Assembly (NCBI GenBank): GCA_944324465.1
Contig: CALUWI010000003.1
Coordinates: 62,001 to 126,000, forward strand
Length of the DNA stretch: 64,000 nucleotides
Reading direction: 5' to 3'
Origin: an uncultured Mucispirillum sp.
GTDB taxonomy: Bacteria; Chrysiogenota; Deferribacteres; Deferribacterales; Mucispirillaceae
In this document: positions 1 to 64,000 of the stretch, piece by piece
Position numbering within the stretch: position 1 is the stretch's first letter
Layout of the letters: each line of letters begins with the position of its first letter
Made by a program: the position numbers and the translations under genes
The notes under the pieces: generated by a model
Told to the model about the DNA's origin: nothing
What the model saw: the letters and a program-made list of their open reading frames with translations, nothing else
Database searches by the model: none

Positions 1-545
1 TCATTGGTGAAGACTTTGCAAGAAGTGCTGACCTTTCTGTGTTTTGGATACTATCTGAAAATAAGGATTTAACATTATCTACACCTTTTATTGTAGAACT
101 TAGAAATGCACCACACAAGGTGCAGGAGCAGATAGCCCATTATATAATAGACCGCCTGCCCCGCTTTAATGGAGGCGGATTTGATGCCCGTGGCAATGGT
201 GAGTATTTAGCTGAAAGCTGCACAGAAAGGTATGGCGAAGATTTGATAATATCAGTTAAAGCAAGTGAAAGTTTTTATTTAAATGCTTTTCCAAAATTAA
301 AAGCAGCATTAGAAGATAAAACTATAACTCTTCCAAAATCAGCAGATATTTTGGCAGATTTTAGAAGTGTAAAGGTCGTGAAAGGTGTGCCAAAAATAGT
401 TGAGAGAGTAAACGAAAAAGACAGCCATTTAAAAAGACATGGGGACAGTGTGATTGCATGTTTGCTGGGAGTATATGCGAGAGCAGAGCTAGGTAACTAC
501 GAGCAGGTAGATTATGAGAAAGTAGTTGATGCTTGGAAGTTGTAG
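1..545 (+). CDS. Phage terminase large subunit, C-terminal nuclease part (5' truncated by window edge)
   Basis: The frame is open from position 3, so this is the end of a gene that begins outside the window; the GTG at 39 is not the real start. The visible residues begin IGEDFARSADLSV and contain FDARGNG and, near the end, KRHGDSV. This is the arrangement of acidic residues in the RNase H-like nuclease domain of Mu gp28-type large terminases, which cut concatemeric or integrated phage DNA during head filling. The ATPase half is not visible. The gene opens the head module and is followed by the portal gene, as expected for a Mu-like phage. Confidence 0.85.
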   Translation, partial: IGEDFARSADLSVFWILSENKDLTLSTPFIVELRNAPHKVQEQIAHYIIDRLPRFNGGGFDARGNGEYLAESCTERYGEDLIISVKASESFYLNAFPKLKAALEDKTITLPKSADILADFRSVKVVKGVPKIVERVNEKDSHLKRHGDSVIACLLGVYARAELGNYEQVDYEKVVDAWKL

Positions 546-550
546 ATATG

Positions 551-627
551 TAAAAGGACTTTGTCCTTTAATTGATTATCTATTCCCGCCCAGCCACCCC
601 TTAATGTCAAAGGGGAGTTCCCCTTTG
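551..627. repeat. Two small hairpins between terminase and portal genes
   Basis: AAAGGAC pairs with GTCCTTT (553-559 with 563-569). CAAAGGGG pairs with CCCCTTTG (608-615 with 620-627) around a 4-base loop. A CCCCCTAATAAG tag follows, resembling the CCCCCTWA tag seen after GC-rich hairpins in other phage gaps. Neither hairpin has a T-run, so neither looks like a standard terminator. Confidence 0.6.
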
Positions 628-685
628 GCTAAAACCCCCTAATAAGCAGATAAAGGGATTATTAATATATGAAAGGAGTATAAAG

Positions 686-2827
686 TTGAGCATATTAGAC
701 ATATTTAAATCAAAAAAAGTTTTAGATTCTTCGGCTTCGCCTCAGAATGACACGGGTGTGGGTGGTGTTAATTATGTTGATAGTTCTGCTTATGAAAGCA
801 GGAATATTAATTTATCAGAAATAGCACCGATTAGGACTTTTGATAATATGCCTGCTGAATTATCTAATATTGCTTATAGAAATTTTTCAAGCTGGCAGAA
901 TTATGCTGCATCCGTTGGTATGAATAATTCACTGCAGCAATACTCACATCATATATTAAATAGATTAAGCTATCAGGAATGTGCAAACCTTGCAACAGAT
1001 AGTATGATTAGTAAAGCAATAGATGTTATTGTAAGAGAAATATTTAAAAGTGGTGGCAAATGGGAAGCTGCTCATCTTGATATAGATAATTTTGAAATGG
1101 TTTTAAATTCTCTTCACTTTTATGAAAAAATAGCTTTAGCAGTGCAAAGAGCTTTAGAATACGGCGGAGCATTTATTTATATCAATACTGATGATACTAA
1201 TTTAAGCCTGCCCCTGTATTTAAATGAAAAAACAGCAAGCACAAATAAAATAACAGGCTTAACAGTTATAGAGCCATGGCAGGCAGCTCCAGTGCAGGTA
1301 AACAGCTTTAACCCTTTAAAAGAAAATTATATGGAGCCAGATTTGTGGTGGGTGTTAGGTGCTTCAAGCACAGTGCACAAAACAAGGCTTATACCAATAG
1401 TATTTTATTCGGTGCCTGATTTAATAAAGCCACTTTACAATTATTTAGGCTTGCCCCTTTCATTTTATATGAAGAACTATGTATCTAATGCTGATACTGT
1501 AAGGCAGAGTATAAGTGATTTAGTATTAAGATTTAGAACAAAAATAATAAAAACCACTGCCCAAAAAATAGCGGACCCACAGACACAGGCAAGAGTTAAA
1601 TATATGAATGCAACAAGTAATAACCTTGCTACTCTGCTTTTGGCTAAAGATGAAGAATGGATTGAAACAGTAACAAGCCTTTCTGGCATGGATAACCTGC
1701 TGTCACAAATGTATGAACTTATGACAGCATCTACTCGTGGCATACCTGTTACAAAGTTATTAGGGCTTTCTCCACGTGGTTTTAACGCTACTGGTGAATA
1801 TGATGAAAATAATTTTTATGATGTTATAGATGGGTATGCAAGCAGCGTAGTAATACCAGCGATGGAGAAAGTAGCAGAATATATATTATGCTTTAAAGCA
1901 GGCGTATTAGATGAACCAAAATATATATTTAATCCTAGAAAACAAATAAAACAAAAAGAGCAGGCAGAGATAAACAACTTAAAAGCTGATTATATTTCAA
2001 AACTTATCATGAGTGGTGTGATTACAGGTAAAGATGCAATAAGAGCTATTAGTGAAGATAATTTTAAATTTGATTGGATAGATTTAGAAGATTACAACTC
2101 ACCAGAAAATCCAGAGATTGAAAAAGAAATATTAAATCAGTGGATGGACTCTCTGGAAAGGGGAGAATCCCGTTTCTCCCCTTTCCACCTTTCCCCTGAC
2201 GGAGCAGACAGCACTACACCCGCACATGTCGGTTTTCGTGCTGAACAGGATAACCAAAAATATATAGAAGATGATGATATAGATGTTTATATTGAAGGTG
2301 CAGAATGGCGGACATTGAAAAATGGTAAAAGGGTTTTAATAGATATGGAAACTGGGGAGTTATTGCTAGGTGGTGGAGATATAGAAAAGGAACAAAGAAT
2401 AAGACCTGAAGAATGGGGAACAGCATATACAGAATATTCTGGCAAAGGGCAGAAAGCAGTAAATTTTTTACTTGATAAAAAAGAAGGTTATGTGCCTGAT
2501 GTGATAACTGTTGCAGGTTATGGTGTAGATATACCTTATGGGACAATTAAAACAAATACAAGTAAAGGTTATGGGTTAGCACATATTATAGAACGGCGAA
2601 ACCAAGATGGATTTGACGGTAATGAATTTGTAAAGAATGAGTTGATACCATTGCTAAAAAATGGAGCAAGTTATATGAATATGCCAAAAAATAAAAATGA
2701 GAAATTGCCTAAAAAGTTATTTGTAGAAACAAATGATAAGAAAGGTTTGGTTTCATTAGACTGGCAAGGGGAAAAACAATGCTGGCTTGTAAGTGGATAT
2801 TATAAAACAGACAAAAAGAAAAGATAA
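686..2827 (+). CDS. Phage portal protein (DUF1073-type) fused to a C-terminal predicted nuclease domain
   Basis: The start is TTG at 686 behind a good GAAAGGAG site. Residues about 60-470 look like a DUF1073-family portal, the dodecameric ring through which DNA enters the capsid; for example there is NLATDSMISKAIDVIVREIF and later TRGIPVTKLLGLSPRGFNATGE. After a low-complexity linker (about 490-530), residues about 540-713 form a second domain with GYGLAHIIERR and a conserved tail. I associate this pattern with the phage Barnase/EndoU/ColicinE5-RelE-like (pBECR) nucleases that are fused to head proteins. The linker is encoded by a hairpin, and a second repeat sits in frame near the N-terminus. 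The portal assignment is firm; the nuclease assignment is family recognition by eye. Confidence 0.8.
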   Translation: MSILDIFKSKKVLDSSASPQNDTGVGGVNYVDSSAYESRNINLSEIAPIRTFDNMPAELSNIAYRNFSSWQNYAASVGMNNSLQQYSHHILNRLSYQECANLATDSMISKAIDVIVREIFKSGGKWEAAHLDIDNFEMVLNSLHFYEKIALAVQRALEYGGAFIYINTDDTNLSLPLYLNEKTASTNKITGLTVIEPWQAAPVQVNSFNPLKENYMEPDLWWVLGASSTVHKTRLIPIVFYSVPDLIKPLYNYLGLPLSFYMKNYVSNADTVRQSISDLVLRFRTKIIKTTAQKIADPQTQARVKYMNATSNNLATLLLAKDEEWIETVTSLSGMDNLLSQMYELMTASTRGIPVTKLLGLSPRGFNATGEYDENNFYDVIDGYASSVVIPAMEKVAEYILCFKAGVLDEPKYIFNPRKQIKQKEQAEINNLKADYISKLIMSGVITGKDAIRAISEDNFKFDWIDLEDYNSPENPEIEKEILNQWMDSLERGESRFSPFHLSPDGADSTTPAHVGFRAEQDNQKYIEDDDIDVYIEGAEWRTLKNGKRVLIDMETGELLLGGGDIEKEQRIRPEEWGTAYTEYSGKGQKAVNFLLDKKEGYVPDVITVAGYGVDIPYGTIKTNTSKGYGLAHIIERRNQDGFDGNEFVKNELIPLLKNGASYMNMPKNKNEKLPKKLFVETNDKKGLVSLDWQGEKQCWLVSGYYKTDKKKR
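721..753. repeat. Interspersed hairpin repeat, copy a, inside the portal gene
   Basis: The core ATTCT..AGAAT stem encloses a smaller GGC/GCC hairpin and is followed by GACA. The unit is translated in frame as LDSSASPQND. Other copies lie at 3584-3625 (in the MuF gene), 22403-22432 (inverted) and 26905-26940 (intergenic). Confidence 0.75.
2155..2241. repeat. Hairpins inside the portal gene, between portal and nuclease domains
   Basis: GGAAAGGGGAGAA (2155-2167) pairs perfectly with 2174-2186 around a 6-base loop. It is followed by GCAC/GTGC (2211-2214 with 2238-2241) enclosing CCG-CACATGT-CGG (2220-2232). The inner motif is nearly the same as CCG-CACTTGT-CGG at 8342-8354, which sits in a non-coding hairpin with an unrelated outer stem. 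The coding frame stays open, giving a Ser/Pro/Gly-rich linker. Confidence 0.75.
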
Positions 2828-2897
2828 GGCTTTAATCGTAGTCTTGCACGGATTAAAATTAATTGTGTAACGGCATCTCCTTACACAACCTTATCTT
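2821..2897. repeat. Perfect three-way-junction palindrome overlapping the portal stop codon
   Basis: An outer stem AAGATAAGG (2821-2829) pairs with 2889-2897. Inside are two hairpins: TTTAATC/GATTAAA (2831-2837 with 2851-2857) and TTGTGTAA/TTACACAA (2863-2870 with 2881-2888, loop CGGCATCTCC). The first bases are the last portal codons. There is no T-run after it. Confidence 0.7.
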
Positions 2898-2903
2898 GAT
2901 ATG

Positions 2904-3134
2904 GTTAATATACTAACTAATTAAAAAATAATCAAGCAAAAAGAAAGACGGGATAAAAGTTTAAGAGAAAATAGTTAGGGTGGGAGGACAGCCAGTCCAT
3001 AACTTGTATGGGAATCCCTCCATCGCAGTGCTCATTTTTTAAAATAAGCAAGCGGCAGGCGAGGCTGATTTTCTGCAGTTCACCCTAACTTATACAGTTA
3101 ATATACTTATTTACTAAAAAATAATCAAGTAAAA
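2904..3134. repeat. Hairpin element flanked by long direct repeats
   Basis: Two 38-base near-identical direct repeats (2904-2941 and 3097-3134, both beginning GTTAATATAC and ending AATAATCAAG) flank a segment. That segment is bounded by AGTTAGGGTG/CACCCTAACT (2973-2982 with 3081-3090). A GGGAGG/CCCTCC stem (2982-2987 with 3016-3021) lies inside. The layout looks like an inserted palindromic element with a target duplication, or a segmental duplication. No reading frame is visible. Confidence 0.6.
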
Positions 3135-3140
3135 TAATAA

Positions 3141-3272
3141 GAGAAGTATTTTAAATTAAAAATGCTTCTCTCATAAATTTAATAATATCCCAAAATCACT
3201 GTTTATAAACGTTCATTTTTAATTGTTTGGGGCTGTTATATACAATTTATCAGATTAGATATAAAAAGCCCC
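3141..3272. repeat. Further hairpins in the portal-MuF gap
   Basis: GAGAAGTATTTT pairs with AAAATGCTTCTC (3141-3152 with 3159-3170). GGGGCT pairs with AGCCCC (3229-3234 with 3267-3272). Apart from these and the 30-base dispersed repeat at 3327-3356, I see nothing in the gap 3135-3390. Confidence 0.5.
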
Positions 3273-3326
3273 TTACAAGCCAAAATTTAGAAAAAATAAA
3301 AAATCATAAAAATATATCAATAACTC

Positions 3327-3356
3327 TATAATAAAAATTAATAATATACCTTATCT
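3327..3356 (+). repeat. 30-base dispersed repeat upstream of the MuF gene (copy 1)
   Basis: Thirty bases ending TACCTTATCT are identical to 9500-9529. Both copies lie upstream of a phage gene: 34 bases before the MuF start, and 48 bases before the gene at 9578. It could be a phage promoter or operator, but I see no recognisable -35/-10 pair. Confidence 0.6.
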
Positions 3357-3390
3357 GTATATACCTGCCTTAATTATCTATAATCATCTT

Positions 3391-4548
3391 ATGAAACTGG
3401 AAGAATTACGAGACAAGCTCAACAAAAAGCATGTGAAAGTTAGAGTGCCAAAAATATATGGTGAAAGCTATGCAGTGCAGTATGCACGACTGCTTAAAAA
3501 TTTCACAGATAATATTGTGGAAAATTTTAGCTCTCTTGTGATGGCAATATATGAACTAACTGAAGAAAATGTAAAAAAAGCTGTTTTAGATTCTTCGGCT
3601 CGCTCTGCTCACACTCAGAATGACAAATCTGTCGTGATGGATGAAACAGGTGATTTTGATTTTTGGGACGAGTTTTTCAAAGAGCATGAGCAGGATATAA
3701 CTAACATAGAAAGAGAGCTTTATGGCAGAAAGAAAAGAAAAAGCCCAGATGAAAGCAAAAGAGCTTGGAAAGAGTTACTGGGAATAATGATATCAGAGAT
3801 TGCAGCAAAATATCCTAAAAAGAAAAAAGAGATAATTGATTATACAAGCAGCCTTTCTTCCCTTTTTGATTATTATACTGGCAGGGCTGAGCTTTTAGCT
3901 CGTGACTGGACTGATAAAGAACTTAATAATTTATATAGATATGTTTATGGCAGTTATAAAAAAGAGTTCCCTAACCTTTCTATCTCTGGCGAGTATTATG
4001 AAAAAATAATGCAAGCAGTAGTAAGTGAAAATTTAGCACTTATAAAAAGCATACCCCAGGAAGTATTAAAAGATATGCAGGTGGCGTTATCGCAAGGCAT
4101 TATCTCTGGTAATCAAAAAGAATTAATAAAAAGTTTAAAAAGAATAAAAGGTGTTAATAAAGATAGAGCTGTATTTATTGCTCGTGACCAGGTGCACAAA
4201 GCAGCTGAAAGTTTTAAACAAGTTCAAAATGTAGCACTGGGTATTGAATACTATGAGTGGTTGACTGCTGATGATGAAAGAGTTTCGGATGGCATTGGCG
4301 GACATAAACAAAATAATCATAGGATTTTTAAATATGGCAGCAATGAAGCAATCATTAGCCATAGTGCAAAGCGTGGCTTCTATTATGGCAAACCAGGAGA
4401 CAGACCGAACTGCCGCTGTATTGCTGTGGGAGTGATTTTAGATACAGATGAAAAAATAGTAAAAAGTCCTGATGGGTATGGGTATAAAATTATTAAGAAA
4501 GGGGAGCGAAGCGACGCAAGCATTTCCCGACGAATAGGCAGGAAATAG
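3391..4548 (+). CDS. Phage head morphogenesis protein (Mu gpF / SPP1 gp7 type)
   Basis: The C-terminal part holds the minor-head (MuF) signature: EWLTADDERVSDGIGG, then GFYYGKPGDRPNCRC with the paired cysteines typical of the family. The protein joins the portal and capsid and may be ejected with DNA. There is no clear Shine-Dalgarno before the ATG at 3391, but no better start is present. Residues about 65-79 (LDSSARSAHTQND) come from an interspersed repeat inserted in frame. The last 16 residues are encoded by the left arm of a large palindromic element, so the native C-terminus may have been replaced. No toxin domain is fused here. Confidence 0.85.
   Translation: MKLEELRDKLNKKHVKVRVPKIYGESYAVQYARLLKNFTDNIVENFSSLVMAIYELTEENVKKAVLDSSARSAHTQNDKSVVMDETGDFDFWDEFFKEHEQDITNIERELYGRKKRKSPDESKRAWKELLGIMISEIAAKYPKKKKEIIDYTSSLSSLFDYYTGRAELLARDWTDKELNNLYRYVYGSYKKEFPNLSISGEYYEKIMQAVVSENLALIKSIPQEVLKDMQVALSQGIISGNQKELIKSLKRIKGVNKDRAVFIARDQVHKAAESFKQVQNVALGIEYYEWLTADDERVSDGIGGHKQNNHRIFKYGSNEAIISHSAKRGFYYGKPGDRPNCRCIAVGVILDTDEKIVKSPDGYGYKIIKKGERSDASISRRIGRK
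3584..3625. repeat. Interspersed hairpin repeat, copy b, inside the MuF gene
   Basis: The same ATTCTTC...TCAGAATGAC frame as 721-753, with a longer central segment. It is read in frame. Confidence 0.7.
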
Positions 4549-4640
4549 AAATGCGTAGCTGGAGATATACCCAGCCAGATTTTCTATTTCTTCCTTAATC
4601 AGTCAGGAAAATCTGTCCTCGCAAAAAAACGCTCGCCCCC
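4501..4640. repeat. Large composite palindromic element (about 140 bp), MuF-protease gap
   Basis: Outer GGGGAGCG (4501-4508) pairs with CGCTCGCCCC (4630-4639, small bulge). Inner pairs include AGGAAATAGAAA with TTTCTATTTCTTCCT, CAGATTTTC with GAAAATCTG, and an apical GCTGG/CCAGC (4558-4562 with 4571-4575). Full relatives lie at 8159-8310 and 8801-8944; half copies lie at 14028-14100 and 22898-22961. The conserved tags are CAGTCAG and GTCCTCG. The MuF stop codon lies inside. Confidence 0.75.
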
Positions 4641-4646
4641 TAATGC

Positions 4647-4718
4647 TGATATGTATGCACTCACCGTGCAAACATATCATAAGGAATAAAAATACCGATA
4701 CACGCTCGTTATTTTTAT
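4647..4718. repeat. Two adjacent hairpins with conserved loops
   Basis: TGATATGT/ACATATCA (4647-4654 with 4672-4679) encloses TGCAC-TCACC-GTGCA. ATAAAAATA pairs with TATTTTTAT (4686-4694 with 4710-4718) around CCG-ATACACGCT-CGT. The TCACC loop recurs at 13824-13838 and the ATACAYGCT loop recurs at 13857-13865 and 53910-53918, on different stems. Confidence 0.75.
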
Positions 4719-4742
4719 AATAAGTATTGATGAAGGTAATAT

Positions 4743-6011
4743 ATGAAAAGAATAATATTGGATAGCAAAAGCAATCGTTATTTTGACGAGAACGGATATT
4801 TAGTAATTAAAGACAATAAAATAGCAAAGGCTGGAGTGTTTGATTATCTGGGCAGAGAAATATCTGACAGTCTGCCAGAAACTGAAGTATATAAAGTATA
4901 TAGACCATGGGAAGAGTTAGAAAAATCTGCAAAAGACTTTGAAGGTATGCCTGTTAAGTTTGGTCATGAGTGGGTGCAGCCTGAAAAAAGGGATATAAAA
5001 ATAGGTGCAGTTTCTGGGGAAGTTAAATTAGAAGAGCCTTATTTGGTCGCTGACATAAAAATATATGATAAAGGTGCAATAGAAGAAATAACTAATAAGG
5101 GGATAGTAGATTTGTCCCCAGGATATAAAGCTTATTATAAAAAAGAAGCTGGTGAATATAATGGCGAAAAGTATGAGTTTAAACAGGAAGATATTAAATA
5201 TAACCACCTAGCAGTTGTTGAAAATGGCAGAAGTGGAAAAGAAGTAAAAATTAATGATGAAAACCCAATCTTAAAAGGAGAAATAAACATGAAAAAAGGA
5301 TTTATGCGAAACGGTTTGAATGCATTATCACATGTAAAAAAAGTATATGATGAATGTATCACAAACAAAACAGATGATGTTGATAAGCGTGAGCTTATCA
5401 GAGATATTGTGGCGATTGCTGTAAAGCCTGATACCGATTTTGAAGGTGGTGAAGAAGAAAAATTTAAAACAATTTTAAAAAAGGCAGAAGAGTTAGGTTA
5501 CAACCCATCAGAAACATCAAAAACAGATGATGAAGATGTGCCAGAAGAAAAAACGGTAGACAGCGATGTGGCTGCAATGAAGGAAGCATTTAACAGTTTT
5601 GCTTCGCTTTTTAATAATTTTTTAAGTGAAGAAGAAACGGAGCCTGCTCATACAGAAGACAATGATGATGTGGAAGAAGAGAAAAAACAGGTAGGCGATG
5701 CTCGCCCTTCTATTTCTAAAAAAACAATGGATGAAAAGATTAATGAGGCTATCCTTTCTGAAAGAAAACGCACGCAGGATGCAATAGCAGCATATCAAGA
5801 AGTAGAGAAATGGACTGGCTCATTTAATATGGCAGGAATGAGCGAAAGTGAAATCTATCAGTATGCTTATGAAGTGCTGACTGGGGAAAAAGTAAAAACA
5901 GCAGACGCAAAACCAAGTTTTAAAGCGTATATGAAAGCCAGGGTGCAGGATAGCAGTATTAATATAAATTATTCAAATACTGCTGATGAATTTTTTACTC
6001 ATATAAAATAA
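4743..6011 (+). CDS. Phage prohead protease (DUF2213-like) with scaffold C-terminus
   Basis: Residues 1 to about 170 match the DUF2213 type of prohead protease (FEGMPVKFGHEW, IVDLSPGYKAYY, YNHLAVVENGRSG). The remaining part is acidic, Glu/Lys-rich and helical, as in a scaffold. The protein is expected to guide capsid assembly and then process scaffold and capsid proteins. A strong internal start at 5289 would give the scaffold alone, like lambda C/Nu3 or Mu I/Z. It follows the MuF gene and precedes the cement and capsid genes. Confidence 0.75.
   Translation: MKRIILDSKSNRYFDENGYLVIKDNKIAKAGVFDYLGREISDSLPETEVYKVYRPWEELEKSAKDFEGMPVKFGHEWVQPEKRDIKIGAVSGEVKLEEPYLVADIKIYDKGAIEEITNKGIVDLSPGYKAYYKKEAGEYNGEKYEFKQEDIKYNHLAVVENGRSGKEVKINDENPILKGEINMKKGFMRNGLNALSHVKKVYDECITNKTDDVDKRELIRDIVAIAVKPDTDFEGGEEEKFKTILKKAEELGYNPSETSKTDDEDVPEEKTVDSDVAAMKEAFNSFASLFNNFLSEEETEPAHTEDNDDVEEEKKQVGDARPSISKKTMDEKINEAILSERKRTQDAIAAYQEVEKWTGSFNMAGMSESEIYQYAYEVLTGEKVKTADAKPSFKAYMKARVQDSSININYSNTADEFFTHIK
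5273..5280 (+). promoter_or_regulatory. Internal ribosome binding site for the nested scaffold
   Basis: AAAAGGAG lies eight bases before an in-frame ATG at 5289, deep inside the protease gene. It is better than most start sites in this phage. Confidence 0.65.
5289..6011 (+). CDS. Nested in-frame scaffold protein (internal start)
   Basis: The frame is the same as the protease, starting MKKGFMRNGLNALSHV (240 residues). The protein is strongly charged (EEEKFKT, DDEDVPEEK, DDVEEEKKQ) with helical stretches and no protease motif. Internal initiation of a scaffold within the protease gene is the known arrangement in lambda (Nu3) and Mu (Z). The inference rests on the ribosome binding site at 5273-5280 and on the domain boundary falling there. 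Confidence 0.6.
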   Translation: MKKGFMRNGLNALSHVKKVYDECITNKTDDVDKRELIRDIVAIAVKPDTDFEGGEEEKFKTILKKAEELGYNPSETSKTDDEDVPEEKTVDSDVAAMKEAFNSFASLFNNFLSEEETEPAHTEDNDDVEEEKKQVGDARPSISKKTMDEKINEAILSERKRTQDAIAAYQEVEKWTGSFNMAGMSESEIYQYAYEVLTGEKVKTADAKPSFKAYMKARVQDSSININYSNTADEFFTHIK

Positions 6012-6026
6012 ATAGGAGTGAAAGAA

Positions 6027-6158
6027 AAAGACAGGATGTCTTTTCGCTTGCGAGAGAAAGCAGACGATTTATTCGGGGCTTTCGTGGTTTCAAAAAATCA
6101 AGGACGATTTTTTGAATAAAAATAAACGGAATGAAAAACTGGATTTATTCCAGTTTTA
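6027..6158. repeat. Hairpin series between protease and cement genes
   Basis: AAAAGAC pairs with GTCTTTT around aggat. TTTCAAAAAATC pairs with GATTTTTTGAA (6088-6099 with 6106-6116, loop AAGGAC). AAAACTGG pairs with CCAGTTTT around atttatt, just before the next start. None has a terminator T-run in the forward direction except weakly the last. Confidence 0.6.
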
Positions 6159-6171
6159 AATGGAGTGAATG

Positions 6172-6633
6172 ATGAAAAATTTTCAAAAAGAGATAAGAGA
6201 TTATTTAGGAGCAGCAGTGCCGGGAACACTGGTGGAAGCTGCTGAAAGTTATAAACTTTTAGAACATTTCGTAACAGAAGATGATACCTGCACAGTTGGC
6301 GGATTTGTAAAAAAAGGCTCTGTAGATGGTAAAGTAACAGGTGCTGCAGGTGATGGTGCTGTTTTAGGCATCATAATCAAAGACAGCTACTTCACAGGGC
6401 AGGATTTGGGTATGAGTATCCCTGCAGGGCAAACTGTAACTGTATGCGTGTTCGGTGTGGTAGCAGTTGAAAATACATACTCTGCTAGTGCAACTGTAAA
6501 TAATAAAGTATTTATAAAAAGTGCTGACGGCACACTGGCATTTAGTGACAGCGATGTGGTAGATGCTAAAAGCACTGGCTGGGCAGTTAAACAAGGTGCA
6601 AAAAGTGGCGGAATCGCTTTTATAGTAAGGTAG
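6172..6633 (+). CDS. Phage capsid cement/decoration protein
   Basis: The second of two adjacent ATGs (6172) is better spaced from GGAG at 6162-6165 than the one at 6169. The protein is a 153-residue beta-rich, Gly/Val/Ala-rich chain (TVGGFVKKGSVDG, SIPAGQTVTVCVFGVVAVE), typical of small structural cement proteins encoded just before DUF2184-type capsid genes. It would sit on the outside of the capsid lattice and stabilise it. The assignment rests on sequence character and strict position. Confidence 0.6.
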   Translation: MKNFQKEIRDYLGAAVPGTLVEAAESYKLLEHFVTEDDTCTVGGFVKKGSVDGKVTGAAGDGAVLGIIIKDSYFTGQDLGMSIPAGQTVTVCVFGVVAVENTYSASATVNNKVFIKSADGTLAFSDSDVVDAKSTGWAVKQGAKSGGIAFIVR

Positions 6634-6642
6634 GTAGAATAT

Positions 6643-7680
6643 ATGAACAATTTAAAAGACAAAATGAAAACAATGGATGGCAAAAAAGCCATAATGGATG
6701 AATTAAACAGAAAAGGTATATTTAACACTGCCAAAGTGCAGGTAATGGATGGCGGTCCTGCTGGCATTACACCATCAAATGTATATATGCCTGCTGGTAT
6801 TCTTACAAAAATCTCTGCAGATTTAGTTAGGATTATTACAAGAAAAAGAACAGCAGATGAAATTATAGGTAATCGTAAAAAACTAGGTATGTGGGAGCAG
6901 AATGATATATTAACACGCAACCTTGAACAGCTTGGTGAAACAAAACCATATACTGATAAAGATAATGCCCCTGCGGTGTCATTAAACCCACAGTTTATAT
7001 ATGCTGGACATTATAGATTTTCAGTAAAAGCTCAACCTGGCGATTTAGAATCAGCTCAAATGGCACTTGCTAATATTTCAAATGAAGCAGAAATGTATGC
7101 AGCAGCCCTTGAAACTCTTGCTATTGAGTTTAATAACACTGCTTTTTTTGGCACAACAAAGCAAAGTGGAGCATACCCTGTTTATGGATTTTTAAATAAT
7201 CCATCACTGGATGCTTATAAAACAGCGAGCTCAACTATTGCTAATACTACATTTGATACATTTTTTAAAGATGTTAGAGATTTAATACAAGATATTATAA
7301 CAAAAGCTCGTGGCTGGGCATCAAGTGACAGTAATATCACGATAGGTATTGCTAATGCAAGAGCTATGAACTTTTCTGTTGTAAACCAGTATGGGCAGAC
7401 AGTAGAAGAAGTATTAAAGAAAACATTTCATAACTTGAAAATAGTAAACTCTCCAGAGCTTGATGGAGCATATAACGGTAATGATGTGATGGTATGCCGC
7501 ATAGAAAATACAGAAGCTGCAAATGTAGCAGAAACTGCTGTGCTTGGTTTCTCTGAAATTGCACTTGCAAGCCCTGTTGTAAGGTATGAGACTTACTCAT
7601 CGCAGAAATTTTCAAGCGGAAGTTTTGGTTGTATTGTGTATAAGCCTTACATGATAGCTCGCTCATACTTTACAGCTTAA
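6643..7680 (+). CDS. Phage major capsid protein (DUF2184-like)
   Basis: The ATG follows AAGGTAGG. The 345-residue chain has the character of the DUF2184 capsid family: an N-terminal helix, then YAGHYRFSVKAQPGDLESAQMA, EFNNTAFFGTT, and a C-terminal half ending ASPVVRYETYSSQKFSSGSFGCIVYKPYMI. The size and the order protease-cement-capsid support an HK97-fold shell protein. Confidence 0.85.
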   Translation: MNNLKDKMKTMDGKKAIMDELNRKGIFNTAKVQVMDGGPAGITPSNVYMPAGILTKISADLVRIITRKRTADEIIGNRKKLGMWEQNDILTRNLEQLGETKPYTDKDNAPAVSLNPQFIYAGHYRFSVKAQPGDLESAQMALANISNEAEMYAAALETLAIEFNNTAFFGTTKQSGAYPVYGFLNNPSLDAYKTASSTIANTTFDTFFKDVRDLIQDIITKARGWASSDSNITIGIANARAMNFSVVNQYGQTVEEVLKKTFHNLKIVNSPELDGAYNGNDVMVCRIENTEAANVAETAVLGFSEIALASPVVRYETYSSQKFSSGSFGCIVYKPYMIARSYFTA

Positions 7681-7690
7681 TCTTTTGCTC

Positions 7691-7776
7691 TATATCTGCG
7701 TTGTTTAAAATTTGGCTAGGTCATTTACTTAATTTATGTAAACTCCCTTCGCCAAATTTTAAGCCGCCTTGATATA
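7691..7776. repeat. Palindromic element with TCATTTAC...GTAAACTCC loop, copy 1
   Basis: Outer TATATC/GATATA (7691-7696 with 7771-7776) encloses TTAAAATTTGGC/GCCAAATTTTAA (7705-7716 with 7751-7762). The loop holds TCATTTAC and GTAAACTCC. A second copy with the same loop and junction words (CGTTG, CCGCCTT) but quite different stems lies at 63876-63994, outside the phage. Confidence 0.75.
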
Positions 7777-7838
7777 AACCAAAATTTTTAAACCTTATCA
7801 ATAAAGCATGTTCAATACAAATAAAGGATAGGAATAAC

Positions 7839-8141
7839 ATGAAAATAATAATATTACATAACGACAGCTGTTCTTTTAGATTAAAAAATGGAAAAGAAAT
7901 TATATTGAAAGGACATCATGAAATAAATGAATTAAGTAATGCAGATTTTAATGCTTTACTTGTAGAATACCCACATTTAAAAACATGGGAAGAAAAAGGG
8001 TTTATTACTTTTAATGACAAAAAGCAGGATAATTTAAAAGCAGATAATGCAATGAATGATGAAAAGAAAGAAACAGAAAGAAATGAAAAAGCAGTAGAGC
8101 AGGCAGTAGAAACTGTAAAAAAGGCAACAGATAAAAAATGA
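7839..8141 (+). CDS. Hypothetical phage head protein
   Basis: A 100-residue protein behind AAGGATAGG. The N-terminal 60 residues form a small domain (FRLKNGKEIILKGHHEINE...YPHLKTWEEKGFI). The rest is a Lys/Glu-rich tail likely to be coiled or disordered. It lies between the capsid and the DUF4054 connector, where many phages of this type encode a small accessory head protein. I do not recognise a family. Confidence 0.6.
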   Translation: MKIIILHNDSCSFRLKNGKEIILKGHHEINELSNADFNALLVEYPHLKTWEEKGFITFNDKKQDNLKADNAMNDEKKETERNEKAVEQAVETVKKATDKK

Positions 8142-8158
8142 CAGATAAATACTGGGGT

Positions 8159-8310
8159 GGCGAGCGTTTTTTTTGCGAGGACTGCCAAATTCCCGAGCTA
8201 TTGCTGAGGAATCAGAATTTGCACAGGCTGGGAAGCCGTTCCCCTGTTCCAGCCAGATTTTCTGATTCTTCCTTATTCAGTCAGGAAAACCTGTCCTCCT
8301 TACAGTCGCC
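8159..8310. repeat. Large composite palindromic element, second full copy
   Basis: GGCGA/TCGCC (8159-8163 with 8306-8310), GAGGAC/GTCCTC (8177-8182 with 8293-8298), AGGAATCAGAA with a near complement at 8259-8272, and apical GGCTGG/CCAGCC (8226-8231 with 8249-8254). The left half is about 85% identical to 14028-14100 by eye. It carries a 63-codon open frame starting at 8138 that I reject as a gene. Confidence 0.75.
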
Positions 8311-8364
8311 AACTCCCCCTTTGCTGTAAGGAGCAAAATTCCCGCACTTGTCGGATAATTTTGC
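8299..8364. repeat. Two hairpins before the connector gene
   Basis: CTTACAG/CTGTAAG (8299-8305 with 8324-8330) has CCCCC in its loop. GCAAAATT/AATTTTGC (8333-8340 with 8357-8364) encloses CCG-CACTTGT-CGG, the motif also found inside the portal gene. It is followed by AATAAG, as after the hairpins at 4718 and 10056. Confidence 0.65.
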
Positions 8365-8389
8365 AATAAGATTATTACATGAGAATATT

Positions 8390-8770
8390 ATGACAGATAA
8401 TGAGTTTATAGATTATTTTTTAAAGAAATTCCCACAGTTTGAAATAGTAAAAGACAAAATCACAGATTATTATAATCAGGCAAAATGTCGATTTCCTGTA
8501 TTAAATATAGATAATTGCTATAATACTGATGCTGCATGTTTAGTAGTAGCTCATTATTTAACTGTATATGAGATGCCAGAAGACAGCACAGCTGGAAGTG
8601 CTGGAAACAGCAGCGGAATTGTTAATAGTGCATCTGTTGGTGATGTATCTGTGGGAATGCAGGCAAAGCCTATAAATGATATGTTTGAAGATTTTATGGC
8701 ATCAACTGTATATGGAAGAGACTTTTTAGCATGGCTGGCATCAGTCGGCGGAATAACACTCATTAATTAG
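8390..8770 (+). CDS. Phage head-tail connector protein (DUF4054-like)
   Basis: I chose the ATG at 8390, because the sequence upstream of it belongs to a hairpin repeat. The 126-residue protein begins MTDNEFIDYFLKKFPQFE and ends AWLASVGGITLIN. This resembles DUF4054 head-completion proteins, with a helical core, AACLVVAHYLTVYE, and a Gly/Ser-rich loop in the middle. Such proteins cap the portal and receive the tail. The ribosome binding site is weak. Confidence 0.65.
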   Translation: MTDNEFIDYFLKKFPQFEIVKDKITDYYNQAKCRFPVLNIDNCYNTDAACLVVAHYLTVYEMPEDSTAGSAGNSSGIVNSASVGDVSVGMQAKPINDMFEDFMASTVYGRDFLAWLASVGGITLIN

Positions 8771-8771
8771 C

Positions 8772-8973
8772 GGTTATATCTTTTTGGCTATTTCGTTGTT
8801 GGCGAGTGCATTTTACGAGGTGGGATTTTTCCGACTGAGTAAGGAGGAAATAAAAAATCCCGCTGGAACAACTGCCCCAGCCACTTTTTCTGTTTCCTAC
8901 GCTACTCGCTAGGGAAAAAGTGTCCTCGCTGAAAACCGCTCGCCGCCTAGAACTAGCCAAAAATCTTATAACC
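8772..8973. repeat. Large nested palindromic element (202 bp)
   Basis: Four nested stems can be read: GGTTATA/TATAACC (8772-8778 with 8967-8973), TTTTTGGCTA/TAGCCAAAAA (8781-8790 with 8954-8963), GGCGAG/CTCGCC (8801-8806 with 8939-8944), and apical GCTGG/CCAGC (8862-8866 with 8877-8881). The outer part uses the CGTTG and CCGCCT junction words of the 7691 and 63876 elements. The inner part is the 4501/8159-type element, so one module is nested in another. Confidence 0.8.
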
Positions 8974-9021
8974 TTTAAAATAGTAAGTAAAAACAATAAA
9001 AAATTAAAACAATTTTAAAAT

Positions 9022-9468
9022 ATGGAAATAAAAGCAAATACTCCTAAAATTAATAAAGATGACTTATTAGATGCGGTGCTGCAAAAACTTAGGTTGCAAT
9101 TTGGCAGTGTTGAGGTTGGTTTTTTTGTTGGCACAAAATATAAAACTGGTAAAGATGTAACTACTGTGGCAAGAGATAATGACCAAGGCACAAAAAGAAT
9201 ACCTGAGCGACCTTTTATGATACCAGCAGGAATTAAAGCAGCGAATAAAACAATAAATATTACAGTCCAAAGTATTGCCAGTGGGCTAGATGAACAGCAG
9301 GCATTATCAAAAGCTGCTATTATGTTTAAAAACGCTATACAAAGAGAAATAACTAATTTAAAAGAACCACCTAACGCAGAATCTACTATACTTAAAAAAG
9401 GCTCATCAAATCCGCTTATTGATACAGGGCTTATGCGTTCTAAAGTGGAATGGAAGTTTAAAAAATAA
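9022..9468 (+). CDS. Phage neck / virion morphogenesis protein (HK97 gp10- or Mu gpG-like)
   Basis: 148 residues. RPFMIPAG in the middle and NPLIDTGLMRSKV near the C-terminus are hallmarks of gp10/gpG-like neck or tail-completion proteins that join head and tail. No clear Shine-Dalgarno precedes the ATG at 9022, and the upstream region is A-rich. The position between the DUF4054 connector and the tail genes fits. Confidence 0.7.
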   Translation: MEIKANTPKINKDDLLDAVLQKLRLQFGSVEVGFFVGTKYKTGKDVTTVARDNDQGTKRIPERPFMIPAGIKAANKTINITVQSIASGLDEQQALSKAAIMFKNAIQREITNLKEPPNAESTILKKGSSNPLIDTGLMRSKVEWKFKK

Positions 9469-9499
9469 TATATTTTTGTCTTTTTAATAACTTCTTATA

Positions 9500-9529
9500 T
9501 ATAATAAAAATTAATAATATACCTTATCT
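9500..9529 (+). repeat. 30-base dispersed repeat (copy 2)
   Basis: Identical to 3327-3356; see that entry. It lies in the gap before the gene at 9578. Confidence 0.6.
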
Positions 9530-9577
9530 ATATCTATCCACTAAATATCAATATAATAAATTCATAAGGTGAAAAAT

Positions 9578-9982
9578 ATGAATTTATTAAATGCTGCATT
9601 ATCAGTAGTTTCAAGTTTACAAAAGACAGTTACAACAAAAATATATAATAAGAAATCAGTTATCAATAATGGTATAGCTGATTTTGAAATAACAGAGATA
9701 GAAGCAAGAGTTCATGCTCAACCATTAACAATGAAAGAGCTGGATACATTCGGGACTTTAGAAAAATCATCTACCCTTTTAAAATTTTATATTATGGGAG
9801 ACAAAGCAGAAATAGTTGATTTTTTTAAAAATCAAGATGCTTCAAACTCTATAATTATTTGGGACAATGATGAATACTCAATTTATGGAAAAATAGAATG
9901 GCAAAACGATTCTTGGATAAAGGTTTATGGAATAAAAAATGTCTGGAAGGGGGACAGGTCGCCCCTTCCACCTACCCCCTAA
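9578..9982 (+). CDS. Hypothetical phage head-tail or tail protein
   Basis: The ATG at 9578 is preceded by AAGGTGA; an upstream GTG at 9569 overlaps that site and is less likely. The 134-residue protein is mostly beta (ADFEITEIEARVHAQPLTMKEL, LLKFYIMGDKAEIVDFF, IYGKIEWQNDSWIKVYG). Its place just before the tail terminator candidate suggests a minor connector or tail component. The last residues (GDRSPLPPTP) are encoded by a GC-rich hairpin, so the C-terminus may be acquired. I do not recognise the family. Confidence 0.6.
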   Translation: MNLLNAALSVVSSLQKTVTTKIYNKKSVINNGIADFEITEIEARVHAQPLTMKELDTFGTLEKSSTLLKFYIMGDKAEIVDFFKNQDASNSIIIWDNDEYSIYGKIEWQNDSWIKVYGIKNVWKGDRSPLPPTP

Positions 9983-10056
9983 TGCAAAATTTTATTGTTC
10001 GCCACAATAAAATTTCATAGGGATAAAAACTCCCGAGTAAATCGGATAGTTTTTAT
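9945..10056. repeat. Three-hairpin module array
   Basis: In order: GGAAGGGG/CCCCTTCC (9945-9952 with 9962-9969); tag ACCCCCTAATG; AAATTTTATTGT-TCGCC-ACAATAAAATTT (9987-10015); then ATAAAAACT/AGTTTTTAT (10023-10031 with 10048-10056) enclosing CCGA/TCGG. AATAAGTATTGA and the next ribosome binding site follow directly. The same order is seen at 4501-4742 and 13761-13990. Confidence 0.75.
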
Positions 10057-10081
10057 AATAAGTATTGACGGAGGAGTCTTT

Positions 10082-10738
10082 ATGAGAGAAATGATTGCAT
10101 CAATATACAATGCTGTTAGTGATATTGTGCAGCCGTTTAAAACTATATATCCATACCAGGATATAGAAGCTGATGTGGATGGCGGTGTGGTAACGTTTGC
10201 ACCAACAAAAATAAAAAATTTAACGTTAGCTAGTGAAAGATTACTAAATCAAGATGATTTGTGTTGCGGAGAATTTTCACACAAATTTGGAGCAACAATA
10301 TTAAAAGCGGGGGAAGACGGAAAGGGGGCTGGCTTTGGAAGTCCCCTTCCAGTGCTTATTGATGCAGTAACTGAAGTATGTTTTGAAGTAGATATTTATA
10401 AAACTATAGAGTGGAACACTGATAATATGTCTGCTTTTGACATGGCTGAAAAGTTACAAACATATTTAAAAAGCTCACAAGCAAGAGATAAATTTTATAA
10501 TAATTATAAGTATGAACTTATGCCAATTTGGGCAGATATAACATTTCAAGCAGATTTTAATACTTATAAAAAATGGGTGCAGATTGCACAGTTTGAGATG
10601 TTTGTAACAAAAATGAGTAAAGTGGAATTAAGTGATACTGCATTAAATAAAGTAATAGTTGAAGTTAATGAGGTAGGCACTTTAAAAACTAACCCTGCAT
10701 ACACCACATTTGCAGATAGATTTTTAAAAACAAATTAA
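10082..10738 (+). CDS. Phage tail terminator / neck-like protein (tentative)
   Basis: The start is ATG at 10082 behind GGAGGAG; the open frame continues upstream through a hairpin array and should not be included. 218 residues. Its place just before the sheath gene and its length suit a tail terminator of the gp12-like neck family, but I see no diagnostic motif. The segment GEDGKGAGFGSPLP (10307-10350) is encoded by a GC-rich hairpin like those in gaps, so it is probably an in-frame insertion in a surface loop. Confidence 0.5.
   Translation: MREMIASIYNAVSDIVQPFKTIYPYQDIEADVDGGVVTFAPTKIKNLTLASERLLNQDDLCCGEFSHKFGATILKAGEDGKGAGFGSPLPVLIDAVTEVCFEVDIYKTIEWNTDNMSAFDMAEKLQTYLKSSQARDKFYNNYKYELMPIWADITFQADFNTYKKWVQIAQFEMFVTKMSKVELSDTALNKVIVEVNEVGTLKTNPAYTTFADRFLKTN
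10319..10350. repeat. GC-rich hairpin inside the gene at 10082
   Basis: GGAAAGGGG (10319-10327) pairs with CCCCTTCC (10343-10350), one base bulged. It matches the GGAAGGGG..CCCCTTCC type at 9945 and 10836 and is read in frame as a Gly-rich loop. Confidence 0.55.
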
Positions 10739-10753
10739 AATAAAAATAAATTG

Positions 10754-10861
10754 GAAAATTTAGGGGCATGTACCCAAAATTTTTCACCTAATAATTTTTA
10801 AAACGGTGAGTTTTAAAAATTAGCAAGGGGGAAGATGGAAGGGGGACCTGTCCCCTTTCCA
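10754..10861. repeat. Hairpin series before the sheath gene
   Basis: AAAATTT/AAATTTT encloses GG-GCATGTA-CC (about 10754-10785). CTAAT..TTTTTAAAA pairs with TTTTAAAAATTAG (10788-10823). TGGAAGGGGGAC pairs with GTCCCCTTTCCA (10836-10847 with 10850-10861, one mismatch). The last arm leads directly into the GAGGAG ribosome binding site. Confidence 0.65.
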
Positions 10862-10872
10862 GAGGAGTTATG

Positions 10873-12732
10873 ATGAAACCGAACACAGTAATACCCTTTT
10901 CAAAGTTTATTAATATTACAACATCTGGCGTTAGTGATACATTTACATTTAACAGACTTAATGCATTAGCAATCACTACCCCACTGATACCGATGCCAGC
11001 TACTGTTGAAGCTGGAAGTTTAGAAACTGTTGCAAAACTATATGGTGCTGTAAGCCAAGAATACAGCTATGCAGCAGAGTTTTTTGGATATACTTCAAAA
11101 AATGCAACAAAAGCACAAAAGCTAACATTTTATAACAGCTATTCTGAAGCACAAAAAGCAGCCCTTGTTGGAGCAGCTATTGCAATGCTTGATGAGATAA
11201 AGCAGCAAGGCTCATTAGCATTAAAGATAAATGGTGATAGTTATGAGTTTGATATTAATTTAGAAAATATTTCATCGTTTACTGATGCTGCAAATATTAT
11301 TAATGATAATTTAAAACAGCCAAAAATAGATGCAGTGCCATACAGTCTTGAAGGCACAACACCTGCACTGCCGATTACTGCAGCGGCAACTATTGATGCA
11401 TCAGAACTTGTTATCCAGGATAATCAAAGTGAAGCAATATTTACATACACTGCAAGCATAACAATAGATACATCTGATGGTGTAGATGAAGTAGTAACAA
11501 AATTAAATACTCAAGAATTAAGTGATGCTAATTTGGTATGGAGTAACGATGGCGGAGTGTTTAAATTAAGCCAGATAAATTATTCATCAGCATCTAATAC
11601 AATACCTGTAAAAATATTTATATCAGAATCAGATATACAAGTAAAACTTGGACTTGATAAAGTGACAACTCAAACTGGTTCACCAGAAGTGCCTGCAAAT
11701 GATTTAGGAACATGTGTTTACTCAACACAAACAGAAGGCTTTATTATTCAAGGCACAGTAGCAAGTGCATCACAAACTATTGACTATGCCACAGGTGATA
11801 TGGCTTCTATTTTAGGGCTTGCAGAAACAGACGGTGGGTATATTACAAAAGGTACAAATGGTGAAAATTTAACTGAAATGCTAAATCATATTGGGCTTAT
11901 TAATGGGGACTATGTAAGTATAGCATCACTCAATAATATAGACACATCAGATTATGAGACTATTGCTTCATGGGTAAATGCCAGTGGCGGCAGATATGCT
12001 TTTATAGTGATAAGTGATGATGCCAGGTTAAAATCTACAAACCAGATTGTATATGAAAATCTTTTTGGTAACGATGGATTTATTTTAATTTATGGCAGCA
12101 ATATTAATATACTGGCATTTATGCAAGCAGCTATTGCATCTGTTGATTTTTCAGTGCCTGGCGGCATGACAAATTTTAACTTCATAGAAACACCTGAATT
12201 TTTAGATGACTCTATTGGCACCAGTGAAGAATTAGACGGCATAAATGCAAATAGAGCTAACTGCTGTTACATAATGGGTGGCTATGGTCAAAGCCAGCCA
12301 CTTTTTGGTGAAGGCAAGATATTTGGCACAAACTTTAATAATATAGCAAACTATATTGGTAACTCCTGGATAAAAGCAAAAATGGAAATCGCTGGTGCTA
12401 ACCTTATGATTTCACAAGGCTTTATTGCTCTTCGTGGCGGCAAAGGACAATCATTAATTTTAGCAAGCTTACAAGAGATAATAGCTTTAGCTAAAGTATC
12501 AGATATTATTGTAACTGTTGGCACAGATGGATTATTAGCAGCAGAAAAAGCTAAAATAGTATCTGTTACAGGTAATGCTAATGCAGTAAACTTAATAGAG
12601 AGCAATGGGTATTATATAAATGTGCTGCCATTAACAGCTGATGATATTGCTAACGAACAGATGAGAGTGCAGTTTATTTATACTAAAAATGTGCCACTGA
12701 ACAGATTAGTAGTTCAAAATATTGTAATATAA
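10873..12732 (+). CDS. Phage contractile tail sheath protein (DUF3383-like)
   Basis: I chose the second ATG (10873), five bases after GAGGAG. The 619-residue protein resembles DUF3383 sheath proteins: an N-terminal FSKFINITTSGVSDTFTFNRLNALAITT, a Thr/Ser-rich insertion domain, and a conserved C-terminal half (FSVPGGMTNFNFIETPEF, INANRANCCYIMGGYG, ISQGFIALRGGKGQSL). It forms the contracting outer tail tube. The tube gene follows 36 bases downstream, the usual order. Confidence 0.8.
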   Translation: MKPNTVIPFSKFINITTSGVSDTFTFNRLNALAITTPLIPMPATVEAGSLETVAKLYGAVSQEYSYAAEFFGYTSKNATKAQKLTFYNSYSEAQKAALVGAAIAMLDEIKQQGSLALKINGDSYEFDINLENISSFTDAANIINDNLKQPKIDAVPYSLEGTTPALPITAAATIDASELVIQDNQSEAIFTYTASITIDTSDGVDEVVTKLNTQELSDANLVWSNDGGVFKLSQINYSSASNTIPVKIFISESDIQVKLGLDKVTTQTGSPEVPANDLGTCVYSTQTEGFIIQGTVASASQTIDYATGDMASILGLAETDGGYITKGTNGENLTEMLNHIGLINGDYVSIASLNNIDTSDYETIASWVNASGGRYAFIVISDDARLKSTNQIVYENLFGNDGFILIYGSNINILAFMQAAIASVDFSVPGGMTNFNFIETPEFLDDSIGTSEELDGINANRANCCYIMGGYGQSQPLFGEGKIFGTNFNNIANYIGNSWIKAKMEIAGANLMISQGFIALRGGKGQSLILASLQEIIALAKVSDIIVTVGTDGLLAAEKAKIVSVTGNANAVNLIESNGYYINVLPLTADDIANEQMRVQFIYTKNVPLNRLVVQNIVI

Positions 12733-12768
12733 AATTTAAAATGATTTTAAAAATAAGGAGAGATTTAT

Positions 12769-13224
12769 ATGTCAAATTTTATAGGAACTAATGCTGTAAC
12801 AATAGCTATATCTATTCTGCCGTTATATCCAGCAGGAACTGTTGACCATTTTGCAGACGGCAGTGATGTATGGACTGGTGGTGCGGTAGAAACTGCTGAT
12901 ATGATAAAGACGCCTGATGGTCATACTTATGCCTGGACAAAAAATGCAATAATAGAAAGAACATTAACTATTGCTCCTGCAAGCCCTATTGCGGTGATTT
13001 TAGATGCTGCTGTTGCTGCCCAGCAAAGCTATGTGGGTGTTGGTCCAGAGCCTTTCCAAGTAACAGTAGTCGTCACTCATGCACATACTGGGCAGGTTGA
13101 TACTTATTCTGATGGTATTATAAATAATGGCGAGCTTGGTATGAAAGTGCAGCAAGACAGACTTGGAAATAAGCAGTATAGTTTTAAATTTGGCTCTTTT
13201 ATCACAACAGGACCGCTCAAGTAG
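12769..13224 (+). CDS. Phage tail tube protein (DUF3277-like)
   Basis: 151 residues behind AAGGAGAG. The sequence is beta-rich (DGHTYAWTKNAIIERTLTIAPASP, GIINNGELGMKVQQDRLGNKQYSFKFGSF), as in tail tube proteins. It would form the inner tube inside the sheath and conduct DNA. The sheath-tube-chaperone-tape measure order is standard. Confidence 0.75.
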   Translation: MSNFIGTNAVTIAISILPLYPAGTVDHFADGSDVWTGGAVETADMIKTPDGHTYAWTKNAIIERTLTIAPASPIAVILDAAVAAQQSYVGVGPEPFQVTVVVTHAHTGQVDTYSDGIINNGELGMKVQQDRLGNKQYSFKFGSFITTGPLK

Positions 13225-13233
13225 GAGAAAAAG

Positions 13234-13596
13234 ATGGAAAAGAAAGTATTTGAATTAACAGATGGCAAAACTACTCGTCAAGCATATTTTAAAAAAGTGA
13301 CTATGGAGGATGGGTTAAAAATTATATCAACTGCTGATGGCATGACAAAGCAGGAAGAAACAGCTGTTAATAAGTTTGTAAATATTGCAGTTAAATATCT
13401 TGTATTGATTATTCCAGAAACAGGAACAGAGCAGCATGTTAAAAGTTTAGCTGAGCTGGATGCTATATTTGAGAACCCATTTATGAGCATAAAGATTGCG
13501 GAAGAGTTTGAGAACTACATAGCCCCCTATTTAGAGAGCTTGAACATTTCCAAAAGCAAAATTATGGAGTTACAAGCTCAAGCTCTTCAAAAATAA
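13234..13596 (+). CDS. Phage tail assembly chaperone, short product
   Basis: 120 residues behind GGAGAAAAAG (MEKKVFELTDGKTTRQAYFKKVTMEDGLKI). It lies between tube and tape measure, where dsDNA phages encode the chaperone that coats the tape measure during tail assembly. The frame ends CAA AAA TAA. A -1 slip on the A-run (13589-13593) would continue into a second open frame to 13763. Confidence 0.75.
   Translation: MEKKVFELTDGKTTRQAYFKKVTMEDGLKIISTADGMTKQEETAVNKFVNIAVKYLVLIIPETGTEQHVKSLAELDAIFENPFMSIKIAEEFENYIAPYLESLNISKSKIMELQAQALQK
13588..13596 (+). promoter_or_regulatory. Candidate -1 ribosomal frameshift site
   Basis: CAA AAA TAA: the P-site lysyl tRNA can re-pair perfectly one base back while the stop codon is in the A site. 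It is not a canonical X XXY YYZ heptamer in the zero frame. A perfect palindrome at 13761-13786 lies at the end of the extension rather than just after the site. Confidence 0.5.
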
Positions 13597-13763
13597 ATTA
13601 TCCATGTAACGCAATAGTCACTACTCTTATTTTAAATGGGTTTGGTGACTATGATAAAATAATGAATATGAGTTTTGAAAGTGCTGTATATACATATATT
13701 ACAGTAGCTTTATCTAACATAGCTTATCAAAAAGAACTCAATAAAGGGCACAAATCAGTATAA
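13593..13763 (+). CDS. Tail assembly chaperone frameshift extension (-1 frame)
   Basis: After a -1 shift at 13593 the frame reads 56 codons (beginning INYPCNAIVTTLILNGFGDY, ending NKGHKSV) and stops at 13761-13763. It has no ribosome binding site of its own and begins exactly at the end of the upstream frame. This matches the conserved G/GT-type tail chaperone frameshift (lambda G-GT, Mu 41/42, P2 E-E'). Independent initiation at an ATG at 13663 is possible but lacks a ribosome binding site. Confidence 0.6.
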   Translation: MNYPCNAIVTTLILNGFGDYDKIMNMSFESAVYTYITVALSNIAYQKELNKGHKSV

Positions 13764-13878
13764 GGGGGAAATTGTGTTCCCCCTTATAGTATCCCCCTTA
13801 ATCACAAAACTTCCTAATCTCACCGATTAGAAAGTTTCATATGTATAAAAATGCCGATACATGCTCGTCATTTTTATA
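13761..13878. repeat. Three-hairpin module array before the tape measure
   Basis: TAAGGGGGAA-attgtg-TTCCCCCTTA (13761-13786) is a perfect palindrome beginning on the stop codon. Then come the tag ATCCCCCTTAATC and AAACTT/AAGTTT enclosing CTAATC-TCACC-GATTAG. Last is TATAAAAATG/CATTTTTATA (13844-13853 with 13869-13878) around CCG-ATACATGCT-CGT. The order is the same as at 4501-4742 and 9945-10081. Confidence 0.75.
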
Positions 13879-13991
13879 ACACATATTAATAATAGTATTT
13901 ATTCTATAAGAAATATTAATAATATTTGTTACCTGTAATCATTAATATTCCTGCATTATACTTGATTTATAATAAAAATAAGGATTATGTA

Positions 13992-14123
13992 ATGGCTCTT
14001 GGTGATACATTAAAAAATTATGTAATTGGCGAGCGTATTTTGCGAGGACTGCCAAATTCCCGACCAAATAGGGAGGAATTAGAATTTGCACAGGCTGGAG
14101 TTGGTAAAAATGGCATTAGGTGA
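13992..14123 (+). CDS. Small ORF, truncated duplicate of the tape measure N-terminus
   Basis: ATG at 13992 follows AGGA (13981-13984). The product begins MALGDTLKNYVIGE; the tape measure begins MALGDTLKNYTVGV. After about 14 residues this frame runs into a palindromic half-element and stops at 14121-14123, overlapping the tape measure start. The two copies differ at many third positions, so the duplication is old or came by recombination with a relative. It may be non-functional, or may act as a leader coupling translation to the tape measure. Confidence 0.5.
   Translation: MALGDTLKNYVIGERILRGLPNSRPNREELEFAQAGVGKNGIR
14028..14100. repeat. Left half of the large composite palindromic element
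   Basis: It runs from GGCGAGCG through GCGAGGAC to AGGCTGG, matching 8159-8231, and ends at the apical stem. No right half is present here. It lies between the two copies of the tape measure start and supplies the GGAG ribosome binding site at 14097-14100. Confidence 0.7.
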
Positions 14124-15573
14124 TACTTTAAAAAACTACACCGTCGGAGTAGGTATCAAAGATAATAATTTTACTGCTGGGCTCAAAAATATGGGCGGGC
14201 AGCTTAAAGGGTTTGTCTCTCAAATGGGCATCATGCTTGGTGCAGGCTCGCTTGGTATGGCTTTTAAAAAGTTTATAGATACAGGCACAGATATCAGCAA
14301 TTTTTCATCTCTTACTGGTATTGCTGAGCAGGATATAACAGCTCTTGGCGGAGCATTAGAACAGTTTGGTGGAAATGTTGATAGTGCTAAAAGCTCATTA
14401 CAGGCATTGCAACAAGGATTATCACAGGCTGAATGGGGACAAGGACAATTATTAGAGACTGCTGCTCTTTATGGAGTAGAACTTTATAACCAGGACGGCT
14501 CACTTAAAAATGCACAACAGCTTTTAATGGGGCTTGCTGATGACTTTCAGCATCTTACAAAAGCACAACAGTTTACACTGGGCAGTCAATTAGGGCTTGA
14601 TGAAAGCACAATTTTATTATTACAGCAAGGCAAAACAAACATAAAAGCACTGCTTGAAGAGCAGCAAAAAATGGGTGCAATGAATGCTATGCAGGCTGCG
14701 GACGCTAAAAAATTCAGCATAGAATGGACTAAATTAAAGCAGTCATTAAGCTCTTTAGGCAGAAGTATTGCAGTTGATATTATGCCACCTATACTTGATT
14801 TTGTAAAACAGCTTGGCAAAGCTGTAGACTGGGTGCGAAACTTAGATACATATACTATTATGCTTGCTGCATCTTTTGGTGTTGTTGGGTATGCAATAAA
14901 AAATTTACAAAGTATTATGACTATATTTTCTAAAAGTTTTTTAAAAGCCAATTTGCCATTATTAGCATTAATTACAGGATTAACAATATTATTTTTACTT
15001 GTAGAAGATATTGTTGGATATTTTAATGGAAAAGACAGTCTTTTTGGTGATTTTTTAGAAAATGAAAGAGTGAAAAAAGTAATAGCAGATATTCAAAATG
15101 CTTTTGCCTGGATTAAAGACTTAATAAATAATTTTTCGTTTGAGAAACTGTTTGATGGGCTTTTAAGTTTTGCTAAAGGCTTAAAAAATGCTTTTGGTGA
15201 TACTTTTGCATGGATGTGGGAAACTCTAAAAGCTATTGGAAGCAATATAGGTGCAATAATAATCAACCCAATAATAGATGGAATTAATAATATATTAGGT
15301 AAACTTCCTAAAAAATTTACAGATTTTTTAGGATTTGAAAATGGTTTGCAATTGCCTAAATATGAAATGAAGGACCTGCCTAACTTCTTTGAAGTAATAG
15401 ATAGAAGAGCAACAGAAAGAGCAAATAATCAGAATAACAGCACTATTAATCAAAATAATACAGTAAATGTAACAGTAGCAAGTTCTGGCGACAGCCTGCA
15501 GGATATAACAAAAGCAGTAGATAAAGCATTTGGCAGTATATCACCAGCATTACTTTTAAATGGAGCTCAATAA
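14110..15573 (+). CDS. Phage tail tape measure protein
   Basis: I chose ATG 14110 over a TTG at 14086, because the ATG has GGAG nine bases upstream and the upstream part is repeat DNA. 487 residues: an N-terminal region with GLKNMGGQLKGFVSQMGIMLGAGSLGMAFKKFI, then long helices (KAQQFTLGSQLGLDESTILLLQQGKTNIKALLEEQQ), a hydrophobic stretch (LLALITGLTILFLLVEDIVGYF), and an Asn-rich end. The protein sets tail length; 487 residues is short for the family and predicts a short tail. It may enter the host membrane during injection. Confidence 0.85.
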   Translation: MALGDTLKNYTVGVGIKDNNFTAGLKNMGGQLKGFVSQMGIMLGAGSLGMAFKKFIDTGTDISNFSSLTGIAEQDITALGGALEQFGGNVDSAKSSLQALQQGLSQAEWGQGQLLETAALYGVELYNQDGSLKNAQQLLMGLADDFQHLTKAQQFTLGSQLGLDESTILLLQQGKTNIKALLEEQQKMGAMNAMQAADAKKFSIEWTKLKQSLSSLGRSIAVDIMPPILDFVKQLGKAVDWVRNLDTYTIMLAASFGVVGYAIKNLQSIMTIFSKSFLKANLPLLALITGLTILFLLVEDIVGYFNGKDSLFGDFLENERVKKVIADIQNAFAWIKDLINNFSFEKLFDGLLSFAKGLKNAFGDTFAWMWETLKAIGSNIGAIIINPIIDGINNILGKLPKKFTDFLGFENGLQLPKYEMKDLPNFFEVIDRRATERANNQNNSTINQNNTVNVTVASSGDSLQDITKAVDKAFGSISPALLLNGAQ

Positions 15574-16121
15574 TGCCTTTTACTTTACCACGATTTTCAC
15601 TGCAATCAATAGCATCTATTAGAAGAGCGATTCGCATTGAAAATAATGGTGTAATATTTCCTATTATATTTGTTGAAGATAAAGAAAATTGTGTATGGGA
15701 AATACCACAACATCCAGTCGATGCGAACATGAAAATTAGTGATACAATTTGGTCGACACCAGCCAGGTTATCATTTACTGGGTATGTATCTATTATGAAA
15801 TATCAGCTTGTGCTGCAAATGATAGATAGTGCATTAAAAGCTAATCAGCTTTTTACTGTCTATTATATGGGTGGCGTATATAACAATATGCAGTTGTTAT
15901 CATTATCTAAAGTATCTAATGCAGATAATGCATCAAGCTATAAGCTGCAAATAGAAATGCAGCAGATACCATTTGTTATGCCACTAACTACTGCTATTAC
16001 AGCTGCACAAGCTGCAAGTGTCCAGGATGCAGAAACAAGTTTATTAGGGCAGGCTCAGGCGACCGAAGTAAAAGATAATAAAACTCTTGCATTAAAGTTT
16101 GTAAATATGATTGCAGGGTAA
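15573..16121 (+). CDS. Phage baseplate protein, Dit-like
   Basis: The start overlaps the tape measure stop by one base (TAATG). 182 residues with an N-terminal beta domain (IENNGVIFPIIFVEDKENCVWEIPQHPV, SFTGYVSIMKY) of the type annotated as Dit-like tail protein, and an Ala/Gln-rich helical C-terminus. Such proteins join the tube end to the baseplate hub. The position immediately after the tape measure is diagnostic; the family match is by eye. Confidence 0.6.
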   Translation: MPFTLPRFSLQSIASIRRAIRIENNGVIFPIIFVEDKENCVWEIPQHPVDANMKISDTIWSTPARLSFTGYVSIMKYQLVLQMIDSALKANQLFTVYYMGGVYNNMQLLSLSKVSNADNASSYKLQIEMQQIPFVMPLTTAITAAQAASVQDAETSLLGQAQATEVKDNKTLALKFVNMIAG

Positions 16122-16127
16122 ATTTAT

Positions 16128-16427
16128 ATGACTATTTATGAAATATCTTTACCAGAGAATACACCAAACTTTGAAATAACTACAGTTATTGCTGATGAAA
16201 ATTTAAGAATAAAAATACGCTCTTTAAATAATAAAACCTATATGGATTTAACAGTTAATAATAACATAATTTTTCAAGGGCTGCGGTGTGATGCAAATAT
16301 AAATTTAACTGAAAGCTATATGTATAAAGGCATAAAAGGTAATTTAGTGTTTGATACAGAGAGTGCAGCAGATGTTTACTATACAGGCTTTGGCAGCGAC
16401 TACAAATTATATTACATTGTAAACTGA
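16128..16427 (+). CDS. Phage baseplate plug protein
   Basis: 99 residues, all beta (FEITTVIADENLRIKIRSLNNKTYMDLTVNN, GIKGNLVFDTES, GFGSDYKLYYIV). It matches the small baseplate plug family encoded between Dit-like and hub genes in short contractile phages, where it lines the end of the tube. It begins seven bases after the previous stop. Confidence 0.65.
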   Translation: MTIYEISLPENTPNFEITTVIADENLRIKIRSLNNKTYMDLTVNNNIIFQGLRCDANINLTESYMYKGIKGNLVFDTESAADVYYTGFGSDYKLYYIVN

Positions 16428-16438
16428 TAAGGTGATTT

Positions 16439-17299
16439 ATGAATTTATCATATTCTGCCCTTTTTAAAAGAAAAGTGGCATTAGATATACAGGTAAATAA
16501 TATTATTAAAACTTATTCTGATGCTGTTGTTGATAAATTTAATTTAAAAATTGATTTTAATATTACAAAATCTATGGGTAGCCTTGGCGACAGAGGAACA
16601 ATAAGTATTACAGGGCTTCCGCTAGAAGACGCTGGTGCATTGTCAACATGCATGATGAATATAGGTAAAGAAAAGCCATTAAGAAATTATGTGCAACTGA
16701 TGGCTGGTTATGAATCAGACTATGGAGTTATTTTTACTGGTGGAGTATTTAAAGTATCATCTAATTTAGATACTCCAGATATGAGTGTAACTCTCGATTT
16801 AAAACCAGGATATGATGCATCAAGAATAACTAATATAGAAATAAATGAAAAGCCTGCAACGCTTATGAGTATATGCCAAAAAGCAGCTACAGCATTAAAG
16901 GCTCCACTTAACTGGACAGCAGAAGATAAACAGTATAGTGAATATAATTTTAAAGGCACAGTGTTTCAGCTTTTAAATAATCTGCAAAATACAGTGCCAC
17001 ACACAAAAAGAATATATTACAGCGATAATATATTACATGTAGAAGACACTGCTGTTCCTGGCAGCGATGTTATTTTAATCTCTGGTGACAGTGGACTAAT
17101 TGGAACACCACAAGCGTCAATGCAAGGTATTAATTTTAAATGCTTGTTGATGCCTGGTTTAAAAGTTGGTGGCATGGTGCAAATACAAAGCCGCAAGCTG
17201 CCATTATTAAACGGACTTTATAAAATACAAACATTGCAAATGCAGGGTGGAAATAGAAGCAACCCTTATTTTTGCAACGTCTTTGCAATTAGGATGTAA
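16439..17299 (+). CDS. Phage baseplate hub protein
   Basis: 286 residues behind AAGGTGA. The pattern LKIDFNITKSMGSLGDRGTISITGLP, VQLMAGYESDYGVIFTGGVFK and GLKVGGMVQIQSRKLPLLNGLYKI is typical of gpD/gp27-like hub proteins that hold the spike. The stop is followed at once by the spike gene at 17304. Confidence 0.7.
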   Translation: MNLSYSALFKRKVALDIQVNNIIKTYSDAVVDKFNLKIDFNITKSMGSLGDRGTISITGLPLEDAGALSTCMMNIGKEKPLRNYVQLMAGYESDYGVIFTGGVFKVSSNLDTPDMSVTLDLKPGYDASRITNIEINEKPATLMSICQKAATALKAPLNWTAEDKQYSEYNFKGTVFQLLNNLQNTVPHTKRIYYSDNILHVEDTAVPGSDVILISGDSGLIGTPQASMQGINFKCLLMPGLKVGGMVQIQSRKLPLLNGLYKIQTLQMQGGNRSNPYFCNVFAIRM

Positions 17300-17303
17300 A
17301 AGA

Positions 17304-18161
17304 ATGGAAGATAAAAAAGATTATTCAAGTTTTGATTGGACAGAATCTGCAACACCTGATGATATTATTAATGCAGCGATTCAATTAGGTATTGAGAATA
17401 TGGTAAATACTTCATCTATTGCTCGTGTTACAGCAGTAAATGAAAATACTGTAGATTTAGAGCTGCTCAATGGTGATAAAGTTATAAATGTGCCATTGTG
17501 TGCCAGCAGTTTTAATGGATGGACTATATCATTACCAATAAAAAAAGATGATACAGGCATAGTATTTTTTACAAAATATGAGATTAGTAATTATAAATCA
17601 ACTGGTGAATTTAGCGGGGATTCCCTTTCGCCTTACTCACAAAACAACGGAGTATTTGTGCCGTTTGCTTTATTTAAACAGCCGGCAATTAATGATGATA
17701 TTATTATATCCAATGAAAAAATAAAGCTAACAATAAATGCTGATAATGAAGTGTTGTTTACTTGTGAAAAAGACAGTGGAACACTTACTATTAATTTTAA
17801 TAAAGATAATGAAATAGATATAAATAATGAAAAAGCAAGTGTTTTAATAGATAAAGATGGTGGAGTTACTGTTACATGTGAAAGCGATATATCTATTGAT
17901 ACAAAAAAAGATGTAAATATTACATGTAATAATGCAAGTATTGAAGCGAAACAAGATGTAGATATTGCTTGCAATAATGCAAGCATTGAAACACAAGCAA
18001 ATGCAGAGATTAAAGCCACTGGAAATGTAACAGTAGAAGGTGCAACAGTAGCTTTTTGCGGTGCAACTGCTGCTCAAGGTGCTGTTGCAGTTGGAAGCCC
18101 ATGCCCTTTAACAGGCACACACAGCAAAGGTTCAACTAAAGTTTTTGCACCAGGAATGTAA
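17304..18161 (+). CDS. Phage membrane-puncturing spike (Gp138 N-domain type)
   Basis: I chose ATG 17304, just after the hub stop; the frame upstream overlaps the hub gene. Residues about 20-130 form an OB-fold domain of the Gp138 type (NTVDLELLNGDKVINVPLC, GIVFFTKYEISNYKSTGEF). Residues about 150-250 are short alternating beta repeats (VTVTCESDISIDTKKDVNITCNN and so on), as in a trimeric beta-helix needle. The C-terminus has GSPCPLTGTHSKGSTKVFAPGM. It pierces the host outer membrane on sheath contraction. The needle is unusually Cys-rich. Confidence 0.75.
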   Translation: MEDKKDYSSFDWTESATPDDIINAAIQLGIENMVNTSSIARVTAVNENTVDLELLNGDKVINVPLCASSFNGWTISLPIKKDDTGIVFFTKYEISNYKSTGEFSGDSLSPYSQNNGVFVPFALFKQPAINDDIIISNEKIKLTINADNEVLFTCEKDSGTLTINFNKDNEIDINNEKASVLIDKDGGVTVTCESDISIDTKKDVNITCNNASIEAKQDVDIACNNASIETQANAEIKATGNVTVEGATVAFCGATAAQGAVAVGSPCPLTGTHSKGSTKVFAPGM

Positions 18162-18172
18162 AGGAGGAGAAT

Positions 18173-18406
18173 ATGCCACTCGCAGGAAGTGATGCTGCCT
18201 TAAAAAGTTTAATGAAAGCTGCTTTTCAACAAGCAGCATCTGCTTATGAAAACGGTGATAGTAGTGCTTACTTAGATAAGTTATGTGATGGTTTAGCAAA
18301 AGCAGTTATAAATCATATAATAGCAAATGCTCAGGTGCAGACTACAGTTACAGGAACATGTTCTACGGGACCTATCGCAGGAACAGGAACAGGAAAAATA
18401 TTATGA
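18173..18406 (+). CDS. Small phage baseplate-region protein
   Basis: 77 residues behind a perfect AAGGAGGAG. A helical N-terminal part (AALKSLMKAAFQQAASAYENG) is followed by VTGTCSTGPIAGTGTGKIL. It lies between spike and W genes, and its stop overlaps the next start (ATGA). Its small size, position and Gly/Thr tail suggest a spike- or baseplate-associated protein. I do not recognise a named family. Confidence 0.6.
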   Translation: MPLAGSDAALKSLMKAAFQQAASAYENGDSSAYLDKLCDGLAKAVINHIIANAQVQTTVTGTCSTGPIAGTGTGKIL

Positions 18407-18735
18407 GTTTATCTTTTCAATTAGATAGTAATAATAACATTGTGCATAACAGTAATTTTATACTTGTATCAGATAAAGCAGCTTTGGTGCAGGATATAAA
18501 AACTCGCCTTTATATGTATAAAGGAGAATATCCTTATAATAAAAACCAAGGCATAGATTATATAGGTTATATGAGAGATAATAACGAGCAAGGATTATTA
18601 GCTGCTATTCAAGCAAGAATATTAGAAGATTCAAGGGTTTCTAATGTAACATTTGAATCAGCTAAAGAAAGTAATAATCTTAAAATTGTTTTAACTATTA
18701 CAGGTGGCGAGGAGGTGTCGTTTGAGCTGGATTAA
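18403..18735 (+). CDS. Phage baseplate wedge protein (gp25/W-like)
   Basis: The start is ATG 18403, overlapping the previous stop. 110 residues with AALVQDIKTRLYMYKGEYPYNKNQGIDYIGYM and a C-terminal beta strand pair (NLKIVLTITGGEEVSFEL), the gp25-like wedge fold. It binds the J-like protein to build the wedges that trigger sheath contraction. Confidence 0.7.
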   Translation: MSLSFQLDSNNNIVHNSNFILVSDKAALVQDIKTRLYMYKGEYPYNKNQGIDYIGYMRDNNEQGLLAAIQARILEDSRVSNVTFESAKESNNLKIVLTITGGEEVSFELD

Positions 18736-19879
18736 AACGGACAACGGACTAAAACTAAGTGATACTTCTACTGTGTTAGAGCAAGTGCAGAACGTATTTT
18801 TACAAGCGTTCCCAAATTTGAATATAGAACCATCAACACCGCAAGGACAGATAATAACATTTATTACAGAGCTTTTTACAAAGGCACAAACTGATATCTT
18901 AGAGTTTGCTAATGTAATTTTAAACGGTGGCACTGGAATTTGGCTTGATGCTTATTGTAAAACTTATTACGGCATTATTAGAAAAACAGCATCAAAGGGC
19001 TCTGTAACTGCATTAATTTCTGGAATGATTGGCACAATTATCCCAGCAGGATTTACTGCAAAATCTGGTGATTATGAGTTTGAAACAATATCTGAATATA
19101 TAATTGCTTCTGGCGGTAATGTTTATGCAGAGTTATTTGCAAAAGATGATGGTGATTTTAGTGTGAATATAGATACATTAACAACTATTATTACACCAGT
19201 GACTGGTGTGGAACGCATCACAAACCCTTATGAAAGTGTAGCTGGAAGTGATATAGAAACAGATAATGAATTAAGATTAAGAGCTGCTAACAGTCTTACA
19301 TACAGAGCAACTTCAATATTTGATGGAATGCTTGCTCAAATTTTACAGCTTACAGGTGTTTCTAAAATTGCAGGTAAAGAAAATAATACTAAAAATAGTG
19401 TTTCTTATAAAGGTATTATGTTAGAGCCAAACAGTATTGCAGTAGTTGTGAAAGGTGGTGATTTGCAAGCAATCGGTAAAATTATGCTTGAAAATAAAAC
19501 TGTTGGTGCTGACGTGATGGGTGACATAGATATCAATGTTTATGAAGAAATTAGTAAACAAACATCAACAATGAGAATATATCGCCCTACTCAAGTTGCT
19601 TTAAAAGCAGAGCTGCAAGTGGCTATCAATAATTTAACTACTCAAGATTATGCTGAACAGCTAAAAAACCAAATAATTAATATAATCGATAGCTATAATA
19701 TCAATGATGAAATTATACCTTTTCAAGTAGCATCAAGCTTATCACTTATGAATGTAAAATTAGTAGACTTTAAAATGGGACTTGTTTCTGCATCTGCTAC
19801 ATATAACCCTATTCAATTAAATTTTACAGATGAAGCTACAATTTCATCAGCAAATATTGTGGTGTCTACTTATGAATAA
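18722..19879 (+). CDS. Phage baseplate J-like protein
   Basis: TTG at 18722 is spaced correctly from GAGGAGG (18709-18715); a GTG at 18704 overlaps that site. 385 residues with the baseplate J signature: AFPNLNIEPSTPQGQIITFITELF, DAYCKTYYGIIRKTASKGSVTALISG and later VERITNPYESVAGSDIETDNELRLRAA. It overlaps the W gene by 14 bases. Confidence 0.8.
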   Translation: MSWIKTDNGLKLSDTSTVLEQVQNVFLQAFPNLNIEPSTPQGQIITFITELFTKAQTDILEFANVILNGGTGIWLDAYCKTYYGIIRKTASKGSVTALISGMIGTIIPAGFTAKSGDYEFETISEYIIASGGNVYAELFAKDDGDFSVNIDTLTTIITPVTGVERITNPYESVAGSDIETDNELRLRAANSLTYRATSIFDGMLAQILQLTGVSKIAGKENNTKNSVSYKGIMLEPNSIAVVVKGGDLQAIGKIMLENKTVGADVMGDIDINVYEEISKQTSTMRIYRPTQVALKAELQVAINNLTTQDYAEQLKNQIINIIDSYNINDEIIPFQVASSLSLMNVKLVDFKMGLVSASATYNPIQLNFTDEATISSANIVVSTYE

Positions 19880-20456
19880 AATTCAAGACCAATATAAAAA
19901 TACAAATATTGAAATTCTTATTAATGCTTTAACAGAGCTGTATGATAAGCTCATCACTCAGCCATTAAAGGAGTTTTATGACAATATATATAATTTAGAT
20001 ACTGCAAAAAATATAGGACTTGATTTGTGGGGCGAAAGATTAAATTTTCCTCGCACAATTAAATATATTGATGAAACAACGGACAAGGAATCTGCAGTAA
20101 TACTGCAAGATGAGGAGTATAGATTAATATTACAAATAATAACATTAAAATTTTATACCAGAATGAGTGTGCCGGGAATAAATAAAACTTTAAAAGAGTT
20201 ATTTTCATACTATAATACAGAAGCATATACTATTGATAATCAGGATATGACATTCGTTAACTACATCTTTGTGTGGGAAATACCTGAATATCTTAAACAG
20301 GCATTTGATAATTATGACTTATTACCACATCCACTGGCTGTTGGCACAAAATATCGAGAAGCATACTATCAAATCTTGGGTTTTAAAGGACAAAAATTAT
20401 CGGATAACTTATATAGAACAATTTTTCAGAAAAGAATTGATGGAGGTAATAAATAA
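19872..20456 (+). CDS. Phage baseplate/tail protein (DUF2612, gpI-like)
   Basis: I chose ATG 19872, overlapping the J gene by eight bases. 194 residues; LDLWGERLNFPR, QDEEYRLILQIITLKFYTRMSVPGINKTLKELF and HPLAVGTKYR match the DUF2612 family that follows J in many myophages. It plays the part of P2 gpI, connecting wedge and fibre. Confidence 0.75.
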   Translation: MNKIQDQYKNTNIEILINALTELYDKLITQPLKEFYDNIYNLDTAKNIGLDLWGERLNFPRTIKYIDETTDKESAVILQDEEYRLILQIITLKFYTRMSVPGINKTLKELFSYYNTEAYTIDNQDMTFVNYIFVWEIPEYLKQAFDNYDLLPHPLAVGTKYREAYYQILGFKGQKLSDNLYRTIFQKRIDGGNK

Positions 20457-21532
20457 TGGAAAATTTAGATTTACAACACAAAATACATATACCTTTTGCT
20501 CAAAATGGAGATAAAGATGACATTCCAGATACAAGCACTGAAGGCTTGGTAAATAATACTGATGGACTTGGTGTTAAATACGAAACACCTATTGCAGAAG
20601 GTGGAGAATATTATGAGAGACAAATATTTAATGGTGTATTATATAAAGTCTATGCTGCAGTAAAAGAGTTGCAAGATTTAGCTATTGCTGCTGGATTTCC
20701 TGTAGATATGACTAAAGCATTAAATGTATTACCGATTGTAAACGGTGGCACGGGAGCAAATAGTGCCTCACAGGCTCGCTCAAATCTTGAACTTGGAAGT
20801 ATTGCAATACTAGATGAAATTAATACTGAAAATATCTCCAACAATGCTGTTACTAATACAAAAATAAATGATGGTTCTGTTACTACTTCAAAAATAGCTG
20901 ATACATCAATTACGTCTAATAAATTAGCATCATCAGCTGTAACCAATGCAAAAATATCTGCAGGTGCTGTAACTTCTGCAAAAATAGCTGATACATCAAT
21001 TACGTCTAATAAATTAGCATCATCAGCTGTAACCAATGCAAAAATATCTGCAGGTGCTGTAACTTCTGCAAAAATTGCAAGTAAAACAATTATTGCTGGT
21101 AATATTGCGGATAATACTATTACTTCAACACAAATCGCTGCAAACGCTATTACAGCTTCAGAACTTGCTGATAATGCTGTTGATAATGCATCTATTGTTA
21201 ATGGTGCAGTATCTGATGTTAAAATATCAAGCGTATCTGCATCAAAAGTATCTGGTTTAGCTGCTGTCGCTACAACTGGTAGTTATTACAGTTTATTAAA
21301 TAGACCAACAATTCCAACGAATGTTGCACCTTTACCAACAAATATAAGTACTTCAATCGGTTATTTCATATATTTACAAGATAATAATCAAAATACACTT
21401 CCTTCAGGAGGAACTTGGGCTTGGTGGAGTGCTATGACTATTACAGGTGGAACTGTTATGAAAGGGGGAATTAATGCCGGTGGAAGTATTTTGAGAGAAA
21501 CTGCACGAGTAATTGCTTGGCGTATTCAATAA
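20456..21532 (+). CDS. Phage tail fibre protein
   Basis: 358 residues starting in the previous stop (TAATG). A fibre N-terminus (LQHKIHIPFAQNG) and a NGGTGANSASQARSNL motif are followed by about 150 residues of short Ile/Ala/Ser/Thr-rich repeats (SITSNKLASSAVTNAKISAG) forming a fibrous shaft, then a Gly-rich tip. Two 90-base units are identical in DNA, so the shaft length is probably variable. It determines host binding. No fibre-assembly chaperone follows. Confidence 0.8.
   Translation: MENLDLQHKIHIPFAQNGDKDDIPDTSTEGLVNNTDGLGVKYETPIAEGGEYYERQIFNGVLYKVYAAVKELQDLAIAAGFPVDMTKALNVLPIVNGGTGANSASQARSNLELGSIAILDEINTENISNNAVTNTKINDGSVTTSKIADTSITSNKLASSAVTNAKISAGAVTSAKIADTSITSNKLASSAVTNAKISAGAVTSAKIASKTIIAGNIADNTITSTQIAANAITASELADNAVDNASIVNGAVSDVKISSVSASKVSGLAAVATTGSYYSLLNRPTIPTNVAPLPTNISTSIGYFIYLQDNNQNTLPSGGTWAWWSAMTITGGTVMKGGINAGGSILRETARVIAWRIQ
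20889..21068 (+). repeat. 90-base perfect tandem duplication in the fibre shaft
   Basis: 20889-20978 and 20979-21068 are identical, and the following seven bases begin a third unit. The repeat encodes 30 residues in frame. Confidence 0.85.
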
Positions 21533-21536
21533 AAAT

Positions 21537-21561
21537 ACAGGACAGTATAAAACTGCCCTGT
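21537..21561 (+). terminator. Hairpin after the tail fibre gene
   Basis: ACAGGACAGT pairs with ACTGCCCTGT (21537-21546 with 21552-21561, one mismatch), followed by an AT-rich but not T-rich stretch. It probably ends the late operon; the weak T-run lowers confidence. Confidence 0.5.
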
Positions 21562-21570
21562 TAATAATAA

Positions 21571-22041
21571 ATTCGGGGTATCCCGCTTCTAAGTTATGAT
21601 GGGTTACAGTTCGCTCTATGCACGATTAAAACATATGAAGATTTAGTTAAAAATTTTAAACTTGATAAAATGCATGGATTCAAACCATACCAAGAATTAC
21701 TTGATATACAAGAAAAATCCAATATTAAAACTAAAAGTATTTTTAATTTATGGGAAGGTAAAGGACATAAATCAAATCTGCTAAAATATGCAAAAGATAC
21801 TAAAAAATATCACCCAACACAGAAACCAGTAAAATTACTTGAAGATTTGATAAAAACTTTTTCTAATGAGGGGGATATCGTTTGTGATTTGACAATGGGC
21901 AGCGGCTCAACTGGTGTTGCAGCAATGAATACTTGCAGAAACTTTATTGGTATTGAAAAAGATGACCATTATTTTGAAATTGCTCAAAAAAGAATAGAAG
22001 AAGCTGTAAAATCCAATAGTAATACATCTCAATTTTTTTAA
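21571..22041 (+). pseudogene. 5'-truncated DNA methyltransferase (N4/N6 class)
   Basis: The frame is open from 21571 with no start; the first ATG is 21670. The end has YHPTQKPVKLLEDLIKTFSNEGDIVCDLTMGSGSTGVAAMNT (read in pieces: HPTQKP and DLTMGSGSTG), the SAM-binding motif of beta-type N4/N6 DNA methyltransferases, then NFIGIEKDDHYFEIAQKRI. The catalytic DPPY motif and N-terminal half are missing. It probably once protected phage DNA. It is decayed, or a fragment left after fibre-region rearrangement. Confidence 0.7.
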
Positions 22042-22048
22042 TAAAAAT

Positions 22049-22070
22049 AGGTGGCAAAAAATGCCACCTT
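22049..22070 (+). terminator. Rho-independent terminator after the methyltransferase remnant
   Basis: AGGTGGCA pairs with TGCCACCT (22049-22056 with 22062-22069), followed by TCTTAT. This is about where recognisable phage DNA ends. Confidence 0.6.
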
Positions 22071-22402
22071 CTTATATAAAAATTTAAAATTATTTTAACT
22101 TTTTTGTGCCATATGATTTTTTACTTATCTCGTCATTTTGCTATAAATTATCTCGCCCCGATATAATTAAGTCACAAAGATAATAAAATAAGTTTGTAAA
22201 CCTTTTTAAATTGTATGAAACATATAATTATATTTATAGTTTTTAGCTTTTACAATGGAACTTGCAGAATATGTTTTCAAAAAATATAATAAAATAAGTC
22301 TAGTGTTTTTTTAATGTAATATTTACTATATCTATCTTTCTGTTATATCAGTATACACTATCTTTCTGCCGCACATTACATATACAAAATTTTTCCTTAC
22401 AA

Positions 22403-22432
22403 TGTCATTCTGAGCAAAGCGAAGAATCTGAA
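22403..22432 (-). repeat. Interspersed hairpin repeat, copy c (inverted)
   Basis: The reverse complement reads ATTCTTC-GCTTTGC-TCAGAATGACA, the same family as 721-753. Confidence 0.7.
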
Positions 22433-22523
22433 TTTTATAAAATGCAGGAATGAATTTTATTTAATAAAAATGTGTAATTAAATATATATAGATATATATA
22501 TCCTTATTTAGCAGATACCCCAG

Positions 22524-22672
22524 GTTATTTTATTATCTTTGCGACTTAATTTCTTATGAGCTGTTTTTTTGGAACGCTTAGCAATCTGATTGTTTGAGCG
22601 AAGCGAGTTGCAGTTGCTGTGAAGAAAAAACAGCGAATGTTTAAGGAATTGGAGCATAAGTAATAAAATAAC
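22524..22672. repeat. Large nested hairpin with conserved 22-base loop, copy A
   Basis: Stems: GTTATTTTATTA/TAATAAAATAAC (22524-22535 with 22661-22672), CTTATG/CATAAG, GCTGTTTTTT/AAAAAACAGC (22560-22569 with 22625-22634), and AGCAA.CTG/CAG.TTGCT (22580-22588 with 22611-22618). The loop 22589-22610 is identical to 41833-41854. Confidence 0.8.
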
Positions 22673-22844
22673 AAAAGATTACTTACTGAACTTTGCGGCG
22701 GTATGACAGTATAAGCAACATTTAAAAAACAGGAATACAAACTATATATTTTAAAATGTAAGGTTAAATAAATATATTAATAAACTTTATCTTTACATCA
22801 CTTTAAACTATCTTTCCGCCGCACATCACATATACAAAACTTTT

Positions 22845-23061
22845 CCTTATTTTATTCCTTTGTTCCAATTGCATAACCATTCCTTGTTTTTTACTATCAG
22901 CCACTTTTTTTATTTCCTCCTTACTCAGTCAGAAAAAAGTGTCCTCGTAAAAAACACTCGCATTGCCACTGCAACTCGCTACCGCTCAGACAATCAGCTG
23001 GCAAACCATTCCATAAAAAACAACTCATATCGCAATTAAGTCACAAAGATAATAAAATAAG
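22845..23061 (-). repeat. Large nested hairpin, copy C (inverted, interrupted)
   Basis: CCTTATTTTATT pairs with AATAAAATAAG at the ends. The apex is TTGCCA.CTG/CAG.TGGCAA (22963-22971 with 22995-23004) around a loop related to copies A and B. One arm contains the right half (22898-22961) of the 4501-type element, so one repeat has inserted into another. Confidence 0.7.
22898..22961 (+). repeat. Right half of the large composite palindromic element
   Basis: It runs from CAGCC at the apical stem through CACTTTTT, CTCAGTCAG, AAAAAAGTG and GTCCTCG to ACTCGC. This matches the right arms at 4571-4636, 8249-8310 and 8877-8944. No left half is present here. Confidence 0.65.
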
Positions 23062-23304
23062 TCTGGAAATCTTTTTAAATTATATGAAACATATAACTAT
23101 ATTAATAGTTTTTTAACTATATATAGCAGATAATGAAAACTTATTTATGAGCTTTGCGGCGGTATGACAGATTAAGAAACATTTAAAAGATAGTTAAAAA
23201 ATATATATCAATACGATTTTTATTTAATAGATGTGCCTAAATTATTTTTACCCTAGAATTTATGGCAGTATATCAGTTTATGAAATGTAAAAATAAATAA
23301 ATAC

Positions 23305-23331
23305 TTAATCCCCTGTTTTTCAGGGGATTAA
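23305..23331 (-). terminator. Terminator downstream of the nitroreductase remnant
   Basis: TTAATCCCCTG pairs with CAGGGGATTAA around TTTTT (23305-23315 with 23321-23331). Read on the minus strand it lies 20 bases after the ancestral stop and is followed by an AT-rich run. Confidence 0.6.
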
Positions 23332-23350
23332 TACAACTTTCATATTTTTA

Positions 23351-23881
23351 CTAATATTTATTATAATGGACTTTTGAGCTGTCATATCTATCAATAAACT
23401 TATGTTTGTCTTCAGAATATCCTACTGCGATTACAGCAAATGGAGTAATATGTTCGGGCATATTAAAATGTTTTTTTTAGCCATTAATGCGTTTTTCATC
23501 AGGGTATGTGCCTATCCATACAGAGCCAAGTCCAAGTTCTGCCGCCTGTAATAAAATATTTTGGATAGATGCAGATAAATCCTGTGGATACCAGGCAAGC
23601 CCGTTTTCGCCTCTGTATGAGGTTTTTTCATTACCTAAAACAATTATTACAAGGGGAGCTTTAGCTGCAAGCACATAATGTTTATCAATTGGAGCAATAC
23701 TGTCTATTATTTTTTCATCATCAAGCACTAAAAACTCCCAAGGCTGTTTATTGCATGCAGAAGGTGCCTGCTGAGCCGCACGGAGAAGAATATCTACTTT
23801 TTCCTGTTCAACTTTTTTTTCTTTTATAAATGAGCGGATAGAGCGTCGTGTAAAAATTGTGCTGTTATTAATATTTTCCAT
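23351..23881 (-). pseudogene. Nitroreductase family protein interrupted by an in-frame TAA
   Basis: The first 134 residues show a nitroreductase FMN-binding N-terminus (FTRRSIRSFIKEKKVEQEKV, AQQAPSACNKQPWEFLVLDD, AAELGLGSVWIG). Translation stops at TAA 23477-23479. Reading on in the same frame gives KKHFNMPEHITPFAVIAVGY and ends at TAG 23351, exactly the missing C-terminal part of a 176-residue family member. So it is a nonsense codon, not a frameshift, lying beside an A8 run. It would be inactive unless the stop is suppressed or is a sequencing error. The start has a good AGAGG site. Confidence 0.8.
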
Positions 23882-24014
23882 AAGTAACCTCTTTATATTT
23901 ATGATAGACTATTATCTATATCTTTTGGATAAATTTCAAGATAAAATTATTTTGCCATATTATTTTGATTTTTTGTAATTTATATGATATAAAAATACAA
24001 AGGAGTTTTAAAAA

Positions 24015-24641
24015 ATGAAATTTTTAGGATTTTCTATTCTTTTATTTTTTGGTGTAGTCGCATTCGCTACTATATTAGTGGCAGGTGTAATTAAAGTAGT
24101 AAGCCAGGCATTAAAAGATGCAGTATCTGTATTTAAAGGTGATAAAAAAACACAAAGTAAAACTTACTATTATGGTGATAACTTCAGGAGAGAACAGGAA
24201 GATGAAAATATTACTGTAATAGATGCAGAAATTGTAAAAGACAGCCTTCTAAAACCATATATTGCAGATGTTAAATCAGCAAACAGAACTAATAATGATG
24301 AAGAAATAAAAAATTTACTTAATGAGCTTACAGATATTCTTCAAAGTATGGATAATTATATTGCAAACCACAGAGATAAAGAAGATGATATAAAAATGAT
24401 GGCAGAATATTATATTCCAGAAATGCTGAGCCATTTAAGAACATATCAGGAAATGTGCAGCAGTAAATTTAAAAGCAAACATGAGGAAGCTATAAAATAT
24501 GAACTTATAGATACTATTAAAATGATTACAGATGCTTTTTCTACTGTTTTATCAGAATTTTATGATAATATGGCATTAAATACTTCATCTAGTTTAGAAG
24601 CATTAAAAGCAAGCATTAAAATGAAAGGCTATGTAAAATAA
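24015..24641 (+). CDS. XpaC-like membrane protein (first copy)
   Basis: 208 residues behind AAGGAG. There is one N-terminal membrane helix (about 4-28). The cytoplasmic helical C-terminal half resembles that of XpaC/5-bromo-4-chloroindolyl phosphate hydrolysis proteins (YYIPEMLSHLRTYQEM, ITDAFSTVLSEFYDNMALNTSSSLEALKASIKMKG). The same C-terminal pattern is in the next gene, and a TelA-family gene follows. This linkage is typical of envelope-stress or toxic-anion-resistance operons. The molecular function is unknown. Confidence 0.7.
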   Translation: MKFLGFSILLFFGVVAFATILVAGVIKVVSQALKDAVSVFKGDKKTQSKTYYYGDNFRREQEDENITVIDAEIVKDSLLKPYIADVKSANRTNNDEEIKNLLNELTDILQSMDNYIANHRDKEDDIKMMAEYYIPEMLSHLRTYQEMCSSKFKSKHEEAIKYELIDTIKMITDAFSTVLSEFYDNMALNTSSSLEALKASIKMKGYVK

Positions 24642-24836
24642 ACTGACTATTTCTTAAAATAACATAAACTTACTGCCAGAAATTATATACTGCTTAAAGG
24701 TAAATTAATTAAAACTGTTACAGTATCAAAATGAAATGTATTGCATAACAGGTATGCAGTTTATTCTAATATTTGATTTTTTAAAAAATATATGATAGAG
24801 TGATATCCAATAAAAATAAGTTAATAAGGTGCACTG

Positions 24837-25712
24837 GTGTATAATATAAACGATGAAAGTTCTGCTTTCGGCAGGCTTTCAAGTATGGCAGCAGTCATAC
24901 TGATTTTTGCTGGATTTGCTTTTATTATATTTTCTATAATTTCTTTTAACAACATTATTTTCCTTATTTCCGGCATTATTCCTGGTATTGCTCTGCTTAT
25001 TGCTGGTTTTTTAATATTTTCTCGTTTTATCAGAGCCTTAAAGTATTATAATATATATATGTCTGGAGCTCATTCTCTGCAGGATATTTCTGATATATTA
25101 ATGGATTCTAAAAGAAATATTAAAAAAGATATTGAGAAAATGGCTTCTCTTGGCATTATGCCTAATGCTAGATTTGATTCTTATGATAACTTAGTCTTTT
25201 CTAATGATATAAAAGAAGAAGATGTTATAGAAGTACCTGTTGAAGAAAACAGCAGTGAAGAAGTGGTGAAAGAAATATCATCATTAAATCAGTGGAAAAA
25301 ATATTTATTAGAAATAAGCAGTGCAGAAAATGAGTTTAAATCACAGGATATTTCATTCAGCTTATACAGGCTTGGAAAAAAAGTAAGGCAGGTTTTAGAG
25401 TATTTAGAAAAACACGGCGAAAAAGAAAAAGATGTAAAAAAACTTATGGACTTTCATCTTCCTTCTGCATTAAAATTAATAGAATCATATAGAGAACTTC
25501 AGAAATCAGGCTTAAATACTTTTAATATACAAAAAACGAAAGATGATATTGTTTCTGCCTGTGATAAAATACATGAAGCATTCAGTGGTGTATTAGAAGA
25601 TTTATATAACGATAATGCTATTGATGTTTCAACAGATATACAGGTATTAAAAATGATGCTTGCCCGCGAAGGTTTTTTAGACAGGGATACATTTAAAACA
25701 AAAAATAAATAA
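24837..25712 (+). CDS. XpaC-like membrane protein (second copy)
   Basis: GTG start behind AAGGTG. 291 residues with two N-terminal membrane helices (about 18-65), a linker, and the XpaC-type C-terminus (FHLPSALKLIESYRELQKSG, IHEAFSGVLEDLYNDNAIDVSTDIQVLKMML). It is parallel to the C-terminus of the gene at 24015, so the two are paralogues. TelA follows 12 bases downstream, making an operon. Confidence 0.7.
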   Translation: MYNINDESSAFGRLSSMAAVILIFAGFAFIIFSIISFNNIIFLISGIIPGIALLIAGFLIFSRFIRALKYYNIYMSGAHSLQDISDILMDSKRNIKKDIEKMASLGIMPNARFDSYDNLVFSNDIKEEDVIEVPVEENSSEEVVKEISSLNQWKKYLLEISSAENEFKSQDISFSLYRLGKKVRQVLEYLEKHGEKEKDVKKLMDFHLPSALKLIESYRELQKSGLNTFNIQKTKDDIVSACDKIHEAFSGVLEDLYNDNAIDVSTDIQVLKMMLAREGFLDRDTFKTKNK

Positions 25713-25724
25713 AAGGATAGAGTT

Positions 25725-26882
25725 ATGGACGAAAAAAAAGAAAATACACTTACAGAAGTAGAACAGGCTGTTGCAAATATTAATAGAGATATTGCTGTGC
25801 AGACTTCTCGTCTTGCTCCAAAAATGGATATGGAGCCATTAAATGATGAAGAATTAAAACAGATAGAAGATTATGCAGCTTCTATTGATATTCATAATAC
25901 AAGTACAGTTATTTCTTACGGTGCTGCTGCTCAAAGAAAAGTTGCAGAATTTTCAGAATCTGCTCTTGGAAATGTAACATCAAAAGATTTAGGGGCAGTA
26001 GGTGAAGCATTAACAAGTGTTATTACAGAATTAAAAGGCTTTGAAATAGATAAGGAAGAAGATAAAGGTTTTTTCAGTTTTTTCAGACGCAGTGCAAAAA
26101 AAGGTGCAAATAAAGTTATGGCTCTTAAAACAAGCTATGAAAGAGCAGAGGCAAATATTGAAAAAGTAGTGCAGGTTTTAGAAAAACATCAGGTTACATT
26201 ATTAAAAGATGTGGCTATGCTTGATAAACTTTATGAACTTAATAAGGGTTATTTTAGAGAACTTACAATGTATATTGAAGCAGGTAAGAAAAAACTTGCT
26301 TCTATTCAGGATAATGAACTGCAGGAGTTAAGAGCAAAAGCTCAGCAATCAGGACTTCCAGAAGATGCTCAGGCAGTAAAAGACCTGCTTGATTTATACA
26401 GCAGATTTGAAAAGAAAATACATGATTTAGAGCTTACTAGAACTATATCTTTACAAATGGGACCTCAAATAAGGCTTATCCAAAGTAACGATATTCAGAT
26501 GAGTGAAAAAATACAGTCTACTATGGTTAATACTATTCCGTTATGGAAAAGCCAGATGGTTTTAGCTCTTGGCATAACTCATTCTCAGGATGCAGCAAAA
26601 GCTCACAGAGAAGTTACAGATATGACTAACAAACTGCTTACTCAGAATGCTGAAACATTAAAAATGGCTACAATTGAAACAGCAAAAGAAGTGGAAAGGG
26701 GTATTGTAGATATAGCAACATTAAAAGAAACTAATGCAAACCTTATATCTACTTTAGATGAAGTATTAAAAATTCAAGAAGAAGGCAGGCAGGGTAGAAA
26801 ACAGGCTGAGCTTGAATTAAATAAAATAGAAGAAGATTTAAAAAATAAACTTATGGGACTTGCAGATAAAAAAGAACAGTAA
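25725..26882 (+). CDS. TelA-family toxic anion resistance protein
   Basis: 385 residues behind AAGGATAGAG. It matches the TelA/PF05816 family throughout: GAAAQRKVAEFSESAL, KAQQSGLPEDAQAVKDLLDL (residues in pieces), ISLQMGPQIRLIQ, and VNTIPLWKSQMVLALGI. It is a largely helical cytoplasmic protein. Family members are linked to tellurite, lantibiotic and envelope-stress resistance and often pair with XpaC, as here. The gene ends before a terminator at 27041. Confidence 0.85.
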   Translation: MDEKKENTLTEVEQAVANINRDIAVQTSRLAPKMDMEPLNDEELKQIEDYAASIDIHNTSTVISYGAAAQRKVAEFSESALGNVTSKDLGAVGEALTSVITELKGFEIDKEEDKGFFSFFRRSAKKGANKVMALKTSYERAEANIEKVVQVLEKHQVTLLKDVAMLDKLYELNKGYFRELTMYIEAGKKKLASIQDNELQELRAKAQQSGLPEDAQAVKDLLDLYSRFEKKIHDLELTRTISLQMGPQIRLIQSNDIQMSEKIQSTMVNTIPLWKSQMVLALGITHSQDAAKAHREVTDMTNKLLTQNAETLKMATIETAKEVERGIVDIATLKETNANLISTLDEVLKIQEEGRQGRKQAELELNKIEEDLKNKLMGLADKKEQ

Positions 26883-26904
26883 GTTTAATTTTATATGTGC
26901 ATAG

Positions 26905-26940
26905 TTTTTAGATACTTCGCCTTAAAGGCTCAGTATGACA
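26905..26940 (+). repeat. Interspersed hairpin repeat, copy d
   Basis: ATACTTC-GCC.TTAAA.GGC-TCAGTATGACA. Compared with the other copies, the outer stem has changed from ATTCT/AGAAT to ATACT/AGTAT, a compensated pair. It is followed by CGGCATC, also the loop start at 2871. Confidence 0.7.
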
Positions 26941-27040
26941 TAACGGCATCTATAATTTTTTATTCATTAATATGTTTTTAGTTTTAAATATCCATATTTT
27001 CAGCAGATATCCTATTATGACACTATTTAAAATGTATTGC

Positions 27041-27073
27041 TGGGTAAAATCTTATAAATTTTACCCATTTTTT
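27041..27073. terminator. Terminator between the TelA and DUF952 genes
   Basis: TGGGTAAAA pairs with TTTTACCCA (27041-27049 with 27059-27067), followed by TTTTTTATTT on the + strand. It overlaps the end of the converging DUF952 gene. Confidence 0.75.
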
Positions 27074-27383
27074 ATTTATTATATTCTGATAATTTTACAG
27101 CTTTTACAACAGCATTTTGATTGATTTCGCCATAAATATGTGGAAAGTCTTGGTTTAGTGATTTAGAATATTCCCATTTTACAGTAGATGATAATTTATC
27201 TGTATCAATATAAAGTACCATAAAGCTGCCACCTTTTTTTTCAAGGCGGGGGATAATTAATGGAAACTGCTCACAAGTGCTTGCATGGATAAAACCTTCA
27301 TTTTCTAACAATTCTTTTCCAAAACAAGCCGCATCTTTTATTTTTTCATAATATTCTTCTGAAACATTAACTATTATTATCAT
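27072..27383 (-). CDS. DUF952 family protein
   Basis: 103 residues. GFIHASTCEQFPLIIPRL, MVLYIDTDKLSSTVKWEY and FPHIYGEINQNAVVKAVKL are typical of DUF952, a small domain related to ADP-ribosyl-type folds whose function is not established. The start overlaps the stop of the leucine-rich-repeat gene (ATGA), so the two are translationally coupled on the minus strand. Confidence 0.8.
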   Translation of the reverse strand: MIIIVNVSEEYYEKIKDAACFGKELLENEGFIHASTCEQFPLIIPRLEKKGGSFMVLYIDTDKLSSTVKWEYSKSLNQDFPHIYGEINQNAVVKAVKLSEYNK

Positions 27384-29056
27384 AATCTTCCTTTCCTGCC
27401 TTTAAAGCTCACTATTTTATATAACAATACTATAAAAGCAAGTATAATTACAATATCGCCCCCTGTTGATTTGCCTTTTATTATAGAACAGCCTGTACCC
27501 ATAGTAATATCTTTTTCTTCTGGAGTTGTTGCATTATTTGTATTATTATCAAGAGGGTTATCCCACACTTCACCAGTTATCATATCAATATTTACAATAT
27601 TTTCTCCGTCTATGAAAACATTATCTGGTGGATAATTTACACACTGATTTTCAAAATGCACATCTTGAATTTTATATAAATATCTTATCTGCCTGTAATT
27701 TGCTTCTGGAATACAGTTATATGTAAACCGCAAAGATAATATGTATGTATTTAATTGTATATCTTTTATAGGTGTAACATCTGTAATGCTGTTAAAATCA
27801 AATATCATGCTTTTTAAATATTCTTTATCTGCAACAGGGGAAATATCTGAAATATAGTTATGTTTAAATGATACTTCACCCAGCTTGTTTAAATCTCTTA
27901 ACGGTTCAAGAGATGATATTTTATTATGGTCTGCAATAATAGTATTTAGTGCATAGTTTTTCTCAAATGGAGTAATATCTGTTATTGCATTAATAGACAT
28001 ATCAATACCAGAAAGCATTGTCATATTATCAAGAGCTTCTATGCTTGTAATTCTGTTATCTCTAATTGATAAATATTTTAAGCCAATTAATGAAGATAAT
28101 GCAGAAATATCTGATATTCTGTTACCCTGCAGAGATAAATGCTGCAGACTTGTCGGCATATATGTAAGTGGTGTAATATCTGTAATATAATCAGGTCCTT
28201 GATAATTTAATACAAGCTGATAAAGTGGATACATATAAGGAAAATATTTTAAATCAGTAATATGGTTACCGCTTAAGTTTAATGTATTAAGCATAGGCAG
28301 TCTTGTAAGATATTCTATATTTTCAATTTCAGAGTTAGGAATTTCAAGACGCTGCAGTTGTTTTAAATTACGCAGCGGCATAACATCATCTATTTTTGTA
28401 CCCTGGTCGCCCATATCTATTAATTTAAGGTTAACAAACTGTTGAATTCCTTCTAAACTTGTAATATTAGGGTCTTTGCATTTAAGCATAGTTACTTCTT
28501 CTGCTTCTGCACAGGATATTGGCCATCTTTTAAACCCTGTAAACTCTCTAACACATTTTTCTAAATATGTGCCTTCTGGAAATTTTACTAGGTCCCATTT
28601 ATTTTTGCATGTGCTGAAATCTGTAGCATTCATAAACATTTCTTTTAAATGCCTGACAGTTTCATTATCACATGTACAGCTTTGGCAGGTCATATCAAGC
28701 AGGTCATCTATACTTGTATCGTTATCACCTGCAGTGCCATTATCTGAACCAAAAATATCATCTAATATTGTGCCGTTATCGGTAGAATTATCTGTAATAT
28801 TATCATTTGGGTCAAAGCAGGAAGTACATTTACAATCTTCACCGCTTAAAAATTCAGTTAAGGTAACATTATCGTATGTGCAGTTATCACATGAACAGTT
28901 GCCAAATTCATCACATGAACAGTCTTTGCATATATATGAGTTAAGCAGATTTACCACATCAAATACAGATAAAGACTGGGCATTTGCTGAACCATAAGCA
29001 AAAAACATAAAAAACAGACAAAATGTAATTGCGGAAATAAATTTATATGCTTTCAT
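27380..29056 (-). CDS. Secreted leucine-rich-repeat protein with C-terminal anchor
   Basis: 558 residues. A signal peptide (cleavage likely after AYGSANA) is followed by a Cys/Asp/Asn-rich segment (about 35-135) with many CxxC-type pairs (CKDCSC, CSCDNC, CKCTSC, CQSCTC). About ten 22-residue leucine-rich repeats follow (about 205-440; LNTLNLSGNHITDL, LQHLSLQGNRISDI). The C-terminus is GTGCSIIKGKSTGG, a hydrophobic helix and KGRKGRL, which looks like a Cys-containing C-terminal sorting signal. It is expected to be surface-exposed, perhaps interacting with host or mucus. Confidence 0.75.
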   Translation of the reverse strand: MKAYKFISAITFCLFFMFFAYGSANAQSLSVFDVVNLLNSYICKDCSCDEFGNCSCDNCTYDNVTLTEFLSGEDCKCTSCFDPNDNITDNSTDNGTILDDIFGSDNGTAGDNDTSIDDLLDMTCQSCTCDNETVRHLKEMFMNATDFSTCKNKWDLVKFPEGTYLEKCVREFTGFKRWPISCAEAEEVTMLKCKDPNITSLEGIQQFVNLKLIDMGDQGTKIDDVMPLRNLKQLQRLEIPNSEIENIEYLTRLPMLNTLNLSGNHITDLKYFPYMYPLYQLVLNYQGPDYITDITPLTYMPTSLQHLSLQGNRISDISALSSLIGLKYLSIRDNRITSIEALDNMTMLSGIDMSINAITDITPFEKNYALNTIIADHNKISSLEPLRDLNKLGEVSFKHNYISDISPVADKEYLKSMIFDFNSITDVTPIKDIQLNTYILSLRFTYNCIPEANYRQIRYLYKIQDVHFENQCVNYPPDNVFIDGENIVNIDMITGEVWDNPLDNNTNNATTPEEKDITMGTGCSIIKGKSTGGDIVIILAFIVLLYKIVSFKGRKGRL

Positions 29057-29184
29057 TTACTTTCTATCGGTAAAAATTAAAAAATATAAAGTAAAATTTC
29101 TTGTAATAATCTATTAATCAGTATAGTATATAAAAGGCATATTTTTTGCTAATTTTTTAAGTATTACTGAATTTGGAGTGTTAT

Positions 29185-29808
29185 ATGAAAAAAGTATATA
29201 TATTAGCAGTTATTCTACTTATGTCGTTTATGTTTTCAGCATGTGCTAATAAGGCAGCAAAACCTGTTGTAAATGCTTATACTTTGGAAGATTTTAATTA
29301 CCCATGTATGAAAATAGATTTTTCTGACCAGATAAGATATATAGATATGAGCACAGTTAAAGAAGAAGATAATATTGCATTATTATATAACCTTGTAATG
29401 CCGGGATATGAGATAAATGTTATAAAAATGTATGCATTAAAAGGCTCTTTCAGCTTAGAAAGCCTGCCATCTCTTTATGATAACCCGTCTAAACTTTTTG
29501 AGATAACAAGCACAGATAACCCAGATAAATCTGCAGTCATAGTGCTTGATGATAAAAAAGACGGAATATATATAAAAGGCTCTGTTGGATATTTTATTCA
29601 GTCAGACAGGATTGTAAGGGTTGATATAAGCAGAGTTATTAAAAAATCAGGTACTTTTAGATATTCAGGTCTTGATGAATGGCGTAACTCTACAATAGGC
29701 AAAAGAACATTAGAAAATATGAAAACTATTGTAGAAACTGTTTATTCAAGTATTTCTACTACATCCTGCCCTAATAAAACAGATTTAAACAGCAACTGGT
29801 GGGATTAG
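29185..29808 (+). CDS. Hypothetical lipoprotein
   Basis: ATG 29185 has GGAG six bases upstream; the TTG at 29173 overlaps that site. The signal ends FSAC, an acceptable lipobox with Cys about 20 residues in. The remaining 190 residues are mixed alpha/beta with no motif I recognise (RYIDMSTVKEEDNIALLYNLVMPG, GLDEWRNSTIGKRTLENMKTIVE). Convergent with sfsA, overlapping by four bases. Confidence 0.65.
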   Translation: MKKVYILAVILLMSFMFSACANKAAKPVVNAYTLEDFNYPCMKIDFSDQIRYIDMSTVKEEDNIALLYNLVMPGYEINVIKMYALKGSFSLESLPSLYDNPSKLFEITSTDNPDKSAVIVLDDKKDGIYIKGSVGYFIQSDRIVRVDISRVIKKSGTFRYSGLDEWRNSTIGKRTLENMKTIVETVYSSISTTSCPNKTDLNSNWWD

Positions 29809-30497
29809 AGTTTAATATCTATCTGGTTATTTAAATCAATAGAGTTTTCTGTAATAATACAGTCATAAGCTAGTATATTTACACCTTTTGACTGGGCATA
29901 TTGCAGAGCTTTTCCAAACTCTGCATGAGTTTTATAGTTAGGTGTAAAATATGCAGGGTTTTGCATTTGTATTACAAAAATAATATATGTATTATATCCA
30001 TTTTCTTTTGCATCAATCAGTTCCATGATATGCTTTACACCTCGTTCTGTTGGTGCATCTGGAAACATTACTATATTATTTTCTTCTAATGTTACCCCTT
30101 TAATTTCTGCAAATATTTTATTATTTTTTGTTTCTGCATATACATCAAACCGTGACTGTTTATATTTTTGTTCCATTTTTATATAAGTTAACGGCTCATT
30201 AATATGGAGTATATCTTTACCCGTTTGCAGTGCTTCATATACTGCTTTATTGGGAGCTGAAGAATCCATATTAATTAATCTGCCCATTTTATTTACTGTT
30301 ATCAGGTCATATTTTGTTTTTCTTTCTGTATCAGGAAAATATTCTAAATAAACTTCTGTATCTTTTACTAAAAGTTCTCTGCACCTGCCTGTATTTTTTA
30401 CATGAACTATTACATTTTCATTATTTATATCACATTCAGCAATAAATCTGTTTGGTCTGTTTTTAAAAAGTGCTTTTACAATATTATTATAAATCAT
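29805..30497 (-). CDS. sfsA: SfsA family DNA-binding/nuclease-like protein
   Basis: 230 residues matching SfsA along its length: FKNRPNRFIAECDINNENVIVHVKNTGRC, then TYIKMEQKYKQSRFDVYAE, FAEIKGVTLEENNIVMFPDAPTERGVKHIMEL and HAEFGKALQYAQSKGV. The family has an OB-like N-terminal domain and a PD-(D/E)XK-like C-terminal domain (E..K in AEIKG) and was first linked to sugar fermentation. The cellular role is uncertain. Confidence 0.9.
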   Translation of the reverse strand: MIYNNIVKALFKNRPNRFIAECDINNENVIVHVKNTGRCRELLVKDTEVYLEYFPDTERKTKYDLITVNKMGRLINMDSSAPNKAVYEALQTGKDILHINEPLTYIKMEQKYKQSRFDVYAETKNNKIFAEIKGVTLEENNIVMFPDAPTERGVKHIMELIDAKENGYNTYIIFVIQMQNPAYFTPNYKTHAEFGKALQYAQSKGVNILAYDCIITENSIDLNNQIDIKL

Positions 30498-30617
30498 ATT
30501 TTTTCCTTATTTATTAATCTAAATAGAAAGTATACTATAATAAAATTAATATGTCAGTATATTTATAAATAATTAGGGTAAGAACATCTTTTTTTGATAA
30601 AAACAATATTAAAAAAC

Positions 30618-30646
30618 TTGACATTGATATATAAATTGTGTATCTA
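30618..30646 (+). promoter_or_regulatory. Sigma-70-type promoter of the cold-shock gene
   Basis: TTGACA (30618-30623), 17-base spacer, TATCTA (30641-30646). The start of transcription would fall near 30652, giving a leader of about 45 bases. Confidence 0.7.
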
Positions 30647-30696
30647 TATGTAATGAATAGTTATGCTTGAATGTAAATTATTTAGGGGTTTGTATA

Positions 30697-30912
30697 ATGA
30701 GTCAAAGTGGTGTAGTTAAGTGGTTTAATAACTCAAAAGGTTATGGTTTTTTAACTGATGAAAATGGTGCAGATGTATTTGTCCATTTTTCTGCTATCCA
30801 AAGCGATGGTTACAAAACATTAAAACAGGGAGACAATGTAGAGTTTGATGCAATTGAAGGGGATAAAGGTTTGCAGGCTCAAAATGTTAAAAAAGTAAGC
30901 TCGGCAGACTAA
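30697..30912 (+). CDS. Cold-shock domain protein (CspA family)
   Basis: 71 residues from ATG 30697 (AGGGG upstream); the extended frame from 30667 lacks support. It contains the RNP motifs [11 protein letters not shown] and VFVHFSAI of the cold-shock fold and the usual [11 protein letters not shown] start. It binds single-stranded RNA and DNA and melts RNA structure, notable in a genome so full of hairpins. Monocistronic, with a promoter and a clear terminator. Confidence 0.95.
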
Positions 30913-30964
30913 TTTAATATATAACTTTTTTGCAGTAAAATTTTATTTTGACAAGAATTGTAAA

Positions 30965-30996
30965 GCTGTGGAATATAAATTTCACAGCTTTTTTAT
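30965..30996 (+). terminator. Rho-independent terminator of the cold-shock gene
   Basis: GCTGTG/CACAGC (30965-30970 with 30983-30988), followed by TTTTTTATT. Confidence 0.85.
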
Positions 30997-31211
30997 TATA
31001 ATAAAAAACTATATATATTATAAACACCATATATAGCTATTTAAAATAAATCATCATTATGATTTCTGCTTTTAAGTATTTGTAATGATATAAGTATTTA
31101 TTTTAATAAAATCATATCTTTATACAGTAAACTTATCTAAAAATATGAAATTCCTTGAGAAACTTGACTTTTTTTGCATAATAATATACTCTTATTCTTG
31201 GATGGTTGTAT

Positions 31212-31589
31212 ATGTTTCGTAAAATTGATGTAATTATTATTGTCTTTTTCCTCATATTATCTATTGTTCTTATTATTAAGCCTTATGGTAATTCAGCAAA
31301 AAAAATAATGCTTGTTGTAGAAAATGAAAGCTTTTATATACCTTATAAAGACGGCTATTTTAATCTTTTTGGAAAAGTCAAAGATGTTTTTGGCAACGAC
31401 CACAGTGTATATAAAAGCATGGAGTTTGAAATAGTTGAAGGCAGAATAAGGGCATTACATTCAGACTGTGCAAACCAAATATGTGTAAATACTTCCTGGA
31501 TAGAAAACTGCGGGGACAGCATTATATGTGCACCAAACAGGGTGGCTGTTATTATTGACTGTAAAAGAGAGGATATTTTGCGGAAATGA
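31212..31589 (+). CDS. NusG domain II-containing membrane-anchored protein
   Basis: ATG 31212 is chosen over TTG 31206. 125 residues: an N-terminal membrane helix (about 5-25) and an extracytoplasmic NusG_II-type beta domain (IRALHSDCANQICVNTSW...CAPNRVAVII) with three conserved cysteines. Such proteins occur next to Gx-transporter genes and often near flavin or redox systems. The stop overlaps the next start (ATGA). TTGACT near 31164 and TATACT at 31185 may be its promoter, though the 15-base spacing is short. Confidence 0.8.
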   Translation: MFRKIDVIIIVFFLILSIVLIIKPYGNSAKKIMLVVENESFYIPYKDGYFNLFGKVKDVFGNDHSVYKSMEFEIVEGRIRALHSDCANQICVNTSWIENCGDSIICAPNRVAVIIDCKREDILRK

Positions 31590-32110
31590 AGATAAATATA
31601 TATATTTTAACAGGGCTTATGGCTTCCTGCAGTATTATTTTAGGGGTGATTGAAAATTTTATTCCTACACCTGTACCTGCAATCCGCTTAGGTCTTTCTA
31701 ATGTGCCTATACTTATTATGATATATCTTGCAGGCAGTAAATATGCTTTTCAGGTATCTTTTTTAAAAGCCTTAATAGTGCCTGTATTATCAGCAAACAT
31801 TATATTTAAAATGTCTTTAAGTGTGCCTGCAACATTTATTTCATTTGCAGCTATGGCAGTAACTTATCATTATTTTAAAAATAAATTAAGCATTGTAACA
31901 ATTAGTGTAATAGGTGCAGTATTTCACATGGCAACTCAGCTTGTGGTAGTAAGTATTTTTTATGTAAAAGGGCTTATTTATACTAATATTGCAGGTATTT
32001 TACTTCTTTCTGCTACTATTACAGGTGTGTTAATGGGTATTATTGCATATAAAATAGTAAATCATAAGCAGATAAAAGCAATGTTTGAAAGGCTTGAATT
32101 AAAACATTAA
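31586..32110 (+). CDS. Gx transporter family membrane protein
   Basis: 174 residues with about five membrane helices. The N-terminal IENFIPTPVPAIRLGLSNVPILIMIYLAGSKYAF (read in parts: RLGLSNVPILI) is typical of the Gx/heptaprenyl diphosphate synthase component I-like family, an ECF S-component-like fold. The substrate is unknown. It is translationally coupled to the NusG_II protein. Confidence 0.8.
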   Translation: MKINIYILTGLMASCSIILGVIENFIPTPVPAIRLGLSNVPILIMIYLAGSKYAFQVSFLKALIVPVLSANIIFKMSLSVPATFISFAAMAVTYHYFKNKLSIVTISVIGAVFHMATQLVVVSIFYVKGLIYTNIAGILLLSATITGVLMGIIAYKIVNHKQIKAMFERLELKH

Positions 32111-32856
32111 AAATAAAACTGCCACTCAATACCAAGAGTAGTATTTATATGATGCTCATTAAAAGTATTCATAGTTTTAAAAGCAAGATTACTGTATTTT
32201 TTATAGCCATAGTTTAATTTTATAATACTTCTATTATACCTTTGGTCAGTTAAATAAGAATATGCTACATGCAGATTTTTAAATGGGCGGACAGTTGCCT
32301 GAAAGCCTGCAACACCATAGTTATCTGTGCCGCTCCATATATTTAAGCCAATTAAATCTTTTGTAGCAAAGCCTAAAACAGAGCTTAAAATAAAACTGTA
32401 TATAGAATCATTTATTGCTGTATCGTAGTCATCTACAGAAAAAATATTCATACTTTTAAGAGAAAATGTAGTGATACCAGCACTGTATTTTTCAACAGGT
32501 GATGCAGTAATATCATATTCTGATATAGTGCCATGGTATGAAAGAGCATAAGAATATAAGTTTTCCTTATTAATAGCTTTGCTAAAGTCAACTATATATG
32601 GGTTAGAGATATAATCAAGCAGGTCATCTCTTTCTCTAAATTTATACAAATTATATTCTACAATACTGCTGCTTGATAACTCATAAGGTGCAAATGCAAG
32701 ATTAAGCCTTTGAGTAGTTTCTGTTTCTGTATTTGTTTCTGTATCAATATTTGCATATTCTGCTTCTATATCAGTAGTTTCTGCAAATGAAAAAGAGATA
32801 CAGCTAAAGCATGCAGCAATACTTAATAATACAAAACTTAGTTTTCTCATAAGCAT
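32107..32856 (-). CDS. Hypothetical secreted protein, possible outer-membrane beta-barrel
   Basis: 249 residues with a signal peptide ending SFSFAE. The rest alternates short amphipathic strands (GVAGFQATVRPFKNLHVAYSYL, SIIKLNYGYKKYSN) and ends IEWQFYF with a terminal Phe, the usual signature of outer-membrane barrels recognised by BamA. No family recognised. No clear Shine-Dalgarno. Its 3' end overlaps the Gx gene by four bases. Confidence 0.6.
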   Translation of the reverse strand: MLMRKLSFVLLSIAACFSCISFSFAETTDIEAEYANIDTETNTETETTQRLNLAFAPYELSSSSIVEYNLYKFRERDDLLDYISNPYIVDFSKAINKENLYSYALSYHGTISEYDITASPVEKYSAGITTFSLKSMNIFSVDDYDTAINDSIYSFILSSVLGFATKDLIGLNIWSGTDNYGVAGFQATVRPFKNLHVAYSYLTDQRYNRSIIKLNYGYKKYSNLAFKTMNTFNEHHINTTLGIEWQFYF

Positions 32857-33027
32857 AATATGAACATATTAAATGGAAAAATCAAGTATAATTTTACATT
32901 TTCTTGATAAGTGTAAAAGTAAAAAATACAGTATTTTATGTTTAAATACTGTAATTTTTTACTATTTTATATTTATATGCAGATATTATTTATAAAGTAA
33001 TGTTTTTTATATTAAAAATAATAAATA

Positions 33028-36000
33028 TTAAAAAACAAATATTCCTTTTTCCATATGGAAAATACAGCATTCTGTTTTTTTATTATAAAGTTTTTTTAAT
33101 ATTTCTGCATATTTAAAAAGCTGTTTTTTATAGTCATCAAGCATTTTATCATTTAAAGTGCCTGTTTTATAGTCCATAATGACTATTTTATCATCCATTT
33201 CACTGTAAATATCTACAGAATAAAGGTTGTTATTTTCTCCAATGCGGCGTTCTTTAAATACACGGCCGTTAAAAAGCTGCTGCCACTGTTTATTATTATA
33301 TACTGTATGCAGCTGTTTTTTTATCTCAGCAAATGTTTTATTATCAAGAGCAGAGCCGTATTTAGCAAACATACATTTTTCTGCTAAAGCAATAGTTTCT
33401 TCTTTGCCGTATTCCAGCATAAAAAGCCCTGCATGCAGACATGAGCCTGTAAGAGCAGATAAGTAATCATGTGTAACATTTTCTTTTTTACTGTAAAATG
33501 CTTTTGTTTCAATAAGTTTTTTTTCTTTATTAATATTAAAATCAATATTTATGCTTTTTATTTGTTCTTTTTCTTCCTTTTTCTCTGCCTTTAGAGTGCC
33601 AAGATGCACTGGTTCTGGAAAGCACACTCCAACAATATGGGATATTTTCAACGGCATATCTTTTGGTATTTCTGCATTAATAAAAAGTGCTTTTTCAGCT
33701 CTTGTCATAGCTACATACAGCATATTAATACTGTCCTGCAGGGTAAGCATATTTTCATTTTCCATATATTCTTCTGCTTTTGTACCAGCAATATATGGGT
33801 ACTGCTTTTTAGAATATACACAGCACAGCTTAGAATCACCAAATATATTATTATCTGCAACAAAAAGTGATGAATTTCTTGCATTAATATTTATATCTCT
33901 TGCTAAATTAGGCAGCAGTACAACATTAAACTGTAAACCTTTTGATTTGTGAATAGTCATAACAGTTACTGCATTTTTCTGCACAGCAGAAAGAGCCTGC
34001 TCGCTTGATGCGGCTTTATACACTGCTTCTTTAAAGTTAGATATATTTGTTTCATTAGGTGCTGTTTTTGATATAACATCAAAACATACATAATAATCAG
34101 GGCTTGAATTAAATCTGCTTTGTAAGTCAAGTTTGTTTGAAAGATAAAGCAGTTTATCAAATATAGAAAGTCCTTCAATATTATTAAGCATATTTTTTAT
34201 TTTATTTTTTTCATGCTTTAATAAGCCTTTATCCTGCATAATACTATTTTGAGCAGCCTTTGGACTTGTATATAAAAATCTAAAAAAGGCATAATCATCA
34301 TCTGTTTCTATAAATTCAGCTAAAGCCATAATAATATTAAAAACAGGTGAACTTGTTAAGTTTGCAGAAGTTTCTGCCTGTACAGGTATGTTATTATCTT
34401 CAAGATAATCAATAATATCTTTACCATGGCTGTTAGATACTGTAAGTATTGCAATATCTTTATACTGGAAGCCTTTGTCTATGCACATCTTTATTTTATC
34501 AAGACAGTATGTTAAATAATATGCATCTTCTTCTTTACTTTCTTTATCCAGATTATGTGTTATTTCTACATAACCATCGCCGTTTTCTTTATATGCTTTT
34601 TGGTCAATATTAAAAATTGCAAAATTTTCACCGTACTGCTTATATATTTTATTTGATATTTGATTTACTATATCTACAATGTTTTTACCGCTTCTATAGT
34701 TTGTATCAAGAGTTTTAGATAACAGTTTATCTTTATATTCTTTTAAAAGCATCCTAAAAAGAGAAGAACTTCCGCCACGGAAACGGTAAATATTCTGTTT
34801 TGGGTCTCCTACATAGAAAAAACTACCAACTTTATCATGCTGTCCTAATCCTGCCATTGCTTCTTCTGCCAGTGGTTTTAAGGTAAGCCACTGAGAAATA
34901 GATGTATCCTGGAACTCATCTATTAATAAATGGTTTATTCTGCTATCAAGTCTGAAATAAAGGTAATCTTTATCTATTTTAGAGCTGTCTGTTGCCAGCA
35001 TATAATATACAGCATTACTTATATCACTATAAGTAAGCATATTCTGCTCTTTCTTTAAAATATCCATTTTTTCATTAAGAGATTTACCAAGGTTTAAAGC
35101 AAGGCTTGTTAAAATATTGCCGTATAAAAGCCAGTATTCCTGCAGTTTATTAAATATTTTATCGCGGAGAGTATACTGCTTTTGGCTGAATTCATATTTT
35201 TTAAAATTTGGTGCTTCATCTAATATATTTTTAAAAAATGGAATATCAGATATATCTTGAATATCTTTATAGTCAAGTTTATCTACAGCTTTCATCTGGT
35301 TTACTTTTAAGCTGTCATAATCGAATGTTTTTTTAAATTTCTGGCATAAGTCTGGTATTTCTTTTTGCAGATTTACTGCACTTGAAATCATATTTATTAT
35401 ATCATTAAGTTTTAGGGTATTATTCACTGCATTTTCAAGTTTAAGAATATTATCTGCCACATATTCTGCATATTTTTGCAGTGTAGAAATAAGGGAAACT
35501 GTCTGCACCCCTAAAACAGGGTAAATAGTATCCAGTATCTGTTTCCATTTATTATCTGTCAGCACTTCTGAAATAAGCTGATAAAATGCAGTTCTTTTAA
35601 TTTGAGCCGTTTCTTCATCGCTTTGTACATCAAAATCTGGGCGGAAACCTGCTTCAAAAGGGAATATTCTTAAAATAGTATTATTAAATGCATCTATTGT
35701 TTTTATATTTAATTCAGAAAAATGGCTGAAAAGGTTATCCCTTGCAGTTAATGCTTTTTCTTTTATAAAGTTATCATCAAAAGGCTCATTTAATTTTTCT
35801 GCATACTTTTTCATAAGCGGAGTAATAAATTCATACTCGCTTTTATCTGCTGTGCCTTCCGCAAATGAGTTTATAAATTTTATAATACGCTCTTTCATTT
35901 CTGCAGTAGCTTTTTTAGTAAAAGTAAGGCATAAAATATCCCGCGGTGCAGCACCTGTTAAAAGCATACCAGCAACACGCATAGCAAGCTGAAAGGTTTT

Positions 36001-36060
36001 ACCTGTACCTGCAGATGCTTCTAATGCAAGATTTTCATATTTATTTAGTGAAGAAGCCAT
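33028..36060 (-). CDS. AddA/RecB-like helicase-nuclease (UvrD-type)
   Basis: I chose the ATG at 36060 because GGAGGG lies just upstream and MASSLNKYENLALEASAGTGKT is the natural start; the longer frame runs into the upstream gene. 1010 residues: Walker A ASAGTGKT near residue 20, LLIDEFQDTSISQW and FYVGDPKQNIYRFRGG (UvrD motifs II-III), MTIHKSKGLQF (motif V) and a C-terminal PD-(D/E)XK nuclease (KIVIMDYKTG). It resects double-strand breaks for recombination. It overlaps the AddB-like gene by 20 bases. Confidence 0.85.
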   Translation of the reverse strand: MASSLNKYENLALEASAGTGKTFQLAMRVAGMLLTGAAPRDILCLTFTKKATAEMKERIIKFINSFAEGTADKSEYEFITPLMKKYAEKLNEPFDDNFIKEKALTARDNLFSHFSELNIKTIDAFNNTILRIFPFEAGFRPDFDVQSDEETAQIKRTAFYQLISEVLTDNKWKQILDTIYPVLGVQTVSLISTLQKYAEYVADNILKLENAVNNTLKLNDIINMISSAVNLQKEIPDLCQKFKKTFDYDSLKVNQMKAVDKLDYKDIQDISDIPFFKNILDEAPNFKKYEFSQKQYTLRDKIFNKLQEYWLLYGNILTSLALNLGKSLNEKMDILKKEQNMLTYSDISNAVYYMLATDSSKIDKDYLYFRLDSRINHLLIDEFQDTSISQWLTLKPLAEEAMAGLGQHDKVGSFFYVGDPKQNIYRFRGGSSSLFRMLLKEYKDKLLSKTLDTNYRSGKNIVDIVNQISNKIYKQYGENFAIFNIDQKAYKENGDGYVEITHNLDKESKEEDAYYLTYCLDKIKMCIDKGFQYKDIAILTVSNSHGKDIIDYLEDNNIPVQAETSANLTSSPVFNIIMALAEFIETDDDYAFFRFLYTSPKAAQNSIMQDKGLLKHEKNKIKNMLNNIEGLSIFDKLLYLSNKLDLQSRFNSSPDYYVCFDVISKTAPNETNISNFKEAVYKAASSEQALSAVQKNAVTVMTIHKSKGLQFNVVLLPNLARDININARNSSLFVADNNIFGDSKLCCVYSKKQYPYIAGTKAEEYMENENMLTLQDSINMLYVAMTRAEKALFINAEIPKDMPLKISHIVGVCFPEPVHLGTLKAEKKEEKEQIKSINIDFNINKEKKLIETKAFYSKKENVTHDYLSALTGSCLHAGLFMLEYGKEETIALAEKCMFAKYGSALDNKTFAEIKKQLHTVYNNKQWQQLFNGRVFKERRIGENNNLYSVDIYSEMDDKIVIMDYKTGTLNDKMLDDYKKQLFKYAEILKKLYNKKTECCIFHMEKGIFVF

Positions 36061-38665
36061 TTTCCCTCCCACATACTGACACATAAGGGCAGTAATCACA
36101 ATGTTTATACTCTTTTGTCTGCTCAAAAGGTATAGATATATCAACTATTTCCTTTAATTTTTTTGCTAAATAGTCTTTAAAATCATCATAAAAGTTTATA
36201 TCAAATCCATGCTTGTATTCAAATTTTTCTTTTATGCTTAAATAAAATAATTCAGCAGGCAGTTTTTTCATTTCATAATCTAGTAAAAGAGCATATACAG
36301 GCAGCTGAATATCATCTATTTTTTCAAAATTATTATTTAATACAGGCTTTATTTTCTTTTCATCTTTATATTTATAGTCGGTAACTATAATGTCATTTTT
36401 ATATTTTTCTACTTTATCAATAATACCTTTAATATTAAAGTTATTGAATTTAATCTGCACTTTATATTCTCTATTTATTACTTCATATCCGCTTTTTATG
36501 TGGTTTTGCTCTGCTTCTGTTATTTTTGGTATGTTATTGTAAATAATAGAAGTAATAAACTGCTCCACATTATTATATTTATAAGCATCATATTCTTTTA
36601 TCTGATTAATAAATTCGCTTTGAAATGACTGCAGATAAGTTTTATCTGTAACAGATATTTTCTTGTCAAAAAGAGTTTTAAAAACATTATGCAGCACTAT
36701 TCCAAAAACTTTGTTATCAAGATTTTCAACAGGTTCAGTTTTTTCTTCAATACCAAGTACATACTGCAGATAAAACCTTAATGAGCAGGATGTATATATA
36801 TTTAAATTAGATGCAGAATAAGAAAAATCTTTTAAATATTGTATGATTTTATCTGTTTTTTCTATGGTGATTTCTGTATCTTTTGGGTAGTAATATTTAT
36901 CTTCCTGTATTAAAGAGATAGTATGTGGAGCATATTTTAAAGCAGATAAGTGGTTTTTAATGGCAAGTTCTTCAATAAAACTGCTTCTTCTTGCTCCAGA
37001 ATTATTTTCAGAATATGTGATAACAGTAGCTTTTGCACTGCTCATAAGCTGATACAGGTAGTTTTTCATTAAATTTTCCCTGTCAATAAATGTTGGCAGT
37101 TTTAACTGTTTTTTTATTTCTGTATTAATAAATAAGTCTTTTGCATTTTTTGGCGGGAAAAGGTCTTCAGTCATATATGGTATAAAAAGCACATCGTAAT
37201 CTATATTTCTGCTTTCAAGTATACCTGTTACAGCTATTTCCTTTTTAGGTAAATCTATAGACATATTATTTATTTCATTCATTATAATATATGCAGCTTC
37301 TTCAAATAAAAGCAAATCATCTATAGATTTATATATTACAGCGAGCTTTTCAAGTAAAGTTTGAGTTTCTGTAATAACATCAACTTCCAGATGAAATAAT
37401 GGCAGAATATCATTAAGCAGTTTTTGATATGTTTTAATACATTCTGCTGCAGTAATAGATTCTGGTGCATTTAAAAATGATGCTAAATATTTACTTATTA
37501 CCTGCTCACTTAAAAACTCATCTTTCTGCAGGTAAAGTTTATTATTTTCAAGCATTTTATATAAATTTTTCATAAGCTGCTGTACTTCTTTATCTTCTTG
37601 CAGCATATCATTAGAGAGTATGTTTATAAGTGAAGATATTTCTATAAGTCCGCTTTTAAAAGAAGTGTATAAGCCTGTTAAGCTGTCTATAAAACTTATA
37701 AAATTGCATGATGACATATCTCTGCCTGCTGATACATCAAAAATATTATAATAATCCAGCTTAATAAAGTAGGTTTTACAGCTTGTGTCTGGCATAATAA
37801 CTGCCATTCTATTAAATGGAATATTATTTTTTTCATGGAGTTCAAAGGCTTTTTTGGTAATAAGCTCTATTTGAGAAATATCTGATACACATGAATATAT
37901 CTGCATATTACTGTTTGTAAAAACAGGCAGAGCTTTATCCTGCAGACTTTCTGTTCCAAAAAATGCTTCATATTCTTTATGCTGGCTCTGTCTTGGTCCT
38001 GCATAATTAAATACTATTATTACATTTTTAGTTTCGCTTATTTTTTTTAATACAGTAAGCTCATATTTTGTAAGAAAACCACTTATTAAAAATATATAAT
38101 TATCATATCTATCTATAAAAATATTATTTAAGTCTATATTTTTATATATTTCATATTTATCTGTCCAGCCATCATTATGTATTATATCTAAATATATGCT
38201 CCATAAGTGGTTTAATATATTTATCTGCCTTTCATAGTCAGAATACTGAGATGCTTTTACAAGGCTCTCTACATCCACCATTTCTGCAAAAAGTTCTCTG
38301 AAAAAAGAAAATATGTTTTTTGCATTCTGGGCAAATGGTATAAAGCTCTGTAAAAACTCTTTATTATCGCTTTTAAATACGGCTGTTATTTCTTCATTTG
38401 TAAGTTTATTAACTGCTTTTTTTAAATAAAAGGGGCGAAGTTCTACTGGCATAACAGCTCTATCAGTATCTATTAATAATTCAAAAAAGTTTGATACTGC
38501 ATAAGGCTCTACATATTTAAAACCAAAGTTTGCCATATACCTAAGGTTTCTTTCTGTTGGAAGCACAAGGCATGTTTTGCAGTCTTTAGTGTCATATTTT
38601 AAAGCAAGATTAGAAATAAAAGAGTAGGGTGTAGTATTTTCTGGAATATTAAGGCAGCTTATCAT
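36041..38665 (-). CDS. AddB-like PD-(D/E)XK nuclease subunit
   Basis: 874 residues. There is no intact Walker A. The C-terminal nuclease domain has KGIIDKVEKYKNDIIVTDYKYK and a likely 4Fe-4S cluster made by the Cys in YTSCSLRFYLQY and the terminal HCDYCPYVSVC, as in AddB-type subunits. The N-terminal two thirds are a degenerate helicase (DCKTCLVLPTERNLRYM). It pairs with the following AddA-like gene. Start at ATG 38665 behind AAAGGA. Confidence 0.8.
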   Translation of the reverse strand: MISCLNIPENTTPYSFISNLALKYDTKDCKTCLVLPTERNLRYMANFGFKYVEPYAVSNFFELLIDTDRAVMPVELRPFYLKKAVNKLTNEEITAVFKSDNKEFLQSFIPFAQNAKNIFSFFRELFAEMVDVESLVKASQYSDYERQINILNHLWSIYLDIIHNDGWTDKYEIYKNIDLNNIFIDRYDNYIFLISGFLTKYELTVLKKISETKNVIIVFNYAGPRQSQHKEYEAFFGTESLQDKALPVFTNSNMQIYSCVSDISQIELITKKAFELHEKNNIPFNRMAVIMPDTSCKTYFIKLDYYNIFDVSAGRDMSSCNFISFIDSLTGLYTSFKSGLIEISSLINILSNDMLQEDKEVQQLMKNLYKMLENNKLYLQKDEFLSEQVISKYLASFLNAPESITAAECIKTYQKLLNDILPLFHLEVDVITETQTLLEKLAVIYKSIDDLLLFEEAAYIIMNEINNMSIDLPKKEIAVTGILESRNIDYDVLFIPYMTEDLFPPKNAKDLFINTEIKKQLKLPTFIDRENLMKNYLYQLMSSAKATVITYSENNSGARRSSFIEELAIKNHLSALKYAPHTISLIQEDKYYYPKDTEITIEKTDKIIQYLKDFSYSASNLNIYTSCSLRFYLQYVLGIEEKTEPVENLDNKVFGIVLHNVFKTLFDKKISVTDKTYLQSFQSEFINQIKEYDAYKYNNVEQFITSIIYNNIPKITEAEQNHIKSGYEVINREYKVQIKFNNFNIKGIIDKVEKYKNDIIVTDYKYKDEKKIKPVLNNNFEKIDDIQLPVYALLLDYEMKKLPAELFYLSIKEKFEYKHGFDINFYDDFKDYLAKKLKEIVDISIPFEQTKEYKHCDYCPYVSVCGRENGFFTK

Positions 38666-38826
38666 AGTGTATCCTTTATTAATGTATTAACTGCCGTCAT
38701 ATAAAAATATGCGGCAGTATAAATTATGCTTTATATTATATTATGAAATATATGCGACAATAGGTGTCGCATATATTCAAATTATAAAAATTATATATTA
38801 AACATAAAAATAGATGCAGTATAAAC

Positions 38827-40773
38827 TTATTTCATACCCATAAGCTGTAAAAGTTTTTCTTCTTCAGGGGCTCTGCCCATAAAGTCTATAAAAAGCTGCT
38901 GCATAGTGTGTGAGCCGCCTTTTTCTAATATATTCTTTTTAAAGCTCTCTGCAATTTGTTCATCAAATACACCTTTTTCGCTGAAAGCAAGATAAGCATC
39001 AGCAGAAAGCATTTCTGCCCATTTATAGCTGTAATATCCTGCAGAGTATCCGCCACCAAAAATATGACCAAAGCCGTTTTCAAAGATTACATAGTCAGGC
39101 GGAGTAATAACTGCAGTTTCTTTTCTTGTTTCAAGTATAATATTATGCACCTGTTCATAAGTATAAGCATTATCGTATATAGATAAGTCAAATATACCAA
39201 ACTCTAATTGGCGGACTAAAAACATACCAGACTGAAAGTTTTTATTATCTATTAATTTTTTGATTAATTCATCAGGTATTATTTCACCAGTTTCATAATG
39301 GCGGGCAAATAATTTCAATACTTTTTCTTCATAAGCAAAGTTTTCTAAAAACTGAGAAGGAAATTCTACAGCATCCCATTCAACACCATTAATACCAGAA
39401 ACATCACTTTCTTTGCATTTAGAGAAAAGGTGATGTATTGCATGTCCTGCTTCATGGAAAAGAGTATGCACATCATCGTGTCTTAAAAGGGAAGGCTGCC
39501 CTTCTTTTGACGGCGGGAAGTTTGCAACTATAAAAGCATCTGGAAGATGAGTATTATTTTTATCATCAACCCTGCCAGTATGCCAGTTATTCATCCATGC
39601 ACCGCCTCTTTTTTCAGGTCTAGCTTCCAAATCAATATAAAGCCTTGCAAATGGAGTATTATTCATATCTAAAAGATTAAAACATTTAGCTGTTTCATGC
39701 CAGAGTTTTATATCTTTTACTTCCTGAAAGTTAATATTAAACAGTTTCTGCAGGAAAAGGAAAAGACCATGTACAACATTTTCTTTTTCAAAATACGGCC
39801 TGAAAAGTTCACTGTCAAATCCAAGCACTTCTTTTTTCAGCAGGTTTGAAAGATATGCTGTATCATAGCTTTCTACTTTATCTATACCTTTAGTTTTAGC
39901 AAAAGCTGATAATTCTTTTAATTCCTTTTCTGCATAAGGTCTGCCTTTTTTACTTAATTTTCTTAAAAATGCAAGAGCAGCATCTGCACTTGGGCAGCTC
40001 ATTGTTTCATTACGCATTTCTCTGTAATTTTTATAGCCTAAAATATTAGCTTTTTCATGTTTCAGTTTTAACATTTCTTCTATTACAGGGCTGTTGTTTG
40101 CTGCTCTTGTCATATATGCTTTATATACTTCTTCTCTTAACTCTCTGTCTTTACAGTATGTCATAAATGCAATATATGATGGTGCCTGTAAAGTAAACCT
40201 GTAACCCTGCTGCACTTTTGCTGCCATTTTATCACTTTCCGGCATATCTTTTATATGTGTATCATCTTTTAATATGATTTCAAAAGCATTAGTGGCATCA
40301 AGCAGGTTTTTATTAAAATTATCAGAAAGTTCTGAAAGTCTTGTGTTTATTTCTATTAATCTTTTCTTTTTATCATCTTCTAAATGAACACCGCCTAATT
40401 TAAAAGATTCCAGACTGTCTTTTATCACTTTTTTCTGTTCATCTGTTAAATCCTGCTGAGTGCTTATCTCTTTTACAGCTTCATATATTGCTTTATTTTG
40501 GCTGAGTTCTGAAGAATATATGCTTAATGGCTCTAAGCATATAGAAAAAGCCTCTCTTGTTTCTTTGCTATCGCATACTGAATTTAAATGTGAAACTGGT
40601 GTAAAATAGTCATTAAGACGGCAGTCAAGCTCCATAAATGGACGCATAAAGTTAAGATATGTCTTTTTTTCTATTTTTAAAAGTTTTTCAATTTCTTCCT
40701 TATTGCTTTTAATGATTTCTGTAACATTCTCCAGTGAATTTTTTGTACAGTCTAATGGAAAATCTATAAACAT
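38827..40773 (-). CDS. M3 family oligopeptidase
   Basis: 648 residues. The zinc motif HTLFHEAGHAIHH lies near residue 440, followed about 28 residues on by the third ligand region (EFPSQFLENFAYE), both typical of M3 (thimet/oligopeptidase A/Dcp) enzymes. GFGHIFGGGYSAGYYSYKWAE near the C-terminus is also diagnostic. There is no signal peptide, so it is cytoplasmic. It degrades short peptides, including cleaved signal peptides. It is full length. Confidence 0.9.
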   Translation of the reverse strand: MFIDFPLDCTKNSLENVTEIIKSNKEEIEKLLKIEKKTYLNFMRPFMELDCRLNDYFTPVSHLNSVCDSKETREAFSICLEPLSIYSSELSQNKAIYEAVKEISTQQDLTDEQKKVIKDSLESFKLGGVHLEDDKKKRLIEINTRLSELSDNFNKNLLDATNAFEIILKDDTHIKDMPESDKMAAKVQQGYRFTLQAPSYIAFMTYCKDRELREEVYKAYMTRAANNSPVIEEMLKLKHEKANILGYKNYREMRNETMSCPSADAALAFLRKLSKKGRPYAEKELKELSAFAKTKGIDKVESYDTAYLSNLLKKEVLGFDSELFRPYFEKENVVHGLFLFLQKLFNINFQEVKDIKLWHETAKCFNLLDMNNTPFARLYIDLEARPEKRGGAWMNNWHTGRVDDKNNTHLPDAFIVANFPPSKEGQPSLLRHDDVHTLFHEAGHAIHHLFSKCKESDVSGINGVEWDAVEFPSQFLENFAYEEKVLKLFARHYETGEIIPDELIKKLIDNKNFQSGMFLVRQLEFGIFDLSIYDNAYTYEQVHNIILETRKETAVITPPDYVIFENGFGHIFGGGYSAGYYSYKWAEMLSADAYLAFSEKGVFDEQIAESFKKNILEKGGSHTMQQLFIDFMGRAPEEEKLLQLMGMK

Positions 40774-40782
40774 ATTTTTCTC

Positions 40783-41637
40783 CTAATAAATATTATCTAT
40801 TTTTTTAAGTGTAGCATTATATATACTTTCTCTTTCTTCTATCATCTGCCTTAAGTGAAAATAAGAATAAGGCAGTGAAAGCACTATTGCAGATGTGGCA
40901 TTATCCTGAGAATCTGTATGCAGGCTTGTAATAATAACTTTTGTAGTTAAATCTTTTGCTGCACGGATTAATGTTATATCATTATCTTCAATAGAGCTTA
41001 TTATAACATTTACTCTTGCACTGCTGCCTGTAGGAATATATGGCTCAATTTTTTTAGAAAAGGCTTTTGAGCGGGCAAGAAAAGTATCTGATGTAGTAAA
41101 AAATTCTGTTTCACCAGAAAACTGCAGTATATTAAATGGGGTTCTGTTTTCTATAGTGAATGCAATCTGTATAATATTATCATCGCCTATATTTGTATTA
41201 ATATCTTTTATTATAACATCTTTTGCATACTCTTTTGTGCTTTTAAATGTTTTTTCTATATTATTAAGCATTTTTGTAACATTTCTGTCACGCTCCATAT
41301 CTTCATCCAGCTTATTTTTTAATATTTTTTTATATTCTGCTATAATCTGCTCTGGAGTTTTGCCGTTTAATCTTTTATATAAGTTTTCTGCTATAATCGC
41401 TTCTTCGCCTGATAAAATATAACCTTCAGATGAGGCATCTGGTAAATAAACTGATATAGGGCCTTTAATATAGGAACATACTGTTGAATTAATCTGAGCA
41501 CATACTATATTTATCTTATTCTGCAAATCATAAAAATCTTCCGCTTGAATTGGTACTGCCATAACATTTACTTTTTCTTCTCTACAGCCTGTAAGAATAA
41601 ATAAAACTGCAGATATGATTATTATAATCTTTTTCAT
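40783..41637 (-). CDS. Hypothetical lipoprotein
   Basis: 284 residues; the signal ends FILTGC, a good lipobox. After a helical region (about 85-130, EEAIIAENLYKRLNGKTPEQIIAEYKKILKNKLDE in parts) comes a beta domain (IQIAFTIENRTPFNILQFSGETEFF, ARVNVIISSIEDNDITLIRAAKDL) reminiscent of DUF6694-type lipoproteins. It lies nine bases upstream of the M3 gene in one transcription unit. Confidence 0.65.
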   Translation of the reverse strand: MKKIIIIISAVLFILTGCREEKVNVMAVPIQAEDFYDLQNKINIVCAQINSTVCSYIKGPISVYLPDASSEGYILSGEEAIIAENLYKRLNGKTPEQIIAEYKKILKNKLDEDMERDRNVTKMLNNIEKTFKSTKEYAKDVIIKDINTNIGDDNIIQIAFTIENRTPFNILQFSGETEFFTTSDTFLARSKAFSKKIEPYIPTGSSARVNVIISSIEDNDITLIRAAKDLTTKVIITSLHTDSQDNATSAIVLSLPYSYFHLRQMIEERESIYNATLKKIDNIY

Positions 41638-41768
41638 AATATCCTCAAAATAAAATACTTAAAGTTATAATTTACCATAACAAAAGCATATAAATCAAGG
41701 ATTATATATTTTTTAGATATTATGCTGTATATATTAATAGTTTTATATCAGATTATGAAACATTATAA

Positions 41769-41916
41769 GTTATTTCATTCTCTTTGCGACTTAATTTCTT
41801 ATGAACTGTTTTTTGGAACGATTTGCTGTCAGATTGTTTGAGCGAAGCGAGTTGCTGCAGCAGTGTAGAAAAAACAGTGAATGTTTAAGGAATTGGAGCA
41901 TAAGGAATGAAATAAC
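41769..41916. repeat. Large nested hairpin with conserved 22-base loop, copy B
   Basis: Stems: GTTATTTCATTC/GAATGAAATAAC (41769-41780 with 41905-41916), CTTATG/CATAAG (41798-41803 with 41899-41904), ACTGTTTTTT/AAAAAACAGT (41805-41814 with 41869-41878), and TGCTG.CAG/CTG.CAGCA (41824-41832 with 41855-41862). The loop is identical to copy A; the stems differ with compensation. Between this element and the htpG promoter I see nothing else. Confidence 0.8.
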
Positions 41917-42042
41917 AAAAACTTGATTACTTAAGTTTTGCGGCGGTAGAGATAGAAGCTGTATTTATCCATATAATGTTATGAAATTGTTATTTATATC
42001 ATATAATATTATAATAAATTTTGATTATTTAATTTTAATCTC

Positions 42043-42071
42043 TTGACAATATGGCATATACTTATTACATT
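42043..42071 (+). promoter_or_regulatory. htpG promoter
   Basis: TTGACA (42043-42048), 17-base spacer, TACATT (42066-42071). Transcription would start inside the CIRCE operator. Confidence 0.65.
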
Positions 42072-42075
42072 ATCT

Positions 42076-42102
42076 TTGGCACTCACAGAGATTGAGTGCT
42101 AA
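42076..42102 (+). promoter_or_regulatory. CIRCE operator (HrcA binding site)
   Basis: TTGGCACTC-N9-GAGTGCTAA, a 9-base inverted repeat with nine-base spacer matching the CIRCE consensus at all but one base. It lies between promoter and start codon, so HrcA should repress htpG until heat shock. Confidence 0.9.
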
Positions 42103-42139
42103 TAATTTTAAAATTATATTAATTTTAGGAGATAGATTT

Positions 42140-44035
42140 ATGTCACAAACTATGGAGTTTAAAACAGAAGTATCTAAGTTATTAGATATTGTTATTCATT
42201 CCCTTTATTCTAATAAGGATATTTTCTTAAGGGAGCTTATATCTAATGCAAGTGATGCAATAGATAAAATCCGCTATGAAGGCTTAACAGACCAAAGCAA
42301 ATATGAAAATGACACTGACTGGAAAATAAAACTTACACCTAATAAAGCAGCAGGCACACTTACTATATCAGATAATGGTATAGGTATGGATTATGATGAA
42401 GTTATAAATACTTTAGGTACTATTGCAAACAGCGGTACAAAAGAATTTATGAAAATGCTTGAAGAAAAAAATGCCAAAGACGCTGTTGAATTAATCGGCC
42501 AGTTTGGTGTTGGTTTCTATTCTGCATTTATGGTATCAGATAAAGTTACTGTTATCACAAGAAAAGCAGGGCAGGAAAAAGGTGTTAAATGGGAAAGCGA
42601 AGCTGCAGGCACTTTTGAAATAGGCGAAGCAATAAGGGCAAACCGTGGAACAGATATTATTCTGCACTTAAAAGAAGATGATAAAAAATATCTTGATGAG
42701 TGGACATTAAGAGATTTAGTTTCAAAATATTCTGACTATATAGAGCACCCAATAGTTATGGATGTGGAAAGACCTAAAAAAGATGAAGAAGGCAAACCAC
42801 TTGAAGAAAAAGAAATAAAAGAAGAAGTATTAAACTCAAGAAAAGCTATATGGTTAAGAAATAAATCAGAAATCACTCAAGAAGAATATAATGATTTTTA
42901 TAAACATATAACTCATGATTATTCTGACCCGTTAAAAACAATCCACTTTAAAGTGGAAGGTACTCATGAATTTGCAGGGCTTTTATATATACCAAAAATG
43001 AAACCTTTTGATATTATATATAAAGAATATAAATCAGGTCCTATGCTCTATGTAAAAAGAGTGCAGATTATGGAGCACTGCGAAGAACTTTTCCCACCTT
43101 ATTTAAGGTTTGTAAAAGGTGTTGTTGAATCAAATGATTTACCGCTTAATATTTCAAGGGAAATTCTGCAGAATAATAAACTTATTGAAGTTATGCGTAA
43201 AAATATCACTAAAAGAGTGCTTGATGCCTTAACTGAAATGAAAAATAAAGAATATGATACTTATGTATCATTCTATAAAGAATTTGGCAGAATATTAAAA
43301 GAAGGTCTGCATTTTGAATATGATAAAAAAGAAAATATTGCAGATTTAGTGTTAGCTGAATCTACTGCTACAGAAGATGGCAAATATACTACTTTTGCAG
43401 ACTATATAAGCCGTATGAAAGAAGGGCAGAACGATATTTACTATATCTTATCAGCATCAAGAGCAGAAGCAATGGCAAGCCCGTATATGGAAGGCTTAAC
43501 TAATAAAGGCTATGAAGTGCTTATATTAACTGATGATATAGATGATATTGTTATATCAGCTCTTGGAGAATACAAAGGCAAACAGTTTAAATCAGTTGTA
43601 AAAGGCGATATTAACTTAACTGATGAAGAAAAAGCAGCAAAAGAAAAGAAAACTGAAGAATTAAGCTCTATTTTAGGCTTTATTAAAGAACAGTTAAAAG
43701 ATAAAGTTGCAGATGTTCGCCTTTCAAGCAGGCTTACAGACAGCCCAGTATGTTTAGTTCGTGGCGAAACAGATTTTGACCCACACATAGAGCAGATTAT
43801 GAAAGCTATGGGACAGGCTTATATGGCAGCAAAACGCACTATGGAAATCAATGCAGAACACCCATTATTTGTTAAATTAAATGAAGTGTTCAATAAAGAT
43901 AAAGAAAACCCAGTGTTAAAAGAATATGTAGATTTGCTTTATGATGAAGCCTTAATATTAGAAGGTGCAAAACCAGTAGATGCAGGACTTTTTGCAAAAA
44001 GAGTAGCATCACTTATGATAAAAGGTTTAGAATAA
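42140..44035 (+). CDS. htpG: Hsp90-family chaperone HtpG
   Basis: I chose ATG 42140 behind TAGGAGA; the upstream extension overlaps CIRCE. 631 residues, full length. The GHKL ATPase motifs are clear: ELISNASDAIDKIRY, ISDNGIGMDYDE, IGQFGVGFYSAFMV. The middle domain (LPLNISREILQNN) and C-terminal dimer domain are complete. A cytoplasmic ATP-driven chaperone, apparently controlled by HrcA here. Confidence 0.97.
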   Translation: MSQTMEFKTEVSKLLDIVIHSLYSNKDIFLRELISNASDAIDKIRYEGLTDQSKYENDTDWKIKLTPNKAAGTLTISDNGIGMDYDEVINTLGTIANSGTKEFMKMLEEKNAKDAVELIGQFGVGFYSAFMVSDKVTVITRKAGQEKGVKWESEAAGTFEIGEAIRANRGTDIILHLKEDDKKYLDEWTLRDLVSKYSDYIEHPIVMDVERPKKDEEGKPLEEKEIKEEVLNSRKAIWLRNKSEITQEEYNDFYKHITHDYSDPLKTIHFKVEGTHEFAGLLYIPKMKPFDIIYKEYKSGPMLYVKRVQIMEHCEELFPPYLRFVKGVVESNDLPLNISREILQNNKLIEVMRKNITKRVLDALTEMKNKEYDTYVSFYKEFGRILKEGLHFEYDKKENIADLVLAESTATEDGKYTTFADYISRMKEGQNDIYYILSASRAEAMASPYMEGLTNKGYEVLILTDDIDDIVISALGEYKGKQFKSVVKGDINLTDEEKAAKEKKTEELSSILGFIKEQLKDKVADVRLSSRLTDSPVCLVRGETDFDPHIEQIMKAMGQAYMAAKRTMEINAEHPLFVKLNEVFNKDKENPVLKEYVDLLYDEALILEGAKPVDAGLFAKRVASLMIKGLE

Positions 44036-44062
44036 TAAAAATAAATCATTTAAATAATTTCA

Positions 44063-44087
44063 AAGCCTGCTTATGCAGGCTTTTTTT
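44063..44087 (+). terminator. Rho-independent terminator of htpG
   Basis: AAGCCTGC-TTAT-GCAGGCTT (44063-44082) followed by TTTTT. Confidence 0.9.
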
Positions 44088-44157
44088 ATGTATTGAATTG
44101 TAGTTGTTTTGTTATGAAGTATAACTATATGGTAAATAAGGAATAATTTAAATTTAT

Positions 44158-44231
44158 TACACTTTTTATAAGGAAAAAATGTAAAATACTACACTTTTTG
44201 CAGGGAAAAAGTGCGAAATCTTACACTTTTT
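44158..44231 (+). repeat. Three 32-bp-spaced direct repeats upstream of the methylase-ATPase operon
   Basis: TACACTTTTT starts at 44158, 44190 and 44222, exactly 32 bases apart (three helical turns). The first two units also carry GGAAAAA, and the second forms an inverted repeat CACTTTTT/AAAAAGTG. This is iteron- or operator-like. No gene lies in 44088-44483. Confidence 0.7.
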
Positions 44232-44366
44232 ACAATGAAACTTATTTCTGCTATTATATAGCCTTAACTCAACAAACTCTGTAATATTCAAGCATAAAAT
44301 ATATAGTCTAGTATATTCATTTTTATAAAAAATTAGTTTACTTTTTATATGTATTTTTATATATTT

Positions 44367-44416
44367 ATAAACACATATAAACACATACATATACCTATAA
44401 ACACATTAAAACACTT
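44367..44416 (+). repeat. Ten-base phased ATAAACACAT repeats
   Basis: ATAAACACAT occurs at 44367, 44377 and 44397, with a degenerate fourth unit near 44407. All are on the same helical face, about 70-115 bases before the methylase start. They could bind a regulator or bend DNA. Confidence 0.65.
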
Positions 44417-44483
44417 TGAAGTATATTTAAATATTTATAAATACTTGAATATATTTTAAATAATGATAAAATAGAGCATCAGA

Positions 44484-45347
44484 ATGAAAAATACATATAC
44501 ACCATTAAGATATCCTGGTGGAAAAAGTAAACTGGCTAAACAATTTGAAATAATTTGTAAATCAAATAATATTGATATGTATATAGAGCCTTATGCAGGT
44601 GGATTTGGCATTGGTTTATATTTGCTTTTAAATAATATTGTAAAAAATGTTATTATAAATGATATTGACCCTCTTATACATTCTTTTTGGTATTCTATAT
44701 TAAAGCATAATAAAAAATTTATTAATATGATATATAATACAGATATTACAATGGATAACTGGTATAAGTATAAAGAAGTTATAAAAAATCATAGTGAATA
44801 TGATAAATTTACTGTTGGTTTTGCAACTTTTTTTATGAATAGAACAAACCGTTCTGGTATTATCAAAGCAGGAGTTATTGGTGGAAAAAATCAAAACGGC
44901 AACTATAAACTAGATGCTCGGTTTAAAAAAGATGAGTTAATAGAAAAAATAGAGCGTATTAATAAGTATAAAGATAGTATAAAACTTTATAAAAAAGATG
45001 CTTTACAGTTAATTAAATCTATAAAGAATAAACTTGATAATCATTCTTTAATATATTTTGACCCACCATATTATTATAATGCAAATACATTATATAATAA
45101 CTTTTATAAACCAGAAGACCATAAGAAAATCGGTAAGTTTATTCAAAAGTTAGATTATCCATGGATAGTTACTTACGATGATGTAAAAGAAATATCAGAT
45201 ATATACAGCAGTTCACAACAATTTAGCTATACATTAAATTACAGCATATCTAAATATAATAATAAAGGCAGCGAACTGCTGATATATAATGATATAAATA
45301 TTGATAAAGCAATATTTAATAATTCTTTGGAGTTATCATGTATATAA
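44484..45347 (+). CDS. D12-class (Dam-like) DNA adenine methyltransferase
   Basis: 287 residues. RYPGGKSKLA at residues 9-18 is the SAM-binding start of D12 enzymes, YIEPYAGGFGIGLYLL follows, and YFDPPYYYN at about 191 is the catalytic DPPY motif. FFMNRTNRSGII is also typical. It methylates adenine N6, presumably at a short site. The gene overlaps the ATPase gene by ten bases, so the two are co-translated and likely act together in defence. Confidence 0.9.
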   Translation: MKNTYTPLRYPGGKSKLAKQFEIICKSNNIDMYIEPYAGGFGIGLYLLLNNIVKNVIINDIDPLIHSFWYSILKHNKKFINMIYNTDITMDNWYKYKEVIKNHSEYDKFTVGFATFFMNRTNRSGIIKAGVIGGKNQNGNYKLDARFKKDELIEKIERINKYKDSIKLYKKDALQLIKSIKNKLDNHSLIYFDPPYYYNANTLYNNFYKPEDHKKIGKFIQKLDYPWIVTYDDVKEISDIYSSSQQFSYTLNYSISKYNNKGSELLIYNDINIDKAIFNNSLELSCI

Positions 45348-46996
45348 ACCAATTAGAAATTTATAATTTTAGAGCATTTTCAGGTAAAAAAATAGTACAA
45401 GATGAAAATGGTAATATGATAGAGAAAGAAATTCATTATAAATTTAATTTTGTTAATGGTTTAAATTGTATAGCAGGGCATAATGGTATAGGTAAATCAA
45501 CAATTTTAGCTATGCTTGGCAATTGTGGGGAATTAAAAGATGATTTTGCAACACATTTAAATGGCAGTAAATTTTGTGGAGATTATAAAGACATCATTAA
45601 AGGTAATCCAGCTCATGATCCAACAGGCAAAGTGTGTACTCTACATTTTTCTGATTTACCTTCAAATTACAGTTATTCTGAAACATATTTAGAAAGTCTT
45701 GAATTTAGGACAACTTTTCAATCAAATAATACAAGATATAGATTAATTCCAGTAAAAAATAGAAGTAGAAGAACGGAAAGTAAACTTATATGGCCAGTTT
45801 ATTATATGGGTTTATCAAGGTTGTATCCAGTTGGAGAATCTTCAAAAATATTTAATAGTTTATTATCAGAAGATATATTAAATGAAATAAAAGATGAATA
45901 TAAAAATATTATCCCGTCTCAAAATGATTATATCTCTGTATCAAGTGTTAGAATTACAGGGACAAAGAAAAAGCTAGGAGTTGGTGTTTCTACTGAAAAA
46001 TATAGTTATGAAGCAAATTCTGCAGGGCAGGATAATATAGGACAAATATTACTTTCTGTTTTATCGTTTAAAAAGTTAAAAGAAAAACTTGGTGATGAAT
46101 ATTTTGGTGGTTTATTACTAATTGATGAGATAGATGCATCTTTACATCCTGCTGCTCAATTAAAACTATTAGATTATCTTTACAAGCAATCACAAGAATT
46201 ATCTCTGCAAATTATTTTTACAAGTCATAGTATAAATGTTATAGATCACTTAATATCTAAAAGAGAAAAAGGAAAGATAGTAAATGTAGTTTACATTAAT
46301 ACATGCTATGGTTCAATTGATATTAGAGAAAATCCATCTAGTAGATTTGTACATAATAACTTAACAGAAAGTTATACAGGAATACCAGTATCTGTAAAAT
46401 TTACACTACTTACGGAAGATGATGTGGCTCGAAAATATTTGCAAGCCTTATTGAAGTATAAAGATTTTAAATATAATCATAAATTAGCAATACCAGATAT
46501 GAATATAGGTTGGGCTGAAATTATTAAATTAGTAACACATGACTTTTATAAATTTAAAGATGTTATTGTTGTTTTAGACCCAGATTTAAATAATATAAAA
46601 AAGCGAAGGGATCTAGAGGATAACTTAAGAGGTACTAAATATAAAATAAATACTCACAACAGCAGTATATTTATATTACCGGGCAATGACTGTATAGAAA
46701 CAATGATATGGAATTGGGTTTCTAATCTTGATGATGGACATAAATTATTTAAAGAAACTTATTTTTATGATAATGGTATAGCAAAAATAAATATCATAAA
46801 TCAAGGTCCCAATACAGCTTATTATGATAATATTGCATCAACATTAAATAAGGTTAAGCAATGGTATAAAGACAATGAGCATTTGATGGATACTATAATG
46901 CACTATATGATTGAAGAACTTGATAATAAGGGAGCATTAGATAATTTTTATAATAATTTTAATAAATTTGTAGAGATGTTAGTTTTTTCTAATTAA
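45338..46996 (+). CDS. OLD-like AAA ATPase with putative TOPRIM nuclease domain
   Basis: 552 residues. ABC/SMC-type ATPase: INQLEIYNFRAFSG start, Walker A GHNGIGKST (about 47-55), NSAGQDNIGQILLS signature region, Walker B LLLIDEIDASLHP (about 260-272) and the TSHS switch. The C-terminal part has LLTEDDVARKY and VIVVLDPDLNN (near 410), which look like the conserved Glu and DxD of an OLD-type TOPRIM nuclease. Paired with the methylase, it may act on unmethylated or foreign DNA. Its 3' end overlaps that of the convergent hsdS by 18 bases. Confidence 0.75.
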   Translation: MYINQLEIYNFRAFSGKKIVQDENGNMIEKEIHYKFNFVNGLNCIAGHNGIGKSTILAMLGNCGELKDDFATHLNGSKFCGDYKDIIKGNPAHDPTGKVCTLHFSDLPSNYSYSETYLESLEFRTTFQSNNTRYRLIPVKNRSRRTESKLIWPVYYMGLSRLYPVGESSKIFNSLLSEDILNEIKDEYKNIIPSQNDYISVSSVRITGTKKKLGVGVSTEKYSYEANSAGQDNIGQILLSVLSFKKLKEKLGDEYFGGLLLIDEIDASLHPAAQLKLLDYLYKQSQELSLQIIFTSHSINVIDHLISKREKGKIVNVVYINTCYGSIDIRENPSSRFVHNNLTESYTGIPVSVKFTLLTEDDVARKYLQALLKYKDFKYNHKLAIPDMNIGWAEIIKLVTHDFYKFKDVIVVLDPDLNNIKKRRDLEDNLRGTKYKINTHNSSIFILPGNDCIETMIWNWVSNLDDGHKLFKETYFYDNGIAKINIINQGPNTAYYDNIASTLNKVKQWYKDNEHLMDTIMHYMIEELDNKGALDNFYNNFNKFVEMLVFSN

Positions 46997-47716
46997 AAAT
47001 TCTTTTAAATTATTGCAATAGGTTAAGAGTTCATCAACTTTTTCAACAATTCTTTCCTGCTCTTTAAGTGGTGGCAGTGGAAAAATCAAAGTATTCATAT
47101 CATTTGAGTTTATTGCAGGATAGCTTGTGCCTCTTACAGCTTTATTTATTTGGAAAGAAAGCAATTCTGTATAGAATAAGTGATATAAAAATTTAGAATC
47201 TACAATATTATATGGAGTTAAAACAGCAAACCCTGTTGATACAATCATATCTTCTGAATTGAAATCTATATGTGCAAAACCTTTTAAATTTGGTCTAACT
47301 GTTGCAATAATAACATCATTTTTTTTAATAATTCGTCTAGCTCGTGATGGTGAATTTTTAAATATTATATTATTATCTGGTATATTTATTTGTCCAGTTT
47401 TAACAGCAGATAAATCAATATATTTAAAACTATAATTAGGATTTGTATCATTTTTGAGAGTATTTTTGTTAATTTCGCACACTTCCCCCAGTCTGACCCA
47501 TTTCCAGTTTTTAGGTATATCATAAGGTATTTCATCATCAGTGATAGGTGGTAGTGGTTTTTCTTTTTTTATTTTGCTTTGTTTTATTAAGTTTTCTTTT
47601 TCTGCTATTATTTTTTCATAAAGTATGCTTGCAGGTTCATCGTGTATATCCTGCGGAACTAATTTTCCTTCTACTGCATACTGTAAAATTGCTTTTCTTA
47701 AATCTGCTGCTTTCAT
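46979..47716 (-). CDS. hsdS: Type I restriction specificity subunit HsdS, half-size (one TRD)
   Basis: 245 residues; normal HsdS has about 400 and two target-recognition domains. Here one conserved region (MKAADLRKAILQYAVEGKLV), one recognition domain (IPKNWKWVRLGEVCEI...GTSYPAINSNDM) and one spacer (LPPLKEQERIVEKVDELL) are present, then the protein stops at KEFLIRKN. It may work as a homodimer recognising a palindromic split site, or be truncated by arrival of the converging methylase-ATPase module. It starts directly after the hsdM stop. Confidence 0.8.
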   Translation of the reverse strand: MKAADLRKAILQYAVEGKLVPQDIHDEPASILYEKIIAEKENLIKQSKIKKEKPLPPITDDEIPYDIPKNWKWVRLGEVCEINKNTLKNDTNPNYSFKYIDLSAVKTGQINIPDNNIIFKNSPSRARRIIKKNDVIIATVRPNLKGFAHIDFNSEDMIVSTGFAVLTPYNIVDSKFLYHLFYTELLSFQINKAVRGTSYPAINSNDMNTLIFPLPPLKEQERIVEKVDELLTYCNNLKEFLIRKN

Positions 47717-49153
47717 TTATACATCTCTTTTCATAACTTCTTCTATTGTATTAAGCAGGTTATTAATATTTTCAGTTATTTCTTGCCTTTCTAATTTATA
47801 GTTTTCCATAAATTCATAAGGATTTAATATTTCTTCTTCCTCATGTGGAAATCCGCAGAAATCAAGGTTATAATTATTTGCAATAATTTCATCTATACTT
47901 ATAAGCTTTGATACATCACTTATCTCTCTATTATTCCACCAGGCACGCACTGGGTCAAAATGAATATCAAGCATAGGGCGGGTTTTAGAAAAATGTTTAT
48001 ATCCTTCTGGCATTTCTAGCCTGTAATACCAAATATTTTCTGTTTTTTTGCCTTTTTCAAAAAATAAAAGGTTAGTATTAATATTTGTATAAGGTGCAAA
48101 CACATCATTAGGAAGTCTTATAATAGTATGCAGGTTACATTCTTCTAAAAGTTTCTTTTTTATACTTGTTTTTACATTACTGCCAAATAAAAAACCATCT
48201 GGCAGGACAAGGCCGCATCTGCCATTTTCTTTTAATAAATACATAATATGTACCATAAATAAATCGGCAGTTTCTTTTGACCTTAAGTTACTTGGCACAG
48301 AGCTTGTAACTGCATCTTCTTCAGCTCCGCCAAAAGGTGGGTTTGTTACAATAATATCCACTAAATCATTATCGTTATAATCTGCAACAGGTGTGCGGAG
48401 TGTATTATCGTTTATAATATTTGGCACATCTATATTATGCAATATTAAGTTTGTAACACATAATATATGTGGATATGGTTTTTTCTCTATACCTTTAATA
48501 TTTGTTTGTAACAGTTTATAGTCTTCTGGAGTATTTAATGTATATCTATCTATTACACTTGTTAAAAAGCCGCCTGTTCCACATGCAGGGTCCAGCACTT
48601 TTTCATGAATTTTAGGGTCTATCATTTCCACTATAAATTTAGTAACAGGGCGGGGTGTATAAAATTCTCCAGATTTACCTGCACTTTGCAGGTCTTTAAG
48701 CATTGTTTCATATATATCATTAAATAAATGGAAATCAGGCATAGCAGTAAAATCAAGCTCTTTATTTAATTTATTAATTACCTGCCTAAGTAATGTGCCA
48801 GATTTCATATAATTTATAACATCATTTATGGTAGTTTTTAAAAGCCATTTGCGTTTTGTTTTATCATCATAGGTTTCAAGAGATTTAATATCATCAAACA
48901 TATGTTCAATAAATTTTAAAAGCTCATCGCCAGTAATACCTTCATCCTGAGCTGCCCAGTTACGCCATTGATACATTGTAGGCATAACAGGTTTGTAGTT
49001 ATCTTCTAAAAGTTCCCATTCCTGCTCTTTATAATCAAAAGCTTTTAAAAATAAAAGCCATGCAATCTGCCCTATATATTGAGCATCACCATTTATACCT
49101 TCATCCATTCTCATTATATCTTTTAAAGCTTTTGTTAAGCCTGATATTGCCAT
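47717..49153 (-). CDS. hsdM: Type I restriction-modification methyltransferase subunit HsdM
   Basis: 478 residues. LDPACGTGGFLTS near 187 binds SAM and IVTNPPFGG near 270 is the catalytic NPPF motif. The N-terminal helical domain (GLTKALKDIMRMDEGINGD) and GEFYTPRPVTKFIVEMIDP are typical. It methylates adenine in the HsdS-defined site and forms the core of the restriction complex. No frame damage. Confidence 0.95.
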   Translation of the reverse strand: MAISGLTKALKDIMRMDEGINGDAQYIGQIAWLLFLKAFDYKEQEWELLEDNYKPVMPTMYQWRNWAAQDEGITGDELLKFIEHMFDDIKSLETYDDKTKRKWLLKTTINDVINYMKSGTLLRQVINKLNKELDFTAMPDFHLFNDIYETMLKDLQSAGKSGEFYTPRPVTKFIVEMIDPKIHEKVLDPACGTGGFLTSVIDRYTLNTPEDYKLLQTNIKGIEKKPYPHILCVTNLILHNIDVPNIINDNTLRTPVADYNDNDLVDIIVTNPPFGGAEEDAVTSSVPSNLRSKETADLFMVHIMYLLKENGRCGLVLPDGFLFGSNVKTSIKKKLLEECNLHTIIRLPNDVFAPYTNINTNLLFFEKGKKTENIWYYRLEMPEGYKHFSKTRPMLDIHFDPVRAWWNNREISDVSKLISIDEIIANNYNLDFCGFPHEEEEILNPYEFMENYKLERQEITENINNLLNTIEEVMKRDV

Positions 49154-49162
49154 TTCTACCTC

Positions 49163-51526
49163 TTATGCTGCATAAATTTCATTTTCAAGTTCTTTTATAA
49201 TATTTTCAAAATTTTTTCTACCTTTAAATATGGTATTTAATATATACATTGGATTGCCTATTTTATTTACAGGCTCCAGCTTTAATATATCTATAGTTTC
49301 TAAATTTCTTATGTCAGTTTCTGCATATTTATCAAGCAGGGCACTTATAACTTCCTGCACTTTAGTACCATATTTTGCAAAATAGTTGCGTTTTTTTACA
49401 TTTGCTATACGCTCTTTTTTAGTTAATGGGGGTTTGTCATAAGCTATATGGCAAAGCATATCAAAAGGGTCTAAATCTTTTTTTGTGTTTGCCTTTAATT
49501 CTTCCATAAATATACCAGCTTTTTCCATTTCATCTATTATTATAGATTTTTTCTCAGCACTATTCCAAGCCTGTAGAAAATTATCAAGGGTGGCATACTT
49601 GTTTTTTATATTTTTTCTTGTATAGTCTTTAAATGATTCAGTTATAAGTTTGCCATTATAATCTAAATATTTTACTAAATCTTTTAAAACTGATACTTCC
49701 ACATTATCAACATAATATTTTTTTGGCTCATTACTTGTAAGGGGCAGGGAAGTGTCTTGTTTTTTCTCATTTTCTTCTTTTTCTGCTGTTTCTGCTGTAA
49801 GTGTTTCATCATCAAATTTATATTTTTTGCCTTTTGTAGTTATGTCGTATTCTTCACTTTTCAGTGGTTCGCCGTCAAAGGCAGCATCAGCAAAAAGCCT
49901 TGTAACATTTCTAAAATCAATTATAGTAAAGTAAAGCTTGTTTTTTTCTTCTACAAGCCTTGTGCCTCTGCCTATAATCTGCTTAAATTCTATTATGCTG
50001 TTTATATTGCTGTCTATTACTATAAACTCTACAGTTTTAGTATCAACTCCAGTAGATAAAAGTTTAGATGTGGTAACTAAAACTGGGTAGCTTGAGTTTT
50101 TATTGCAAAAGTTTTCTATTTGGTTTTTACCTTCTTCATTATCACTTGTTATCTGCATAACATATTTATCATTTATTTTTACCATATCTGCATTTTCATT
50201 AACTAGAGCCTGCCGCATAAATGCTGCATGTTCTTGATTTACACAGAAAAATATTGTTTTTGCCATCCGCTTATTATGAGCTTTTAAGTAGTCAGATACA
50301 TATTTTGCAACAGTTTCTGTTCGTTTGCCTAAAAATAGTGTTCTGTCAAAATCTTTATCGTTATATTCTCTATCTTCTATTAAGTTACCATATTTATCTT
50401 TTTGGTTGCGTTCTGGGCGAAAGCCTTCCACATCTTTATCTAATATTACGCGTATTACTTTATATGGTGCCAGAAAACCATCTTCTATACCCTGCTTTAA
50501 AGAGTATGTATATACTGGCTCTCCAAAGTATGAAATATTAGATACTTCTTTATTTTCTTTTGGTGTGGCTGTAAGTCCAATTTGTGCAGCATTGTCAAAA
50601 TATTCTAATACTTCACGCCACTGGCTGTTTTCACTTGCACTGCCCCTGTGGCACTCATCAACTATTACTAAATCAAAAAAATCTTTGCTAAACTGTTTAA
50701 ATATATTTTTTGTATCATCCTGCCCTGTAATACTCTGATATAGTGCTAAATATATCTGGTAAGATTTATCAACTTTTCTATTTGTTACCATCGTCATATT
50801 TTTTTTAAATGGTGAAAAATCACCAGTATATGTTTGGTCGCGTAAAGCTTCCCTGTCTGCTAAAAAGAGTATTCTTTTTTTAATACCAGCTTTCCAAAGC
50901 CGCCATGCAATTTGGAAAGCTACATAAGTTTTGCCAGTTCCTGTTGCCATTACTAGAAAAACTCTTTTTTCTCCATTAATTATGGCATTATATGTATTAT
51001 TAACAGCATTAAGCTGATAATATCTAGGCATTTTGTCATTTTCTGTATAATATGATGAGCTTAGCTGTTTTTCTTTTATGCTGTCTATATTATTATATTT
51101 TTTATATATATCCATAAGTGTATCTGGGGAAGGAAATTCAGCAAGACTTATTTCTCTTTCTATTTTTTCATTTTCACTTGCATATTTATTATGAAAAAGA
51201 AAGCCATCACCATTTGATGAAAATACAAATGGAATATTAAGCATTTCTGCATACCCTAAAGCCTGCTGCATTCCATCTGATATTTTATGTTTATTGTCTT
51301 TTGCTTCAATTACTGCAATAGGTGTATGAAAATTATAAAAAAGCACATAATCTGCTCGTTTAATAGTATTAATATCACGAATACATGTATTATGCCTTGC
51401 AATAATTCTGCCTGCTGTAAGCTGGTATTCTTCTCTTATCTGGTGTTCCTGCCAACCTGAATTTTTAATAGCAGGTGTAATATATCTTGTGCGTATTTCC
51501 TGTTCAGTAAGCTCTTTTTTATCCAT
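49163..51526 (-). CDS. hsdR: Type I restriction endonuclease subunit HsdR
   Basis: 787 residues. PIAVIEAKDNKHKISDGMQQALGYAE near 70 is the PD-(D/E)XK nuclease core. The SF2 translocase has Walker A MATGTGKTYVAF near 195, VDECHRG, IGLTATPKE and IGRGTRL. It cleaves DNA after translocation when the site is unmethylated. First gene of the R-M-S operon on the minus strand; intact. Confidence 0.95.
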   Translation of the reverse strand: MDKKELTEQEIRTRYITPAIKNSGWQEHQIREEYQLTAGRIIARHNTCIRDINTIKRADYVLFYNFHTPIAVIEAKDNKHKISDGMQQALGYAEMLNIPFVFSSNGDGFLFHNKYASENEKIEREISLAEFPSPDTLMDIYKKYNNIDSIKEKQLSSSYYTENDKMPRYYQLNAVNNTYNAIINGEKRVFLVMATGTGKTYVAFQIAWRLWKAGIKKRILFLADREALRDQTYTGDFSPFKKNMTMVTNRKVDKSYQIYLALYQSITGQDDTKNIFKQFSKDFFDLVIVDECHRGSASENSQWREVLEYFDNAAQIGLTATPKENKEVSNISYFGEPVYTYSLKQGIEDGFLAPYKVIRVILDKDVEGFRPERNQKDKYGNLIEDREYNDKDFDRTLFLGKRTETVAKYVSDYLKAHNKRMAKTIFFCVNQEHAAFMRQALVNENADMVKINDKYVMQITSDNEEGKNQIENFCNKNSSYPVLVTTSKLLSTGVDTKTVEFIVIDSNINSIIEFKQIIGRGTRLVEEKNKLYFTIIDFRNVTRLFADAAFDGEPLKSEEYDITTKGKKYKFDDETLTAETAEKEENEKKQDTSLPLTSNEPKKYYVDNVEVSVLKDLVKYLDYNGKLITESFKDYTRKNIKNKYATLDNFLQAWNSAEKKSIIIDEMEKAGIFMEELKANTKKDLDPFDMLCHIAYDKPPLTKKERIANVKKRNYFAKYGTKVQEVISALLDKYAETDIRNLETIDILKLEPVNKIGNPMYILNTIFKGRKNFENIIKELENEIYAA

Positions 51527-51605
51527 TATATCACCTTGATATATATTATAAAAGTATATTCAAAATGTAAAGATAAATATATGTTATAAAATGTATAAAG
51601 CAGTA

Positions 51606-52145
51606 TTAAAATAGATATTTTGCGGCTTTTAAAAGTGAACGCATTAAATCTTCCATATCATCATTATTATTAGATTTATTTTCTTTTCTATATTCCCATG
51701 GAGCCTGCGGATTATCACCTTTCCAAAGTCCTATTTTTTGATTTCTTGCATTTTTTTCTGCTTCTGCATATTTTTTAGATTTGTAATAATATTTATAATG
51801 CCATGCCCAGCCTGCTTTTATCATTTCATAATTTAAGTCTTTATTATCCCCATAAAGAGTGGCAACTACTCTGCCGTAATCATCTTTACTGCGAATTTTG
51901 TATGTAAGGCGTTTATTTTTTACTATTTTTCTAAGATAATCTCTTGAAGCCTGCCCATATTTTTGTGTAGTTTCTGGTGCATCTATACCATAAAGCCTGA
52001 TTTTTACTTTCTTGTTGTTGCCATTTATAATATTTAATGTATCGCCATCTGGAATTGACACAATCTTTATAATACTTTCATCTGCCAGCACTGTAAAAGG
52101 CAGAAGAAGGATAAAAATAAAAAGAAGTAAAAATGTTTTTTTCAT
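51606..52145 (-). CDS. Secreted thermonuclease (SNase-like)
   Basis: 179 residues with a signal peptide ending TVLAD. The staphylococcal nuclease motifs are present: IPDGDTLNI, VKIRLYGIDAPET, YGRVVATLYG and EMIKAGWAWHYK. Calcium-dependent nuclease of DNA and RNA, exported. Separate from the restriction operon by 80 bases; possible roles are nutrient scavenging or degrading extracellular DNA. Confidence 0.9.
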   Translation of the reverse strand: MKKTFLLLFIFILLLPFTVLADESIIKIVSIPDGDTLNIINGNNKKVKIRLYGIDAPETTQKYGQASRDYLRKIVKNKRLTYKIRSKDDYGRVVATLYGDNKDLNYEMIKAGWAWHYKYYYKSKKYAEAEKNARNQKIGLWKGDNPQAPWEYRKENKSNNNDDMEDLMRSLLKAAKYLF

Positions 52146-52354
52146 AAGTCATCTCTCATTATTATTTAACACATTCAAAATATTTGTTGGTGATTATTTG
52201 ATTTTATTTGTTGCAAAAAGACTAATAAATACATTAATATCTTCTGAACAATTTATAAATTATATAGAACTTTAGTAAATATAAAATGTCTTATCTATAA
52301 TTGCAACTATTTTATTAAAATATGTCTGCACTGTGTACTATACAATATAATAGA

Positions 52355-52383
52355 TTGACAAAATTATGTAATTTATGTAATTT
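52355..52383 (+). promoter_or_regulatory. Promoter of the TolC-family gene
   Basis: TTGACA (52355-52360), 17-base spacer, TAATTT (52378-52383). It lies about 30 bases before the start codon. The rest of the gap 52146-52412 shows nothing clear. Confidence 0.55.
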
Positions 52384-52412
52384 ATGAATTTCAGTTTTTA
52401 TTAGGAGATAAT

Positions 52413-53768
52413 ATGTTTAGATACTTGATTTTAATTATTGCTATGGCTGTTATACCATTAACAGCATCTGCACTAACGATTGATGAAACAGTTACATTAG
52501 CTCTTGACACAAATAATAATATTAAAAGCAAGCAGTATACAGTAAAGGCTAAAGATTTATCAGCAAATAATGCTATTCTTATTTTTATGCCGTCTATTGG
52601 TGTTAGCTATGATTATTCATATTCATGGCAGGATAAAACAAAAGCTGCAAACACAAAAACAAATGGCGATTTATCTACATTAAGTGCCTATGCAAATTTA
52701 AATTTATTTAATGGATTATCAGATTTATTTGGCTATCAGCTTGCAAAGCTGGATAGAGATATGGCAGTATCTGATTTAGATGCAACATCTTACCAGACAA
52801 TTCTGGATGCTCAGCTTGCATTTATTAATGTATTAAAAGCAAAAAGTGATTTAGAAGTGGCAGAAAGCAACTTAAAATTACTTGAAATGCAGAAAAGAGA
52901 TGCTCAAATTTCTGCAGATAACGGCTTAATTGCAAAAAATGATTTATTACAGACTGAAACATATTTAGCTTCTGCACAGCTCCAAAAAATCACTGCACAA
53001 AGTGCCGTTACTACAGCTATACAGAGCCTTGAAAAAGTAATAAATAGAAAATTAGCTCCGAATGAAGAACTGGTAGAGCCTGTTTTTATGGATATTACAC
53101 TAGAAAGTGAAGAAGTATTAAAAGATAAAATGTTTGCAAATAGAAGCGACTTAAAAAAATTAGAGCAGTCTTATGAAGCTGCCAAAAAAACAGAAAACCG
53201 TTCATTAAGCGGTGTATATCCAACTATTGATGCATCTTTTACTTATGCAGGCTATGGTGATTCTATTGACCCATTTGCAGGAAACCCAAACCCTGGTGGT
53301 ATGGACTCTAATATGACAGTGGGTGTTACTGCATCGTGGAATATTTTATCAGTAGCATCTGCATCTTTACAATCACTTTCAGATAAAAGAACTCGTCAGG
53401 CACTTGCATATTCTATAGCAGATACAAAACAAAGCATGGTGCTTGATTTACAAAGTAAAATAGAAGGCTATTATACATCAAAAGCACAGCTTGCTCAGTC
53501 AATTATAGGTGTGCAGCATGCAGAAGAAAACTACCGTGTTACTAAAAACCTTTATGACCAAAGTGCTGCAACTATGACAGAACTTTTAGATGCATCATCA
53601 TTATTAAATGAAGCAAAAGTTTCTGAATCAAATGCAAGATACAGTGTTATTTCTTCTGTATATAATTTAGAGTGGGTAATACAGGAAAAACTTCCTGTTC
53701 ATGAAGTACAGCAGGATAATGGCACAATGCCGGTAAATAATCCTGCAGCACCAGCTCCAGCCCGTTAA
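52413..53768 (+). CDS. TolC-family outer-membrane efflux protein
   Basis: 451 residues behind TAGGAGA, signal peptide ending TASALT. It has the two-fold repeated long-helix architecture of TolC channels (YQTILDAQLAFINVLKAKSDLEVAESNLKLLEMQKRDAQ in parts; later VQHAEENYRVTKNLYDQSAATMTELLDASSLL). The Pro/Ala-rich tail NPAAPAPAR is periplasmic. No inner-membrane pump or adaptor is adjacent, so its partners are elsewhere. Confidence 0.85.
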   Translation: MFRYLILIIAMAVIPLTASALTIDETVTLALDTNNNIKSKQYTVKAKDLSANNAILIFMPSIGVSYDYSYSWQDKTKAANTKTNGDLSTLSAYANLNLFNGLSDLFGYQLAKLDRDMAVSDLDATSYQTILDAQLAFINVLKAKSDLEVAESNLKLLEMQKRDAQISADNGLIAKNDLLQTETYLASAQLQKITAQSAVTTAIQSLEKVINRKLAPNEELVEPVFMDITLESEEVLKDKMFANRSDLKKLEQSYEAAKKTENRSLSGVYPTIDASFTYAGYGDSIDPFAGNPNPGGMDSNMTVGVTASWNILSVASASLQSLSDKRTRQALAYSIADTKQSMVLDLQSKIEGYYTSKAQLAQSIIGVQHAEENYRVTKNLYDQSAATMTELLDASSLLNEAKVSESNARYSVISSVYNLEWVIQEKLPVHEVQQDNGTMPVNNPAAPAPAR

Positions 53769-53788
53769 TATAATTATAATAAAGTCAT

Positions 53789-53812
53789 GCGGAGATATGC
53801 AAATATCTCCGC
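53789..53812 (+). terminator. Hairpin after the TolC-family gene
   Basis: GCGGAGATAT-GCAA-ATATCTCCGC followed by only TTTC. Probably a terminator, or another member of the hairpin family. Confidence 0.5.
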
Positions 53813-53856
53813 TTTCAGATTGTCGAAAAAATACATTTTTTCTCCAGTATTTTGCC

Positions 53857-53931
53857 AGCCTAATAATGCTTGTAGCATTTTATTAGGCTGTAAGGGTAAC
53901 TAAACTTGGATACACGCTCCAAGTTTAGTTA
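53857..53931. repeat. Two hairpins; the second carries the ATACACGCT loop
   Basis: AGCCTAATAATGCT pairs with 53874-53889. TAACTAAACTTGG pairs with CCAAGTTTAGTTA (53897-53909 with 53919-53931), a perfect 13-bp stem around ATACACGCT. That loop is the same as in the phage hairpin at 4698-4706, on a wholly different stem. The remainder of the gap to 54197 is AT-rich with nothing clear. Confidence 0.75.
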
Positions 53932-54197
53932 AACAGATTAATTTTTAATGTATATAATATTTCTTATTAGTAAGTTTAAAATAATCAATAACTTTTTTGA
54001 CAGTCTGCATGTGGAAATATTCAAATATCTCTGCTTTTTGAGATAATTTTTATCTACATAATTTTTACACTTTTTTTAAAAATCATAAAAAAACACTTGA
54101 TTTTATCATATATTTTATATAGAAAAGATATGAATAAAATTTACATAAGTTTTCAATATTAAATAATATATAAAATTTATATGGGAAAGGAGTAAAT

Positions 54198-55541
54198 ATG
54201 AAAAATTTACTAGAAAAATTAAAAGCTTTTTTCAGCAGGAAAAAAGATGCTGAAAAAGGTCAGACAGGTAATGAGGCAGCTGAAAACACTGCTGGGGAAA
54301 AACAACCTGGACGCTTTAAAAGGCTATGTTTAAATATTAAAGCTTATGCAAAAAGAAAACCTTCTACTTTTATCGCTATTATAGTTGGTATCGTTTTTGT
54401 TCTGCTTCTTGTAACTTATGAAGCACTTCACTTAACAAGCACTCCAGAATTCTGCGGTATGTGCCACGTAGAAACAGAAACTGGTGCAGGTGCTGAATAT
54501 CACACTTGGAAGAAAAATATACACGCTGCAGCAAATGTTGGCTGTATTGACTGTCACGGTAAACCAGGCTTTTTTGGCTACATGAGAGCTAAAATGGGCG
54601 GTATGTATGACTTATACAGTGAAATAGTTCATTCTAAAGAAAACAAAATGGCTATATTAACAGAAGGTGCTACAAGTAAAGAATATGCTGCAAAACTTGT
54701 TCCAAACGACTGGTGTTTAATATGCCACTCTGATGATGAGAATAAACGCATTAGAGAAAATACATTTATGTCTTTCTTTGGCGTTAAAATGCGTAAAGTA
54801 GATGCAGTTAAAAACCCTGAATTTAGAGAGCTTAACGGCTTAAAAGATATATATAATGATGAAATGCCAAACATTTCTTTCAGCCATGATAACCATGTTA
54901 ACACATTAGGTTTAAGCTGTATTGAATGTCACATGGGTGTTGCTCACGCAGGTGAATTCCAAAACAAAACTAAAATGGAAGACTGCTTCACTTGCCACGA
55001 TGCTGAAAGAGAGAAAAACCCAGAAATCATTGCTCCAGCAAACGATGCTTGCGGCACTTGCCACACAACAGTAGTTGCTATGCATGAAGGTACTTTATTA
55101 TTAGAAGAAGGTGAAGAACCAACTCCACCATCAATGATGGTTGACCAAGGTGTATATGGTGCTGAAAACTGTTCTTCTTGCCACATGGAAGGTGCATTTG
55201 ATATACCTACTGCTGCAACATGCGGACCAACTTGCCACAGCGAAGGTATGGACTATGGCTTTATGTATGATGAAATAAGAGCTCAATTTGATGCTGTTAA
55301 AGCACCACTTGATACATTAAATATGCAGTTATATGGTGTTCTTGATAAAATGACAAAAGAACAGCGTGCAAAATTTAATGAATTTAAAAATTACTATGAA
55401 ATATTAGCTAATGATAAATCAAAAGGTATACACAACGACAGCATTTATGTTAAAGCTGCTGAAAAAGCAACAGCAATCGGTAATGAGCTTGCTTCCAGCT
55501 TAGGTATTCCAGTAGCTGCACCAGAAGAAAGTCAGGAATAG
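54198..55541 (+). CDS. Membrane-anchored multihaem cytochrome c (NapC/NirT-like, eight haem sites)
   Basis: 447 residues behind AAAGGAG. A basic N-terminus and one membrane helix (about 55-77) are followed by CGMCH, CIDCH, CLICH, CIECH, CFTCH, CGTCH, CSSCH and CGPTCH: seven CXXCH sites and one CX3CH. The first part (HLTSTPEFCGMCHVE) is NapC/NirT/NrfH-like, a quinol-oxidising anchor. NapC-type proteins have four haems, so this one is extended. It passes electrons from quinol to a periplasmic reductase, whose gene is not adjacent. A strong terminator follows. Confidence 0.85.
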   Translation: MKNLLEKLKAFFSRKKDAEKGQTGNEAAENTAGEKQPGRFKRLCLNIKAYAKRKPSTFIAIIVGIVFVLLLVTYEALHLTSTPEFCGMCHVETETGAGAEYHTWKKNIHAAANVGCIDCHGKPGFFGYMRAKMGGMYDLYSEIVHSKENKMAILTEGATSKEYAAKLVPNDWCLICHSDDENKRIRENTFMSFFGVKMRKVDAVKNPEFRELNGLKDIYNDEMPNISFSHDNHVNTLGLSCIECHMGVAHAGEFQNKTKMEDCFTCHDAEREKNPEIIAPANDACGTCHTTVVAMHEGTLLLEEGEEPTPPSMMVDQGVYGAENCSSCHMEGAFDIPTAATCGPTCHSEGMDYGFMYDEIRAQFDAVKAPLDTLNMQLYGVLDKMTKEQRAKFNEFKNYYEILANDKSKGIHNDSIYVKAAEKATAIGNELASSLGIPVAAPEESQE

Positions 55542-55573
55542 ACAGCTAATATCTTTTTTAAGATATAATAGAT

Positions 55574-55610
55574 AAGGGGCGAAAAATATTATGTTTTCGC
55601 CCCTTTTTTT
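55574..55610 (+). terminator. Rho-independent terminator of the cytochrome gene
   Basis: AAGGGGCGAAAA pairs with TTTTCGCCCCTT (55574-55585 with 55594-55605), then a T-run to 55610. Confidence 0.9.
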
Positions 55611-55674
55611 GTGTTTAGTGTTATTTTGCTTGATTTATTAGGTATATATTTTATAATTAACTCTGGAGTAATTC

Positions 55675-57612
55675 ATGACAAAAGATGATAAAAAAATAGT
55701 CCGTAATGTAATTTTATTTTGTATTTTATTTTCAGTATTTTTTACAGTTTACAGAGTATCATCTCTGCTTGAGAAAAAGTATGAAGATAATAAGCAGATA
55801 GATAATTATACTGCTGCACTTCCTGCTGAAAATATAAAAAATAACAGTACTCCAAAAGGATATGATAATATTACTGGTGCAGATATTCTGCCTGCAGATA
55901 ATTATGCTCCTGTAGTAAACAGCAATCCATCAGTAAAGGAAAATACATACTATGCCGATAATGACAGCTATGTAATCAATTCTCTTGCAGATTTAAATAA
56001 AGATGATAAAACTATAGCCAACCCTTATGACAATCTTGACAGTATGCTCTATGATGCAGCAGTAAAAGGCGATTTTGAAAATGTCCGCAGATATATTGAT
56101 ATGGGTGCAAATATTAACAGTGTAGATAACAGCGGCAGCACAATTATTTACCGTATGAGCATTTTAAAGGATTTATCTATGGACCAGATGAACTGCTTAA
56201 ATTACCTTTTATTAAAAGGGGCAGATGCTAATAAAGAAAACTATAACGGCTATACACCATTGACTGCTCATCTTTCATCAAACCTTTTTAATAAAGAATT
56301 TTTAGACAGGCTTGTGCAGAATAATGTAGAAATAAACGGCCCTGATTTTGACGGCGATACACCACTTCATTTTGCAGTTATGAATAATAATATAGAAGCT
56401 GTAGAATATTTATTAGAAAATGGTGCAAATACTAATGTAAAAAATAAAGACGGTATTACACCGCTGCATATTGCAGTAAAAGAAAAAAATTACGATATTA
56501 CAGGCAGACTGCTTTCAGCAGGGGCTGATAGAAATACGAAAGATATTGACGGTATAAGTGCTTTAGATATTGTAAAGGCAAGTAATGATGTAGATTTGTT
56601 TAAGCTTTTCAGCATTACTCAGGAAGATATAAAAAGAGATAAATTACTTGCTGAGCTGCAGCAGGCTGTAATAAATAATATTTCAAAACCTGCAGTAAAA
56701 GCTATAAAAGAGAATGTAGATAAAGGCTTTTATAACAGACCAGTTAAGCAGGATAAAGGTGCATCATCTATTGACGGTAAATTTGTAGGTGAAAATCCAA
56801 CACCGTTAATTGCTGCTTTATATTTTGGGTATAATGATATTGCAAAAGCTCTTATAAATATAGGTGCAGATGTAAATAAGCCAAATGATTATCCTTTTTA
56901 TTCTCCATTAATGGTGGCAGCAGAAAGCGGAAATAAAGAAATGGTTAATCTGCTTTTAGATAAGGGGGCAGATGTAAACTATCAGTCTAAAATGGACGGT
57001 ATAACAGCATTAAATGTAACAACTAATGCAGAGATTGCAGATATTATATTACGAGCAAAAGCAGACCCTAATATGACAGCAAATGCAGCCTGTCTTTCTG
57101 CTCTGCAAATGGCTGTGATTAATAATAACTATGATTTAGCGGAAGTGCTTTTAAAATACGGAGCAGATGCAAACCATGTAGACTGTAATGAATATAAGCC
57201 TGTTATTGCTAATGCAATAGATACAGGCAACCCTGCAATAGTCAGACTGCTTTTAAATTATAATGCTGGAGTAAATACAGAAGTAGGGGAAGATTTATCA
57301 ATCAAAGTAATAGATTATGCCCGCCAGAAAGGAAATAAAATGATTATAGAAATGATTGATGAAAAACTTCAGCAGTCTATGCCTAAAAAACAGGAAGTTA
57401 TTGAAGAAGATAATACAACATCACTTATTAAAAATAATGTTAAGCAGGATAATAAAACAGTAAATATTAATGTAAACGATAATATATCAAAAGGCAGTAA
57501 GCCTGATAATATGTCAGTAAAAGAAAATGCTGCACCAAAAGTGAACAAAAATGATAATAATTCGTCAAATGAGATAGATAATATTATGAATAATATTGTT
57601 AACGGCTTATAA
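55675..57612 (+). CDS. Ankyrin-repeat membrane-anchored protein
   Basis: 645 residues behind CTGGAG. A single N-terminal membrane helix (about 9-27) is followed by a disordered segment. Ankyrin repeats lie at about 125-305 (GDTPLHFAVMNNNIEAVEYLLENGANTN and GITPLHIAVKEKNYDITGRLLSAGADRN in parts) and again at about 370-555. The C-terminal 90 residues are Asn/Asp/Lys-rich. The repeats probably face the periplasm and bind other proteins. It opens a co-directional cluster running to 63874. Confidence 0.8.
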   Translation: MTKDDKKIVRNVILFCILFSVFFTVYRVSSLLEKKYEDNKQIDNYTAALPAENIKNNSTPKGYDNITGADILPADNYAPVVNSNPSVKENTYYADNDSYVINSLADLNKDDKTIANPYDNLDSMLYDAAVKGDFENVRRYIDMGANINSVDNSGSTIIYRMSILKDLSMDQMNCLNYLLLKGADANKENYNGYTPLTAHLSSNLFNKEFLDRLVQNNVEINGPDFDGDTPLHFAVMNNNIEAVEYLLENGANTNVKNKDGITPLHIAVKEKNYDITGRLLSAGADRNTKDIDGISALDIVKASNDVDLFKLFSITQEDIKRDKLLAELQQAVINNISKPAVKAIKENVDKGFYNRPVKQDKGASSIDGKFVGENPTPLIAALYFGYNDIAKALINIGADVNKPNDYPFYSPLMVAAESGNKEMVNLLLDKGADVNYQSKMDGITALNVTTNAEIADIILRAKADPNMTANAACLSALQMAVINNNYDLAEVLLKYGADANHVDCNEYKPVIANAIDTGNPAIVRLLLNYNAGVNTEVGEDLSIKVIDYARQKGNKMIIEMIDEKLQQSMPKKQEVIEEDNTTSLIKNNVKQDNKTVNINVNDNISKGSKPDNMSVKENAAPKVNKNDNNSSNEIDNIMNNIVNGL

Positions 57613-57682
57613 CAGCTGGTATATATTGCACTTTATAAATTTATATGCTAAAAAGTTCTGAATATGGTATATGGAGGGATTT

Positions 57683-58699
57683 ATGGAAAATTCATCAGTT
57701 TTAGATAGTAATAATAACAGCAGTTTATCTAATGAAGGAAAACCAAAAGGGAAATTAAATAAAAAAATAGTGATAATATGCTCTTTAATCACTATTTTTA
57801 TTATTGCTGCTGTAGTTTTTTTTATTATCAGCTCTCAATCTTCAAGAATGGTAGAAAAGTATATTAATACACAGTTAAGTGAAACAGCTGCTGAATTTGG
57901 CGAAGGGTTTAAATATAATCCTTTTAAATGCAGTGGTATTAAAAATATTACATGCAGCACTGATTTTATAGAATTCAGAGATGCTGGTCAAAAGTTTTTA
58001 GCAAAAAATATTTCTTTTACTGCCTCTCCGTCATTAGATAAATTAAATGCTGGTATAACTGGTAATATTGAAGTAAGTGCAGCTGATACAGAAATAGATA
58101 ATCTTATTCAGCTTAATTTTAATTGTTCAGATAATATTACACTTTTAAATGAACGCTCATTACTTGCCCATAATCTTATATGTGATTCTAAGATGAATAA
58201 TATTCATTCAAGCCAAAATAGTGTATTTTACATGAAAGATGATGTATATGGGAAAAGCAGCAGTATGATTGGTGTTTTAAAAGCGTTTGCAGAAAAAAAT
58301 ATAGATATACAAGACCAGTTAGAAAATGCTACAGTTATAGAATCATCATATAGTAAAATAGAAAGCCCTGCATTAATGGATGACATAGTTGATATTATGC
58401 AGTTATTTATTAAGTCTTATTCAAATGAAACTATTAAGAAAGAAGATGTTGTTAGTCTTTATGCTTCTTTAAAAAATGATTATATTAAATTTAAAGATTT
58501 TTATGGCTACAATAAATATACAAACTTTATGGACAATGTTATAAATGCAATAGATGGAGTGATTTATGATAATAATAACTCTATATCAATGTCTATGACT
58601 ATAAAAGATAGAGAAAGTATAGATAAAATGTTTGGCTCTGAGTATTTAAAATTTATGCTGCCAGATGTTTATGATATTGAGATAACAAGCTCTAAATAA
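57683..58699 (+). CDS. Hypothetical single-pass membrane protein, paralogue 1
   Basis: ATG 57683 follows GGAGGG. 338 residues: cytoplasmic N-terminus, membrane helix (about 34-56), then an extracytoplasmic domain with cysteines spaced C-x7-C (FKCSGIKNITCS) and later C-x18-C (starting NFNCSDNI). The next gene has the same topology and spacings, so the two are paralogues. I recognise no family. The Cys pattern suggests two disulphides in the periplasm. Confidence 0.65.
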   Translation: MENSSVLDSNNNSSLSNEGKPKGKLNKKIVIICSLITIFIIAAVVFFIISSQSSRMVEKYINTQLSETAAEFGEGFKYNPFKCSGIKNITCSTDFIEFRDAGQKFLAKNISFTASPSLDKLNAGITGNIEVSAADTEIDNLIQLNFNCSDNITLLNERSLLAHNLICDSKMNNIHSSQNSVFYMKDDVYGKSSSMIGVLKAFAEKNIDIQDQLENATVIESSYSKIESPALMDDIVDIMQLFIKSYSNETIKKEDVVSLYASLKNDYIKFKDFYGYNKYTNFMDNVINAIDGVIYDNNNSISMSMTIKDRESIDKMFGSEYLKFMLPDVYDIEITSSK

Positions 58700-58725
58700 T
58701 TTTATAAATACTTAAGCATTGCATT

Positions 58726-59718
58726 ATGAAAAAGAAACTGATTATCATATTTTCTATACTGATTTTTACAGCGATACTTGCTGTTACTGCAGTATTCATC
58801 ACATTTCATACAATAGATTATTTTGCAGGCACTGTGGAAAAGTCTTTTAATATATCATTATCAGACTTAAGCAAAAATATGAGTAAAGATAAAAAGGTAT
58901 CTTTATCCTATCAGCCTTTCCAGTGTTATGGCAGGCGTTCTATTTTCTGCAGTGGTGATGATATATTAGTAAAATATAAAAAAATGAAGTTTGAAGTAAA
59001 AGACATAAAATTTATCTTAACACCATATTATGATAATGCAGATATTTCATTAAAAGGCAGAGCAGTATATAAAACCATTGTAGATGATAAAGAACGCACT
59101 CTGCCAATGAATTTTGAATGTTATGGTAATTATAAGCTGCTTGCAGATGAAACGATGATAAAAACAAGATACTGGTGCAATACTTATGTAAACTATTTAA
59201 AAACACATCAGCAGTCAACAGTTTACTTCCAAAACAAACATTTTGATGAAAGCTCTATATACGGATTTGCTAAAAAATTTGATGAATTTATTTTAAATAA
59301 TCAGTTCCAAAAAGCAGTATATCCAACAAAGGCAGCATTGGTTAAATATCAAGGTTATATAGAAAGCAAAGATTTATTTGAAGAATATTTAAATATTATT
59401 AAGCGTTTTGACCCAAACTATTTAAACTCTAAAGAACAGGCCATTATGTCGCTGCCGTCATATAAAACATATCTTTTCTTTATTTCTGTTGTTTTTGGCA
59501 GGGAAAGTGCAGTATATACTGTATATGATAAAATTATGCAGAGTTTAAAAGATGTACTTGAAAAAGATTATAATAAAATAGCTGTAACATTAAGAAGCAA
59601 TAAAGATGTTCCAGTAAAAGCATTACTATTTAGTCCAAAAGAAGCAAAAGAAAAAGCAAAATATTTTTCTGATAAAAAATATTATACTTTTGATGTAAAA
59701 AGCAGCAAGGTAAAATAA
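58726..59718 (+). CDS. Hypothetical single-pass membrane protein, paralogue 2
   Basis: 330 residues with an N-terminal membrane helix (about 3-25). QPFQCYGRRSIFCSGDD parallels NPFKCSGIKNITCSTD of the previous gene, and NFECYGNY...YWCNT repeats its C-x18-C pair. The C-terminal half is helical and diverged. No strong ribosome binding site; likely co-transcribed with the gene 26 bases upstream. Confidence 0.65.
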   Translation: MKKKLIIIFSILIFTAILAVTAVFITFHTIDYFAGTVEKSFNISLSDLSKNMSKDKKVSLSYQPFQCYGRRSIFCSGDDILVKYKKMKFEVKDIKFILTPYYDNADISLKGRAVYKTIVDDKERTLPMNFECYGNYKLLADETMIKTRYWCNTYVNYLKTHQQSTVYFQNKHFDESSIYGFAKKFDEFILNNQFQKAVYPTKAALVKYQGYIESKDLFEEYLNIIKRFDPNYLNSKEQAIMSLPSYKTYLFFISVVFGRESAVYTVYDKIMQSLKDVLEKDYNKIAVTLRSNKDVPVKALLFSPKEAKEKAKYFSDKKYYTFDVKSSKVK

Positions 59719-59722
59719 ATTT

Positions 59723-60301
59723 ATGATAAAAAAGTTACATGCTGTTTTTTTACTTCTTATTATTTTTACAGCCTGCAAAAATAACATGTCTGTAGAAAAT
59801 GATAATTCTACTGCCGTTATAAAAGATAATATTGCAGATAACACAACCAGTGATAATAAAAGTATTCAAAAAAACATAACAGATGAAACTGTTATAGATA
59901 TTTTTACAAACAATAATGGGGAAATAATAACAAAAATATATAAAATAAATGGTAAAAAAACAGCAGAAAACAATGAAAATACTCAAATTCTGCAACTTTT
60001 ACTAAAATATAACGACAGTAAATGTATAAACTGGATAGCTGATGCTTTAAAGCACTATAATATTAATGATAATCTGGCAGATACTTATATTCAGTATAAT
60101 GATATATATTTGTATGAACCTACTGTTCTGCATATTGCTGTAATATGTGGAAATACTGATGTAATAAGGCTGCTTATAGATTATGGAGCAGATATTTATG
60201 CAGAAGATGAAAGCGGAGAGCCTGTATTTATGCTTGCAGATATAATAAATAATGAAGAAATTATAGAAATTTTTACAAAGGAATATGAAAATGGATTTTA
60301 A
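59723..60301 (+). CDS. Ankyrin-repeat lipoprotein
   Basis: 192 residues beginning four bases after the previous stop. The signal MIKKLHAVFLLLIIFTACKN has a lipobox (FTAC). An Asn/Asp/Thr-rich linker is followed by two or three ankyrin repeats (about 120-185; LYEPTVLHIAVICGNTDVIRLLIDYGADIYAED in parts). It is related in style to the ankyrin protein at 55675. Overlaps the next gene by 11 bases. Confidence 0.7.
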   Translation: MIKKLHAVFLLLIIFTACKNNMSVENDNSTAVIKDNIADNTTSDNKSIQKNITDETVIDIFTNNNGEIITKIYKINGKKTAENNENTQILQLLLKYNDSKCINWIADALKHYNINDNLADTYIQYNDIYLYEPTVLHIAVICGNTDVIRLLIDYGADIYAEDESGEPVFMLADIINNEEIIEIFTKEYENGF

Positions 60302-60728
60302 TAATGATATAGTAGTAGAATACTTTAATGATGTTACTGATGATACAAGGTATATAAGGGAAACTGTTTTTGTAATAGAGCAGGGATTTTCTGAAGAATT
60401 TGATGAAATTGATAAAAAAAGTATCCATTTCCTTGTTAAAGTAAATAATAAAAGAGCTGCAACAGCAAGAATATTTAAATCTGATAACAGTGATACAAAA
60501 TGGACTGTCGGCAGGTTTGCAGTATTAAAAGAATACAGAGGCACAGGGCTTGGCTCATTTTTAATGAAAAAAGTGGAAGAAAAAATAAAAGAGCAGGGTG
60601 GTAATGTGGCAGAACTTTCTGCACAAAAACAGGCAGAGAAGTTTTATTTATCTTTAGGTTATACATCTATGGGAGATATTTATTATGACCAGCATGCTCC
60701 ACATATACATATGGAAAAAGAACTGTAA
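60291..60728 (+). CDS. GNAT family N-acetyltransferase (ElaA-like)
   Basis: I chose ATG 60291, spaced eight bases from AAAGGA; ATG 60285 is too close. 145 residues: RETVFVIEQGF at the N-terminus, WTVGRFAVLKEYRGTGLGSFLMKKV with the acetyl-CoA-binding R-G-x-G-L-G loop, and FYLSLGYTSMGDIYYDQHAPHIHMEKEL. The last resembles ElaA-type proteins. Substrate unknown; cytoplasmic. Confidence 0.85.
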   Translation: MDFNNDIVVEYFNDVTDDTRYIRETVFVIEQGFSEEFDEIDKKSIHFLVKVNNKRAATARIFKSDNSDTKWTVGRFAVLKEYRGTGLGSFLMKKVEEKIKEQGGNVAELSAQKQAEKFYLSLGYTSMGDIYYDQHAPHIHMEKEL

Positions 60729-60805
60729 AAAAGACTTTATCAAAAAATATATGTGTGTTATATTAAAATAATATTATAAAATAAATGATTGCATGGGGCA
60801 GATAG

Positions 60806-61489
60806 ATGGATAAGTCTATAATAATTTTATCAATAGTGCTTATGGTTATTTTAGTAGTATTGGTAGTGTTTATTATAAATCGTAAAAGCATAAAAATCAA
60901 AATTTTAGAAGAAGAAGCTGCAAAGGGTAACCCTGAAACTCAGCTTGCTTTAGGACTTATGTTTTATTCTGGAGTGCAAATTCCAGTTAATAAAGAAAAA
61001 GGGTGTGAGTATATAAAAAAAGCAGCAGAAAATGGTAACGCTCAGGCTCAGTATTTATACAGTGGTATAGTTTTAGGTGCAGAAAGCGGAAATACTCCAT
61101 CTAAAGAGCAGCTTTTAGAAGCAGCATCATGGATACAAAAAGCAGCTGACGGCGGTTTTTTAACAGCAGTTACTACTCTTGCTAATATGTATGCAGAAGG
61201 TAAAATATTACAAAAAGACAGCAAAAAAGCACAGCATTATTTTTTAAAAGCTGCAGAAATGGGTGATATTCAATCACAGCTTACTGTGGCTGGTATATAT
61301 CATTTCAGCATAGGAATGGATAGAACAATAGGATATGCATGGTATAAAGTAGCAGAGCATAACGGAAATGAATATGCTGCCGAAGCTTCAGCAAAACTTT
61401 ATGAAGAACTTTCAGATGAAGATAAATCTGAAGCATTAAGAAAAGCAGATGAATATATAGGTAAATATGCAGGTAAAAAGCTAAACTAA
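60806..61489 (+). CDS. Sel1-repeat membrane-anchored protein
   Basis: 227 residues. One N-terminal membrane helix (about 4-24) is followed by four to five Sel1-like repeats (AAKGNPETQLALGLMFYSG, AAENGNAQAQYLYSG, AADGGFLTAVTTLANMYAEG, AAEMGDIQSQLTVAGIY). Such alpha-solenoids scaffold protein interactions, here probably at the periplasmic side of the inner membrane. Confidence 0.8.
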   Translation: MDKSIIILSIVLMVILVVLVVFIINRKSIKIKILEEEAAKGNPETQLALGLMFYSGVQIPVNKEKGCEYIKKAAENGNAQAQYLYSGIVLGAESGNTPSKEQLLEAASWIQKAADGGFLTAVTTLANMYAEGKILQKDSKKAQHYFLKAAEMGDIQSQLTVAGIYHFSIGMDRTIGYAWYKVAEHNGNEYAAEASAKLYEELSDEDKSEALRKADEYIGKYAGKKLN

Positions 61490-61506
61490 CATATAAAGGT
61501 AAGCGT

Positions 61507-61929
61507 ATGATAAAAAGGTATATTCAGTCAGATTACAGCCCTCTTATAGCAATATGGGAAAGGTCAGTAGTGCATACTCATGATTTTTTATCAAAAGAAG
61601 ATTATGAATCAATACGCTCAAAACTACTGGAATATTTTAGTGATGTAGATGTATATGTATATAGAAAAGATAATAAAATTGTTGCTTTTATGGGAGTATC
61701 TGGCAATAAAATGAAAATGCTTTTCTGTGACCCTGATTATTTCAGGCAGGGGATAGGTTCATCTATGGTAAATTATGCAGTCCAGTTTTTACATATCAAA
61801 TATATTGATGTTAATGAGCTAAATAATCAGGCAATTGAATTTTATAAATCAATGAATTTTATAGTAATAGGCAGGCAGGAACATGATGTTTTTGGCTATG
61901 CTTTACTTCATTTAATGTATAACGGGTAA
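61507..61929 (+). CDS. GNAT family N-acetyltransferase (YjaB-like)
   Basis: 140 residues behind AAAGGTAAG. SDYSPLIAIWERSVVHTHDFLS is the usual start of YjaB/YhbS-like GNAT proteins. CDPDYFRQGIGSSMVNYA carries the acetyl-CoA-binding Q/R-x-x-G-x-G/A loop, and INVELN-type DVNELNNQAIEFYKSMNF follows. Substrate unknown. Confidence 0.85.
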   Translation: MIKRYIQSDYSPLIAIWERSVVHTHDFLSKEDYESIRSKLLEYFSDVDVYVYRKDNKIVAFMGVSGNKMKMLFCDPDYFRQGIGSSMVNYAVQFLHIKYIDVNELNNQAIEFYKSMNFIVIGRQEHDVFGYALLHLMYNG

Positions 61930-61937
61930 AATTAAGT

Positions 61938-62666
61938 ATGAAAAAGTATGTATTATCAGCATTTATTTGTATTTTTATGTCTGCAGGTATGCTTTATGCA
62001 GAAGAATGCAGCCGTCCAGTAATATTTCCATTAATTTCAAAGCCTTTAAATGATACTGGTATGGAATATGCCAATTATAACTGGCGGGATAAATTAGGTA
62101 TGAATCAAGCTGTATATGAAAGCTACCGTATTAGAGAAAACAGCTCTAAAACATTAATTAAAAAGTCATTTCATGCTTCCCGTGATTTATATACAGATGT
62201 ATATAATGATACTGGAAGATACAGCTTTTTAAGCTCAAAAAATTATGTTGTGGCAGTATCTGATGGCGAAGTATTAAGCACTGGCAGTTTTTATGCAGGT
62301 ACAGATGTGGTAACAGTTAAGCATACCACCTGTGACGGCAGAAGTTTCATTATTAGATATGGTGAACTTGATAAATCAAGTATAAAAGTAAAACAGGGCG
62401 ATAAAATAAAGCAGGGGCAGGTAATAGGCAGACCTGGTTTTCTGCATAAAACAGATGATGAAGGAAATATTATACCAATAGATGTGATTGCAGATAAAAT
62501 TGTTTTTATGCTGCATTTAGAATATTTTAAAGACAGTTCATCAGAAGAAGCATATTCAAAAGCATTCAGCGATAACAGGTATGACAGGCGAAGTGATATT
62601 GAAGACAGTTTAGAGTTATTAGAAGAAGGATATAAATATTCCTTTGGGGAGCAGATAGTAAAATGA
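61938..62666 (+). CDS. Secreted M23-like protein lacking catalytic histidines
   Basis: 242 residues, signal peptide ending MLYAE. The lysostaphin/LytM-type fold is suggested by SFHASRDLYT (first zinc ligands H-x3-D), VVAVSDGEVLSTGSFYAGTDVVTVKH, and VKQGDKIKQGQVIGRPG. The usual HLHFE is MLHLE, so the zinc His is kept but the catalytic one is Met; the usual Y-x-H-L is RYGEL. It is therefore probably inactive as a peptidase and may regulate cell-wall hydrolases as EnvC-type proteins do. Its stop overlaps the next start. Confidence 0.7.
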   Translation: MKKYVLSAFICIFMSAGMLYAEECSRPVIFPLISKPLNDTGMEYANYNWRDKLGMNQAVYESYRIRENSSKTLIKKSFHASRDLYTDVYNDTGRYSFLSSKNYVVAVSDGEVLSTGSFYAGTDVVTVKHTTCDGRSFIIRYGELDKSSIKVKQGDKIKQGQVIGRPGFLHKTDDEGNIIPIDVIADKIVFMLHLEYFKDSSSEEAYSKAFSDNRYDRRSDIEDSLELLEEGYKYSFGEQIVK

Positions 62667-63199
62667 GAAAATTATTAGTTATTTTATTTACATTAATTTC
62701 TTTTAATGTATATGCTTCCCCTTATGCAAACCCATGGCTTTATGATAAAATGCTTGATTTTATACAAAACCCTGCATCATATCAGGATAACTTTACAAAC
62801 GGCATAATGCATGATAGAAACCCAGATGTAATCGTAGGTGCATTTATAGAACATGCTTACTCTGTATATGAAAAGGAAGAAGAATTTACTGCTGATTTAA
62901 AATCATGCGGCGATAACTGCTATCAGGATAACATTTCTACAGATATTCTGCAGGCATACCATAAGTTTTTTTATGTATATGCAACAGTGCTGCCAGTTTC
63001 TGAAATATTAATTCAAAACCCTGCAGCAGATGAAAATATATCATATTACATTCAAAATAAACTTGTAAACTATACATGGGAAAATAAAAACCATTTAGTT
63101 ATAACTATAGATGATGAAAAATTAGAATTTAAAAAACAAAAAAACTCTATAATAATAACTACTACTTTGCAGGTATTAAAAAATTACATATTAAATTAA
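62663..63199 (+). CDS. Hypothetical secreted protein
   Basis: 178 residues overlapping the M23-like gene (ATGA), so co-translated. The signal peptide ends NVYAS. Two cysteines (KSCGDNCYQD) are close enough for a disulphide. The rest is helical then beta (NHLVITIDDEKLEFKKQ). No family recognised. Confidence 0.6.
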   Translation: MRKLLVILFTLISFNVYASPYANPWLYDKMLDFIQNPASYQDNFTNGIMHDRNPDVIVGAFIEHAYSVYEKEEEFTADLKSCGDNCYQDNISTDILQAYHKFFYVYATVLPVSEILIQNPAADENISYYIQNKLVNYTWENKNHLVITIDDEKLEFKKQKNSIIITTTLQVLKNYILN

Positions 63200-63220
63200 T
63201 GACAGTAAATTGGGTGAGAT

Positions 63221-63874
63221 ATGAGATATAAATATATATTATTAAGTATTGCTTTTATTTTGTTTTTTTCATTAAATGCTTTTGCATATAATGAGCAGGA
63301 TATAGATTTATACAACCATTCAAACCAGCATGGTGTTATTTTTCATGCAGAAGATAAAAGAGCATATTATGATAATATTACTTATGATGTAGTAAACTCT
63401 GGAAAATGCAGTAAAGACCAGTATAAACTTATAAAAAATACTGCAAAAAAATTAAAAGAGAAAGAACAGCCTTTCTGGGTATATAAATACTGTATTAGTG
63501 CAGAATATAAATATAATACTGACAGTATTATAAAAGCATACAACAGTTACAGGTTTGATTTAAATAAACGACTTCTTGAAAGCAAAGATTATAAAGTTAT
63601 TGATAATATAGTATCATATCTTCCTGTAAACTTAAAAAAAGGCAGCAATTATCTTTACTATCTAGGTATGAGAAATAATATTATTGAATGGAGTGAAGAT
63701 AATAATATAATGCATATTACACTTCCAATAATGTTCAGCGGCATAATAACAACTATGAGTGTAGAAAAAGATAACACTATATTAGTAAAAGAAATATTTG
63801 TATATGACAGACCAGAAAGTGAAGATAGTGGCGGGTTGCCAAAGGTGGGGTATAAGGATTTATTCATCAAATAA
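63221..63874 (+). CDS. Hypothetical secreted protein
   Basis: 217 residues with a signal peptide ending NAFAY. No recognised domain; it contains NSGKCSKDQYKLIKNTAKKLKEKEQPF and a beta-rich end (IMHITLPIMFSGIITTMSVEKDNTILVKEIFVYD) in parts. Last gene of the envelope cluster, 21 bases after the previous stop. Confidence 0.6.
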   Translation: MRYKYILLSIAFILFFSLNAFAYNEQDIDLYNHSNQHGVIFHAEDKRAYYDNITYDVVNSGKCSKDQYKLIKNTAKKLKEKEQPFWVYKYCISAEYKYNTDSIIKAYNSYRFDLNKRLLESKDYKVIDNIVSYLPVNLKKGSNYLYYLGMRNNIIEWSEDNNIMHITLPIMFSGIITTMSVEKDNTILVKEIFVYDRPESEDSGGLPKVGYKDLFIK

Positions 63875-63875
63875 C

Positions 63876-63994
63876 GGCTGTATCTTTTTAAATTATACTT
63901 CGTTGGTTAAAAAATCAGCTCAGTCATTTACTGTTTGTAAACTCCTGTTGCTAATTTTTTAATCCGCCTTGTATAATTTAAAAATCTTACAGCC
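63876..63994. repeat. Palindromic element with TCATTTAC...GTAAACTCC loop, copy 2
   Basis: Three nested stems: GGCTGTA/TACAGCC (63876-63882 with 63988-63994), TTTTTAAATTATAC/GTATAATTTAAAAA (63885-63898 with 63971-63984, perfect), and TTAAAAAATCAGC with GCTAATTTTTTAA (63907-63919 with 63950-63962, one mismatch). Loop and junction words match 7691-7776; the stems do not. It follows the stop codon of the last gene. Confidence 0.8.
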
Positions 63995-64000
63995 TTTTAA

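Follow-up and report, generated by a model that had tools for sequence, protein, structure and literature searches.

A D12-class N6-adenine DNA methyltransferase gene and a gene for an OLD-like ABC ATPase/TOPRIM protein were found together on the forward strand of the window (the whole 64,000 nt stretch of Mucispirillum DNA analysed; coordinates 44484 to 45347 and 45338 to 46996, respectively), and the pair is a conserved association found across many bacteria and phages. With moderate confidence, it is considered to be a two-gene restriction-modification (RM)-like phage-defence module that combines a conserved self-mark with exchangeable effectors, the defence and cleavage functions being putative. 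In such a module, the methylase would place N6-methyladenine on one sequence motif of the DNA of the cell or prophage, and the OLD-type protein would be the effector, with ATP-driven engagement on DNA lacking the mark activating its TOPRIM nuclease. The methylase would be the fixed part, and the place of its partner would be open to at least five OLD subfamilies, the ParB-like PD-Lambda-5_A or HerA-containing gene sets. An antiviral role is probable from the context, namely prophages, a hotspot containing RM genes and exchange with an NsnABC-type set, and the marking of self with cutting of non-self is plausible.

The methylase gene encodes a 287 aa protein that includes a MethyltransfD12 domain with the DPPY motif (Pfam PF02086, E=1.9e-16) and also matches phrog_56 (1.2e-45). 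Residues 1-272 match the 291-position PADLOC model PDLC04018 (4.9e-111), placing the protein in the PD-Lambda-5_B family. In the methylase alignment, E35, G39 and G40 in the motif I region EPYAGGFG (residues 35-42; coordinates 44586 to 44609) and the motif IV sequence DPPY (residues 193-196; 45060 to 45071) are invariant. Conservation within the family is highest in a putative target-recognition segment (residues 112-152, NRTNRSGIIKAGVIGG..Q.GNYKLDARF; 44817 to 44939), the mean top-residue fraction over residues 115-150 being 0.77, compared with 0.44-0.49 in stretches outside the catalytic motifs. This segment is nearly identical in methylases that have an OLD, PD-Lambda-5_A or HerA partner. 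As the putative recognition segment is both the most conserved part and nearly constant whatever the partner, the alignment suggests a single methylation motif for all partner classes, and such constancy is the expectation if different effectors read one mark.

The second gene shares 10 bp (45338 to 45347) with the 3'-end of the methylase gene, an overlap reported in the initial annotation and also present in a related genome of the genus (G005). It encodes a protein of 552 aa that belongs to the phrog_3940 family (4.7e-98 over residues 34-545) and matches Pfam AAA_15 (1.7e-15) and AAA_21 (1.6e-13). Residue conservation was assessed using 40 diverse homologues with identity to the window protein down to 24%, and all residues of the ABC motifs listed here were invariant: G47, N49 and K53 of the Walker A sequence GHNGIGKS (residues 47-54; 45476 to 45499), S228, G230 and D232 of the S-x-G-x-D signature (residues 228-232; 46019 to 46033), D263 and E264 of the Walker B sequence LLIDE (residues 260-264; 46115 to 46129), and H297 of the H-loop. 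The TOPRIM signature consists of a Glu and a DxD motif, and both E360-D361, which includes the predicted catalytic Glu (46415 to 46420), and D414-P-D416 (46577 to 46585) are likewise invariant. So is K507 in the C-terminal helical domain (46856 to 46858), and its position suggests that it may be equivalent to K562 of BpOLD, which may be the catalytic lysine in that protein (PMC6755086).

A full-length model of the protein obtained with AlphaFold2 from the homologue alignment (pLDDT 88.5) had the OLD nuclease 6p74 (3.2e-13), GajA and the Retron-Eco8 effector as its best PDB matches in Foldseek, the Retron-Eco8 structures 9x9b and 9lpa being strong matches. However, TM-scores for these full-length matches were low (~0.3), hence the domain orientation was not reproduced. 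When the C-terminal 215 residues were folded alone (pLDDT 92, pTM 0.86), the top five PDB matches were weak (E 0.012-0.076, TM ~0.4), but all were to C-termini of Class 2 OLD proteins. A search of PDB sequences with a C-terminal sequence profile found nothing relevant, and the TOPRIM assignment therefore rests on motifs and fold. The initial description of a methylase paired with an OLD-like ATPase/TOPRIM protein, including the TOPRIM fold, is supported by these domain matches, invariant motifs and weak fold matches. By its predicted architecture, an N-terminal ABC ATPase and a C-terminal TOPRIM domain, the second protein is an OLD nuclease, with putative metal-dependent cleavage of DNA or RNA.

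The pair was also compared with known systems. PD-Lambda-5, for which phage defence has been measured and which its discoverers (Vassallo et al. 2022) regard as a compacted RM+Abi system of prophages (PMC9519451), has the same methylase family (PD-Lambda-5_B), is prophage-borne and consists of two components, and some loci hold an OLD gene, PD-Lambda-5_A and the methylase. However, the partner in the window is the OLD/TOPRIM protein. PD-Lambda-5_A was not among the PADLOC matches listed for the pair or the hsd genes, and a genome-wide search with PDLC04017, one of ~25 PD-Lambda-5_A models, found no match. The pair was therefore not assigned to PD-Lambda-5, as the A component was absent by that search although the methylase belongs to the B family.

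Gabija (GajAB), which includes a Class 2 OLD protein, shares the ABC ATPase with C-terminal TOPRIM, and the isolated C-terminus was closest in fold to Class 2 C-termini, but the window pair has a DNA methylase as partner in place of the UvrD-like GajB helicase. Identity with Gabija or a Class 2 OLD system was rejected because no UvrD-like GajB gene is adjacent, the neighbours being the D12 methylase gene and hsdS. PARIS (AriA/AriB) also couples an OLD-type ATPase to a TOPRIM, and the AriA model in PADLOC matched the OLD-like protein (1.5e-15). Here the TOPRIM is fused to the ATPase and the partner is a methylase, and PARIS was rejected as the TOPRIM motifs lie within the ATPase chain and no separate AriB or second TOPRIM gene is adjacent. 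Retron Eco8 resembles the pair in having an OLD effector (Class 3) in a phage-defence operon, but the pair has no adjacent reverse transcriptase or Rfam RNA. A retron or Class 3 OLD identity was rejected because the neighbouring genes include no RT and the window has no Rfam match.

Class 1 OLD proteins (P2 Old, TsOLD) are likewise single-chain ATPase-TOPRIM proteins, and TsOLD (6p74) was the best full-length Foldseek match. However, Class 1 proteins have stand-alone genes (PMC10568477), and the gene in the window overlaps the methylase gene and is part of a conserved pairing. Type II RM systems resemble the pair in joining a methylase to a nuclease, with the same self-mark logic proposed here, but have a classical restriction endonuclease where the pair has an ABC-ATPase OLD protein. 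No REase family matches were found in the pair using Pfam and PADLOC, and the OLD protein is the predicted nuclease. The initial annotation could not assign the pair to a named system. This holds for the pair, which corresponds to no named system in PADLOC 2023, but not for its components, as the methylase is of the PD-Lambda-5_B family and the nuclease of the OLD family. No literature naming the pair was found, though an Aravind-group survey of ABC ATPases may mention it. Both parts are known already.

The OLD protein alone served as the query for collecting loci, and the sources were phages, plasmids, GTDB genomes and viral contigs; an alignment query was needed, as the single window protein found no match in genome contigs. 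The count was restricted to the 127 loci whose flanking sequence extended 2.5 kb or more on both sides, and a D12 methylase gene was present within 1.6 kb of the OLD gene in 112 and within 350 bp in 103, and the expected co-occurrence of the two genes in other genomes was thus borne out. The methylase matches near OLD genes numbered 151, and 131 of them were within 350 bp and only nine beyond 1.6 kb. The usual order was OLD followed by methylase on the same strand (n=117), and the window order, methylase then OLD on the same strand, was rarer (n=21), with a convergent arrangement found five times. From this variation, the two genes could be neighbours by chance, one an orphan methylase gene and the other a solitary (Class 1) OLD gene unrelated to it. 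However, the spacing within 350 bp is found across many phyla and phages, and the methylase and OLD distance matrices are correlated (Mantel r=0.41, with a maximum of 0.11 under the null). Chance is contradicted by these pairing statistics and is very improbable.

OLD loci without a D12 methylase gene were few, and four of them were found among other RM genes. In loci L038 and L048, an OLD relative is carried within a system of an NgoPII-type REase and a C5 methylase (L038:4830-7114; L048:5093-8525), and in L048 it is located between these two genes. In L045 and L062, it is found among type I RM genes, in L045 between hsdM and hsdS (L045:4407-8723). OLD proteins may be general accessory partners of RM systems.

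The pair is carried by Streptococcus phages Javan645 and phiGBSVK-D, Vibrio phage ValB1MD-2 and Citrobacter phage phiNP. In most of these phages, the pair is near the integrase or repressor gene, and a version in Escherichia coli prophages was found in 85 of 5426 complete genomes, counting one subtype alone. The many copies located in prophage lysogeny regions would fit a prophage exclusion or addiction pair, in which the OLD protein is a toxin and the sole role of the methylase, through the protein or its mark, is protection of the carrier. A precedent is P2 Old, which acts in prophage exclusion and is lethal to recBC cells (PMC10568477). Phage defence would then be incidental, or the methylase would mainly shield the phage from host restriction. 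However, the copy in the window and those related to it are on the chromosome, at a site that has RM genes alongside and where an NsnABC-type set can take their place, and anti-restriction alone would not explain why OLD genes are rare without the methylase. This explanation is considered improbable.

The methylase family was also found with other partners. PD-Lambda-5_A, which appears to be ParB-like from its N-terminal sequence rather than from a Pfam match, is the sole partner in three phages, and methylase, OLD and PD-Lambda-5_A genes occur together in several loci (L018, L042, L067, L070, L073, L102 and L141). HerA-type genes are the partner in a Vibrio phage. This phage, 10N.286.54.E5 (L205:4381-7852), carries the methylase with HerA/P-loop genes and a gene for a 459 aa protein with no PADLOC match, possibly a further partner class, and similar genes are present in L031 and L066.

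Exchange is also seen among the OLD proteins. With OLD subfamilies defined by clustering and their labels placed on a quick methylase tree in which some branches are unsure, at least 26 subfamily changes were counted, compared with a minimum of 4 under strict co-inheritance and a mean of 50 for shuffled labels. Several exchanges fall between well-supported sister tips. The methylases of L125 and L145 are 91% identical and those of L086 and L123 80% identical, but the OLD proteins share only 24% identity in both cases. Such repeated re-pairing of the methylase with different nucleases suggests a single DNA mark that is common to interchangeable weapons. Tentatively, the family may be a methylation-anchored platform in which one conserved D12 methylase provides a common self-mark for exchangeable effector cassettes. 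The effectors would be at least five OLD-TOPRIM subfamilies, the ParB-like PD-Lambda-5_A and the HerA sets, sometimes two together, and defence would evolve through a change of effector.

The same exchange was seen at the site of the pair in the genus. Relatives encode methylases 87-92% identical to that in the window with OLD proteins that are either 66% or ~26% identical, the genes for the latter being inverted. G005 has the layout of the window (methylase 91%, OLD 66%). In G003, the upstream region and methylase gene are kept (86% nucleotide identity over 44065 to 45290), as is the hsdM/hsdR side (95%), but the OLD gene between these two parts encodes a protein of a different subfamily (~26% identity), is inverted and overlaps the 3'-end of the methylase gene. 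An OLD gene of the same subfamily is located beside htpG in G004. At this location, the OLD gene has therefore been replaced and its methylase gene stays. In G009, the same position between htpG and hsdS carries a set listed by PADLOC as NsnABC-type (L199:3456-6348), which encodes a GmrSD_N-domain protein, an ATPase and a third protein, and no methylase/OLD pair is present at the site in G006 and G007. The contents of the site in these six genomes (G003, G004, G005, G006, G007 and G009) indicate that the stretch from htpG to a nuclease gene is a defence hotspot. The G004 hotspot also includes a nuclease-like gene with a NERD domain and a topoisomerase-type zinc finger (L187:2905-3672), and a possibly related gene is present in G003 (L186:9713-10360).

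The neighbouring type I restriction system noted initially was found, from gene calls and domain matches, to be an hsdS-hsdM-hsdR operon (46979 to 51526, reverse strand) convergent to the pair and 84-95% identical at the nucleotide level in G005 and G003. It is a neighbour in the hotspot, outside the pair. The hsdS gene in the window (46979 to 47716) is half-length, encoding 245 aa with one recognition domain, compared with 487-491 aa and two domains in G003 and G005. A deletion between internal repeats probably led to this half-S subunit with changed specificity.

Two sets of repeats are present ahead of the methylase gene, as noted initially. Three copies of TACACTTTTT start at 44158, 44190 and 44222, at a spacing of 32 bp (44158 to 44231), and copies of ATAAACACAT start at 44367, 44377 and 44397, at spacings of 10 and 20 bp (44367 to 44406). 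An exact 10-mer occurring three times at equal spacing was not seen in 3000 dinucleotide shuffles of the 449 bp intergenic region (20% GC). The initial view that these repeats are part of the system was, however, abandoned. The 32 bp array is upstream of the methylase gene in G003 but beside the hotspot nuclease gene in G005 and in G007, which has no methylase/OLD pair. In G009, the htpG-side match extends into the repeat region ahead of the NsnABC-type set. The ATAAACACAT repeats are kept in G003, and neither type is present ahead of the methylase gene in G005 and G004. The repeats thus belong to the locus and not to the module, and a regulatory, CRISPR-like or retron element was rejected, as an Rfam search of the window gave no match, the array is found beside other hotspot genes and the repeats are missing in G005 and G004. 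Arrays of 32 bp period, TTACACTTTTT...AAAAAGTG, occur at differing hotspot positions in several genomes of the genus (44158 to 44231; L185:9036-9119; L202:9292-9419), and two partial copies are found elsewhere in the genome that includes the window.

The position of the pair facing a type I RM operon, together with the OLD relatives among type I RM genes in L045 and L062, speaks for the main rival explanation, a back-up abortive-infection effector. The OLD protein would then not discriminate DNA, and the methylase would be a guarded component. The OLD protein would sense that a phage disturbs methylation or the adjacent RM system, for example by a DNA-mimic anti-restriction protein, and its TOPRIM nuclease would attack host tRNA or DNA, leading to cell death as with AriAB. 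In PARIS, Ocr triggers a TOPRIM tRNase that is coupled to an OLD ATPase, and a back-up effector role in BREX/RM-like systems has been described for OLD-ABC modules (PMC12839542); the RM+Abi description of PD-Lambda-5 (PMC9519451) points in the same direction. However, most loci, including prophages, contain only the methylase and OLD genes, and no restriction enzyme that could be guarded was seen alongside. Coverage of the protein by AriA-type models is also incomplete, and its TOPRIM is fused rather than separate. This explanation is considered rather unlikely, though less so than an exclusion or addiction pair.

Some evidence also argues against the RM-like module. Most of the OLD nucleases that have been tested elsewhere lack sequence specificity, and abortive infection is the mode of action of some (PMC10568477). 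No obvious DNA-specificity domain that could read the mark was found in the OLD-like protein, and the free exchange of OLD subfamilies could mean that the OLD protein is independent of the methylation motif. The weak C-terminal fold matches and the PDB profile search also weigh against it. Nevertheless, as OLD genes are rare without a DNA methylase gene, the methylase is found with other effectors, and the effector varies while the putative recognition segment is constant, the self-mark model is the most economical.

The pairs with near-identical methylases and different OLD proteins would make swap experiments almost free of confounders, and how OLD nucleases could be prevented from attacking host DNA would become cleanly testable. 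A candidate function is also suggested for phrog_3940, a phage protein family listed as unknown, and for the gene pair of the 85 E. coli genomes. Three parts described separately, orphan-looking prophage adenine methylases, OLD nucleases and PD-Lambda-5, would be joined in one modular family. In type I RM systems, the specificity varies and the nuclease is constant. If the platform exists, the reverse would apply in this family, with the weapon changing and the mark remaining constant.
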